This document shows positions 1-42,540 of a stretch of DNA of 42,540 nucleotides, one piece after another. A program made the position numbers and the translations under genes. The notes beneath the pieces are model-generated. The model was given only the letters and a program-made list of their open reading frames with translations. It ran no database searches and was not told the DNA's origin. The stretch comes from Chryseobacterium gleum. GTDB lineage: Bacteria; Bacteroidota; Bacteroidia; UBA10329. Within the stretch, counting starts at the first letter, position 1. Each line of letters starts with the position of its first letter. The stretch is taken from contig CAMDOM010000027.1 of assembly GCA_945903645.1 (NCBI GenBank), positions 1 to 42,540 on the forward strand, read 5' to 3'.

Positions 1-161
1 TCGCTTCGTTGATAATTGAATTCTGCGAAAGTACAGTTCAAATCAATTATGATTTTCTTTTGCATTTATAGAGTATGCAGGAATGCCTCGAATTGTTACT
101 TTAAATCGAATGGAAGAATCTACTTTTGGAGAAACTATTTAAGGCCAAGAAGAACTTGAAG

Positions 162-926
162 ATGAAAATTGTATCGTTTAACGTTAATGGAATTCGTGCG
201 GCTGCCAAAAAAAACCTTGTGGATAGTATTCTGGATATGAACCCAGATATCATTGGTTTTCAGGAAACGAAAGCATCTCCGGAGCAAGTAAAAGAGGTGT
301 TAAACGACTTTGATGGATATCATCTTTACGCACATTCTGCTGAACGGCCAGGATATAGCGGAACGGCAATTTTATCGAAAAAAGAGCCGATTAAAGTGAC
401 TCATGGTATTGGAGTAGAAGAGCATGACAAAGAAGGTAGAGTAATCACTGCAGAGTACGCAGACTTTTTCTTGGTAATAGTATATGTTCCAAATTCCGGT
501 CAAGAATTGGCACGCTTGGATTATAGAGAAACATGGGACGTGGCGTTTTTGAACTATCTAAAAAACCTTGAGCGCACTAAACCCGTTATTTTTGGGGGTG
601 ATTTGAATGTCGCTCATCGCCCTATCGACATTAAGAATGCGCAAGCCAACTACAATAAATCTTCTGGGTATACCCAAAGAGAAATTGATGGTATGGACAG
701 AATCATCTCATCAGGATTTGTAGACACCTTCCGAAGTTTTCATCCCAATACGGTGAAATATTCTTGGTGGAGTTACAGAATGAGTGCACGAGAGCGAAAT
801 ATCGGCTGGCGAATCGATTACTTTTTAATTTCCCCAGCACTTTTGCCTCTTGTTACTAACGCATTCATTTTAAATGAAGTGATAGGATCAGATCATTGCC
901 CTGTTGGGATAGAAATCGACTTATAA
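162..926 (+). CDS. xth: Exodeoxyribonuclease III (AP endonuclease family)
   Basis: Exonuclease III / AP endonuclease of the EEP (endonuclease-exonuclease-phosphatase) fold, acting in base-excision repair in the cytoplasm. The sequence begins with the family signature KIVSFNVNGIRAA, then has the metal-binding QETK block, GGDLNVAH, a WWSYR segment, WRIDYFLIS and a C-terminal GSDHCPVGIEI, which supplies the catalytic Asp-His. The length of about 254 residues is normal. A longer reading from a TTG at 126 adds 12 residues of unrelated Lys-rich sequence. I chose the ATG at 162 because family members start directly at MKIVSFN. It stands alone, convergent with the next leftward gene. Confidence 0.93.
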   Translation: MKIVSFNVNGIRAAAKKNLVDSILDMNPDIIGFQETKASPEQVKEVLNDFDGYHLYAHSAERPGYSGTAILSKKEPIKVTHGIGVEEHDKEGRVITAEYADFFLVIVYVPNSGQELARLDYRETWDVAFLNYLKNLERTKPVIFGGDLNVAHRPIDIKNAQANYNKSSGYTQREIDGMDRIISSGFVDTFRSFHPNTVKYSWWSYRMSARERNIGWRIDYFLISPALLPLVTNAFILNEVIGSDHCPVGIEIDL

Positions 927-958
927 CTAGAAGTGGATTGGATGTATTAGTTCAATTA

Positions 959-2161
959 TTACTCCACCGCAGCACTTTCGTTATCGAAATCTAGCTTGGT
1001 GATATCCATATCGTTTTTGAAGTAGTAGACTCCTCCCCAATCGTATTTCACTTTTCGGTAAACAAACGTGTGGCGCTCGCGCTTAATGGTAATCTGCTTT
1101 ATAACTCGTTTCTCTTCTTGAATAATTTCCTCAAAACGTGAAACGATATTGCCCGCCTCTGCTATCGTCATAGGTTTTTCTTCTGCAACTTTTGAAGCTG
1201 CTGGAGTTGAGGTGCGCTGTTCTTGTTGGAATTTCTGCTGGGCCTCTTTCTTCCGCTTTTCTAATTCGATTTTGACTTCCGTATCCTTTCGTTTTCTCTT
1301 CTCTTCAGCTTTTGCAGCTTCCGCTTCTCGCGCCAAATCTGCGGCTTTAGCTTCTTTTTCTTTGCGTTCAATTTCAATAACTTTTTGTGCTGCTGCTTGC
1401 TCTCGCAATTCTTCTTCTTGTTGTATTCCTTTTACACGACTATCTTCAATATCCTTTAGCTGTAATGCTTTTCGCTGCTCTTCAATTTTAGCCAATTGAA
1501 CAATTCGCGCTTCATCAGCTGCTTTTATTGCCGCAGATTTTCTGGCTTCCTCTTTTTGTTTTTGCTCCTCGGTGAGAACGACCTCTTTCTTAGTGGATCC
1601 TTCACCTTTTCTACCTTCTAAAGCGTCTTCTTTCACAAAATGCTTGCTGTATTGTTGCTCTTTCTCCTCTTCCTTTGTGATTAAATCGAACATGTCCTCA
1701 GCTCTTTTCCTAGACTCATCTGGACTTGTGACTGCAACGACAGGAGCTACTTTTTCTTGAATAAATCCTTTGGCCGAAGCATCGTATTTGTACTTAACCA
1801 AACTGGGCTCATTTACTCCAGAATTTTCCGGCTTTAATTGTGCTGAAACTGTAAGGGTTAGACCTGATGACTGAACTTCCTTTGGAATATTGCCTGTATT
1901 TATGGCAATTTGAGTAGATATATATCCAAGCTTTTCGAAGGTGAGCAGGTAATTATTTCCAAATTCTAAAACTTCTGAGTTGACAGATTTCGCTGGTCGC
2001 AACAATTTCCAAGGTGAACCGTTCCTGGCAATTGCCAATTTGCTTTCTGTATGGGTTCCGTTACTAATCCCGAAATTGATGCTTAGCGACATCTGCTGCG
2101 CAAAGGGCGCATTTAGGGTGAGGAAAAAGAAAATTGCGAAAAAAGAAACCGATTTAATCAC
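959..2161 (-). CDS. Secreted Lys/Glu/Ala-rich coiled-coil protein, paralogue of the adjacent gene
   Basis: Function unknown. A GTG start at 2161 gives a clean signal peptide (IKSVSFFAIFFFLTLNAPFAQQ), so this start is preferred over one at 2224, which adds a polar lead. An N-terminal domain of about 100 residues (SINFGISNGTHTESK, LEFGNNYLLTFEKLGYIS) looks like a small beta-sandwich of PEGA/carboxypeptidase-regulatory character. A long charged helix of EEQRKA/KAEEKR type follows. The C-terminal 50 residues (TIKRERHTFVYRKVKYDWGG, then YYFKND) close the protein. The same N and C domains recur in the gene immediately upstream on this strand, so the pair arose by tandem duplication. Export and coiled coil suggest a periplasmic or envelope structural role, which is inference. 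Confidence 0.75.
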   Translation of the reverse strand: MIKSVSFFAIFFFLTLNAPFAQQMSLSINFGISNGTHTESKLAIARNGSPWKLLRPAKSVNSEVLEFGNNYLLTFEKLGYISTQIAINTGNIPKEVQSSGLTLTVSAQLKPENSGVNEPSLVKYKYDASAKGFIQEKVAPVVAVTSPDESRKRAEDMFDLITKEEEKEQQYSKHFVKEDALEGRKGEGSTKKEVVLTEEQKQKEEARKSAAIKAADEARIVQLAKIEEQRKALQLKDIEDSRVKGIQQEEELREQAAAQKVIEIERKEKEAKAADLAREAEAAKAEEKRKRKDTEVKIELEKRKKEAQQKFQQEQRTSTPAASKVAEEKPMTIAEAGNIVSRFEEIIQEEKRVIKQITIKRERHTFVYRKVKYDWGGVYYFKNDMDITKLDFDNESAAVE

Positions 2162-2328
2162 GAAGAACTTATGACGTTGGCTTTGTCTGCATCCAAAATG
2201 GATGCCAAAAAAATCAACATACAAATGTGCAGTTCTTTATCGAAATATCTATGTCATTTAACACACTTAATGGCAAAGCAGAATGGAATTGGAAGATTGA
2301 ATTTAGGCCCGCTACTTGAAGTCCAATT

Positions 2329-3978
2329 CTAAATAACTGCCTTAGTTTCAGTATCAAAATCATACTTGGTGATACTTGCATCATTCTTGAAGTAGTACAT
2401 TCCACCCCAATCATGCTTCACTTTGCGGTAAATAAAAGTTTGAAATTCTCTTTCAATCGTTATTTCGGTTATTTCCTTAGTTCCTTCTCGATAGGTTTTC
2501 TCATTTCGTGACAAAATTTTACCAGCATCTTTTGTTTTTAATGGCGCTTTTTCTAATAGTATCTTGGCGTTAGTAACAGCTGCTGCAGCCTCTGCTTGTT
2601 TAACTGCAGCGACATCTCGCGCACGTTTCTCAGCCTCTACCCTAGCCTTTTCTTGAGTTTTTCTTTCCTCACCTGCTGCGGCTGCCGTGCGAGCCATCCT
2701 TGCATCTTGCTCGGTTTTTGCTTCGGCTGCTTTCAGTTTTTCCTCTTCAGCTTTTTCTACTGCGGCTTTTCTTCGTAACTCTTGTTCTTCGGCATTTCTA
2801 GCTGCCAATCGTTCATCCTCCTCCGCTTTTGCTATGGCCGCCAACTTTTTTTGCTCTTCCAAGGCTTTCAATTCAGCAGCCCGAAGTCGAGCTTCTTCTT
2901 CGGCTTTCTTTTGAGCCAGAAGCCTTGCTTCATCATTCATTTTAGCGTCCTTTGCTCTACGTGCATCATCTGCAGCTTTGGCCTCAGCAGCCTTTCTTTG
3001 TTCTTCAGCAGCTTTAACTTCTCTTTCACTTCGCTCATCTTCAGCGGCTTTATCTGCAGCTGCTTTTCTCGATTCTTCTGCTGCTTTGGCTTGTTCTAAG
3101 TTTCGTTTTTCCTCTTCGGATAATGCCTCAGCTTTTCTTTTATCTTCCCCTTCCTTGGCTTCCAATGCTTTGCGCGCTTCTTCTGCTTGCTGCATTTCCA
3201 TTTTGCGTTTGTCTTCTCCAGCTTTTGCCTCTACAGCTTTTCGTTTGGCTTCGGCAATTCGCGCAGCATCTGCTTTGGCTGTTGCTTCCGCAGATTTTCG
3301 GGCGTCCTCCTGCGCTTTCAAAGCAGTAGCCTGACGTTGCTCTTCTTGGGCTTTTTGTGTGTCCATCAAAAGTGCTGCTTCCGCCTTAGCTTCCTCAGCT
3401 TTTCGGGCATCTTCTTGTGCTTTTAGCGCTTCCTTTTGTGCCGAATTATCCTGCACTGGTGGAGCTTGATCGGGAGCCACTGCCACTTGCTGTTTCTTTT
3501 CTTCATATTCTTTTTCAAAGGACGCTAAAGCAGCTCGAATACTTTTGGTATAATCGGTATCATATGCAAAGGCATCTTCTTTCGGGTCGTAGAAATACTT
3601 TGCAACAGGTTGATTGAATAGCACGATGTTTATGCCCTCATACTGTGCAAACAATTCAACAACAAAGTCAAAGTCCAAATCGTCCTCTTGAACCTCTTCT
3701 GGGACATTCTTGGTGCTAATGGAAATTCTCTTGGTTATGTAACCCTTTTTTGAAAATGTAAGTAAATAGTCATTACCAAATTCAAGGTTCTCTTTAATTT
3801 TTGCTTTAGCTGGATCAATAACTTTTAAAATGGCACCATTTTTGGAAATTGAAACCTTACTTTCAGAGTAATTACCGTTATCGATATCGAATGTTATGTT
3901 TACAGCAACTTGCTGAGCGTTGATTGTACTAGCAACAAACAACAGAATTATTATAGAGGGGATAAACGCTTTAGTCAT
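2329..3978 (-). CDS. Secreted Lys/Glu/Ala-rich coiled-coil protein, larger paralogue
   Basis: Function unknown. Translation from the ATG at 3978 gives MTKAFIPSIIILLFVASTINAQQ, a typical signal peptide; a TTG one codon earlier is less likely. Residues of about 25-125 form the beta-type domain shared with the downstream paralogue (VNITFDIDNGNYSESKVSIS, LEFGNDYLLTFSKKGYIT). About 300 residues of uninterrupted KAAEEQRKAAEAKA-type heptads follow, predicting one long alpha-helical coiled coil. The end (REFQTFIYRKVKHDWGGMYY) matches the paralogue's C-terminal domain. The 37 bp to the diverging operon at 4019 must hold both promoters. Opposite-strand Ser/Leu/Phe-rich frames over this gene are shadows of its repetitive codons. 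Confidence 0.75.
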   Translation of the reverse strand: MTKAFIPSIIILLFVASTINAQQVAVNITFDIDNGNYSESKVSISKNGAILKVIDPAKAKIKENLEFGNDYLLTFSKKGYITKRISISTKNVPEEVQEDDLDFDFVVELFAQYEGINIVLFNQPVAKYFYDPKEDAFAYDTDYTKSIRAALASFEKEYEEKKQQVAVAPDQAPPVQDNSAQKEALKAQEDARKAEEAKAEAALLMDTQKAQEEQRQATALKAQEDARKSAEATAKADAARIAEAKRKAVEAKAGEDKRKMEMQQAEEARKALEAKEGEDKRKAEALSEEEKRNLEQAKAAEESRKAAADKAAEDERSEREVKAAEEQRKAAEAKAADDARRAKDAKMNDEARLLAQKKAEEEARLRAAELKALEEQKKLAAIAKAEEDERLAARNAEEQELRRKAAVEKAEEEKLKAAEAKTEQDARMARTAAAAGEERKTQEKARVEAEKRARDVAAVKQAEAAAAVTNAKILLEKAPLKTKDAGKILSRNEKTYREGTKEITEITIEREFQTFIYRKVKHDWGGMYYFKNDASITKYDFDTETKAVI

Positions 3979-4018
3979 CAATTTTCTAACCTTGGATAAT
4001 TAGCCTCTAACCAAATCA

Positions 4019-4450
4019 ATGATGAAAACGTTACAATTTCCCAGTAGATTCTTTATTGGTCTTTTGTTTTTCTTGCAGGCGTCAACCATTTTTGGACAGG
4101 AACCTTCTGAAAGAATTGTCAGTATCAACCGGATTATCGGTCCCGAAAATTCGATAGCTATAAAACGTAAGGAGTTTTTAGTTGAAGGTTTTAGGGAAAA
4201 CATAAAAGTAAAATCGGACGTGGTAAACTACTTTAATCTAGATCCCGAAACTGTAAAATACACTCCGAGTGATTCTATTGTTTCCTTCGCATGTTACTCA
4301 GATATTGGAGATTGCGTGGAGCGTCATCTGCATATTGATAATCAAAAAGTATATCGAAAACGTGTTGCAATGCGCGTTGCCAATTTAAAAAATGCACAAG
4401 ATGTTGTAACTGAAATCAAAGCACTAATCCTCGCCTTACAATTTAAATAA
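4019..4450 (+). CDS. Small secreted protein of unknown function
   Basis: Not recognised. It has 143 residues with a clear signal peptide (PSRFFIGLLFFLQASTIFGQ, cleaved near residue 28). The mature part of about 115 residues is charged and contains two Cys (FACYSDIGDCVE) that could form a disulfide in the periplasm. There is an ATG at 4019 and another at 4022; either fits. It is the first gene of a tight rightward operon, with 8 nt to the TPR gene, which is followed 9 nt later by another secreted protein. All three gene products carry export signals, so a shared envelope role is plausible, but no function is inferred. Confidence 0.6.
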   Translation: MMKTLQFPSRFFIGLLFFLQASTIFGQEPSERIVSINRIIGPENSIAIKRKEFLVEGFRENIKVKSDVVNYFNLDPETVKYTPSDSIVSFACYSDIGDCVERHLHIDNQKVYRKRVAMRVANLKNAQDVVTEIKALILALQFK

Positions 4451-4458
4451 CCTGCTCA

Positions 4459-4959
4459 ATGAAAAAACTCACCATCCTGCTTTGCTTCATAACTATTCAA
4501 TTGCAAGCTCAAAATGAAGAGGTACTTTTTTCTAAAGGAGATTCTTTCTTCGAAGAAGGAGATTATGAAAATGCCGTGGATGCCTACACGAAAGTTTTGG
4601 AACAAGACCAAAATCATATAAACGCTATGCTTCAACGGGGTTTGTGCTATTCAATTTTGGGTAATTATGAAGGCGCTGTGGCCGATTACTCAAAAGTGCT
4701 TGAAAAACATCCAGGTCATGTGTATTCATATATTAGCCGAGGAAGTGCTCGCAACAAATTGAAATTGTTTGATGCGGCAATGACTGACTTCAATGAGGCA
4801 TTGCGCATTGAACCAAAAAATCAAGAAGCATTCAACAATCGTGGTTGGGCAAAAAGTGGGCTTGGAAGAGCTGCTGACGCTTGTGAAGATTGGAATATGT
4901 CTAAAAAATTGGGTAACGAGGAAGCCAAAATAATTTTGAAAAATAACCAGTGTAAATAA
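4459..4959 (+). CDS. Secreted tetratricopeptide-repeat protein
   Basis: A protein-protein interaction module made almost only of TPRs. After the signal peptide MKKLTILLCFITIQLQAQ come at least three 34-residue repeats with the TPR pattern: YENAVDAYTKVLEQDQNHIN, YEGAVADYSKVLEKHPGHVY and FDAAMTDFNEALRIEPKNQE. A last partial repeat contains NNRGWAKSGLGRAADACEDW. The mature protein should be periplasmic or surface-associated. It is the middle gene of a three-gene operon of secreted proteins. TPR proteins of this size are common in Bacteroidota and the fold gives no specific function. Confidence 0.85.
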   Translation: MKKLTILLCFITIQLQAQNEEVLFSKGDSFFEEGDYENAVDAYTKVLEQDQNHINAMLQRGLCYSILGNYEGAVADYSKVLEKHPGHVYSYISRGSARNKLKLFDAAMTDFNEALRIEPKNQEAFNNRGWAKSGLGRAADACEDWNMSKKLGNEEAKIILKNNQCK

Positions 4960-4968
4960 CCAACCGTC

Positions 4969-5370
4969 ATGATTAAGATTTTCATTTGGACAGGAATTAG
5001 TGTAGCTGCTTTATTCAATGCCGCATCATTTAATGCAGAAAGTGATGCGCCAATTCAAGAATATGGCGACTGCGTAGAGAAATATCGATCAAATTGGGGA
5101 GAAGATTGCTCGCAATGCACCAACTGGAATGATAGTTATGTTATTCATTTGAGAAACACGTGCACAGAATCATTGGATGTGATGGTTTGCGTTCAAGAAT
5201 CCGACAAAACGTGGAGACGTTTTCAACATTCTGGCATGGCGCCCAAAGATTCTCTTCGCGCGTATGCTTGTGTAGGAACTGGAAAATATCTCAGTTGGGC
5301 CCGCAAAGCAGGTGATGTAAGTATCACTTTCCCAACGATGGAAGAGGTGAACAAGAAATACAAAGACTAA
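4969..5370 (+). CDS. Small secreted cysteine-containing protein
   Basis: Not recognised. It has 133 residues with an N-terminal hydrophobic export segment (IKIFIWTGISVAALFNAAS). The mature region carries six Cys (GDCVEKY, EDCSQCTNW, RNTCTES, MVCVQ, YACVG), a number that suggests disulfides formed after export. It contains Trp-rich patches and a short beta-rich pattern (LDVMVCVQESDKTWRRF). It is the last gene of the three-gene operon starting at 4019. A small hairpin lies about 70 nt downstream, between it and the convergent acyltransferase gene. Confidence 0.6.
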   Translation: MIKIFIWTGISVAALFNAASFNAESDAPIQEYGDCVEKYRSNWGEDCSQCTNWNDSYVIHLRNTCTESLDVMVCVQESDKTWRRFQHSGMAPKDSLRAYACVGTGKYLSWARKAGDVSITFPTMEEVNKKYKD

Positions 5371-5440
5371 ATTTATCGAGTTATTTCCCTTAGGATTTAA
5401 AGGTAAACCGTGCGTTTCTAGATCTTTTAAATGGGACCTA

Positions 5441-5455
5441 CTCTTTCCAAAAGAG
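5441..5455. terminator. Candidate bidirectional hairpin between convergent operons
   Basis: A 6-bp perfect stem (CTCTTT, 3-nt loop, AAAGAG) lies in the only gap between the rightward secreted-protein operon and the leftward flexirubin operon. It sits 10 nt past the stop codon of the acyltransferase gene. The stem is short and AT-rich and lacks a strong T-run on either strand, so the call rests mainly on position. Confidence 0.3.
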
Positions 5456-5464
5456 GTATTTAGA

Positions 5465-6328
5465 TTACTTCCAAAATTCGTAATAGTTGAACCATTGCTC
5501 TGGATTAGCTTTTACTTTCATCTCCACTTGACTCACAAATTCAGCTAGCAAAGCTTCGGGCTTTTGCTTTCCGAAAATTGGTTCTGTGGCCGAAAATGAG
5601 TAGCCATTTTTCCCATTACGCATCCCGAAAACAAAACATTTAGGAACATCAAATTTCGATGCGATAGCAAATGGTCCCCGCGGAAACCGCGCCTCATAGC
5701 CCAAAAATGGATACTTCAAGGTGCGCATACCTTCGCGAAAACGATCGCCATGAATGCACACAATTTCTTTATTAAGAATGGCCGCAGAAATGGCATAAAC
5801 GTGGGACATATCGTCTTTTATAGGAATGACATTGAAACGTCTGCCGCCTGTGGTCTGCTCTACCGTACGCTTGATTTGCTCATGTTCCGCCTCATACATC
5901 ACAACGTTGATAGTGCCGCCATAATTGGTCATGAGGTGACCGGCTACTTCCCAATTGCCCAAATGTGCGCTGATAAGAATACCTCCTGTATTGTTCTTCA
6001 CCATATTGATGATATGATGATGCCCGTCTGAATGGAGGTCAAAGCGATCTACCATGCCGCTAGCCATCGCCACCTTGTCTATCAGCATTTGCCCGATGGC
6101 ATAATAGCTGCGGTAGATGCCCAATATGCTCTGCAACTTGCTTTTGAGCAGTCCTTTGCGATAGAAGTTATATAAAGCGCCACTTGTTTTCCAGGAAAAT
6201 AGAAAGAAATAGGCCACGACAAAATGAAGAAATCCATAGGTGAATCCCAACCCTAAGTTCTTCATAAAGAAAATAAAGAACCAATATCCCAAAGGGGTTC
6301 CACGGCTTTTGCCGCTCCAGTTTGACAT
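5465..6328 (-). CDS. LpxL/HtrB-like lysophospholipid acyltransferase of the flexirubin locus
   Basis: A membrane-associated acyltransferase of the LpxL/LpxM (lipid A acyltransferase) superfamily. The HX4E catalytic motif is visible as HLGNWE (H122, E127). It is followed by family blocks resembling VIPIKDDMSHVYAISAAI, HGDRFREGMRTLKYPFLG and RFPRGPFAIASKF. A hydrophobic N-terminal segment (residues 14-45) anchors it. The 287-residue length fits the family. It is the last gene of the leftward TAL-KR-KS-ACP operon, 65 nt after the ACP stop. Aryl-polyene and flexirubin clusters carry such a gene, presumed to attach an acyl chain to or from the pigment. A role in lipid A itself cannot be excluded. 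Confidence 0.85.
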   Translation of the reverse strand: MSNWSGKSRGTPLGYWFFIFFMKNLGLGFTYGFLHFVVAYFFLFSWKTSGALYNFYRKGLLKSKLQSILGIYRSYYAIGQMLIDKVAMASGMVDRFDLHSDGHHHIINMVKNNTGGILISAHLGNWEVAGHLMTNYGGTINVVMYEAEHEQIKRTVEQTTGGRRFNVIPIKDDMSHVYAISAAILNKEIVCIHGDRFREGMRTLKYPFLGYEARFPRGPFAIASKFDVPKCFVFGMRNGKNGYSFSATEPIFGKQKPEALLAEFVSQVEMKVKANPEQWFNYYEFWK

Positions 6329-6393
6329 TAAATGATAGATTTAGATATTCAAACTAGGGTTTCGCCTTCGAGCATAAAACCTTTGGGACATCG

Positions 6394-6645
6394 CTAATTT
6401 ACTCGCGCAGCAACGAAATCATAGAATTGCTGAAATGTCTGAACTTCTTTGAAGTTATCAGCAGTCATTTTGAAACCAAAATTCTCTTCGATTAGAACAA
6501 CCAAATCCACATAGTCCAAACTATCCAAATCAAGAGCTTTGTGCATGTTGGCATCTGGCTGCATTATGGCAGCATCCACCTCAAATTCTTCGATGAGAAA
6601 TCCGTTGATAGTAGAAATAACCGCTTGCATATCCATTTCAGGCAT
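6394..6645 (-). CDS. Acyl carrier protein
   Basis: A type II acyl carrier protein of 83 residues. The phosphopantetheine attachment site is the Ser of LDLDSLDYVDLV (S42), at the start of the recognition helix, followed by the acidic helix and a conserved C-terminal FVAARV. It would carry the growing polyene chain between ketosynthase and ketoreductase. The start codon lies inside the 3' end of the ketosynthase gene (8-nt overlap, ATGCCTGA), implying translational coupling, as usual for ACPs dedicated to one pathway. Confidence 0.92.
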   Translation of the reverse strand: MPEMDMQAVISTINGFLIEEFEVDAAIMQPDANMHKALDLDSLDYVDLVVLIEENFGFKMTADNFKEVQTFQQFYDFVAARVN

Positions 6646-7864
6646 TGAACTTTTTCAAAATAAGCGTGGAATTAGTACCTCCAAAACCGAAAGAATTCGA
6701 AACCACGGTATTCAGTTCTTTGTTAAGAGTTTTTGTTGCAATCTTTATCTTAGATGTATCCTCGTCAGCTTGCGTGAAGTTAATATTTGGAGCTACAAAA
6801 CTATGTTGCATCATCAAAAGAGAATAAACTACTTCACTCGCGCCTGCCATCCAGCATTCGTGCCCTGTCATACTCTTGGTGCTGCTAACCAACGGGCCAT
6901 TATCGCCAAACACCTGATGGATGGCCAATGCCTCGCAACGGTCGCCAACGGGTGTTGAAGTGGCGTGGGCGTTGATGTAGTCTACCTCTTCGGGCTGAAT
7001 ATTGCCCATCTGCATGGCCATATTGAGGGCACGAACCTGACCTTCCACATTCGGATTGCTTATGTGCTCGCCATTGGAACTAAAGCCATAGCCCACGAGC
7101 TCGGCAAGGATGGTGGCCCCACGCTGTCGGGCGCTTTCAAGGCTTTCGAGGATTACCGTGGCCGCACCACCACTAGGCACAAGTCCATCGCGGCTTCCAT
7201 CAAACGGACGACTGGCCTTTGTAGGTTCTTCCTCGCGAGTACTGAAGGTGCCGATGCCATCAAAACTTCCAAAAGCATAAGGATTCAACTCTTGAGCCCC
7301 ACCGCAGATGATGCGTTGCTGCAATCCCATCTTGATGAGCAGAAAGCCCATTCCGATACTGTGTGAACCGCTTGCACAGGCCGCACTGATGGTGAAGTTG
7401 ACGCCACGTAACCGCAGAATGGTGCTGAGATTCATGGTCACCGTGCAGTTCATACTTTGGAAGATGTTACCCGAGCCGATAAGCGTGGTGTCCTTCTTTT
7501 CGCGTAGCAGATCAACACCCTCAATCACTGCGCCTGCGGTGCTGTCGTTGCCGAAAAGGATGCCCACCTCATTGATATCAATAAAGTCCTGGGTGATGCC
7601 TGCATGAGCCAATGCTTGTTTAGTGCTGGCAAAGGCATAGAGGGCTTCTTCGGGCATGTTCTTGCGCTCCTTGCGACCGAGATCGGCCTTAAGGTCGGGC
7701 ATGGGAACATTGCCGATAAGTGCAGAACGGAAGCCTATTTCCTTCCGGATGGGGTCGAAAACGATGCCGGAACGGCCATGGAACAACGCGTCTTTCACCT
7801 CCTCGAGCGTTGTGCCGAGGCAAGAATGGATGCCCATTCCGGTGATAACGACCCTATTGTTCAT
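6638..7864 (-). CDS. Beta-ketoacyl-ACP synthase (FabF-like) of the flexirubin locus
   Basis: A condensing enzyme for elongation of ACP-bound chains. All active-site residues are present: the Cys nucleophile in ISAACASGSHS (C163), His in NAHATSTPVGD (H300), Lys in SSTKSMTGHECW (K330) and the second His in the same block (H335). A Cys-His-His set marks a functional KAS rather than a chain-length factor. The ATG at 7864 shares one base with the ketoreductase stop (TAATG); a TTG two codons earlier is the only alternative. A length of 408 residues is normal for KAS II. Its position between the KR and ACP genes of a TAL operon points to polyene rather than fatty-acid synthesis. Confidence 0.92.
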   Translation of the reverse strand: MNNRVVITGMGIHSCLGTTLEEVKDALFHGRSGIVFDPIRKEIGFRSALIGNVPMPDLKADLGRKERKNMPEEALYAFASTKQALAHAGITQDFIDINEVGILFGNDSTAGAVIEGVDLLREKKDTTLIGSGNIFQSMNCTVTMNLSTILRLRGVNFTISAACASGSHSIGMGFLLIKMGLQQRIICGGAQELNPYAFGSFDGIGTFSTREEEPTKASRPFDGSRDGLVPSGGAATVILESLESARQRGATILAELVGYGFSSNGEHISNPNVEGQVRALNMAMQMGNIQPEEVDYINAHATSTPVGDRCEALAIHQVFGDNGPLVSSTKSMTGHECWMAGASEVVYSLLMMQHSFVAPNINFTQADEDTSKIKIATKTLNKELNTVVSNSFGFGGTNSTLILKKFNA

Positions 7865-8607
7865 TAGCAATGCAGCCCTCCGTTGATGTTGATTACGTTG
7901 CCTGTAATGTAGGCCGCATCGTCCGAAACCAGAAATGAAACAGCAGCAGCCACTTCATCGGCCTTACCAAAACGGCCCATCGGAATCACGCGCGACATTT
8001 CCGCCTGATTAAAATCTTTGGTCATATCTGTTGAGATAAAACCCGGAGCTACGGCATTCACCGTCACATTCCTCTTCGCAATTTCTTTGGCCAATGCCTT
8101 GGTAGCACCGATTACAGCGGCCTTTGCAGCAGAATAGTTCACCTGTCCAGCATTGCCCATCACACCCGAAACGCTTACTACACTTACAATGCGGCCATAA
8201 CGCTTTCGCACCATGGGCTGCACCAGTTTGCGGGTAATGTTGTAGAATCCTTGCAACGACACATTGAGCACAGCATTCCAATCGTCATCGCTCATGGCCA
8301 TGAAGAGGCCGTCTTTGGTGATGCCCGCGTTATTCACAATCACCTCGATGATGGTGTCGGGATTGCGTCCGGCCCAGGCATCCAAAGCCACGTTCACAGC
8401 TTCTTTATTAGAAACATCGAAACAAATGATCTCAGCGCTTCCCCCATTCTGTTGGATGAGCAGTACCACTTCGTTAGCGGCATCTCGGTCCGAAGTGTAG
8501 TTCACTAGCACATGCAAACCATGATCCTTAGCGAGACGCAGGCATATTGCACGTCCAATGCCGCGCGATCCTCCTGTGACCAATGCTATGCGCGCAACTT
8601 CCTTCAT
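7864..8607 (-). CDS. 3-oxoacyl-ACP reductase (FabG-like SDR)
   Basis: An NAD(P)H-dependent short-chain dehydrogenase reducing the beta-keto group after each condensation. It shows the Rossmann glycine motif TGGSRGIG (11-18), NNAG (92-95), catalytic Ser145 in SVSGVMGN and YSAAK (Y158, K162). The C-terminal ITGNVININGGLHC resembles the FabG ending ITGETLHVNGG. The length of 247 residues is typical. Its stop overlaps the ketosynthase start by one base, and it begins 1 nt after the TAL stop codon, so TAL, KR, KS and ACP are translationally chained. Context suggests the aryl-polyene pathway; housekeeping FabG function is possible but less likely. Confidence 0.93.
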   Translation of the reverse strand: MKEVARIALVTGGSRGIGRAICLRLAKDHGLHVLVNYTSDRDAANEVVLLIQQNGGSAEIICFDVSNKEAVNVALDAWAGRNPDTIIEVIVNNAGITKDGLFMAMSDDDWNAVLNVSLQGFYNITRKLVQPMVRKRYGRIVSVVSVSGVMGNAGQVNYSAAKAAVIGATKALAKEIAKRNVTVNAVAPGFISTDMTKDFNQAEMSRVIPMGRFGKADEVAAAVSFLVSDDAAYITGNVININGGLHC

Positions 8608-8608
8608 A

Positions 8609-10141
8609 TTAGATATCCAGTTTCGGTTCGTTCTCTTTCAGATGTGCCGCCAGCGCAGTGATATTGGCCGATTGAGACACATCCTCGCGGATGGTAGGCA
8701 CGAATTGGCGCACAGTATCATAAAGGCTTTTACCTGCATCTGACAGCTTATCATAGCATTGCAAATAATCCACACCTTGTGCAATGGCCAGCACTTCGAT
8801 AGCCATGACCTGATAGGTGTTGTCTATCACCTTCTTAGCGAGAAGCGCAGCATTGGTGCCCATACTCACCACATCCTGATTGTCGTTGTTGTTGGGTATG
8901 GAATGCAGATACATCGGATAGGCCAAGGTCTGGTTCTCGGCCGTGGTACTCACTGCGGTGAACTGCATGCCTTGAATGCCGAAGTTGAATCCCAGCTTAC
9001 CGAGGTTCATGAATGGAGGAAAAATCTCGTTAATCTTGGCATTCATCAAGTAGTTCAGCTGCCGCTCGAGTAACATGCACAGCTTGGCAATGGCAATTTT
9101 CACCTTGTCCATTTCCAAGGCCACATAATCGCCATGGAAATTGCCACCGTGATACACATTGCGGCCAGCGAGGTCAACCACAGGGTTGTCGTTGGTGCTG
9201 TTAACCTCATCTATCAAAATCTGTTCGGCATAGTCAACCGTGTCTAACACAGGACCAATAATTTGTGGAATACAACGGAACGAATAGTATTCCTGCACTT
9301 TCTCTGCAATTGGCGCTTCACCAATGTGATCGATATCTTTAAATAGGCGCTCCTCACGCTTGCGGACCAATTTGCTCGTGGCTAAAGTGCTGCGCATGGC
9401 GGCTGCCACTTTGCGCTGGCCTTCATGACGTTTTGCTTGATTCAAAAACTCTGAATAGCTATCGTCAAAGGATTGCACCAACTCGTTAATCACAGCACCA
9501 ATCACAACAGCCCATTTCACTTGGCGTTTGGCATAGATTACATTCAGAAGCCCAATGCCACTCATGCACGAAGTACCGTTCATAAGGCCAAGACCATCTC
9601 GGAGTTGTAATTTCACTGGGGCAATATTCAGCTCTGCGAAAATCTCGGCAACTGGACGAAGTTGGTTTTTGTACCTTGCATTGCCCTCACCTATAATGGC
9701 CAAAGCCAAGTGGGCCAATTGAACCAAATCTCCACTTGCACCAACGCTTCCGTGCTCGGGTATGTAAGGATAAATACAATGAGCAATAAAACGCTCCAAT
9801 TGCTCCAAAATACCCAAGCTAACTCCTGAACCACCCAGTGAAAGCGTATTCAAACGATTGAGCATTACGGCCCTCACATAACTATCTGGAAGACCTTCGC
9901 CAACCCCAGAAGCATGACTACGCACCAAATTATACTGCAATTGCACCAACTCTACGCCCGCAATTCGGTATTGCGCCATAGGACCAAAGCCCGTGTTGAT
10001 ACCATAAATAATCTTATCCTTCGAAAATTCACTCAAAAACTGAAAACTGTCCTCAACAACTTTGCGCTGATTTTCGGTCAAGGTTATCGCCTTACCATCA
10101 AGAACGTAACGGTAAAAATCCTCTAACGTCAACCGTTTCAT
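8609..10141 (-). CDS. Tyrosine ammonia-lyase (HAL/PAL/TAL family), flexirubin type
   Basis: An MIO-dependent aromatic amino-acid lyase. The autocatalytic Ala-Ser-Gly is in GSVGASGDLVQLAHLAL (135-137), the catalytic Tyr in IYGINTGFGP (Y46), and family blocks QYNLVRSHASG, NDNPVVD and HGGNFHGDYVALEMDK follow. As I recall it, the F. johnsoniae TAL of the flexirubin cluster shares most of these blocks, including the unusual YNLxRSHxSG and PNNNDNQD segments. I therefore prefer L-tyrosine to 4-coumarate over histidine as substrate. I chose the ATG at 10141 (510 aa) because a TAAATTTG promoter box lies at 10191-10184 and would overlap an upstream TTG start. It is the first gene of the leftward pigment operon. 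Confidence 0.88.
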   Translation of the reverse strand: MKRLTLEDFYRYVLDGKAITLTENQRKVVEDSFQFLSEFSKDKIIYGINTGFGPMAQYRIAGVELVQLQYNLVRSHASGVGEGLPDSYVRAVMLNRLNTLSLGGSGVSLGILEQLERFIAHCIYPYIPEHGSVGASGDLVQLAHLALAIIGEGNARYKNQLRPVAEIFAELNIAPVKLQLRDGLGLMNGTSCMSGIGLLNVIYAKRQVKWAVVIGAVINELVQSFDDSYSEFLNQAKRHEGQRKVAAAMRSTLATSKLVRKREERLFKDIDHIGEAPIAEKVQEYYSFRCIPQIIGPVLDTVDYAEQILIDEVNSTNDNPVVDLAGRNVYHGGNFHGDYVALEMDKVKIAIAKLCMLLERQLNYLMNAKINEIFPPFMNLGKLGFNFGIQGMQFTAVSTTAENQTLAYPMYLHSIPNNNDNQDVVSMGTNAALLAKKVIDNTYQVMAIEVLAIAQGVDYLQCYDKLSDAGKSLYDTVRQFVPTIREDVSQSANITALAAHLKENEPKLDI

Positions 10142-10183
10142 CTCCCTACTTTCTATCTCAAAATCCTTTTCGCTCACGGGCAC

Positions 10184-10191
10184 CAAATTTA
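10184..10191 (-). promoter_or_regulatory. -7 promoter box (TAAATTTG) for the TAL operon
   Basis: An exact match to the Bacteroidota TAnnTTTG -7 element, reading TAAATTTG on the minus strand, 43 nt before the ATG at 10141. It lies between the two divergent pigment transcripts. No convincing -33 TTG could be assigned. Its position argues for the downstream start of the ammonia-lyase. Confidence 0.5.
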
Positions 10192-10237
10192 GCTGATTAT
10201 CGCGTTTGTTTCCCTAACATTATCGGCCTGTAAAACA

Positions 10238-13200
10238 ATGGGGAATTTGCTTTATATTATATTTGGTAAAACACGCAAATTCAAGGTAATATACTTTCTA
10301 TTTGCACTTGTCATTATCATTGGTTTTGGCTGGTCAATTTCGAAATTACATATCGAAGAAGACATCACAAGAACGTTTCCACGAACGGAAGAATTCAAAA
10401 AATACGAACATTTATACCGCAATTCGTCAATATCGGGCAATGTTGTTGTGGCTATTGGTCCACGGGCCACTTTGGGTACTGACAAACTCATTTCAATCGG
10501 AGAAAACGTTGCTTCGAATTGCGTTAAAATTGACACTTCATTAGTTCGTAGTATTCGACTCGGCTATGATGGCGCGAAGTTCGAGGAATCCTTTGGGATT
10601 TATGTACGCAATCTCCCGTATTTCCTTCATGCCAATGAAATTGATTCGCTCTTCGCATCGCTTGACGAGAATGGAATTCACAATCGCTTAAACCGCACTT
10701 TAAATCGGTTATGCAGCTATGAAAGCATCGGTACTAAAAAATTACTGGCGTTAGACCCGCTAGATATGGCATCGCCTTTGGTATCGCGACTAGCTGATTT
10801 ACAGTCTGGAAGCGCACTTCGCATTGAAGACGGTTACACCTTTATATCAGATGGAGAATATCTTCTGCTCATTTTATCGCCATCAAATCCTCCTAGCGAA
10901 ACCGTACAAAACACCTTAATGGTGGACACCTTGGAACGCCTGGTTGAAACCATTCGAGTGGACAATCCATCAGCAGACATTATTCTATTTGGTGGCCCTG
11001 TGATTGCAGTGGGCAATTCGCGCCAGATAAAAAAGGATACTACCCTTGTGAGCTGGTTGGCAGGTGGCAGCATTCTTCTTTTGCTGATACTCTATTTTAG
11101 AAGTTTATGGATACCGATTTTGTTCTTTTTGCCACCATTGTTTGGGTTGATTTTCGCTCTTGGAATCATCGCCCTTTGGAAAGGCAGCATTTCGGCCATT
11201 AGCATCGCAGCAGGCACAATTGTGATGGGGATTGCCATAGATTATTGCTTTCATTTCTTCAATCATTATAAAGAAACTGGCTCGGTTTCGACCACGCTAA
11301 AAGAGATTGCATCGCCCATGCTGTTGGGCTGTTTCACTACGGTGATGGTGTTTTTCTGCCTCAACTTTCTGCATTCGCAAGTGTTGGCCGACTTCGGAAC
11401 TTTTGCAGGATTGAGTTTGATTGGAACTGCTGCGTTTGCACTAATTGTGCTTCCGCATATAGTGCCAACTGGGAATGAAAAATTACGAATTAGGGACGAA
11501 GAAACGTGTCAGAATTCATCCGAATCTCGTCTCGCGTCTCTTTTCGCGCGTCACTTGGGAAAGCTGAAACTGGCAGGTTTTGTAACAATCGTTTCGCTCA
11601 CCATCTTCTTCTGGCAGTTTGCTGGGGATGTCCAGTTTGAAGATGACCTCAATCGCATCAACTATTTCCCGGAAGAAATGAAGCGGGCGCAGGACATCAT
11701 AGTGGGTAAAAGCAACCGTGAAAGTCTATTCGTATTAAGTTCGGCAAACACCCTAAGCAATGCAATTGGCGGGATGAGTTCGCTAACAATTGCCGACACT
11801 TCCGCGCGGATTACCAACCTCGCAAATGTGTTTCTATCGCCAACAGAAGTAACCAAAAGTGTGGCTGCTTGGAACCGAAATGTTACCAATTCACAACTGT
11901 TATCTCAGGTGCGACTGCAGGGAAGCGAACTTGGTTTTCGGCCTGAATTCTTCGCGAGTTATGATTCGATATTGCAGCCTGTGGAACTGCCAACCGAAGC
12001 ATTCTATAAAAAGCAGCTACTTGAAAATCCTACCTACCGCGATTTGGTCTTTACCGATGGCGAACTGTATTCTGTGATTTCCACTGTCAATATTTCGAAA
12101 GAAAACAAAGAGACTTTCAAGCAGAAATTGGCCGAAAGTGCCCCAAATCTGGAAGTGGTTGCCAGAAGTTCATTAGCGCTCGATTTGGTCAATACCGTAA
12201 GCAGAGACCTCAATTTCATTCTGATGCTCTCTGCTGGAATGGTGTTTCTCATATTGTTGCTCACCTACGGGCGTATCGAACTTGCAGTTGTTACATTTCT
12301 GCCAATGGCCGTAAGTTGGATATGGATTATGGGACTTTGCGGACTGCTCCATATCAAATTCAACATGGTGAATGTGTTGATTACAACCTTCATTTTTGGC
12401 CTAGGCGATGATTACTCTATCTTCATTTCGGATGGCATTCTAAGCAGATATAAGTATGGCATCGACAAGCTAAAATCGTTTCGTAGCAGCATCATTCTAT
12501 CGGCTATCACCACCATTTTAGGAACTGGCGTACTCATTTTTAGCAAACATCCTGCGCTGCATTCCATTGCCGTGTTATCGGTTTTGGGCATGGTTTGCGT
12601 GGCGATTATTTCATTCACATTACAGCCCATTTTGTATGGCGTACTGATAGAATCACGAGTGAAACGCGGGTTCGGGCCACTTACCCTGGTCGATATACTT
12701 ACATCCGCGTTGGCTTTCGGATGGTTCGTTATCGGATGTTTAATCCTCACTTCTATACTTCTACTGCTCATTCCAATTCCAATCGGAAAGCAGCGCAGAC
12801 AGCGAATTATGATGTTCCTGATTAGCAAACTGCTGCGCTCGGATGTAGATATAATGGTGCATGCCCGCCAGCGTTGGCTTGGCAAAGACGACCTGAAAAA
12901 GCCCGCCATTCTCATTGCAAATCATTCTTCGTTTGTTGATTTAATGTTGATGATAGGCAGCAGCAACAAGCTCCTTTTAGTCACCAACGATTGGGTATGG
13001 AACTCGCCTTTTTTCGGATTTTTCATCCGATACGTTGAATACATCCACGCCAAGGACGAAACCTCGTACAATCTTCCAAAAATTCGCGAGAAGATAGATC
13101 AAGGTTATTCCATCCTCATCTTCCCAGAAGGCACACGCAGCCGCGATGGCCGCATTGGTAGGTTCAAAAAGGGCGCATTTTATCTGGCAGAACAGATGCA

Positions 13201-14152
13201 ATTGGACATTCTACCCGTGGTATTGCACGGGGTGAATAAGGCGCTACGCAAAGGGGATTTCGCAGTGAACAAGAGCCTTATGACCATTAAATATCTGCCA
13301 CGCATCACACCCAATGATACGCGTTTTGGAGAAGGATACAGTGCACGTGCAAAGGCCATTGCACGTTATTTCAAAGAGGAATATGAAGTGGTGAGAGCCG
13401 AGGTAGAAACGCCCCATTTCTTTGCTGACCAAGTAAGGCGAACCTACTTCTACAAAGGCCCTGTTTTGGAATGGTACGTGAAGATTAAACTGATGTTGGA
13501 GCGCAACTTCGAGGACATCATTCGCTATGTGCCCCAGCAAGGAACGGTGTATGACTTGGGCTGCGGTTACGGATACCTCAGCACACTGCTCGCAATGCAA
13601 GGCCGCAACCGCAATGTGGTGGGCATTGACTATGACGATGAAAAAGTGAAGGTAGCGCTAACGGGCTACTACGATGGCGGTAACTTGAGTTTCGCAACAG
13701 GCGATTTAATGCAGTTTTCGCCACAACCATCCGACTGTTTTATCATTAAAGACGTGTTGCACTATATGCCTGTGGAGGCGCAGGAGCGCTTGTTGATTGC
13801 GTGCGCAATGAAGTTGAATGCAGGCGGAACAATCATTGTGCGAGATGGCATGCAAGCGAATGACGAATTACGAATGACGAATTACAAATGGAAACAAGGA
13901 ACAGGGAAGGAAGTCCAGCATTCTCCATCAGCAATCGACAATTATACAGCAACTCCCAAAAACCGTCATTGGGTCACCAAGCTCACGGAGTTTTTTAGTA
14001 TCACCGTGTTCGGGTTCAATAAAGCGGAGCATGGAGTCAATTTTCCAACGGAGCAGCGGATGAAAGATTTCGCAACGCGCCATGGATTGAAGGCGGAAAT
14101 AGTTGGGAATAAGGCGAGTTCGAATGCTGTGTGGGTGTTCAGGAAGGATTGA
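10238..14152 (+). CDS. Trifunctional MMPL transporter / lysophospholipid acyltransferase / SAM methyltransferase
   Basis: Three enzymes in one 1304-residue inner-membrane protein. Residues 1 to about 860 are an MMPL (RND-superfamily) exporter: a TM near 18-34, a large periplasmic loop, a TM bundle at 270-400, then a second half with its own loop and TMs (FGLGDDYSIFISDG). Residues of about 870-1085 are a PlsC acyltransferase with HX4D in NHSSFVDLM (H896, D901) and FPEGTRSRDG. Residues of about 1095-1304 are a class I methyltransferase with the SAM motif VYDLGCGYGYL (from 1104) and IIKDVLHYM. This architecture is known from flexirubin/aryl-polyene loci of Bacteroidota. It is divergent from TAL with a shared promoter region. 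Two heptamer-repeat stretches lie inside the reading frame, at 11473-11500 and 13858-13885. Confidence 0.9.
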   Translation: MGNLLYIIFGKTRKFKVIYFLFALVIIIGFGWSISKLHIEEDITRTFPRTEEFKKYEHLYRNSSISGNVVVAIGPRATLGTDKLISIGENVASNCVKIDTSLVRSIRLGYDGAKFEESFGIYVRNLPYFLHANEIDSLFASLDENGIHNRLNRTLNRLCSYESIGTKKLLALDPLDMASPLVSRLADLQSGSALRIEDGYTFISDGEYLLLILSPSNPPSETVQNTLMVDTLERLVETIRVDNPSADIILFGGPVIAVGNSRQIKKDTTLVSWLAGGSILLLLILYFRSLWIPILFFLPPLFGLIFALGIIALWKGSISAISIAAGTIVMGIAIDYCFHFFNHYKETGSVSTTLKEIASPMLLGCFTTVMVFFCLNFLHSQVLADFGTFAGLSLIGTAAFALIVLPHIVPTGNEKLRIRDEETCQNSSESRLASLFARHLGKLKLAGFVTIVSLTIFFWQFAGDVQFEDDLNRINYFPEEMKRAQDIIVGKSNRESLFVLSSANTLSNAIGGMSSLTIADTSARITNLANVFLSPTEVTKSVAAWNRNVTNSQLLSQVRLQGSELGFRPEFFASYDSILQPVELPTEAFYKKQLLENPTYRDLVFTDGELYSVISTVNISKENKETFKQKLAESAPNLEVVARSSLALDLVNTVSRDLNFILMLSAGMVFLILLLTYGRIELAVVTFLPMAVSWIWIMGLCGLLHIKFNMVNVLITTFIFGLGDDYSIFISDGILSRYKYGIDKLKSFRSSIILSAITTILGTGVLIFSKHPALHSIAVLSVLGMVCVAIISFTLQPILYGVLIESRVKRGFGPLTLVDILTSALAFGWFVIGCLILTSILLLLIPIPIGKQRRQRIMMFLISKLLRSDVDIMVHARQRWLGKDDLKKPAILIANHSSFVDLMLMIGSSNKLLLVTNDWVWNSPFFGFFIRYVEYIHAKDETSYNLPKIREKIDQGYSILIFPEGTRSRDGRIGRFKKGAFYLAEQMQLDILPVVLHGVNKALRKGDFAVNKSLMTIKYLPRITPNDTRFGEGYSARAKAIARYFKEEYEVVRAEVETPHFFADQVRRTYFYKGPVLEWYVKIKLMLERNFEDIIRYVPQQGTVYDLGCGYGYLSTLLAMQGRNRNVVGIDYDDEKVKVALTGYYDGGNLSFATGDLMQFSPQPSDCFIIKDVLHYMPVEAQERLLIACAMKLNAGGTIIVRDGMQANDELRMTNYKWKQGTGKEVQHSPSAIDNYTATPKNRHWVTKLTEFFSITVFGFNKAEHGVNFPTEQRMKDFATRHGLKAEIVGNKASSNAVWVFRKD
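11473..11500 (+). repeat. Degenerate heptamer ladder inside the MMPL domain
   Basis: Four consecutive 7-nt units (GAATGAA, AAATTAC, GAATTAG, GGACGAA) encode a polar linker, NEKLRIRDEE, after the first transmembrane bundle. The units belong to the same GAATTAC family as the clearer ladder at 13858. A further pair of related 7-mers (CTCGTCT, CGCGTCT) follows at 11526-11539. Degeneracy makes this copy less certain. Confidence 0.45.
13858..13885 (+). repeat. Heptamer tandem repeat (GAATGAC GAATTAC, twice) inside the methyltransferase domain
   Basis: Two perfect copies of a 14-nt unit, each made of the heptamers GAATGAC and GAATTAC. They are read through in frame as NDELRMTNYK after the catalytic core. 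A related GAATTAT/GAATTAC array is intergenic at 27984-28004, so this is a genome-level short repeat that has entered a gene. Confidence 0.85.
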
Positions 14153-14197
14153 ACCTATCCATGCTAAGACATAATAAATTGGCTGTTTTTGTCTTTC

Positions 14198-14606
14198 AAA
14201 CTAAAAATCGGCAACATGCAATGCCCTATTGAAAAAGCCAAAGGCCGCAAAGACCGAATTGCACCGCTACCCAAGTTTATTGTAGAAATGTTGCGTGAAT
14301 ACTATAAGCTCTATCGCCCATAGCAATGGCTATTTGAAGGACAACGCAAAGGCGAGCAATACTCTGAGCAAAGCCTACAGCAAGTATTTAAACAGGCGTT
14401 GGCCAAAAGTGGAGTAAAAAAAACAAGCAACACTCCATTGGCTGCGTCACAGCTATACTACCCATTTGCTAGAAGGCGGCACGAATTTACGCTATATACA
14501 AGAACTATTAGCTCATCAAAGCAGCAAGAAAACCGAAATTTATACCCATGTGAGCACCAAGAAACTAACCGACATTAAAAGCCCTATCGAAGGAATGGAC
14601 ATTTGA
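14198..14606 (+). pseudogene. Broken tyrosine recombinase (integron-integrase/XerD-like), C-terminal part
   Basis: The remnant reads as the catalytic domain of a phage/integron-type tyrosine recombinase. In one frame: EKAKGRKDRIAPLPKF (catalytic Lys), then an in-frame TAG at 14321, then WLFEGQRKG and SEQSLQQVFKQALAKSG. After a frame change near 14425-14432 the next frame gives [17 protein letters not shown] (HxxR box), [13 protein letters not shown] (final H box, normally GH), and IYTH with the nucleophile Tyr. It ends with SPIEGM and TGA at 14606. The N-terminal SAM-like domain and first Arg box are missing. One stop plus one frameshift make it non-functional. It sits directly before the putative cassette and may have been its integrase. 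Confidence 0.85.
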
Positions 14607-14672
14607 ATAATATCTGTAATTTCACAGCTGTAAAATCAAAAACATATACATATCCCACCAAATTAGATGGGT

Positions 14673-14706
14673 TATGTCTGTAAAATTAATGGGCGTTACA
14701 GACATA
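14673..14706. repeat. Perfect 11-bp inverted repeat with 12-nt loop
   Basis: TATGTCTGTAA at 14673-14683 is exactly complementary to TTACAGACATA at 14696-14706. It lies in the non-coding gap between the recombinase remnant and the AT-rich secreted gene. The right arm is preceded by G (G-TTACAGAC), the geometry of a recombination core site. Another CTGTAAAAT copy lies at about 14629. No coding sequence was found across 14607-14771. Confidence 0.7.
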
Positions 14707-14713
14707 TAAACAA

Positions 14714-14728
14714 GTTACCTGCAAGCTT
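14714..14728 (+). repeat. Left boundary repeat of the putative cassette
   Basis: GTTACCTGCAAGCTT here is the inverted counterpart of AAGCCAGCAGGTAAC at 16797-16811, with 13 of 15 positions complementary and 9 in an unbroken run. The two copies bracket the AT-rich secreted gene. In integron cassettes the left boundary matches the inner core of the cassette's own attC in just this way. Confidence 0.6.
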
Positions 14729-14771
14729 AAGAGCACTCGTCCTAAAATAGGTTGACTAAAATTAAATATAA

Positions 14772-16775
14772 ATGAAAAAAGAAATTAAAAACTATTTATT
14801 AAATATAATTACAGCTATATTCTTTACGCTTTCTGTAAATGCTCAAACTACAATTTTACCAGTTAATTCCTATGGTGTTTGGGATAGATCAAATGCATAT
14901 GACATTTCAGTTAATACTGATTACAACTATTTGCGAGGTAAAAGTGCTGATGTAAACTGGGAAGATGTACAACCAAATAACACAAATCAATACGATTGGT
15001 CTGAGATTCAAACTATATTACAAGCAGCTTACAATAACAATCAGATGGTTAATATAAGCGTAGGAGTTGGTCCTGATGCTCCAGTTTGGATTTACGCTAA
15101 TGGTGTGCCGAGTGTCACTACTAATGATACACAACATCCAAATTGGACACAATATCCGTATTATTTGGACATCAATTATAAAACATATTATTTCAATATG
15201 ATAGAAAATTTCGGCAATTTCTTACGAACACTACCTACAAATCTATTTAGTAAAATTGCATATATTCAAGTAAAAACTGGATGCACAGGGGATGAAGTTG
15301 CCTATAAAGGAACACCTCTTAATTCTTCTTATACTATTTCCGATAATCAATGGCGTGCATTCCGTTTAGAAGTATTTGAAAAATTTAGACTAACGTTTAA
15401 TACAGGTAATAATAACACCCAAATTGGACTTCTTTTTAACAATATTGATCCAGTTGACGAACCCTTGGAATGGCAATGGGTAACCAATAATGTAACTTAT
15501 GGATTTGGAACAAAAGGCGGAGCCTACGCAAGAGGTCACCATCTTTCAGATGAATTAGATTTTAAAACTACTTGGACACCTTATCTTGTTAATCCACAAG
15601 GATTACATTTATTTTCTGCAGCAGAAATGGACCAAACATGGACTAAACCATTGTACCAAATTAATGTTCCATTAGGGTTTTATTGGGGTGCATTAAGCGG
15701 GCTTAATACGGGTCTTTCCGTTTGGCTCGTTACCCAAAGTGCTTTGCAAGAAGCACAATCAAGACCAGAATTACATGACGTTTTTAAGATGTTTAATAAA
15801 TATTCCAAGCAAGTTTATCCTAGTACTACAACAGCAGCTTACTCTATTTTTCATGAAGGATTAAATTCTCAAAATACTGTTAAATTTCCAGAAAATATAT
15901 ACGGTCAAGCCAACCAATCAAATCAAGCTCGTTATACTGCAATATGTAATGCTTATTCAGCCAGAGGTGCACAAATGGATCATGTTTTTGCAGCCACTAA
16001 AGGTCAAGTTTGGCAACGTGATCAGCAAACAGGGTATAATGATGCTGGATGGAATATTGAAGAAGGGAATTACGAAAGATGGATTACTCAAATAAACCCT
16101 GACGCTACCTCAATTGGTCTTTTCAGGGTAAGGGGTGTTATTAATTCCAGCTCATCAAAATACGACCGTTTTGCACGTTCTTTTGAAAGCAGTAGTGGAA
16201 AAAACACAATGTATTTTAATTTCCATTCCGATGTATTTACCCTTTCAGATCCAGACAGTTTAACATTTAAAATTACGTGGCTCGATAAAAACGCAAATTC
16301 AACTTGGGCATTAAAATATTATAATTCATCAGGCTTACAAACTGCCATAAATATAACAGGTATTGGTGATAATCAATGGAAAACAACTAACGTAACAATA
16401 CAGAATCCAATTATTACCCAAAATGGCGTTTTAGGTTGTGATTTTATGTTGGTAAATACAGATAATATTGATGATATCTTTCATGGCATTGAGGTAGATA
16501 TTACGCGAACAAGTACCTTATCTTCTATTGATTATAATTCTCAAAACTCTGAAACATTAATTTTTCCCAACCCAACATCGTCTATAATTTATTGGAATAA
16601 AAATATTGTGTCAGATGAAATTATTATTTATAATTCAAAAGGGCAAGTAGTTTCAAATGTCAATAAACCTGAAAACAATTCATTTAGCTTAATAAATTTG
16701 GAGAAAGGGATTTATTTTATTGTATTTCTTAAAGAGAAAAAAAGAGTATTAACCAAGAAAGTAATAAAAGAATAA
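14772..16775 (+). CDS. Secreted TIM-barrel glycoside-hydrolase-like protein with T9SS sorting tail
   Basis: A secreted protein of 667 residues. The signal peptide is residues 1-24 (ending LSVNAQ). Residues of about 30-400 resemble a (beta/alpha)8 glycoside hydrolase of GH42/GH5 type: ADVNWEDVQPNNTNQYDW, GVGPDAPVWIY and a strand ending in GCTGDE (D174, E175), where an acid/base could sit. Residues of about 460-590 look like a jelly-roll carbohydrate-binding domain. The last 75 residues (FPNPTSSIIYW, LEKGIYFIVF, TKKVIKE) are a type A T9SS tail, so the protein goes to the cell surface or medium. Substrate and family number cannot be assigned. The gene is AT-rich against its surroundings and lies in a putative mobile cassette. 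Confidence 0.7.
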   Translation: MKKEIKNYLLNIITAIFFTLSVNAQTTILPVNSYGVWDRSNAYDISVNTDYNYLRGKSADVNWEDVQPNNTNQYDWSEIQTILQAAYNNNQMVNISVGVGPDAPVWIYANGVPSVTTNDTQHPNWTQYPYYLDINYKTYYFNMIENFGNFLRTLPTNLFSKIAYIQVKTGCTGDEVAYKGTPLNSSYTISDNQWRAFRLEVFEKFRLTFNTGNNNTQIGLLFNNIDPVDEPLEWQWVTNNVTYGFGTKGGAYARGHHLSDELDFKTTWTPYLVNPQGLHLFSAAEMDQTWTKPLYQINVPLGFYWGALSGLNTGLSVWLVTQSALQEAQSRPELHDVFKMFNKYSKQVYPSTTTAAYSIFHEGLNSQNTVKFPENIYGQANQSNQARYTAICNAYSARGAQMDHVFAATKGQVWQRDQQTGYNDAGWNIEEGNYERWITQINPDATSIGLFRVRGVINSSSSKYDRFARSFESSSGKNTMYFNFHSDVFTLSDPDSLTFKITWLDKNANSTWALKYYNSSGLQTAINITGIGDNQWKTTNVTIQNPIITQNGVLGCDFMLVNTDNIDDIFHGIEVDITRTSTLSSIDYNSQNSETLIFPNPTSSIIYWNKNIVSDEIIIYNSKGQVVSNVNKPENNSFSLINLEKGIYFIVFLKEKKRVLTKKVIKE

Positions 16776-16796
16776 CAGGTGCTATAATTAAGAACA

Positions 16797-16937
16797 AAGC
16801 CAGCAGGTAACAAGGGTTTGGCAAAAGTGGGGCTGAAGTGCTAACTTAAACATTTGTGCTTTTTATGAACATTTGTGCTAAATCGAACATTTGTGCTTTT
16901 AATCCCCCACCTTCGCCAAGCCCCAAACCGTTAATCC
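16797..16937 (+). repeat. attC-like imperfect inverted repeat with internal triple repeat
   Basis: The left arm (16808-16832, TAACAAGGGTTTGGC then AAAAGTGGGG) pairs with the right arm (16904-16933, CCCCCACCTTCGCC then AAGCCCCAAACCGTTA), with a few bulges. The roughly 70-nt loop holds three direct copies of AACATTTGTGCT. Outer boxes are GCAGGTAAC and GTTAATC. A long folded arm pair with TAAC/GTTA ends, just after a lone gene, is the layout of a cassette recombination site. No gene was found in 16776-17006. Confidence 0.55.
16849..16897 (+). repeat. Three direct copies of AACATTTGTGCT
   Basis: Identical 12-mers at 16849-16860, 16868-16879 and 16886-16897, spaced 19 and 18 nt, each followed by a T- or A-rich spacer. 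They occupy the loop of the attC-like inverted repeat. Confidence 0.9.
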
Positions 16938-16949
16938 TACTCCCCGTAC

Positions 16950-16990
16950 AAAAAAGCTATTCATCCCACGTAAAAAAAATGGCGGGATAG
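16950..16990 (-). terminator. Candidate rho-independent terminator for the ATP-grasp gene
   Basis: Reading the minus strand past the stop at 17007: CTATCCCGCC, a T-rich loop, GGGATGAATAG, then CTTTTTTG. An ATCCC/GGGAT-centred stem followed by six T residues fits a terminator. The stem is interrupted, so confidence is moderate. Confidence 0.4.
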
Positions 16991-17006
16991 GTTCAGTTTG
17001 TAAAAT

Positions 17007-17909
17007 CTAGTCTCCGAGTTGCTGGCAAACTGCCTCGGCCAAGGCAATAACCGCCTCAGGGCAATTGCGCAACCATAGTTCGGGCTCTATCAGCTCCAGT
17101 TCCGACACCGCTGGCAGATTATCATTGTCCCAAATCATATCCACACGGGCATATACAGGCGCAGGATGGCACAACGTTACCACGTGTTCGGCCAAATCTA
17201 TTTCTTCTGGGCTAGCAAGGTATGGAGCTGCCGTACCTCCAAAGTCATCTTGCACGCGGTAGTCGCCTTCTTTGGCTGTTTTAATAACAGCATGGGTATA
17301 CTTGCCTCCTATTACCATTAGGCTTACCTCACCTCGGGTAACCACATTGTACTGAAACGGCTGCAACAGCATCGCCTCGGCATGCACCAACGACCGAAAC
17401 ACCATTTCGTGCGCACCAACATTCGTAGGGTCGAGCCTATAGGTGTGTCTGCCACCGCCAGATATGGCTGGCTTTAGCACAGTTTCGTCCCAACCGGTAG
17501 CGTTGTGCAATTCGGCAAGGGTTACGTATTCGCCCTTTTCTAAAAAAATGGTTTCGGGTATGCGAACCCCATTGTTTTCAAGATATTGGAGGTAGTGCTT
17601 GTCCCAATTCCAACGGATCAATTCGGGTGCGTTAATGAGTTGGGTAAGCCCCTCTACCCTATTCATCCACGCCACAAACTCCTGAAAACGATGGAAATAG
17701 TTCCACGTAGTGCGAAACATGATAGCTGTGGTGCTGCTCCAATCAAAATTAGGGTCAGCCCAATCCTTGCGAATCACGCGTTTGCCATGGTTTGCCAACG
17801 CTTGAATAAGCAGGGCATCATCATCCAAAATTTGCTGGGTGTACCAATCTGGCGTATCGGTATCGAGATAGCGCTCTTCGGTAAGCAGTGCGAGGTCGTA
17901 TAGTTTCAT
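17007..17909 (-). CDS. ATP-grasp family protein
   Basis: An ATP-grasp fold ligase (glutathione synthetase/RimK-like) of 300 residues with unknown acceptor. Visible blocks are an N-terminal pre-ATP domain with FRTTWNY, PELIRWNWDKHYLQYLENNG (linker), VLKPAISGGGRHT (ATP lysine and glycine loop) and LLQPF. These are followed by GEVSLMVIGGKYTHAVIKT, DYRVQDDFGG (substrate-contact strand) and YARVDMIWDN with VSELELIEPELWL, giving the Mg-binding Asp/Glu. Members usually join a carboxylate to an amine or thiol through an acyl phosphate. It is monocistronic: the cassette-like region lies downstream and the sensor kinase is divergent. It starts at the ATG at 17909. Confidence 0.8.
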   Translation of the reverse strand: MKLYDLALLTEERYLDTDTPDWYTQQILDDDALLIQALANHGKRVIRKDWADPNFDWSSTTAIMFRTTWNYFHRFQEFVAWMNRVEGLTQLINAPELIRWNWDKHYLQYLENNGVRIPETIFLEKGEYVTLAELHNATGWDETVLKPAISGGGRHTYRLDPTNVGAHEMVFRSLVHAEAMLLQPFQYNVVTRGEVSLMVIGGKYTHAVIKTAKEGDYRVQDDFGGTAAPYLASPEEIDLAEHVVTLCHPAPVYARVDMIWDNDNLPAVSELELIEPELWLRNCPEAVIALAEAVCQQLGD

Positions 17910-18008
17910 AGGGCATATATAGAGGCATTTGCCTTTCGAGCGAAATTAGGTATTGATTAGAAGCGGCACTTGCTTCAGCAAACCACATTTCCTTCTCACC
18001 TTCGCAGC

Positions 18009-19163
18009 ATGGATTTGTATTCCAAAAAGCAGCGTTGGAAATTGGTGCTCATAGGCATAGCCATGTGCATTGGTATTGGATCGTTGCTTTACACCAATAA
18101 TTTGGTAACCAGCCTAGCAGAACAAGAACGCCAAAAGGTGGAATTGTGGGCAAAAGGCACCACATTTTTAGCCAATAGCACGGATGCCAATACCGATTTG
18201 AGCTTCGTGTTTGAGGTGATAAAAGACAACACTACCATACCCATTATTCTAACCGACCAGCACGATACCATTATCTCCATCAGAAATTTTGATGAGGAAA
18301 AAAGTTTAGACAGCGCCTACCGAAGTGCTCAATTGAAAGAAATAAAAGGCCGCAATGCGCCCATTGTAATTGAGCTGTATGGCGGAAGCAGCAACCGTAT
18401 TTACTACGATAACTCGGTCTTGTATTACCGCCTTAAGTATTATCCTTATGTTAGTTTGGGTATGATTTCGATATTCATATTGGTGGCCTATTTTGCCTTT
18501 AGCATTTCGCGTAGGGCCGAGCAAGACCAAGTATGGGTGGGAATGGCTAAAGAAACTGCCCACCAACTTGGAACTCCATTATCCAGTTTAATAGCATGGA
18601 TAGAGTACCTGAGATTGAAAGATGTGGATTCTGCCACATTGGACGATATGGCCAAGGATGTGAAACGGTTGGAAACTATTACCGAACGCTTCTCAAAAAT
18701 TGGCTCGGTGCCCGAATTGGAACCGAACGACATAGCCCATGTGCTGGAAGAAAGCTTGGATTACATGCGCACCCGAAGCTCCAAAAAAGTTCAATTCACC
18801 CTTGTGAATCGATTGGAAAGTGTGGCACAAGTTCCCATTAATGTACCACTATTTGCTTGGGTTATCGAAAATTTATGTCGCAATGCAATAGATGCCATGG
18901 AAGGACATGGAAGCATAGAAGTAACGCTGCACGAAGATGCAGAAAAGATGTTGATTGATGTGCGCGACACAGGCAAGGGAATTTCAAAAGGCAAGTTTGA
19001 AACGGTTTTTCAACCCGGTTATACCAGTAAAAAACGCGGTTGGGGTCTTGGGCTTTCGCTCACTCGCAGAATCGTGGAGCAATACCACAAAGGCCGCATA
19101 ACTGTTTTGCAATCGGAAATGGGCAAAGGCACCACCTTTCGAATTGTGTTGCAACAGGCGTAA
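18009..19163 (+). CDS. Membrane sensor histidine kinase
   Basis: An inner-membrane two-component kinase. The ATG at 18009 gives MDLYSKKQRWK followed by TM1 (residues 11-30). A sensor domain of about 115 periplasmic residues, TM2 (148-166), then the H box in AKETAHQLGTPLSSL (H185) follow. Next come the N box NLCRNAIDAMEG, G1 DTGKGIS and G2 GWGLGLSLTRRIVEQYHKG. There is no HAMP and no receiver domain, and no response-regulator gene lies in the window, so the partner is unknown. A longer TTG-initiated reading from 17970 is rejected because TM1 is already complete. Its TAA overlaps the hemW ATG by one base (TAATG), coupling the two genes. Confidence 0.9.
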   Translation: MDLYSKKQRWKLVLIGIAMCIGIGSLLYTNNLVTSLAEQERQKVELWAKGTTFLANSTDANTDLSFVFEVIKDNTTIPIILTDQHDTIISIRNFDEEKSLDSAYRSAQLKEIKGRNAPIVIELYGGSSNRIYYDNSVLYYRLKYYPYVSLGMISIFILVAYFAFSISRRAEQDQVWVGMAKETAHQLGTPLSSLIAWIEYLRLKDVDSATLDDMAKDVKRLETITERFSKIGSVPELEPNDIAHVLEESLDYMRTRSSKKVQFTLVNRLESVAQVPINVPLFAWVIENLCRNAIDAMEGHGSIEVTLHEDAEKMLIDVRDTGKGISKGKFETVFQPGYTSKKRGWGLGLSLTRRIVEQYHKGRITVLQSEMGKGTTFRIVLQQA

Positions 19164-20281
19164 TGGCGGGGATTTACGTTCACATTCCCTTTTGCCGCAG
19201 AGCATGTCACTACTGCGATTTTCACTTTAGCACCAACACGCGCCAAATGGAGGCATTGGTGAAGGCGATAGTGGGCGAAGTAGAATTGCAGACGAACTAT
19301 TTTGGCACCGAACCCATCCAAACCATCTACTTTGGAGGAGGCACGCCTTCGTTGTTGCCTTCCGAATCAATTGCCGAATTGCTGAATGCGATTCAAAACC
19401 AGTTTAAGGTAAGCACTACCGCAGAAATTACATTGGAAGCCAACCCCGAAGATTTGAGCATTAAAAAGCTAAGAGAGCTGAAAGCTTTGGGAATAAACAG
19501 ACTGAGCCTTGGCACCCAATCGTTTATTGCCAAAGAATTGGTTTGGATGAACAGAATGCACACCCCAACGCAAGCGATAGATTCTATTCGCGAAGCACAA
19601 AGCGTGGGTTTTGACAACATCAGCATCGACCTCATATTTGGTCTGCCCGAGCAAACACTGCAGCAATGGGAGTGGAATTTGAGCACGGCTTTGGGGCTTG
19701 ATATTCAGCACATTTCATCCTATGGGCTGACCGTGGAAGGAAAAACCAAGTTGCATCATTCCATTCGCAAAGGCACACAAAAGCCACCAGAAGAATCCAT
19801 TGCTGAGGCTTGTTTTCGGATGAATATGGAGGTGTTACCTGCAAATGGATTTGAGCACTATGAGATTAGCAATTTTGCTAAGGATGGATTTATTTCAAAG
19901 CATAATTCTGCCTATTGGCAAAACGCCAATTACCTTGGACTTGGCCCTTCGGCACATTCATACAACGGCACTCAACGCCATTGGAACATACGCAGCAATG
20001 GTGGCTACATGCGCGGAATTGCTTCATCCAATGCCGCTGTACAATCGGAAGAACTTACGCTACACAACCGGATTAACGAGCATATTATGACCGGATTGCG
20101 TTGCAAATGGGGCATTAATCGCGAATACTTGCAAGGAATTGATGCTCAAGCTTGGGAACGAATCGCAGTTGCAATTCCGAAGCTTGGTAGCCATTATTTT
20201 GAAATGGATAACAACCGCATAATACTTCGACATGAAGGCAAACTGCTGGCAGATAAATTGGCTTCAGAGTTATTTGTATAG
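19163..20281 (+). CDS. hemW: HemW-like radical SAM protein (heme chaperone)
   Basis: A radical SAM enzyme of the coproporphyrinogen dehydrogenase-like group. The 4Fe-4S cluster motif CX3CX2C is at C11, C15, C18 (CRRACHYCDFHF). It is followed by IYFGGGTPSLL, ITLEANPEDLS, RLSLGTQSF, VGFDNISIDLIFGLPEQT and YEISNFAKDG. HemW proteins bind heme and lack true HemN activity; at about 372 residues this fits HemW rather than the longer HemN. The start at 19163 yields MAGIYVHIPFC, the conserved N-terminus; upstream in-frame residues belong to the kinase gene's DNA in another frame. It is convergent with birA, with only 5 nt between the stops. Confidence 0.9.
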   Translation: MAGIYVHIPFCRRACHYCDFHFSTNTRQMEALVKAIVGEVELQTNYFGTEPIQTIYFGGGTPSLLPSESIAELLNAIQNQFKVSTTAEITLEANPEDLSIKKLRELKALGINRLSLGTQSFIAKELVWMNRMHTPTQAIDSIREAQSVGFDNISIDLIFGLPEQTLQQWEWNLSTALGLDIQHISSYGLTVEGKTKLHHSIRKGTQKPPEESIAEACFRMNMEVLPANGFEHYEISNFAKDGFISKHNSAYWQNANYLGLGPSAHSYNGTQRHWNIRSNGGYMRGIASSNAAVQSEELTLHNRINEHIMTGLRCKWGINREYLQGIDAQAWERIAVAIPKLGSHYFEMDNNRIILRHEGKLLADKLASELFV

Positions 20282-20286
20282 CCAAA

Positions 20287-21096
20287 TTAACGCACAGCCT
20301 CCCACCCTATTTCGTGATGGGCATGCTCCGTAACGCGTCCATCGGAGTGTAGCAGGTTGAGCAACCCTGAATTTTGGGCGCCTAGCACTTTTACCACTTC
20401 TTGAATTCCGTTTACGTGAAGCAAAACTTTCTCGCCACTGCAAAACAGCAGCGCATTGTAGTGTTCCATCAATCGCTCGAACCCCATCGTTTTAAGCTGA
20501 AGATATCGGTTGTCTAGATTTTGATTTAGCTCCGATACAACTTCATCCAAAACGAAGTTTTTGCCAATGATTTGTGCAAGCGAAGTCGCCTTCAAATCAG
20601 CAGGAAAATCAACTTGATTTACGTTGAGACCGATGCCAACAATGGATGAATCGATTGCTTTGCCACGCAAGGTATTTTCAATAAGAATTCCAGCAATTTT
20701 TTGGGTTCCAACCAACAGGTCGTTTGGCCATTTTATTCGAACTTGAGCTGGAGTGCGGTTGAAAAACCTTAAGACAGTATCATGAACTCCCAAAGCAATT
20801 GCCGCACTCAACATGAATTGGCGTTCTGCTGCCAAAAAGACAGGCTTCAAAATATAACTTGCAGTGATGTTTTGGTTGGGCCCGCTTTCCCATAGGCGTT
20901 GACGTTGTCCGCGTCCTACAGTCTGATTGCTGGCTGTAATGAGTGTGCCCTCTACTGGCAAGCTGTCTTGTAGCAATTGGCGGGCATAGTTGTTGGTCGA
21001 GTCGACCTCACTTAAATGGATACGTACTCGACCGAGCACAGGGCTGTTGGACAATGGGGCGTGATATTGTGGTAACTTTGCAAATCTAAACAGCAT
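20287..21096 (-). CDS. birA: Biotin--[acetyl-CoA-carboxylase] ligase
   Basis: Attaches biotin to the biotin carboxyl carrier protein through biotinyl-AMP. Visible motifs are EVDSTNNYA, the biotinyl-AMP loop GRGQRQRLWE (from residue 61), IKWPNDLLV, KIAGILIE and VGIGLNVNQ, with a short C-terminal SH3-like domain (VNGIQEVVKVLGA). There is no N-terminal helix-turn-helix, so it is an enzyme-only BirA. The start is uncertain: the ATG at 21096 gives about 24 residues before the conserved core, while a GTG at 21039 is also possible. The ATG lies only 3 nt from the rsfS start on the other strand, so its promoter would lie within rsfS. Confidence 0.9.
   Translation of the reverse strand: MLFRFAKLPQYHAPLSNSPVLGRVRIHLSEVDSTNNYARQLLQDSLPVEGTLITASNQTVGRGQRQRLWESGPNQNITASYILKPVFLAAERQFMLSAAIALGVHDTVLRFFNRTPAQVRIKWPNDLLVGTQKIAGILIENTLRGKAIDSSIVGIGLNVNQVDFPADLKATSLAQIIGKNFVLDEVVSELNQNLDNRYLQLKTMGFERLMEHYNALLFCSGEKVLLHVNGIQEVVKVLGAQNSGLLNLLHSDGRVTEHAHHEIGWEAVR
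21073..21080 (+). promoter_or_regulatory. -7 promoter box (TAACTTTG) for rsfS
   Basis: An exact TAnnTTTG match 20 nt before the rsfS ATG at 21100. It lies inside the 5' end of birA as annotated on the opposite strand. A TTG is present upstream but at non-ideal spacing. Confidence 0.5.
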
Positions 21097-21099
21097 TGA

Positions 21100-22143
21100 A
21101 TGGCCCGAACTTCGAAGGCAGAAGAAATTGAACAATTAGTATCGACCATCATACATGGCATACAAGAGCGGAAAGGCAAGAACATCGTTTCTATGGATCT
21201 CCGCAATATTCCGAACACAGTTTGCGATTTTTTTGTGATTTGCACAGGAGATTCAAGTACTCACGTAGAAGGTATTTCAGGCAGTATTCAAGAGGTGACG
21301 CGCAAGCAACTTACCGATAGACCATGGCATGTAGAAGGTATGGGGCATTCGGAATGGGTGCTGTTGGACTACGTTAACGTAGTTGTCCACGTTTTTCAGC
21401 GCGAGCCACGCGACTTTTACAATATAGAGCGCCTTTGGGCAGATGCCATTGTGGTAGAACATGCCGAGGATGGTTCGGAAAAGATGATGCCACCACTCGT
21501 AAAGAAAGTGGCGGTGAAAAAAATTAAGAAAGACAAGCCAAAATCCGAAAAGAAAGCTGTTGGAAAATCGGGTGTTGCAAGGAAAGTAAAACCGGCATCT
21601 GCTCCAAAAGCCATAAGTAAAGCTAAGGCAGTGGTAAGTGCCGAAGTTGCCGCAAAACCGCGCGCAACTGCTAAACCGAAGTCCGTTTCAAAAGCTGAGT
21701 ACACTGGTAGAACTAAGGCTACACCTAAGTCTACCGGAGCAACTGATGTAAAATCTAATGCGGCTACCACTCAGTTTACGTCTAGGTCGAAGTCTGCATC
21801 TAAGCCAGCAACTGTAAAGAAATCTGATTTTGCTGCACCTGCAAGGTCTGCTAGGTCTACGCCTGCAACACAAGCTAGCAAAGCGAAAGCGGCTGCAAAA
21901 CCAAGAGCGGCTTCAAAAGCAACTTTTGAAGATAAGCCAGCATCCGCTGCTAAGTCACGAACTTTATCGAAGGATAACGGTTTAGGAAAGGCAAAACCAA
22001 CTTCTAAATCCGCTGAAGGGAGCAAAACTCGTCCTAATTCAAAATCAACAGTTGGAAAAAAAACAAAATCTTCCGCAACAACAGCTACTAAATCGCCTAC
22101 AAAGCCCAAAACTGTTGCAAAACCCAGTAAGCGGAAGGATTAA
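21100..22143 (+). CDS. rsfS: Ribosome silencing factor with long basic low-complexity tail
   Basis: Residues 1 to about 122 are the RsfS/Iojap domain that binds uL14 and blocks subunit joining: NIVSMDLRNIPNTVCDFFVI, STHVEGISGSI, WHVEGMGHSEWVLLDY, VVVHVFQREPRDFYNIERLW. RsfS proteins normally end about here. The remaining 225 or so residues are unstructured and made almost only of Lys, Ala, Ser, Thr and Pro (AKPRATAKPKSVSK-type units), like histone H1 or AlgP tails, with strong positive charge. The reading frame is unbroken. The tail presumably contacts rRNA or DNA. The gene lies just upstream of ftsH, its usual neighbour in Bacteroidota. Confidence 0.9.
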   Translation: MARTSKAEEIEQLVSTIIHGIQERKGKNIVSMDLRNIPNTVCDFFVICTGDSSTHVEGISGSIQEVTRKQLTDRPWHVEGMGHSEWVLLDYVNVVVHVFQREPRDFYNIERLWADAIVVEHAEDGSEKMMPPLVKKVAVKKIKKDKPKSEKKAVGKSGVARKVKPASAPKAISKAKAVVSAEVAAKPRATAKPKSVSKAEYTGRTKATPKSTGATDVKSNAATTQFTSRSKSASKPATVKKSDFAAPARSARSTPATQASKAKAAAKPRAASKATFEDKPASAAKSRTLSKDNGLGKAKPTSKSAEGSKTRPNSKSTVGKKTKSSATTATKSPTKPKTVAKPSKRKD

Positions 22144-22241
22144 TTGTGCGGTTAGTGTAGATTATCGGCAATAGAAATTTGCCAGTTTATTCATTTAATC
22201 CCAACCGTGTAAAGACGTAAAACGTATTTCATTACTACATT

Positions 22242-24299
22242 ATGGCAAACGAAACCAAAGAAACTAAAGAAAAGAAAGCTCCAAACGCGGAACCAAAACC
22301 GAAGAAGGACAAAATGCCCAAATTCACATTCAATATCTATTGGGTGTATGTAGTCATAGCAATCTCATTTATTGCAATGACGTTTCTTCCTTCCATTACC
22401 GAAGATCAAAAAACACTGAACGACCAGAGTTTCAGTCAAATGATTACGGATAAAGAAGTAGAGAAAATTGTAGTAGTAAACAAAGAAATTGCTGAGATAT
22501 ACCTACGAAAAGAAGTTCTTAAGAAAGAGAAATACAAGCATTTGTTAGAGAAACCTTTGCTTGGTGGTCAAGGAGCACATTATACTTACCAAATTGGTGA
22601 TTTACAGAATTTTGAAAATGAAGTTACCCAACTTCAACAAGATATTCCTCCAACTGAAAAGGTTGTTCTGAGCAATGAAACCCGCAAAAATTGGGGAGGT
22701 GAATTCCTTATGTGGATTCTGCCGTTTGCGCTTCTTATTGGCGTTTGGATGTTTATTATGCGCAAAATGAGCGGTCCTGGAGGAGGACCTGGAGGTCAGA
22801 TTTTTAACATCGGAAAATCACGAGCACAGCTATTTGATGGCGACACAACCGTGAATATCACGTTTAGCGATGTGGCAGGATTGGAGGAAGCCAAAATTGA
22901 AATAAAAGAGATTGTTGATTTCCTTAAAAACCCTAAGAAATATACCGATTTAGGTGCCAAAATCCCGAAAGGAGCTTTGCTTGTAGGCCCTCCGGGAACT
23001 GGAAAAACCTTGCTTGCTAAGGCTGTAGCTGGCGAAGCAAAAGTTCCGTTCTTCTCGCTTTCTGGCTCCGACTTTGTGGAAATGTTTGTGGGTGTAGGTG
23101 CAAGCCGCGTGCGTGACTTATTCAAACAAGCCAAAGAAAAATCACCAAGCATCATTTTCATAGATGAGATTGACGCCATAGGTAGAGCCCGAGGAAAAAG
23201 TATTTCTCAAGGTTCGAATGACGAACGTGAGAATACCTTGAACCAACTGCTCACCGAAATGGACGGATTTGGCACCAATAGTGGAGTTATTATTCTTGCT
23301 GCAACCAACCGTGCCGATATTCTTGACCGTGCGTTAATGCGTGCGGGTCGATTCGACCGTCAGATTTTGGTGGACATGCCCGACTTGGAAGAACGCAAAG
23401 AAATTTTCCAAGTACACCTTAAAAATCTGAAGTTAGACGATACCGTTGTGGTGGAATTTCTATCCAAACAAACTCCAGGATTCTCAGGTGCTGATATTGC
23501 CAATTTGTGTAACGAAGCTGCGCTTATAGCTGCACGAAAGGACAAAGAAAGCATTGGAAAACAAGATTTCCTTGATGCTGTAGACCGCATTGTAGGCGGA
23601 TTAGAGAAGAAGAACAAGATTATATCCATTGAGGAGAAAAAAGTGATTGCCTATCACGAAGCTGGTCATGCTTCTGCTAGCTGGCTTTTGGAACATGCAT
23701 CACCACTTATTAAAGTAACCATTGTTCCTCGTGGACGGTCGTTAGGTGCTGCGTGGTACTTGCCCGAAGAACGCCAGATTACCACTAAAGAGCAAATGCT
23801 TGATGAGATGTGCGCTGCTCTTGGTGGTCGTGCTGCGGAGGAAGTTGTGTTTGGAAAAGTGAGTACTGGCGCATTGAGCGATTTAGAAAAAGTGACCAAG
23901 CAAGCGTATGCCATGGTTACAGTGTATGGCCTTAGCGATAAAATTGGAAACGTTAGCTACTACGATAGCAGCGGGCAAAGCGAGTACAGCTTTAACCGTC
24001 CATACAGCGAGAAAACTGCCGAATTGATTGACAGCGAAGTGAAGGTTCTTATTGAAGGCTCATATCAACGGACCAAGAAAATTCTGCTGGATAATCGCGA
24101 TAAACTTGATAAACTGGCTAACGAACTCCTAACTAAGGAAGTGATATTTAAGGAGAATTTGGAAGAGATTTTCGGAAAGCGTCAATGGGAAAAGCCGCTG
24201 CAAGACATGGTAAAAAAGGTAGAACCAGAAGCTAGTGCCACTACTGTAGCCGAAGATAAAGCTCCTGAAATTTCAGAAACACCTACTATTGAAAGCTAG
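22242..24299 (+). CDS. ftsH: ATP-dependent zinc metalloprotease FtsH
   Basis: A membrane-anchored AAA+ protease that removes damaged or short-lived membrane and cytoplasmic proteins. Residues of about 35-52 and 154-172 are the two transmembrane segments around a periplasmic domain. Walker A is GPPGTGKT (249-256), Walker [12 protein letters not shown], the second region of homology [18 protein letters not shown], and the zinc motif HEAGH (472-476). The downstream Asp ligand is probably in [11 protein letters not shown]. The 685-residue length is normal for the phylum. A Lys/Glu-rich lead precedes TM1 and an acidic low-complexity tail ends the protein. Confidence 0.96.
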
Positions 24300-24348
24300 T
24301 GCTTACGTTTTTGCTCGGAAGCCATAATTTTTCGGTTCTTTAGTTCCA

Positions 24349-24552
24349 ATGGAAAAAGGCTGGATTCAAGTGGCTTCATATGCAATGGTAGCCGTTGCCG
24401 AACTGAAGAAATCAGTTTTGGAAAGCGCAGGAATTCCAGCAATCATAATAAACAAGTCTGATTCGTCTTATCTTTTTGGAGAATTGGAACTTTACGTAAA
24501 ACATGACGATGTCATTCGTTCAAAAATGATTCTTGATGAAGAAGTTGCCTGA
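24349..24552 (+). CDS. DUF2007-family small protein
   Basis: A 67-residue protein of the DUF2007 type (putative signal-transducing, PII-like fold). It shows W(I)QVASYAMVAVAELKKSVLE, AGIPAIIINKSDSSY and ELELYVKHDDVIRSKMILDE. The pattern of one strand-helix-strand unit with a GI(P)A turn is characteristic. The molecular function of the family is not established. It sits between ftsH and cdsA, and its last 17 nt overlap the cdsA start, implying coupled translation. Confidence 0.8.
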   Translation: MEKGWIQVASYAMVAVAELKKSVLESAGIPAIIINKSDSSYLFGELELYVKHDDVIRSKMILDEEVA

Positions 24553-25360
24553 TTTACTAAAGCGATTCGTGACGGCCATTGTGGCTTTTGCCGCTTTTTT
24601 GGGGCTTATTTTTTGGCACGAACTCGGATTTCTAGCACTTTTTTCGTTAATTCTTGTTGTAGGTCTGCACGAGTTCTATAACATGATTGATATAGCTGGT
24701 TTCAAACCACAACGTATTCTGGGCTATGCTTTAGGATTGTCCATGTTTTGGGGCAATGCACTTTATACCATGTTTGAATTTGACAAGCGGTTTCTACTGC
24801 TCCCTTTAGCCTGTATGTTCCTCATTCTTCCTGTTGAATTGTATCGCAAACGCGAAAACCCGTTTACCAATATCGCGCATGGATTTTTAGGCATTGTGTA
24901 TGTCGCTATTCCTTTTACATTGCTGGTAAACATCACCCATTTGAATGATGCTTTAGGCTACAAACCCTTGTTTTTGGTTGGTTTTTTCATGATGATTTGG
25001 GCAAGCGATACTGGGGCATATTTTACGGGGAGTCTATTTGGAAAGCATAAATTATTCGAACGTATTAGCCCAAAGAAAAGCTGGGAAGGCGCGATGGGTG
25101 GAATGCTTTTAAGTTTGGTGATTGCAGCAATTTGGGCCCAATTTCTCGATTTCATTCCGCTTCATCATTGGCTCATATTATCCGTGATCACTGTGATTGC
25201 AGGAATTTATGGCGACTTGGTGGAAAGCCTTCTAAAACGCAACACAGGAGTGAAGGATAGCGGTAAAATACTTCCCGGTCATGGAGGTGTGTTGGACCGC
25301 TTTGACAGCATAATGTTGGCCACTCCATTTGCATTCGTTTATCTTCAACTTATCCTATAA
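24536..25360 (+). CDS. cdsA: Phosphatidate cytidylyltransferase
   Basis: Makes CDP-diacylglycerol from CTP and phosphatidic acid, the branch point of phospholipid synthesis, in the inner membrane. About seven to eight hydrophobic segments are visible. The CdsA signature is in the C-terminal half: SPKKSWEGAMGGM, GDLVESLLKRNTGVKDSGK and LPGHGGVLDRFDSIM. The ATG at 24536 is preferred to the TTG one codon earlier. It is followed 36-45 nt later by psd, so two successive steps of phosphatidylethanolamine synthesis are neighbours (the phosphatidylserine synthase gene is not here). Confidence 0.94.
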   Translation: MKKLPDLLKRFVTAIVAFAAFLGLIFWHELGFLALFSLILVVGLHEFYNMIDIAGFKPQRILGYALGLSMFWGNALYTMFEFDKRFLLLPLACMFLILPVELYRKRENPFTNIAHGFLGIVYVAIPFTLLVNITHLNDALGYKPLFLVGFFMMIWASDTGAYFTGSLFGKHKLFERISPKKSWEGAMGGMLLSLVIAAIWAQFLDFIPLHHWLILSVITVIAGIYGDLVESLLKRNTGVKDSGKILPGHGGVLDRFDSIMLATPFAFVYLQLIL

Positions 25361-25381
25361 TTATTTTAAGGATTCAAAACC

Positions 25382-25389
25382 TATTTTTG
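25382..25389 (+). promoter_or_regulatory. -7 promoter box (TATTTTTG) before psd
   Basis: A TAnnTTTG match that ends 7 nt before the first possible psd ATG (25397) and 16 nt before the second (25406). If used, transcription would begin close to the start codon and favours the ATG at 25406. Read-through from cdsA is also likely. Confidence 0.4.
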
Positions 25390-25405
25390 CCCGTTCATGC
25401 CAAGA

Positions 25406-26065
25406 ATGAAAATACATAAGGAAGGGTACCGTTTGCTCAGTTTCATGGGCAGTACCATTCTGATAGCAGTGCTGGTTGTAGTTTATGGTTTTCCCGGTCG
25501 CACGTTGCTTCATGTGGCTGTAGGAGTGCTCGGCACTAGCTTATTTCTGCTGATTTTACAATTTTTCAGAAGTCCAGTTCGCCAAATGGCCATCGGCAAT
25601 CGTAAGGTGGTATGTCCTGCGGATGGAACTGTGGTAGCTATCGAAGAGGTGATAGATGCGGAATATTTTACAGATGAAAAACGAATTCAGGTGTCCATTT
25701 TCATGTCGCCATTGAATGTGCACCTCAACCGTTATCCAATTTCGGGCAGGGTGGTGTACTCCAAATATCATCCCGGTAAATTTTTAGTTGCTTGGCATCC
25801 AAAATCGAGTACTGAAAATGAACGGAACACGGTTGTTGTTGAAACCGATTATGGCGTTGAGGTACTAATCCGTCAAATTGCTGGCTTTGTAGCGCGAAGA
25901 ATTATTTGGTATTGCGAAGATGAAGACCAAGTAGAACAATGCGCGGAGTTGGGCTTCATTAAATTTGGCTCGCGCGTAGACTTGTTACTTCCACTTGGGT
26001 CAGATATTAAAGTAGAACTAGAGCAAAAAGTGCGCGGTGGCGTCACTGTAATTGCAGAACTGTAA
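25406..26065 (+). CDS. psd: Phosphatidylserine decarboxylase proenzyme (short form)
   Basis: Decarboxylates phosphatidylserine to phosphatidylethanolamine at the inner membrane, using a pyruvoyl group made by self-cleavage. The cleavage site is Gly-Ser in IKFGSRVDLLLP, with the Ser about 31 residues from the C-terminus, as in the short (archaeal-like) PSD type. Other blocks are MKIHKEGYRLL, a TM pair at about 15-50, VVCPADGTVVAIEE, SIFMSPLNVHLNRYPISG and ENERNTVVVET. The ATG at 25406 gives the usual MKIHKEG start; the ATG three codons earlier is the alternative. It is convergent with the OstA-like gene. Confidence 0.93.
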   Translation: MKIHKEGYRLLSFMGSTILIAVLVVVYGFPGRTLLHVAVGVLGTSLFLLILQFFRSPVRQMAIGNRKVVCPADGTVVAIEEVIDAEYFTDEKRIQVSIFMSPLNVHLNRYPISGRVVYSKYHPGKFLVAWHPKSSTENERNTVVVETDYGVEVLIRQIAGFVARRIIWYCEDEDQVEQCAELGFIKFGSRVDLLLPLGSDIKVELEQKVRGGVTVIAEL

Positions 26066-26111
26066 ATCGAGTCTATTCCATTCTTGAGTAAGCACTGCTT
26101 GGATAAGCGGG

Positions 26112-27632
26112 CTATTCCCAAATAAATATATCTGGAACATTCATAGGACGCTCTGCCTCTCTCCAACGAAATCCTTCTAAAGTAACATCTGTGGGCTTTA
26201 CATCTTTCACTGGGTAAAGTGTGGCATCTGGAGCAGACATAAACGTGATTTGCTTTACTTTATTCTTCTCAAGGATAATCACCAATTTGCTGCTTTTAGC
26301 CACGTTTACGCTCTCGGGTTCCGTGCCTTCTTCACTTCCATAATAGACCGTTTCTCCATCGCCATCTACAAAAACGCGGTGCAACTTGCTATTTTCAAAA
26401 TAGCCAATCATTTCACGGCCTTTGATTTGATTGTAGAACTGCAAAGCCGAATCTTCTTCAGAAATAATCATGGCATTTTGCCTCATAAATAGTCGATCCA
26501 CCTTTTGATTGCGCATTTGAATCCATGTGCTTTCTGAAGTAAGCTGATTTTCCTCGCTCCATATAAGCGGATCCTCATAGAGGCGAATGGTGCTGTCAAC
26601 ATAAGAATATACCAACGAATCGCATTTGCCTTGCATGTCCGATTTGAAGAACTTGACGCGATGAAAGGCAAACAGCAAGCGCCTGTCAATCAGTGTATCT
26701 ACAATGCTTAGCAATGTGTCGCCATGAAGAAATAAGGAATCGCCATCCATCTCCTGAATCATTAGAGCACTATCGGTCATTAAAACCAAATCTCCTTTCT
26801 CAAAATATTTGGCTCTTCCGCCAATGAGCAAAATATTCTCGGATGTGTCAGAAACTTCTACGTGCCCGATGGCATGCCCAAATCCGTAGTTCTTGTTGTA
26901 ATAAATGCTATCCCCAGTTATGCTCTGCTTCTTACTCAGCATCACTGGATTGTGGCTAAATTGAGAAATATCTAATTCTGTATCATACCAACCTCTAGTG
27001 CAGAGCACAGTATTTTCATCGCTCACAATTCTTGTTGGACCTACAAAAAAGGCCACTTCAGTGTTTGAATTGTAGCGCAACGTATCTGAATACAGCGTGT
27101 AGCGGCTATTTACCAGTTTAACGGAATCCTTAAAAAACACTTCCTCCAGCTTACTAAAATAGAACCCTATGCGGCTGGTAAGTGTGTTTTCGGCATCTAC
27201 AATGGTTCCGTAATCTAGATACCACGCTTGGTCGCGCGACATGTCATAATCTAATGCTTGCGAGCTTATGGTCATTTTTCGATCCACCAATCGCACATTG
27301 TGACGTGCTTTTGCTAGTTCGGTTTCACCATTGTAATTCAAGGTTCGACAAAACAGTTTTATACTATCTCCTTTGTTTATGCGTACATTGGAGAAGGCGT
27401 CCAAACTATTATTCTCATACAAATAAGCGCTATCGCAATACATCAACGCGCCTTGATGCTCGAAAATGACATTACCAATTAACCTACGCGCCTTCTGACC
27501 TAAGGTCTCGTTATATTCCAACACATCGGCATTGCGGAGCTCAATTCTTCGCTTTTTCGCTTCTTGCGCAAAGGCATATTGCCCAAAAGCAAGGTGAAAT
27601 ACAACGACTAGAAATACTATTCGAATGGGCAT
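26112..27632 (-). CDS. OstA/LptA-like periplasmic protein
   Basis: A secreted protein with the OstA/LptA beta-jellyroll that carries lipopolysaccharide across the periplasm. The signal peptide is IRIVFLVVVFHLAFGQYAFAQ. Several jellyroll-type repeats follow: NADVLEYNETLGQKARRLIG with NVIFEHQGALMYCDSAYLY, VRINKGDSIKLFCRTLNYNG and LVDRKMTISSQALDYDM. Later repeats extend this to 506 residues, much longer than the LptA of Proteobacteria. This extended form is common in Bacteroidota and may act as periplasmic bridge or LptD partner. A near-match CATCTTTG box lies at 27657-27650 on this strand, upstream of the start. Confidence 0.8.
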   Translation of the reverse strand: MPIRIVFLVVVFHLAFGQYAFAQEAKKRRIELRNADVLEYNETLGQKARRLIGNVIFEHQGALMYCDSAYLYENNSLDAFSNVRINKGDSIKLFCRTLNYNGETELAKARHNVRLVDRKMTISSQALDYDMSRDQAWYLDYGTIVDAENTLTSRIGFYFSKLEEVFFKDSVKLVNSRYTLYSDTLRYNSNTEVAFFVGPTRIVSDENTVLCTRGWYDTELDISQFSHNPVMLSKKQSITGDSIYYNKNYGFGHAIGHVEVSDTSENILLIGGRAKYFEKGDLVLMTDSALMIQEMDGDSLFLHGDTLLSIVDTLIDRRLLFAFHRVKFFKSDMQGKCDSLVYSYVDSTIRLYEDPLIWSEENQLTSESTWIQMRNQKVDRLFMRQNAMIISEEDSALQFYNQIKGREMIGYFENSKLHRVFVDGDGETVYYGSEEGTEPESVNVAKSSKLVIILEKNKVKQITFMSAPDATLYPVKDVKPTDVTLEGFRWREAERPMNVPDIFIWE

Positions 27633-27715
27633 AACCTAATTAAGAATGACAAAGATGCATGACCTATGCTAAGTTAGATGCTGTGGTAATAGAGCGTTGC
27701 TAAGTCCAATCCACG

Positions 27716-27976
27716 CTATGCCTCCCCGCTCCTACTATCAAAACGTTTTTGAGCCGCCATAAATGAAGTGTACATCGCATTGAAATGTGTCAAGCACTCT
27801 TGCATAAACAGTTGGTCTAGAAATACTGCCACGTTATCTAACCCGCCAATGGTATCCATAGGCAATTTGTAGCTCTGCTCCATTGGACCGGCTTCCATCT
27901 TTACGATATACTTCTCATTCATACCAAAAACGGTAATCGTGATGCTGGGATGGGGAATTCGGGATAGTTGACGCAC
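27716..27976 (-). CDS. Conserved hypothetical protein
   Basis: Not functionally recognised. It has 86 residues, starting with GTG at 27976 (CGT CAA follows), with a beta-hairpin-like start (SITITVFGMNEKYIVKMEAG), then YKLPMDTIGG and a helical C-terminus (FLDQLFMQECLTHFNAMYTS). I recall similar short proteins in Bacteroidota genomes. A later ATG (codon 19) would cut off the first strand. A heptamer array lies immediately upstream, at 27984-28004. Confidence 0.6.
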   Translation of the reverse strand: MRQLSRIPHPSITITVFGMNEKYIVKMEAGPMEQSYKLPMDTIGGLDNVAVFLDQLFMQECLTHFNAMYTSFMAAQKRFDSRSGEA

Positions 27977-27983
27977 GAATAAA

Positions 27984-28004
27984 ATTATGAATTATGAATT
28001 ACAA
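27984..28004. repeat. Intergenic heptamer array (ATTATGA, ATTATGA, ATTACAA)
   Basis: Three 7-nt units in tandem, of the same GAATTAT/GAATTAC family seen inside the trifunctional gene. They lie 8 nt upstream of the GTG of the 86-residue gene on the minus strand. Confidence 0.7.
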
Positions 28005-28062
28005 TGAGCGTTTTGGATAACACATTCGAATTGAATTTTCCAAAAAATGAAGCTTATAGTGT

Positions 28063-30555
28063 CTAAAACTTAGCAATCAGCTTCACGTTTAGCTGTCGCG
28101 AGGTGAGGTAATTGGGTACTGCATATTGACGATTGCTGATGTCAGAAATCCATAAGTACGATAAAGTATTATTGGTACCCAACAGGTTGAATACTTCCAT
28201 ACTTACCCAAAGTGATTTGAGAAAATGTAACGGGTTCTTCTTCGGGAAAGTGCGTTTCTCCCCTTTTATCATGTAGGAAAAACCTATATCCACTCTGCGA
28301 TATGGCGGAATGCGCAAGGTGTCTTTGTATCGCTCGTAAGTTGGCGGACCAAAAGGCATTCCAGTTCCAAGCACCAGATTGAGATGCATTTTGAACATGG
28401 GTAATCGCGGTACATAATCCTGAAAGAACAATGCAAAATTGACCCGCTGATCTGTTGGACGTGGTATGTAACCGGGCTGAACGCGAGTGCTATCCACAAC
28501 AACATTATTCTGCGTGACGCCCACTCTTATCTGCTCGCCATCCGAATTGTAATAGTTGTAATAGAAATCATCTTTTATATCTTCTTGAACCGTCATTAAG
28601 CTCATGCTGGCCCACGATTCTATGCCTTTCACAAATTCACCATTCACCTTCAAATCAATACCAGTTGCATAGCCTCGTGCATTGTTGGTCGCATAGTAGC
28701 GAATGCGCACATTATCAATTTCGTACGGCACAATGTTGTCCAAATACTTATAATACACTTCAGCCACAAGCTTAAACGGTCGGCCCCACGCACGGAAGTT
28801 CCAATCGGCACCAATCACAGCGTGGTACGACTGTTGGGCTTTTAGATTTGTATTGAGCTGACCATTCAAATCGCGCAACTCGCGGTAAAAAGGGGGCTGA
28901 TAATACATGCCTCCAGATGCGCGAAACACCACATCTCGCTTCCACTTTGGATTGAATGAGTACGTAGCGCGGGGCGTAGCAATAAATTCCTTGTTCACAT
29001 CCCAATAATGGAATCGCACACCAGCGGTTAACGTGTGTTTGCTGGTATCGGAAAAGAACCATGAGTTTTGCAGAAATCCACTAACGCGATTGCTTTGTAG
29101 GTTAATGTCCGTTTTAAGCACGTTAAACATTTGCAATTCGTTTGAATTAACAGGCAAGCTATACCCTGCGGAATCAATCATATTCCACTCGCTCAATCTG
29201 TCGGAGATATTCTCGTATTGATACTTGAGGCCCCAATCTAGCTTGCGATGTCCGTCCAGCCAATGACCAACATGGCTCAAACTTGCTACGTTGGCAGTAA
29301 GGTAGTTTCGAGCGTGGTCGAGAAATGTGCCTATGCCACGATTAAAGGCTACCTCACCCAGATTGTCTGACCCAAAGTTATTTTCTAACTGCCCCAAGTA
29401 ATATTGGCCTTGCACGTCAAACGTTTCGCTTTCGTTGCTGCGATAAGCCGAGGCAATCAACTTATAGCGCAATTTGAGATTGGGCCTATACTCAGCCATC
29501 AACGCGCCAGTCATGGTTTCGAAGGTATTCACTTCTTGACCATCAAAATAGACAGTAAAGCGCAATGCCTCGCTAATAGTACCAAAGTCAGTTTCACGAT
29601 TTACAGGCACAAACTGATATTTATTCTGCGAGTAATGCGCCAAAATGCTAAAATTCCACTTGGCATTAAGCTCATAATTGAGTAGTGATTGTACGTCCCA
29701 AAATTGAGGACGATATTGACCATCGGTGTCCAAACTGCCCAATATATATTGGTTGGTTCGGTAGCGCACTCCTACCAAATAAGAGAACTTGTAATCTTTA
29801 GTTGCACCTTCGAAATGGATACCACCTCCAAGCAAACTCCCCGAAAGTGTGGCGGCAAACTTTCGTGGACGTCTGTATTTCACATCCAAAACTGACGACA
29901 TCTTATCGCCATACTTGGCCTCAAACCCTCCTGCCGAAAAGCTTAACCCTTCCACTAAATCTGGGTTGATGAAGGTGAGTCCTTCTTGCTGGCCGCTGCG
30001 TACCAAAAACGGACGATATATCTCTACATCATTTACATAGATAAGATTCTCATCGTAGTTGCCTCCCCGAACATTGTATTGCGAACTAAGTTCGTTGTTG
30101 GAACTTACGCCTGGCAATGTTTTTAATAATGCTTCTATACCACCTCCTGAAGTTGGGATAATGGTTGCCATCTTGGGATCGATACGTTGCATGGTGCTTT
30201 TGCGATTTCCTGCATCGGAAATAAGCACCTCATCCACCACGTTGTCCTTTAGTTTAAGAATGCGTGTTAAGTTTTTCACCTCACCTGTCCGCAAATCCAA
30301 ATCATAGGTTTGCCCATCGAAACGAATGTGCGAAAAGGCCAGTTTTATGGGTTGGTTTGCTGGCACACTCAAACTATAATTCCCCACACTATCGGTAGAA
30401 CTTCCTGCTGTGGTGCCAACAACTGCTACACTTGCATACGGAATAGGCTTACCTTGCTCGTCCTTTAATGTTCCGCGAATGGTGGCCTTATCCTGCGCCA
30501 AAGCCGAACAAATGCAACCAACAATTACAAGCAATAGAACGAAAAACCTACGCAT
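28063..30555 (-). CDS. TonB-dependent receptor with CarboxypepD_reg-like N-terminal domain
   Basis: An outer-membrane active transporter. The signal peptide (RRFFVLLLVIVGCICSALAQ) is followed by a CarboxypepD_reg-like domain at about 22-105 (TIRGTLKDEQGKPIPYASVA). The plug follows with IEALLKTLPGVSSNNELSSQ and YNVRGGNYDENLIYVNDVEI, then a beta-barrel of about 600 residues ending in LNVKLIAKF, with terminal Phe. No SusD partner is next door, which argues against a classical polysaccharide-utilisation SusC. The substrate cannot be assigned. Downstream and upstream neighbours are small envelope genes on the same strand. Confidence 0.92.
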   Translation of the reverse strand: MRRFFVLLLVIVGCICSALAQDKATIRGTLKDEQGKPIPYASVAVVGTTAGSSTDSVGNYSLSVPANQPIKLAFSHIRFDGQTYDLDLRTGEVKNLTRILKLKDNVVDEVLISDAGNRKSTMQRIDPKMATIIPTSGGGIEALLKTLPGVSSNNELSSQYNVRGGNYDENLIYVNDVEIYRPFLVRSGQQEGLTFINPDLVEGLSFSAGGFEAKYGDKMSSVLDVKYRRPRKFAATLSGSLLGGGIHFEGATKDYKFSYLVGVRYRTNQYILGSLDTDGQYRPQFWDVQSLLNYELNAKWNFSILAHYSQNKYQFVPVNRETDFGTISEALRFTVYFDGQEVNTFETMTGALMAEYRPNLKLRYKLIASAYRSNESETFDVQGQYYLGQLENNFGSDNLGEVAFNRGIGTFLDHARNYLTANVASLSHVGHWLDGHRKLDWGLKYQYENISDRLSEWNMIDSAGYSLPVNSNELQMFNVLKTDINLQSNRVSGFLQNSWFFSDTSKHTLTAGVRFHYWDVNKEFIATPRATYSFNPKWKRDVVFRASGGMYYQPPFYRELRDLNGQLNTNLKAQQSYHAVIGADWNFRAWGRPFKLVAEVYYKYLDNIVPYEIDNVRIRYYATNNARGYATGIDLKVNGEFVKGIESWASMSLMTVQEDIKDDFYYNYYNSDGEQIRVGVTQNNVVVDSTRVQPGYIPRPTDQRVNFALFFQDYVPRLPMFKMHLNLVLGTGMPFGPPTYERYKDTLRIPPYRRVDIGFSYMIKGEKRTFPKKNPLHFLKSLWVSMEVFNLLGTNNTLSYLWISDISNRQYAVPNYLTSRQLNVKLIAKF

Positions 30556-30631
30556 GTAAATCAGACATAATAGGTGAAACTAGTGGTAACGAATTAGTAA
30601 AAGCTGCTAGTTTAATAGACATACCTCGCTC

Positions 30632-31294
30632 CTACTTCTTTTTCTTTCGCTTAAAATCGCCATTCTTCCACGCCTTAATAAAGCGTGCCCAAGCCAATGG
30701 ATTGAGCAAATTGTTTGGAGGCAATTGTCCCGCATAATAAAGTCGGGCGGCATTTTGCTGCATGGCAAATTTGAAGTTTTCACTACCATCCATGCCCATT
30801 ATTTCCATGCGGTCGCGCATATCGGCACGCTCCAAGTTGCGCATAGCAATTTGCTTATCGTCTTCGGGCAGCCGCAAATCCAAAAATGCTTGCCGGAACT
30901 GCTCTTTGGTTGGCCATGGATAGATAACAGCCTCTTGTAACAAAAAGGTATCGACACTCATCATTTGTATCAGCGAATAGTTCTTATTCTTTAAAGTATC
31001 TGGAATAACAAACTCGCTATCCTTAAATCCTACATAAGAAAACACAATGGTATCGTGAGGTTCAGCCACAAACGAGAAGTAGCCGAAATAATCGCTAATG
31101 GTGCCTCGGTGAGAGTTTTTAATAATGATGTTAGCAAAAGGAACCGACTCTAAACTATCAGCTGTGAGCAATACACCCGAAAACTGGATAAGTACTTTTT
31201 TTTGTTCCTGAGCGAAAATGCTATTGACCCAGAAACCAGATAGTACACAAAGGGCAAAAGCCAGAAAATGTTTGGTAACGTGGATTGATTTCAT
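30632..31294 (-). CDS. Secreted CarboxypepD_reg-like domain protein
   Basis: An exported protein of about 220 residues: N-terminus MKSIHVTKHFLAFALCVLSG with a signal peptide, then one carboxypeptidase-regulatory-like beta-sandwich (LLTADSLESVPFANIIIKNS, DYFGYFSFVAEPHDTIVFSY). A charged helical tail ends in Lys-rich KRKKKK. This domain is otherwise found at the N-terminus of TonB-dependent receptors. Here it stands alone, 77 nt upstream of such a receptor, so the two may act together. The ATG at 31294 is preferred because the upstream 21 residues from 31357 are not signal-like and would overlap the preceding gene. Confidence 0.75.
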   Translation of the reverse strand: MKSIHVTKHFLAFALCVLSGFWVNSIFAQEQKKVLIQFSGVLLTADSLESVPFANIIIKNSHRGTISDYFGYFSFVAEPHDTIVFSYVGFKDSEFVIPDTLKNKNYSLIQMMSVDTFLLQEAVIYPWPTKEQFRQAFLDLRLPEDDKQIAMRNLERADMRDRMEIMGMDGSENFKFAMQQNAARLYYAGQLPPNNLLNPLAWARFIKAWKNGDFKRKKKK

Positions 31295-31343
31295 TTTTAC
31301 AGGCACTACAACGCGAAAATGTGGCAAATATTTAGTGTGCTCA

Positions 31344-31856
31344 TTAATTTTCTTCAAATCCCCTCAAAATACCGCTAATACTGACATATAAATCTTCCAT
31401 TTCGGTTATTTCCATTTCAGAAAGCGCATCACCGAAGCGTACAAGCTCTTCTTTTAGCATCAATTGATCGGCAAAGCCGTCCCAGTTTTCAATAATGGTA
31501 AGCACCTCAAGCACCTCCATATAATCGCCAATGATGGCCACATTGAGTAAATCGGGCAGCCGATGACTTGAGTCTAACCCACACTGCCAACAGGCCTGTA
31601 GCATTTGTACCCGAATATTTTCGTAGCTCGGATTGAGCAAATTGTCGATTAACCTATTCAACGCGGCAGCATCCTTCAGATCGAAAAGAACTTGGCTAAT
31701 GGCTTGTGCTGTGGGCAGATGCGCTGTTGTTGCCAATGTGCTTAGTAAATCGGGGATTACTGTAGCATCGCCCTGCATTTTCACTTGCGTAATAGCGTCT
31801 TCCACTTGGAGGTCGTTATTGCTTTTAAGTAAACTAAGCCATTGTTCGCGATTCAT
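31344..31856 (-). CDS. HEAT-like repeat protein
   Basis: A cytoplasmic all-helical protein of 170 residues, with no signal. HEAT-type helix pairs are visible: LQVEDAITQVKMQGDATVIP, LPTAQAISQVLFDLKDAAAL, YENIRVQMLQACWQCGLD and DYMEVLEVLTIIENWDG. Such proteins usually serve as scaffolds; no specific partner is shown. A TATCTTCG box at 31895-31888 (minus strand), 31 nt before the ATG, is a near-match to the Bacteroidota -7 element. No gene was seen in 31857-32105 beyond this promoter. Confidence 0.75.
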   Translation of the reverse strand: MNREQWLSLLKSNNDLQVEDAITQVKMQGDATVIPDLLSTLATTAHLPTAQAISQVLFDLKDAAALNRLIDNLLNPSYENIRVQMLQACWQCGLDSSHRLPDLLNVAIIGDYMEVLEVLTIIENWDGFADQLMLKEELVRFGDALSEMEITEMEDLYVSISGILRGFEEN

Positions 31857-31887
31857 AGAGTGTGGTGCTTTTCCCTTTGCGGGGCTG

Positions 31888-31895
31888 CGAAGATA
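31888..31895 (-). promoter_or_regulatory. -7-like promoter box (TATCTTCG)
   Basis: Reads TATCTTCG followed by CAGCCCC on the minus strand. It differs from TAnnTTTG by one base and is well placed for the HEAT-like gene at 31856. Confidence 0.4.
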
Positions 31896-32105
31896 ACCAG
31901 AAAGGTGGGTGGGATATCTACAGGTTCTAAAGACCAGAAAAGAGCGAATTTGTGATTTCGTTCCTCCAAGAATATTACTAGTTAGTGGTGGTTCTTATCC
32001 CTATCCAACACACGATAATGCAGCTTCAAAAAAATTCACACCAAATTGCTATGTTTTCTTTCCAACGCAATATCTGCTATAAAAGTATTCGAGGCTTGAA
32101 AACCA

Positions 32106-33845
32106 CTACTGAAATACCACAGTTTTAGAGGCCCAATTTCCTGCGCTCAACGTCACATTCAAAAAATACATTCCAGCTACAGTGACAGGGGTAGTTAGAA
32201 TGTGTTGTCCTCCATTTGCAAAATTTTTCACCATGCACAATCTACCTTTTGCATCACGCAATTCCACGCGAATGTTGCTTTGATTTTCAGGCAATACGAT
32301 ATTTAAATTTTTGCCATATGAAGGATTTGGGAATACCGAAAATTCAAATCCAGGATTGTATTCTTCAACAGATGTATATTGCTGAATGCGCTGCCAACGA
32401 TTATCACCAGCTCGGCAAACGCGCAAAGCATCTAGAACCATGCTGTCGGATAATGTGAGGATAGGACAAACAAAGGAGCGTCCCACCAAGCTATCGTCAA
32501 AAAGGGTTACTGTATTGAACCCGTGGTCGTATAGGTTGAGATAATGCTGCTGATGATTGGCATTCATAGAGTTGGTTTCGAGTGTAGTTCTGAATGAATA
32601 AGGCAACCCTGATTCATCTAGGTTTCCACGCGTGAGGCTTGTTCCCATCATTTCTATGGCAACACTTCCTTCACCAGTAATACTGTCGTATTCCAAAGGA
32701 TTAAATGGGTTAAGACTCAAATCGCTCCAGATATTCATGTGAAAATCACCGCTGAGCACAACCACATTATCAATATTGTTGTCTTGCAAATGGGAAAGCA
32801 ACAGAGCACGGCTTTGAGGGTATCCATTCCAAGTTTTTGACAAACCGCTACCTGGCAAAGGCGCTCCAAGCAAATCCCATTGTGCCATTAGCTTTTGGCT
32901 GCCAATACATTTCCACTTCGCTGTGGAGTTTTGAAGTCCATCTAAAAGCCACTCGAACTGTTCATCCGACATGGCTTTCAGATTACCTACACCAAAACTA
33001 TCCTTACCTGCTTCTGTGTTAATATCAATCATAAAAAAATCAACCAAGGGCCCCATAGAAACCTTGCGATATACCTTTATAGAATCAGCTTCGTCTTCGC
33101 GAAAAGGCACAAATTCACGAAATGCCTTAGCTCCTGTTGCGGGATTACTGCGATAGACATCATGGTTGTCCCATGTAACTATCCACGGGAATTTTCTGCG
33201 CGCTTCGCGCAAATCAGGATCACTGAGATAAAGACGATGACGGACTCGCCAATCTTCCACTATGCTGTCGCGTGGGTCAAGTTCTGAACCTTCAGGTACA
33301 CGCACCATTTCTTCGGGATCAACAGAATCGTAAATCACATCGCCAACATGAACCAATGCACGCATGCCTGGCATGGCGGCCATTTGGCGATAGGCATTAA
33401 AATAGCCAGAAAACAAACTGGAGCAGCTTACCAAGCCAAACTTCATACTATCGAGCGAGGAAGAAAAAGCGGTGTAGGTAATGCCCACTGTAGAATAATT
33501 GCCTGCATGTTCGAAGCGATAATAGTAGGTACTTCCTTGACTTAGCCCAGTAACATCGGTTTTCACCGTATACCCTTTGCCGCTGTCTATGGTTAGCGTG
33601 CCGTTATTTAGCACAATGGCAAACAACGAATCTGCACTTATTTGCCAGTTTATAGATGCGTTATGAAACGCTATGTCTGGCGTTACAGCGGTCCATATTA
33701 GTACGCTGTTCTCCGATGGGTCGGCCGAGGCCACGCCATACACAAAAGGAGCGTGAGCATTATCAAGCCATAAATTCAACGATTGGCAGCGCACTGGAGT
33801 AATTGCCACGCATAATACAGCAGCAGAGAGAAGTAGTTTTTTCAT
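32106..33845 (-). CDS. PhoD-like alkaline phosphatase / metallophosphatase with T9SS tail
   Basis: A secreted phosphomonoesterase or phosphodiesterase of the PhoD family. It has a signal peptide (MKKLLLSAAVLCVAITPVRC), an N-terminal Ig-like PhoD_N domain (FVYGVASADPSENSVLIWT, YYYRFEHAG) and the metallophosphatase core. The core shows FGLVSCSS, HVGDVIYD, WIVTWDNHDVYRSNPA, SGDFHMNIW and EMMGTSLTRG. A C-terminal T9SS tail (FSVFPNPSYGKNLNIVLPEN, GMYFLNVTLSAGN) follows. The lone Cys22 after the signal could suggest a lipoprotein, but the T9SS tail fits secretion better. The ATG at 33845 was chosen over a TTG two codons upstream. Confidence 0.87.
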   Translation of the reverse strand: MKKLLLSAAVLCVAITPVRCQSLNLWLDNAHAPFVYGVASADPSENSVLIWTAVTPDIAFHNASINWQISADSLFAIVLNNGTLTIDSGKGYTVKTDVTGLSQGSTYYYRFEHAGNYSTVGITYTAFSSSLDSMKFGLVSCSSLFSGYFNAYRQMAAMPGMRALVHVGDVIYDSVDPEEMVRVPEGSELDPRDSIVEDWRVRHRLYLSDPDLREARRKFPWIVTWDNHDVYRSNPATGAKAFREFVPFREDEADSIKVYRKVSMGPLVDFFMIDINTEAGKDSFGVGNLKAMSDEQFEWLLDGLQNSTAKWKCIGSQKLMAQWDLLGAPLPGSGLSKTWNGYPQSRALLLSHLQDNNIDNVVVLSGDFHMNIWSDLSLNPFNPLEYDSITGEGSVAIEMMGTSLTRGNLDESGLPYSFRTTLETNSMNANHQQHYLNLYDHGFNTVTLFDDSLVGRSFVCPILTLSDSMVLDALRVCRAGDNRWQRIQQYTSVEEYNPGFEFSVFPNPSYGKNLNIVLPENQSNIRVELRDAKGRLCMVKNFANGGQHILTTPVTVAGMYFLNVTLSAGNWASKTVVFQ

Positions 33846-33906
33846 AGTCAATATTCGATTAATGCGATGGCTAAAGGAACGGATGAAATATCAATTTCTA
33901 ATGAAT

Positions 33907-34350
33907 TTATGAAATGTGCAGCATTTCCTTGTGCGGAATGCCATCTTCCAAATACTCCTTGCCAGTGGTTTGGAATGCAAACGATTCGTAAAAGTCTTGA
34001 AGATAGGCCTGCGCTGAAATGCGAATTGGAACTTGTCCGTATTGCCACTTAACTCGCGCAAGGCATTCCAGCATTAACAAACGGCCATAGCCCTGCCTAC
34101 GAACTCGAGGTGAAGTAACCACTCTGCTAATGCACACTTCTGCATAATTGACTCCCGGAGCCAACACCCGCGCGTAGGCCACGAGTCCAAAAGCATCGTA
34201 GCCCAACAAATGGAAGTTACCTGCATCGCGCCCATCGGCATCTAAGTAGGGGCATTCTTGTTCCACCACAAACACCTCTTGCCGCAGTTGCATGGCTTCA
34301 TACAGCTGGATTTTTGTCAATTCATCAAAATGGAGGTAGTGCCAGTGCAT
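33907..34350 (-). CDS. elaA: GNAT acetyltransferase, ElaA type
   Basis: A small cytoplasmic N-acetyltransferase. The ElaA pattern is clear: LYEAMQLRQEVFVVEQECPY, DADGRDAGNFHLLG, VAYARVLAPG, and ISRVVTSPRVRRQGYGRLLM, which holds the acetyl-CoA loop RRQGYG. ISAQAYLQDFYESFAF and EDGIPHKEM follow. The substrate is unknown for the family. I placed the start at the ATG at 34350 (MHWHYLHFDELTK). A longer frame from 34389 would translate a heptamer repeat as TSHITHH, which is unlikely to be real protein. Confidence 0.88.
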   Translation of the reverse strand: MHWHYLHFDELTKIQLYEAMQLRQEVFVVEQECPYLDADGRDAGNFHLLGYDAFGLVAYARVLAPGVNYAEVCISRVVTSPRVRRQGYGRLLMLECLARVKWQYGQVPIRISAQAYLQDFYESFAFQTTGKEYLEDGIPHKEMLHIS

Positions 34351-34355
34351 TAACT

Positions 34356-34376
34356 TGTGATGTGTGATGTGTGAGG
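34356..34376. repeat. Heptamer tandem repeat in the elaA leader
   Basis: Three 7-nt units on the plus strand (TGTGATG, TGTGATG, TGTGAGG), ending 5 nt before the elaA ATG on the minus strand. They occupy the place of the ribosome-binding site. Confidence 0.8.
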
Positions 34377-34417
34377 TGTAGCAAAACACCTAAAACCTAT
34401 TTCTAAATTCCAACACC

Positions 34418-36904
34418 TCACTTCCCTTTCTCTAGCGAAATAAGGTTAACCAACAGGCGGTAAGCACCAGGTACACCCTCAGGCAATTGGCGGAAGAATG
34501 AAATGCCCGTATAGACAAAATGGCCTTTGCCATAGTTGGCAACGAGTAAACTACCATCTTTTGGAGTTTCAGCACTGTCGTTCATGCTAAGTAGCGCACT
34601 ATAGTTGGCGTCCCACTGACTGGGGAAATAGAGACCGCGCTCTTGTTTCCACCCTTCAAAATCGGCTGTAGTAATGCGATTTGGTATAGATAATGCAGGA
34701 TGCTTAGGTTGCAATAGCCTTACTTCAGCCTGTTCTTCGGTTACACGATCTCTGCCCAACGTGAGCGGAAAAGGCAGAATTCCTTCCGTTTTCAAATCAC
34801 GAGAAGTATTATATTGCATAATTACATTACCACCCGCTTGGGCGTATTCCAATAGTTTGGGCATAATGAAGGCATGGCGGTCATTTACGTTCAAAAACCG
34901 AATTCCTGTCAGGATTGCTTGATAGCGAGCAAGGTTGGTTGGCGTAAGGTCGGCTTCGGTAAGTTCATCCACAATATAGCCAAGTATGCGAAGTCCATCG
35001 GCCACACCATCGCCAGCGCCTTCTACATAGCCAATGCGTTCGCCAATACGTTTGACATCTATAGGCACCAACTTGGCTTCGGCTTTAGGGAAATGCACCT
35101 GCGTTGGTATATGGTCGTAGGCAATGGTGCGTTGATTAAAGGAATAGGAAGTTCCATTTACTAGGACAGCGGCTTTTAAATCAGCAGCTTTTGCGCCTTC
35201 GCTCGGAGTTATGGTAACCTTAAAGCGCTGCTCTTCGCCTTTAGTACTTAGTTGTAATGGACATTTGGTCTGCGAAAGCGTCCAACCATCGGGGGCAGTG
35301 AGCAGCAGCTCTGCCTTAAGATTATTTACCGCAGCTTTAACGATTACTTCGGTTTCGATGGGGGCATTTTTGGAGAATAGCAACAGTTCTTGGTCAAAAC
35401 GCACCAATGCTGGCGGAGTGATTACAACTTGACGGTAGCATTCGCCCTGCACGGGGTCGTTCCACTTATAAATAAGCGGTATGCGGTAGCGCACCTGTTC
35501 TCCGTTAATAGAAAGCGTTACAATAAAGTGATAGCGAGGTTCACTTTCTGCCAGATTAATGAGGGTTTGCCTATTTACGCTATACGTTCCTTCAGTACCC
35601 TTATCGTCCAACCAAAATGGCTGCGATATTGAAGTGAAAGGCGGCAACACAACAGTCACTTTCTCTTCATTCAGTATATTATTTTTTAATTCTTTAAAAT
35701 TAGCTATTCCAATTTTCAGTTCACCACAAGTAATTCCGTTAAGCGACACAGGAATACCGCTTCTGTTTATCGCCTCGATGGTCACTTTTACAGAATCGCC
35801 CGAAGCGTAAGAATGTGCATCAGCTTTGGCTTCTAGGTAGAGACCCAAGCAGTGCTGAATTAGCTTATCCACATCGGACAATTTGCGTGCCGTCCAATAT
35901 CCCTCTGGCAAGGCTTGCAAGGCTTTGCGCAATTCGAGCAATGCAGGCACACTCTTTTCGGGTGCTTTTAGATCGAAAGTAGCTGCTAGTTTTTCGCATT
36001 GTGCTGCAATGGCACTTGCACCTCCTACTCTACTCCAATTGACAGCTATACCCTCAAACACCGAAGAATCCGCACGTTCACCTTTAATGTGTTCGAAATA
36101 TTCGAGCAGTTCGCCACGTGTGCCTGTAGTTCCAAAACCTTGACTCTTGTGTTGGCTTCTACTAAGAGCGGCCAATTCGTTGTACGATTTTCCAATGAGC
36201 ACATTCAGTCCACCAAGATTTTCTCCCACAATGTTTGGGTCGTCCACATTTACTTCGGGGCTCCACCATCTGCCAGTATTGGTCACAATGCGTTTTGCCT
36301 GCCAAGGTTTCACGTAAACCATTTGTTCGGGAAAAGCAGTGGGGTCAGCCGCCAAATCATAGGCTTCAATAGCCAATTGTGCTGAGGCAGAATGATGGCC
36401 GTGTCCAGCGCGTGAATCTATTGGAAAGCGGCAGACGATAATATCTGGTTGAAATAGTCGAATGGCCCAAACCACATCGGCAAGCACTAATTGCTTATCC
36501 CAAATGCGAAGGGTTTCATCGGTAGTTTTAGAAAAACCAAAATCGTTGGCTCGAGTAAAAGATTGCTGTCCACCGTCTAATCTGCGTGCAGCCAAAAGTT
36601 CTTGCGTACGAATAATCCCTAACTCTTCGCGCAGTTCGGGGCCAATTAAATTTTGTCCGCCATCGCCACGCGTAATCGACAAATAGCGGGTCTTAAATAG
36701 CTTTTCGTTGGCGCAATACCCAATAAAACGGGTGTTTTCATCATCGGGATGCGCTGCCACATAGAGCACGCTTCCCAAAACGCTTAGCTTCTTGATTTCC
36801 TGAAAAATCTCTGAAGAAGTAGGCTGATAGGGCTTTTGAGCCTTTAAAGACAGCGAGAACTGAATTAGGAAAATTGATATTAGGGCAATTAGGCGAAGTA
36901 GCAT
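34418..36904 (-). CDS. Large secreted PIG-L/LmbE-family deacetylase
   Basis: A zinc-dependent N-deacetylase of the PIG-L family, exported (signal peptide MLLRLIALISIFLIQFSLSL). The metal site appears as AAHPDDENT near the start of the mature protein and GHGHHSAS about 115 residues on. The catalytic domain covers roughly the first 280 residues. The rest is unusual for MshB/BshB-type enzymes: about 350 residues of beta-sandwich sequence, then a C-terminal glutamine-amidotransferase/DJ-1-like region (YQAILTGIRFLN, YAQAGGNVIMQYN, GKGHFVYTGISFFRQLPEG). A surface glycan or glycolipid substrate is likely but unproven. The ATG at 36904 is preferred to a GTG at 36931. The Nudix gene lies just upstream. 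Confidence 0.83.
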   Translation of the reverse strand: MLLRLIALISIFLIQFSLSLKAQKPYQPTSSEIFQEIKKLSVLGSVLYVAAHPDDENTRFIGYCANEKLFKTRYLSITRGDGGQNLIGPELREELGIIRTQELLAARRLDGGQQSFTRANDFGFSKTTDETLRIWDKQLVLADVVWAIRLFQPDIIVCRFPIDSRAGHGHHSASAQLAIEAYDLAADPTAFPEQMVYVKPWQAKRIVTNTGRWWSPEVNVDDPNIVGENLGGLNVLIGKSYNELAALSRSQHKSQGFGTTGTRGELLEYFEHIKGERADSSVFEGIAVNWSRVGGASAIAAQCEKLAATFDLKAPEKSVPALLELRKALQALPEGYWTARKLSDVDKLIQHCLGLYLEAKADAHSYASGDSVKVTIEAINRSGIPVSLNGITCGELKIGIANFKELKNNILNEEKVTVVLPPFTSISQPFWLDDKGTEGTYSVNRQTLINLAESEPRYHFIVTLSINGEQVRYRIPLIYKWNDPVQGECYRQVVITPPALVRFDQELLLFSKNAPIETEVIVKAAVNNLKAELLLTAPDGWTLSQTKCPLQLSTKGEEQRFKVTITPSEGAKAADLKAAVLVNGTSYSFNQRTIAYDHIPTQVHFPKAEAKLVPIDVKRIGERIGYVEGAGDGVADGLRILGYIVDELTEADLTPTNLARYQAILTGIRFLNVNDRHAFIMPKLLEYAQAGGNVIMQYNTSRDLKTEGILPFPLTLGRDRVTEEQAEVRLLQPKHPALSIPNRITTADFEGWKQERGLYFPSQWDANYSALLSMNDSAETPKDGSLLVANYGKGHFVYTGISFFRQLPEGVPGAYRLLVNLISLEKGK

Positions 36905-36939
36905 TCGAAGCGGAAAGAAAGATGAATGCACGAAAGTAA

Positions 36940-37395
36940 CTATCTACTTTGGGAAGCGCTTTTTAACATGGCTATTACCACACGGTCGGCAGGCAACGTA
37001 ACTAACGTATCGCAAAGTACTGCGATAGGATACCACCGAAAAAGCTGACCTGCCGCCATCACATCATTAGCAGAAGGTGATGGCAGATAAAAAGGCAACT
37101 CCACATCGGTTGGGACTGAAACCCGATAATAGATGGAAAGAATTTGGTCTAAAGGATTAAAAGCCGATGGCAAATAGAAATCGGTAGTATAGAAATGGTT
37201 GTCCACTTGAATGGCGATTCCCAATTCTTCCATGAATTCACGGGTTACTGCCGCTATTGTGCCTTCACCAAACTCTAATCCACCACCGGGAAATTTAGCA
37301 TAGACATTATCTGCAATACGTTCGTGCGAAATAAGCACATTACCATCGCGCTCTAAAATGCCATAAACGCGAATATTAAATCTTTCATGTTCCAT
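36940..37395 (-). CDS. Nudix hydrolase
   Basis: A nucleoside-diphosphate-X hydrolase. The full Nudix box GX5EX7REUXEEXGU spans residues 38-60 (GGGLEFGEGTIAAV then TREFMEELGI). Length 151, cytoplasmic. The substrate cannot be read from the box; the N-terminal RVYGILERDGNVLISHERI is typical of small housekeeping or ADP-ribose/dNTP cleaners. The start codon lies within a near-perfect palindrome, which could hide it in the mRNA. Confidence 0.88.
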   Translation of the reverse strand: MEHERFNIRVYGILERDGNVLISHERIADNVYAKFPGGGLEFGEGTIAAVTREFMEELGIAIQVDNHFYTTDFYLPSAFNPLDQILSIYYRVSVPTDVELPFYLPSPSANDVMAAGQLFRWYPIAVLCDTLVTLPADRVVIAMLKSASQSR

Positions 37396-37416
37396 TTGTT
37401 CAAGTGAACAATGGAA
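37390..37416. promoter_or_regulatory. Palindrome overlapping the Nudix start codon
   Basis: TTCCATTTGTTCA (37390-37402), a 2-nt spacer and TGAACAATGGAA (37405-37416) are complementary apart from one bulged base. On the minus-strand transcript the right arm contains the AUG of the Nudix gene. It could be an operator or an RNA hairpin. Confidence 0.5.
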
Positions 37417-37423
37417 AGGGCAT

Positions 37424-37663
37424 TCAGTTCAGAAAAACGATATTAGTGTCCTTCATCACTTCAGACGATTGCACCTTATGTGCTGTGCTATATGCCATTG
37501 CGCGCTCTACTAATGCTTGTGGTGCGATGAACAACACTTCCGAAAACTCGTTGGTCAAATCTTCTAAAAGCTCTTCATCTGTAAAGGATTCATTGGAGGC
37601 ACAATCAGTTTCGGAGGGCGATTCAAGGTTGGCAAGATTGGGTTGAGTAGATGTTTTAATCAT
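37424..37663 (-). CDS. Small acidic hypothetical protein
   Basis: Not recognised. It has 79 residues from the ATG at 37663 and is rich in Glu, Asp, Ser and Asn (SFTDEELLEDLTNEFSEVLF), with a predicted helical second half (PQALVERAMAYSTAHKV). There is no signal peptide or Cys motif. It lies 28 nt upstream of the Nudix gene on the same strand, so they may be co-transcribed. The coding call rests on a sensible start, position and amino-acid pattern only; an overlapping opposite-strand frame is less plausible. Confidence 0.45.
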   Translation of the reverse strand: MIKTSTQPNLANLESPSETDCASNESFTDEELLEDLTNEFSEVLFIAPQALVERAMAYSTAHKVQSSEVMKDTNIVFLN

Positions 37664-37744
37664 GTACGTGTTTTGAAATTTGAAAAGCTGTAACGGGATT
37701 CCACGAACTTTATTGCGTGAAGTTGAAAATAAATTTTGAAATAA

Positions 37745-40345
37745 TTAGGGCGTGTTGTCCAATTCAAATTGTCCCTCTGTTTCTTCTTCCTCTTCTTTCA
37801 TCGAAAATCCTTTCTTTTTTGGCTTAGAAGGCTGTTCTACTTTTGTTTCTGGTGCAGTTGCGGGCGAGGTTTCCTGTAAGCGAAATTGTACAGGTTCGTC
37901 TTCTACAGGTACAGATTTATTGCGTCTAGCACCAAATTCGTCTTGAAACAATTGCTTGATACTGCTTCCCTCCTTGCGCAATTCTTCTTTCACTTTAATC
38001 CGCACTTCTTTTTTATCAAACCCTACGGTGATATCACCCGGCTTGCCTCGAATCCATAAATAGAGCCGCGTAGTACCACGTTCGTCTTGAATTTCGTGGT
38101 CTTCGAAAAACTTCTTTTTGCGCGCCTTTCTGCGAATAAGATTGTTGAGCAACAGATTTACATGGTAATCTAACTCCTGCTTAAAGCTATGCTCGCCATA
38201 CACCTCCACATTCAAGATGCTGCTATTCACTTTCATGTAGGGAATAACCAAGCGTTGGTTGCTGATGCTGAAATGATTGACGATGGTATCGAACCGCACA
38301 TGCTGCAATTCTTCAACCGCTATAAACCGAGAAAGCGCTTGCAACGGCTCGAAATTGATTAGCTCACCACCAGAAACGCGTAGGTCACATTCTACAAGTA
38401 AATCATTCATTTTTAAGTTATCGATTGCGTCTAACGGAATTTTTAGTTGCATATCGGCATCCGCTTTGCCGCGCAAATGTTTGGAGGTAATTGTGGTTTG
38501 TCCGAAGTTGTCCCATTCGCTTAAAAGTCGCGAAATATCAATGCTTTTTAGCTGGGCATCAATGTAGAGCTCAGCGCCTTCAAATTGAGGTGTGTACTTC
38601 AAATCGGCCATGATGGTGCCTCCCAATGCATTTAGACGAAGGTCAGTGGCTTGCAGTTCGTGGCCGTTCACAATTAAATTGCCTTTTACTTTATCGGCCG
38701 TAAAGTCTTTGAACACCACCTTGCCCACATCAATTTTGGCATTTAACACAATGGGGCGATTGCCCTTGCCCGATTTCTCGGTACTCATGGTCCATTCAGA
38801 CGGCAATTTCTCAACATTAATTTCATCAATAGAAACTTCGGCTTTCAGCTGCAACGGATGTAAGGGATTGGCCAGCACATCGCGAAGTTCTTTCAACTCC
38901 ATTTGCCCATCGAACACCAAATGACCCAATTGACCAGAAAATTCGGTGATTCTCGTAGAAGTTTCGTCCATATCTACCTGCCCATGAAAATCGGAAATGG
39001 GCGGAATGCCGTTGCCAAAGGTGAGTTCAACATCCGAAAACTGTGCTGTTCCCGACCAGCGCATTTGCTGCAGTTCGGCTTTGGTGGTTTTGAAATTCTC
39101 GCCTAGCGACCCTTCAAACGCTACATCCCAAAGGATAGCACCAGCGCCTTCAATGCCAGAACTATCGCCAATAATGGAAACAATTTCTTCAATGCGCGAG
39201 CGGCCTTTGGTAATAATGGAAAGTTGCGGTCTATTGAGGTTAGTGAGTTTGCCACTACCACTTACTTCCCCTTTGGGTGTACGCAGACTGAAGGTTTTGA
39301 AGGTAAGTTTGGCATCTTGCGCCCGTTTCACATCGGCCATGTGAATGGTGGCTTCGAAATTTAGATTGGTGATAGGCAAGGTGCGAAACACAATGCCGCC
39401 ATCTTCCATTTTCCACGAAGCTGATAGCTTGGGGCCGCTGCCTGTGCCTATCGGACCTTCGAGAGTGAGTGTAATATCGCTTGTGCCTTCTATCTGCATT
39501 TGCCGCACAGTTTCCGGCATGGTAGGCCAAATATGAGGCAGCAATTCATCGGGTTCGAGGCCTTCGCCTTGCAAGCTTAGTCGAATATGGCTGCCTTTGC
39601 CCAATTGCTGCCACAACATGCTCCATAGCACCTCGTTGCCCGCCAATTCTGCATTTCCCATTTCTACTCCAATGGTTTTTCCTTCGTCTTGAATGCGCAA
39701 TACACCCGTTAGATTCAGCGGTAAATCCTTGACTCTCAAATTCTCGGAGGTAAACAAATGAATCATTTTACCATCCAATGTCAGCTCTATATTGTGGGTT
39801 TCATCGGTGAAACGACCGCTCATCTTAGCCTCGTAGGCCATCACATCAAAGCGAAGGCCGCTTAATTTGGAGGCAAACCGAATATCCATATCCTCCACCG
39901 CCAGCAAATCGATGCTTACATCAGTAGCACCGCCATCCGTTTCCGATTTTTCCCAAACGGCATAGTTCCAATCGCCTTTGCCATTTTGGCGAATGTGTGC
40001 GAATCCATTGGTAACGCGAATGCCTTCAATAACCAAACGGTCGGTGAGCACCTTTATAATGTCGAACTGAACAAAAACGCTTTGCGCCTTAAGAAGGGTA
40101 TCGGTGCGAAAGGAATCTTGCACCCACACATCGCGAAGCTCTACGGACACACGCGGAAAATCTTTCCAAAACGACACCCTGATATCATCGCTAATACCCA
40201 TTTGGGTAGTGATGTTGCTGCGCGCGGTATCGATAACGAACTCCTTCATCCTATCGCCATACACCCACACGATGATGATTCCGCTAGAAACAAGCAGAAT
40301 AAGCGTGATAAGAAGTGTGATAACTATCCGTTTGAACCAGACCAT
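37745..40345 (-). CDS. AsmA-like family protein
   Basis: A large envelope protein of the AsmA/TamB-like group, thought to move or organise lipids between the membranes. One N-terminal transmembrane helix (IVITLLITLILLVSSGIIIV, residues 7-28) is followed by a long periplasmic domain of repeated beta-strands. The start of this domain is typical (FPRVSVELRDVWVQDSF), as is the later AsmA_2-type region (LRGKADADMQLKIPL, CDLRVSGGELINFEPLQAL). The last 80 residues are charged, Pro/Glu-rich low complexity (PSKPKKKGFSMKEEEEE), probably disordered. The substrate is unknown. A TATCTTTG box lies 20 nt before its ATG. Confidence 0.87.
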   Translation of the reverse strand: MVWFKRIVITLLITLILLVSSGIIIVWVYGDRMKEFVIDTARSNITTQMGISDDIRVSFWKDFPRVSVELRDVWVQDSFRTDTLLKAQSVFVQFDIIKVLTDRLVIEGIRVTNGFAHIRQNGKGDWNYAVWEKSETDGGATDVSIDLLAVEDMDIRFASKLSGLRFDVMAYEAKMSGRFTDETHNIELTLDGKMIHLFTSENLRVKDLPLNLTGVLRIQDEGKTIGVEMGNAELAGNEVLWSMLWQQLGKGSHIRLSLQGEGLEPDELLPHIWPTMPETVRQMQIEGTSDITLTLEGPIGTGSGPKLSASWKMEDGGIVFRTLPITNLNFEATIHMADVKRAQDAKLTFKTFSLRTPKGEVSGSGKLTNLNRPQLSIITKGRSRIEEIVSIIGDSSGIEGAGAILWDVAFEGSLGENFKTTKAELQQMRWSGTAQFSDVELTFGNGIPPISDFHGQVDMDETSTRITEFSGQLGHLVFDGQMELKELRDVLANPLHPLQLKAEVSIDEINVEKLPSEWTMSTEKSGKGNRPIVLNAKIDVGKVVFKDFTADKVKGNLIVNGHELQATDLRLNALGGTIMADLKYTPQFEGAELYIDAQLKSIDISRLLSEWDNFGQTTITSKHLRGKADADMQLKIPLDAIDNLKMNDLLVECDLRVSGGELINFEPLQALSRFIAVEELQHVRFDTIVNHFSISNQRLVIPYMKVNSSILNVEVYGEHSFKQELDYHVNLLLNNLIRRKARKKKFFEDHEIQDERGTTRLYLWIRGKPGDITVGFDKKEVRIKVKEELRKEGSSIKQLFQDEFGARRNKSVPVEDEPVQFRLQETSPATAPETKVEQPSKPKKKGFSMKEEEEETEGQFELDNTP

Positions 40346-40364
40346 GCCATCTAATTGGGTGCAT

Positions 40365-40372
40365 CAAAGATA
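40365..40372 (-). promoter_or_regulatory. -7 promoter box (TATCTTTG) for the AsmA-like gene
   Basis: An exact TAnnTTTG match on the minus strand, ending 20 nt before the ATG at 40345. The upstream -33 element is not clear. Confidence 0.5.
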
Positions 40373-40423
40373 TTGGTGCGCAACGGAGAACGCGATTTGA
40401 CGGGAAAAATTGGCAGAAATTAA

Positions 40424-40912
40424 CTACTTCTTTTTCCGTTTGGAAATTGAAGTCCATCTGTCTCGATTCTCCGCATCTATCAAAGCTTCAAATATGCCAT
40501 CTGTTGAAACAAATCGAACTCTCTTATTGCCTGTTAATCCTGAAATCAATCGCTTATCTCCCGTCCAAAGAGGTGCTTTGAGATATAATCCTAAGGCTAC
40601 AAATGCAAAATCATCAGGATCTACATTCTCACAGAGTTTTTCAGCTTCCACCAAAACAAACTCAGGAATGAGTTTCATGTCGATAATGGACACATTTCTG
40701 AGTAAAAGTCTATGGACTTCTTGAAACCCCTCCTCATTGAGGCTAGACAGTTTCATAATTCGAGACTTATGTAACGCAATCTCATCCTTGAGATAATCAG
40801 GCGCGTAAAATCTGAAGAAACTTGAACCACTTATTAGCGGCTGAGCTATGCGACTCGAAGTGTTCAGAAACGCGCTGAACACGATATTGGTATCAACGAC
40901 CGCTTTGGTCAT
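40424..40912 (-). CDS. PIN-domain toxin (VapC-like RNase)
   Basis: A PIN-fold endoribonuclease expected to cleave RNA when freed from its antitoxin. Acidic active-site residues are visible: D7 in VVDTNIVFSAF, E44 in LKDEI, D100/D101 in NVDPDDFAFVALGLYLKAPL, and D119 in WTGDKRLI. The 162-residue length and the DTNIVFSAFLN start fit the COG1569-type PIN proteins. The gene overlaps the upstream small gene by 20 nt, the usual toxin-antitoxin arrangement. A Lys-rich C-terminus (SISKRKKK) is present. No other mobile signatures adjoin it. Confidence 0.85.
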   Translation of the reverse strand: MTKAVVDTNIVFSAFLNTSSRIAQPLISGSSFFRFYAPDYLKDEIALHKSRIMKLSSLNEEGFQEVHRLLLRNVSIIDMKLIPEFVLVEAEKLCENVDPDDFAFVALGLYLKAPLWTGDKRLISGLTGNKRVRFVSTDGIFEALIDAENRDRWTSISKRKKK

Positions 40913-41114
40913 TACCTTTTAGTCTGTCGTGAATGCGCTTTAATCTTCCTTTTTTAGATTCCGCAATTAGTTGGTCTGCGTCCTCCTGCGAAGCAATTGA
41001 ACCAGATGTCAATTCTTCAAAACGCAAATAATCCAAAATTCCTTGCAATGCTGCTGCACGCATGGTGGCTGGAAGACGTACCACAATCTCATTATTGTTT
41101 CTTTCTACAATCAT
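40893..41114 (-). CDS. Candidate antitoxin of the PIN toxin
   Basis: A 73-residue cytoplasmic protein beginning MIVERNNNEIVVRLPATM. It has a short beta-strand like the N-terminus of AbrB- or PHD-type antitoxins, then a helical segment (LQGILDYLRFEELTSGSIAS) and a basic tail (ESKKGRLKRIHDRLKG) that could wrap the toxin. Its family was not identified; the role comes from size, order and overlap with the PIN gene. The ATG at 41114 is supported by a TAAATTTG promoter box at 41137-41130; a longer frame from 41168 would start upstream of that box. Confidence 0.7.
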   Translation of the reverse strand: MIVERNNNEIVVRLPATMRAAALQGILDYLRFEELTSGSIASQEDADQLIAESKKGRLKRIHDRLKGNDQSGR

Positions 41115-41129
41115 GATGGAGATTTTGTT

Positions 41130-41137
41130 CAAATTTA
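41130..41137 (-). promoter_or_regulatory. -7 promoter box (TAAATTTG) for the toxin-antitoxin pair
   Basis: An exact TAnnTTTG match on the minus strand, 15 nt before the antitoxin ATG at 41114. It decides the start of that gene. Confidence 0.5.
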
Positions 41138-41193
41138 AGAAATCTTGTGCAGTAATCCATAAAAACACTCAGCTACGCAGGACAGCCTTTCCC

Positions 41194-41201
41194 TACTTTT
41201 G
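41194..41201 (+). promoter_or_regulatory. -7 promoter box (TACTTTTG) for valS
   Basis: An exact TAnnTTTG match 22 nt before the valS ATG, in the divergent gap with the toxin-antitoxin operon. Confidence 0.5.
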
Positions 41202-41223
41202 CCGCCTATAAAAAAGCTGTGAA

Positions 41224-42540
41224 ATGAGCGAGATTGCTAAGACCTACGAGCCAAATAGTGCTGAAGATAAATGGTATGCCTACTGGATGGAGCATGGATA
41301 TTTCCATTCCGAACCAGACGAAAGAGAACCCTATACCATCGTAATTCCTCCACCGAACGTGACGGGTGTGTTGCACATGGGCCACATGCTAAACAACACG
41401 ATTCAGGATGTTTTGGTGCGCAGAGCACGCATGCAAGGCAAAAACGCATGTTGGGTTCCTGGCACCGACCACGCCTCTATTGCTACAGAAGCCAAGGTGG
41501 TGCGCAAGCTGGCCGATGAGGGCATCAAGAAGTGGGACCTTACCCGTGAGCAGTTTTTAGAGCATGCGTGGGAATGGACACACAAGCATGGCGGCATTAT
41601 CCTCGAACAATTGAAGAAGCTGGGCGCAAGCTGCGACTGGGAGCGCACACGTTTCACGATGGAAGATGACCTAAGCGAAGCGGTTATTGATGTGTTCATT
41701 GACCTGCACGCCAAAGGTTTGGTGTACAAAGGCCATCGTATGGTGAACTGGGACCCGAAGGCATTGACTGCAGTTTCGGACGAGGAGGTATATCACAAGG
41801 AAGTGAACTCGAAGTTGTATTTCGTGCGTTATGCGGTAGAGACCTCCCCTGACCCCTCCTTGTCAGGAGGGGAATTCGTGGTAATAGCCACTACCAGACC
41901 TGAGACCATTCTTGGTGATACAGCTATCTGCATCAACCCAAATGATGAGCGATTTACCCATTTGCATGGCAAGCGCGCCATAGTGCCGATGGCCAACCGT
42001 AGCATTCCTATCATCTTAGACGAATATGTGGAGATGGAGTTCGGAACGGGCTGCCTGAAAGTGACACCTGCGCACGATGCGAACGACTATGAGCTGGGCA
42101 AGAAGCACAGCTTGGAGACCATCGACATTCTGAATGCTGACGGCACGATGAGCGAGGCCGCTGGGTTCTATATGGGCGAGGACCGGTTCATCGTGAGGAA
42201 GAAGATCGCCAAGGAACTGGAGGAGCTTGGCAACTTGGTGAAAACCGAAGACTACCTAAACAAAGTAGGCTATAGCGAGCGTACCGATGCGGTGATTGAG
42301 CCGCGATTGTCAGAGCAATGGTTTGTGAAGATGTCCGAAATGGCCAAGCCTGCGCTGGAAAACGTAGTGAACGGCAACATCCAATTTCATCCGCCCAAGT
42401 TTGTGAATACCTACAAGTATTGGATGGAGAACGTGCGTGACTGGTGCATCAGCCGCCAATTGTGGTGGGGACAACGCATTCCGGCTTGGTATGCACCCGA
42501 TGGCCAGTATATGGTAGCGAAAACTGCGGAGGCCGCGCTG
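41224..42540 (+). CDS. valS: Valyl-tRNA synthetase (N-terminal part, cut by the window end)
   Basis: A class I aminoacyl-tRNA synthetase charging tRNA-Val. 439 codons are present and the frame runs open to the last base. The HIGH motif is HMGH (51-54) in [13 protein letters not shown]. The Rossmann core continues with [20 protein letters not shown] and [19 protein letters not shown]. The CP1 editing domain shows [11 protein letters not shown] and [17 protein letters not shown]. The core resumes with [10 protein letters not shown] and [18 protein letters not shown]. The KMSKS part lies beyond the window. A hairpin-forming repeat inside the gene adds [10 protein letters not shown] at residues 207-216. 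Confidence 0.96.
41843..41874 (+). repeat. Hairpin repeat element inserted in frame in valS
   Basis: CCCCTCCT (41853-41860), loop TGTC, AGGAGGGG (41865-41872): a perfect 8-bp G+C-rich stem, preceded by CCTCCCCTGA. It encodes [10 protein letters not shown] at the start of the editing domain, where homologues have a variable loop. It looks like a REP-like palindrome of a kind I recall from Bacteroidota intergenic regions. Confidence 0.7.

Follow-up and report, generated by a model that had tools for sequence, protein, structure and literature searches.

Features of the Locus

The window, i.e., the whole stretch of 42,540 nucleotides that was analysed, carries on one strand the remnant of a tyrosine recombinase gene, an attI-like site, and a single gene with an attC-like site behind it, after which a dispersed repeat begins (Table 1). 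Comparison with related loci supports segment 14715–16930 as a single integron-type cassette residing in the attI-like site of a decayed integron. An integron-type cassette had already been proposed here in an earlier note, which placed it at 14715–16937. The type is borne out by the recurring ends, arrays, boundary rule, and whole-cassette transfer described below, and the left end was placed correctly, but the cassette proper stops at 16930, and both the attI-like site and the recombinase remnant lie outside the span given in that note. These two features, as well as the non-IntI recombinase family, are additions to it.

Table 1. Coordinates of the features discussed (window positions unless a contig or a locus is named; G000 is the window's own genome).
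Feature	Position	Strand	Remarks
Tyrosine recombinase remnant of integron	14234–14606	+	C-terminal part only; in-frame TAG and frameshift
attI-like site	14607–14716	+	110 bp; ends ATAAACAAG^TT; between remnant stop and cassette
Perfect 11-bp inverted repeat	14673–14683 TATGTCTGTAA / 14696–14706 TTACAGACATA	.	Inside attI-like site
Gene cassette	14715–16930	+	Left end/R'' complementarity; boundary rule in related loci; transferred cassette
Cassette gene	14772–16775	+	667 aa; signal-like N-terminus; T9SS type A sorting domain
attC-like site	16803–16936	+	R'' GCAGGTAAC 16803–16811, imperfect stem, R' GTTAATC 16930–16936
Dispersed TTAATCC repeat	16931–17000; G000:C67:872–939, C4:637–703, C4:90331–90400
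Related recombinases under non-Bacteroidota labels	L130, L136, L137, L150; L133, L139, L140, L152

Ends of the Cassette and the attC-like Site

The crossover points of the cassette are set after G14714 and after G16930, so that its left end reads G^TTACCTGC and matches the R'' box GCAGGTAAC of the attC-like site. The complementarity of the two ends, from which the cassette had first been inferred, was found exactly as claimed: GTTACCTGCAAGCTT (14714–14728) pairs with AAGCCAGCAGGTAAC (16797–16811) at 13 of 15 positions (87%), one ORF lies between them, and an imperfect inverted repeat finishing in CCGTTA follows. Within this pair, the core GTTACCTGC/GCAGGTAAC is perfectly complementary. The AAC–GTT spacing of the attC-like site is 118, R' is paired with R'' in the bottom-strand fold, and a hairpin detector run over the whole window gave exactly one match (16804–16935).

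In isolation the 15-nt pair is weak evidence because 16 inverted pairs occur in the 4 kb around the cassette, and no gain in stability over shuffled sequence is seen for the hairpin (z +0.49 for the top strand, −0.40 for the bottom strand). Whether the ends arose by chance is settled instead by their recurrence in related loci together with the single detector match in the window. An Rfam search of the window gave no match, no tRNA site was found in it, and its own cassette was not seen in other genomes.

The dispersed repeat starts exactly at TTAATCC and contains a hairpin, ATCCCRC..GCGGGAT. At three places in the genome it follows the last attC, and at a fourth it occurs without an attC; a favoured right boundary is possible, as is a repeat with no connection to the integron.

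The Cargo Protein

The cassette gene was described in the earlier note as hydrolase-like, its product being a large T9SS-exported protein that would be unusual as cassette cargo. Export by T9SS is supported by the sorting domain at the C-terminal tail (PF18962, 5e-9; TIGR04183, 4e-11), and the product is indeed the largest among the listed cassettes, where a pattern search found another T9SS-like tail only in locus L090. The hydrolase part has weak support. No glycoside hydrolase (GH) match to the window protein was obtained from Pfam; homologues of 29–30% identity occur in one other genome of 395, as parts of longer proteins, and one distant homologue reaches 18.7 bits with GH42, below the gathering score of 21. 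A search against PDB sequences returned the sorting domain only (E 0.21), and the predicted structure, with a mean pLDDT of 38, is unusable. A secreted, GH42-like glycosidase is thus possible but not shown.

Recombinase Remnant, attI-like Site, and Flanks

The recombinase remnant reads towards the cassette. Its two matching pieces, 14234–14431 and 14382–14603, are 85% identical to a paralogue on contig C62 of the same genome, and PF00589 is recognised on two pieces (1.5e-6 and 5.5e-11). The remnant is too short to be scored for the IntI insert. Contig C62 harbours a second relic integron (L046, about 3.7–6.6 kb of the locus) consisting of a truncated recombinase, a near-identical attI (C62:9019–9140, 93% identical to that of the window), and a different first cassette with the left end GTTAGCTGTA and the R'' box TACAGCTAAC. 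Its attC is cut short and followed by a gene that reads like a transposase, a label with no search behind it. More attC-like sites are found on contigs C67 and C4 of the window's genome and in other genomes of the genus.

The inverted repeat inside the attI-like site has counterparts elsewhere: attI loci each bear repeats or an inverted repeat with letters of their own (e.g., CAGACATA/TATGTCTG, GCGAAAC..), in many cases near or around CCCAAATTTGGGT. From their sequence alone, these repeats resemble accessory sites for recombinase binding.

To the right of the integron, the gene at 17007–17909 is absent from eight other genomes of the genus, so this region may have been acquired as well. In genomes G004, G006, and G008, other sequence takes the place of the integron behind the left gene, and no clean junction was available for an empty-site comparison.

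attI and Cassette Arrays in Bacteroidota

A search with the protein of the C62 paralogue yielded 80 loci, mostly from Bacteroidota (Flavobacterium, Kaistella, Algoriphagus, Cyclobacteriaceae, and many MAGs), in many of which the recombinase is intact and about 350–400 aa long. Since similarity of the recombinase decided which loci were taken, and sites within a genome are akin, the counts given below are not independent. In many of the loci, a site ending in ATAnACAAG^TTR lies after the recombinase stop codon; the consensus TATAAACAAG^TTR was obtained in 32 loci, the site is within about 250 bp of the stop, and the sequences diverge exactly after GTT. For 38 of 54 loci, a downstream xxxAAC box agrees with the bases following GTT at 6–7 of 7 positions, as against 7.8% with shuffled ends. 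The arrangement that recurs in Bacteroidota is thus an attI, ATAAACAAG^TTR, beside a recombinase, then up to nine cassettes (the longest arrays hold 9 in 6.9 kb). At position +10, counted from the G of GTT, every one of the 32 first cassettes has an A, with variable bases between; this A is perhaps part of the R' core site.

Since attC loops vary too much for a covariance model, a stem detector written in Python was used in its place; it fixes YAAC and CGTTR, and these letters are therefore no evidence. The hairpin sites it detected number 101 over the 216 kb downstream of the recombinases, only one in 255 kb upstream, and three on the reverse strand, with AAC–GTT spacings clustered at 117–119 nt. 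In 84 of the 101 sites, no mismatch occurs between R'' and the R' before it over the six variable positions, compared with 1.4% after shuffling; the six positions lie outside AAC and GTT, and one of them, beside AAC, is restricted to Y. Cassette ORFs follow the array direction in 63 of 72 cases. The rule that a cassette's left end is complementary to its own R'', read before from the window pair, hence holds for the related loci, and the non-consensus attC family proposed for the window recurs there as hairpin sites. Absence of such ends from other genes of the phylum would have refuted the cassette; they are present.

The second sample comprised the 30 loci that matched best among 395 Bacteroidota genomes drawn for the purpose; at least one of the 30 (locus L182) repeats the first set. 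Here the attI motif is found in 28 of 30 loci and a 6/6 left-end match within about 1.5 kb in 17 of 30; 18 hairpin sites lie on the forward strand, none on the reverse strand, and three upstream. The recombinase family occurs in 115 of the 395 sampled species at E ≤ 1e-70, though some of these members are without the extra N-terminal region described below and are perhaps not linked to integrons; arrays are common beside the best-matching members.

The stem itself was analysed in 87 attC sites with distinct arms, same-genome sites again being related and the counts not independent. Position i of the left arm pairs with position i+4 of the right arm across 13 bp, then follows a conserved A (88%), mostly opposite C (A.C in 57 of 87), and then 6 bp more. 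Arm pairing amounts to 68%, compared with 38 ± 1.3% when arms are shuffled between sites, and all kinds of pairs occur. The bottom strand is the better folder in 77 of 96 sites, which fits the strand selection of integrons (PMC2727003). Overall, the sites meet the attC criteria of integrons: R''/R' boxes, a GTTR crossover, an imperfect palindrome with an unpaired spacer, and strand asymmetry.

Transfer of a Cassette between Families

The first cassette of Flavobacterium fragile (L092:1686–2734, 1049 bp) shares 98.4% identity with a cassette of genome G119 (L175), which is from a different family. G119 belongs to family group f9 and the Flavobacterium-like genome G076 to f5, the G076 locus L182 being the same as L097 of F. 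sinopsychrotolerans; among the 80 loci, the L175 recombinase is closest to that of Algoriphagus lacus. At both GTT boundaries of the cassette, the identity between L092 and L175 breaks off to background level, and the two loci have different attI sites. Such a pattern is the signature of site-specific cassette exchange, as far as sequences can tell without an experiment and without the responsible enzyme having been shown.

The Recombinase Family

The catalytic residues are invariant among 15 family members. The distance between KGxKDR and HxLRH is 63–71 in 76 of 77 members, compared with 72 in Xer from the genus of the window and 106 in IntI1; residues 181–239 of IntI4 (PDB 2A3V) stand opposite only 17 profile positions of the family. 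With TIGR02249, the family scores 198–223 bits against a cut-off of 265, and the match is split at the position of the IntI insert. Thus, the additional domain specific to IntI (the I2 insert) is absent from the family recombinase, which on these profiles and alignments is not IntI.

Most members possess an extra N-terminal region of about 80–115 residues. Two of six members score 22.5 and 23.9 bits with HARP (PF07443; gathering score 25), which is not listed for the other four. With NF040815 (XerA; curated cut-off 220), six members score 209.7, 228.5, 228.3, 219.7, 237.3, and 218.5 bits, and PHROGs returned general integrase families only. A predicted structure of the recombinase (pLDDT 84) is nearest to archaeal Xer/XerA and IntI4 from residue 69 onward; no match was listed for the N-terminal domain, residues 1–65 having been barely tested.

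No canonical IntI above the cut-off was found in the window's own genome, nor in 16 of 17 genomes with the family recombinase, nearly all of which have detected arrays. The Bacteroidota genome G302 contains both a canonical IntI (415 bits) and a family member (L211, G302:C1:3153556–3154491), indicating that the search is able to detect a true IntI.

Mode of Action and Alternative Explanations

Comparison between loci demonstrates an attI, attC sites, arrays, exact cassette boundaries, recent whole-cassette transfer, and an insert-less recombinase beside the arrays. The explanation that accounts for these data as a whole, with an estimated probability of about 0.84, is that a chromosomal integron of a type spread across Bacteroidota, with recombinase, attI, and cassettes on one strand, has left its relic in the window. 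In intact relatives, the recombinase would most likely join the attI crossover (ACAAG^TTR) to the G^TT of a cassette attC, whereby whole single-gene cassettes would be captured, excised, and exchanged. A single-strand hairpin route, as in classical integrons, is likely because the attC sites are imperfect palindromes with a better-folding bottom strand. What is inferred is that the neighbouring recombinase does this work, its activity included, that the folded bottom strand is its substrate, and that hairpin recognition is aided by its extra N-terminal region, which is HARP-like in some relatives. The window copy could be moved only with a recombinase supplied in trans, as its own is broken and one cassette is left. 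That the system works like an integron is strongly supported by comparison, with no experiment behind it.

Nevertheless, it is not an integron by the strict definition: IntI is defined by its additional domain (PMC9668308), and this criterion fails. The I2 helix is held to have given IntI its ability for single-strand recombination (PMC7790495), a view on which the insert-less family bears directly and which it makes testable. It may be proposed, with slightly more confidence than doubt, that Bacteroidota possess a large second integron lineage in which an insert-less Xer-like recombinase acts on folded attC, perhaps with the N-terminal domain replacing the I2 helix. If so, cassette capture arose by another route or a pre-IntI stage has been preserved; and if the system is active, a large cassette pool has been overlooked because searches look for IntI. 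The interest accordingly lies in the recombinase family revealed, the window itself being a decayed copy.

Among the alternatives, the most durable is that these are ordinary IntI cassettes moved by a canonical IntI that is encoded elsewhere in the genome or acted in earlier hosts, the neighbouring recombinase being a bystander. The rules that hold for attC and cassettes here are the classical integron ones, the array-type genome G302 does have a true IntI, and the action of canonical IntI from other hosts cannot be excluded. Against this, an attI is situated directly behind the family recombinase in one locus after another, and the near absence of IntI from the genomes searched further makes this explanation improbable.

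Still less credible is an Xer- or dif-type single-gene module or a small transposon, in which a simple recombinase acts on double-stranded sites and which resembles an integron in outline only. The recombinase core is nearest to archaeal Xer/XerA, as this explanation would have it, yet tandem arrays with R'' matching the previous R', a fixed attI, and long covarying hairpins with strand-biased folding are integron traits, and dif modules consist of two short sites flanking a gene. Finally, a chance juxtaposition of an ordinary gene and an unrelated inverted repeat or terminator, for which the ordinary fold energy and the frequency of short inverted pairs in 4 kb could be adduced, can scarcely be entertained given that the same ends, order, and spacing recur phylum-wide, far above controls, and that a whole unit has moved between families.

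Comparison with Known Systems

The relic integron and its relatives share with IntI integrons (the class 1 integron, the Vibrio superintegron) an attI adjoining the gene of a tyrosine recombinase, tandem single-gene cassettes that are mostly in one orientation and exchanged whole, and attC sites with R''/R' boxes, a GTTR crossover, an unequal central spacer, and a folded, strand-biased stem. They differ in that the recombinase lacks the insert around patch III and stays below the IntI model score, usually has the extra N-terminal region, and reads towards attI rather than away from it. Their attC stem is marked by a conserved A.C mismatch of its own, and its central spacer is about 1 nt long instead of 5. 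The “reverse” arrangement is known from Treponema integrons, where the integrase is likewise transcribed towards attI, in the cassette direction; the recombinase there is treated as IntI (PMC3607928), unlike the insert-less family. XerA and archaeal Xer (NF040815; PDB 4a8e, 5hxy) offer the nearest profile (210–237 bits) and the nearest fold (Z 21–22) but have neither the additional N-terminal region nor the linkage to attI/attC arrays.

According to IntegronFinder 2.0, integrons are very rare in Bacteroidetes, with a single complete one in Salinibacter ruber (PMC9024848). As far as the accessible part of Smyshlyaev et al. 2021 goes, the insertion is incompletely conserved in an “integron-like” subgroup of tyrosine recombinases, to which the family may belong, and no cassette arrays or attC are described there for members without the insertion (PMC8138268). 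The NCBI family name of NF040815 already includes “integron integrase”, so that annotation has brushed against the family before. No description of such a system was found in the full-text literature, most subscription papers and preprints being outside its coverage, and a widespread kind of Bacteroidota integron has apparently been overlooked so far.

Wider Distribution

Related recombinases are also present in records labelled Nitrospinota, Nitrospirae, Altiarchaeales, Clostridia, Bacillota, and Paenibacillus (Table 1). Some of the loci with non-Bacteroidota labels have an attI-like end or one hairpin; either the spread is wider or the contigs are mislabelled.

A plasmid-borne copy of the system is found at 9.0–13.8 kb of locus L207 (plasmid NZ_CP041688 of Chryseobacterium sp. 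SNU WT5). Among its cassettes, a unit without a long ORF but with an identical hairpin of spacing 134 is present three times. Plasmid copies in Chryseobacterium suggest that some platforms are mobile themselves.
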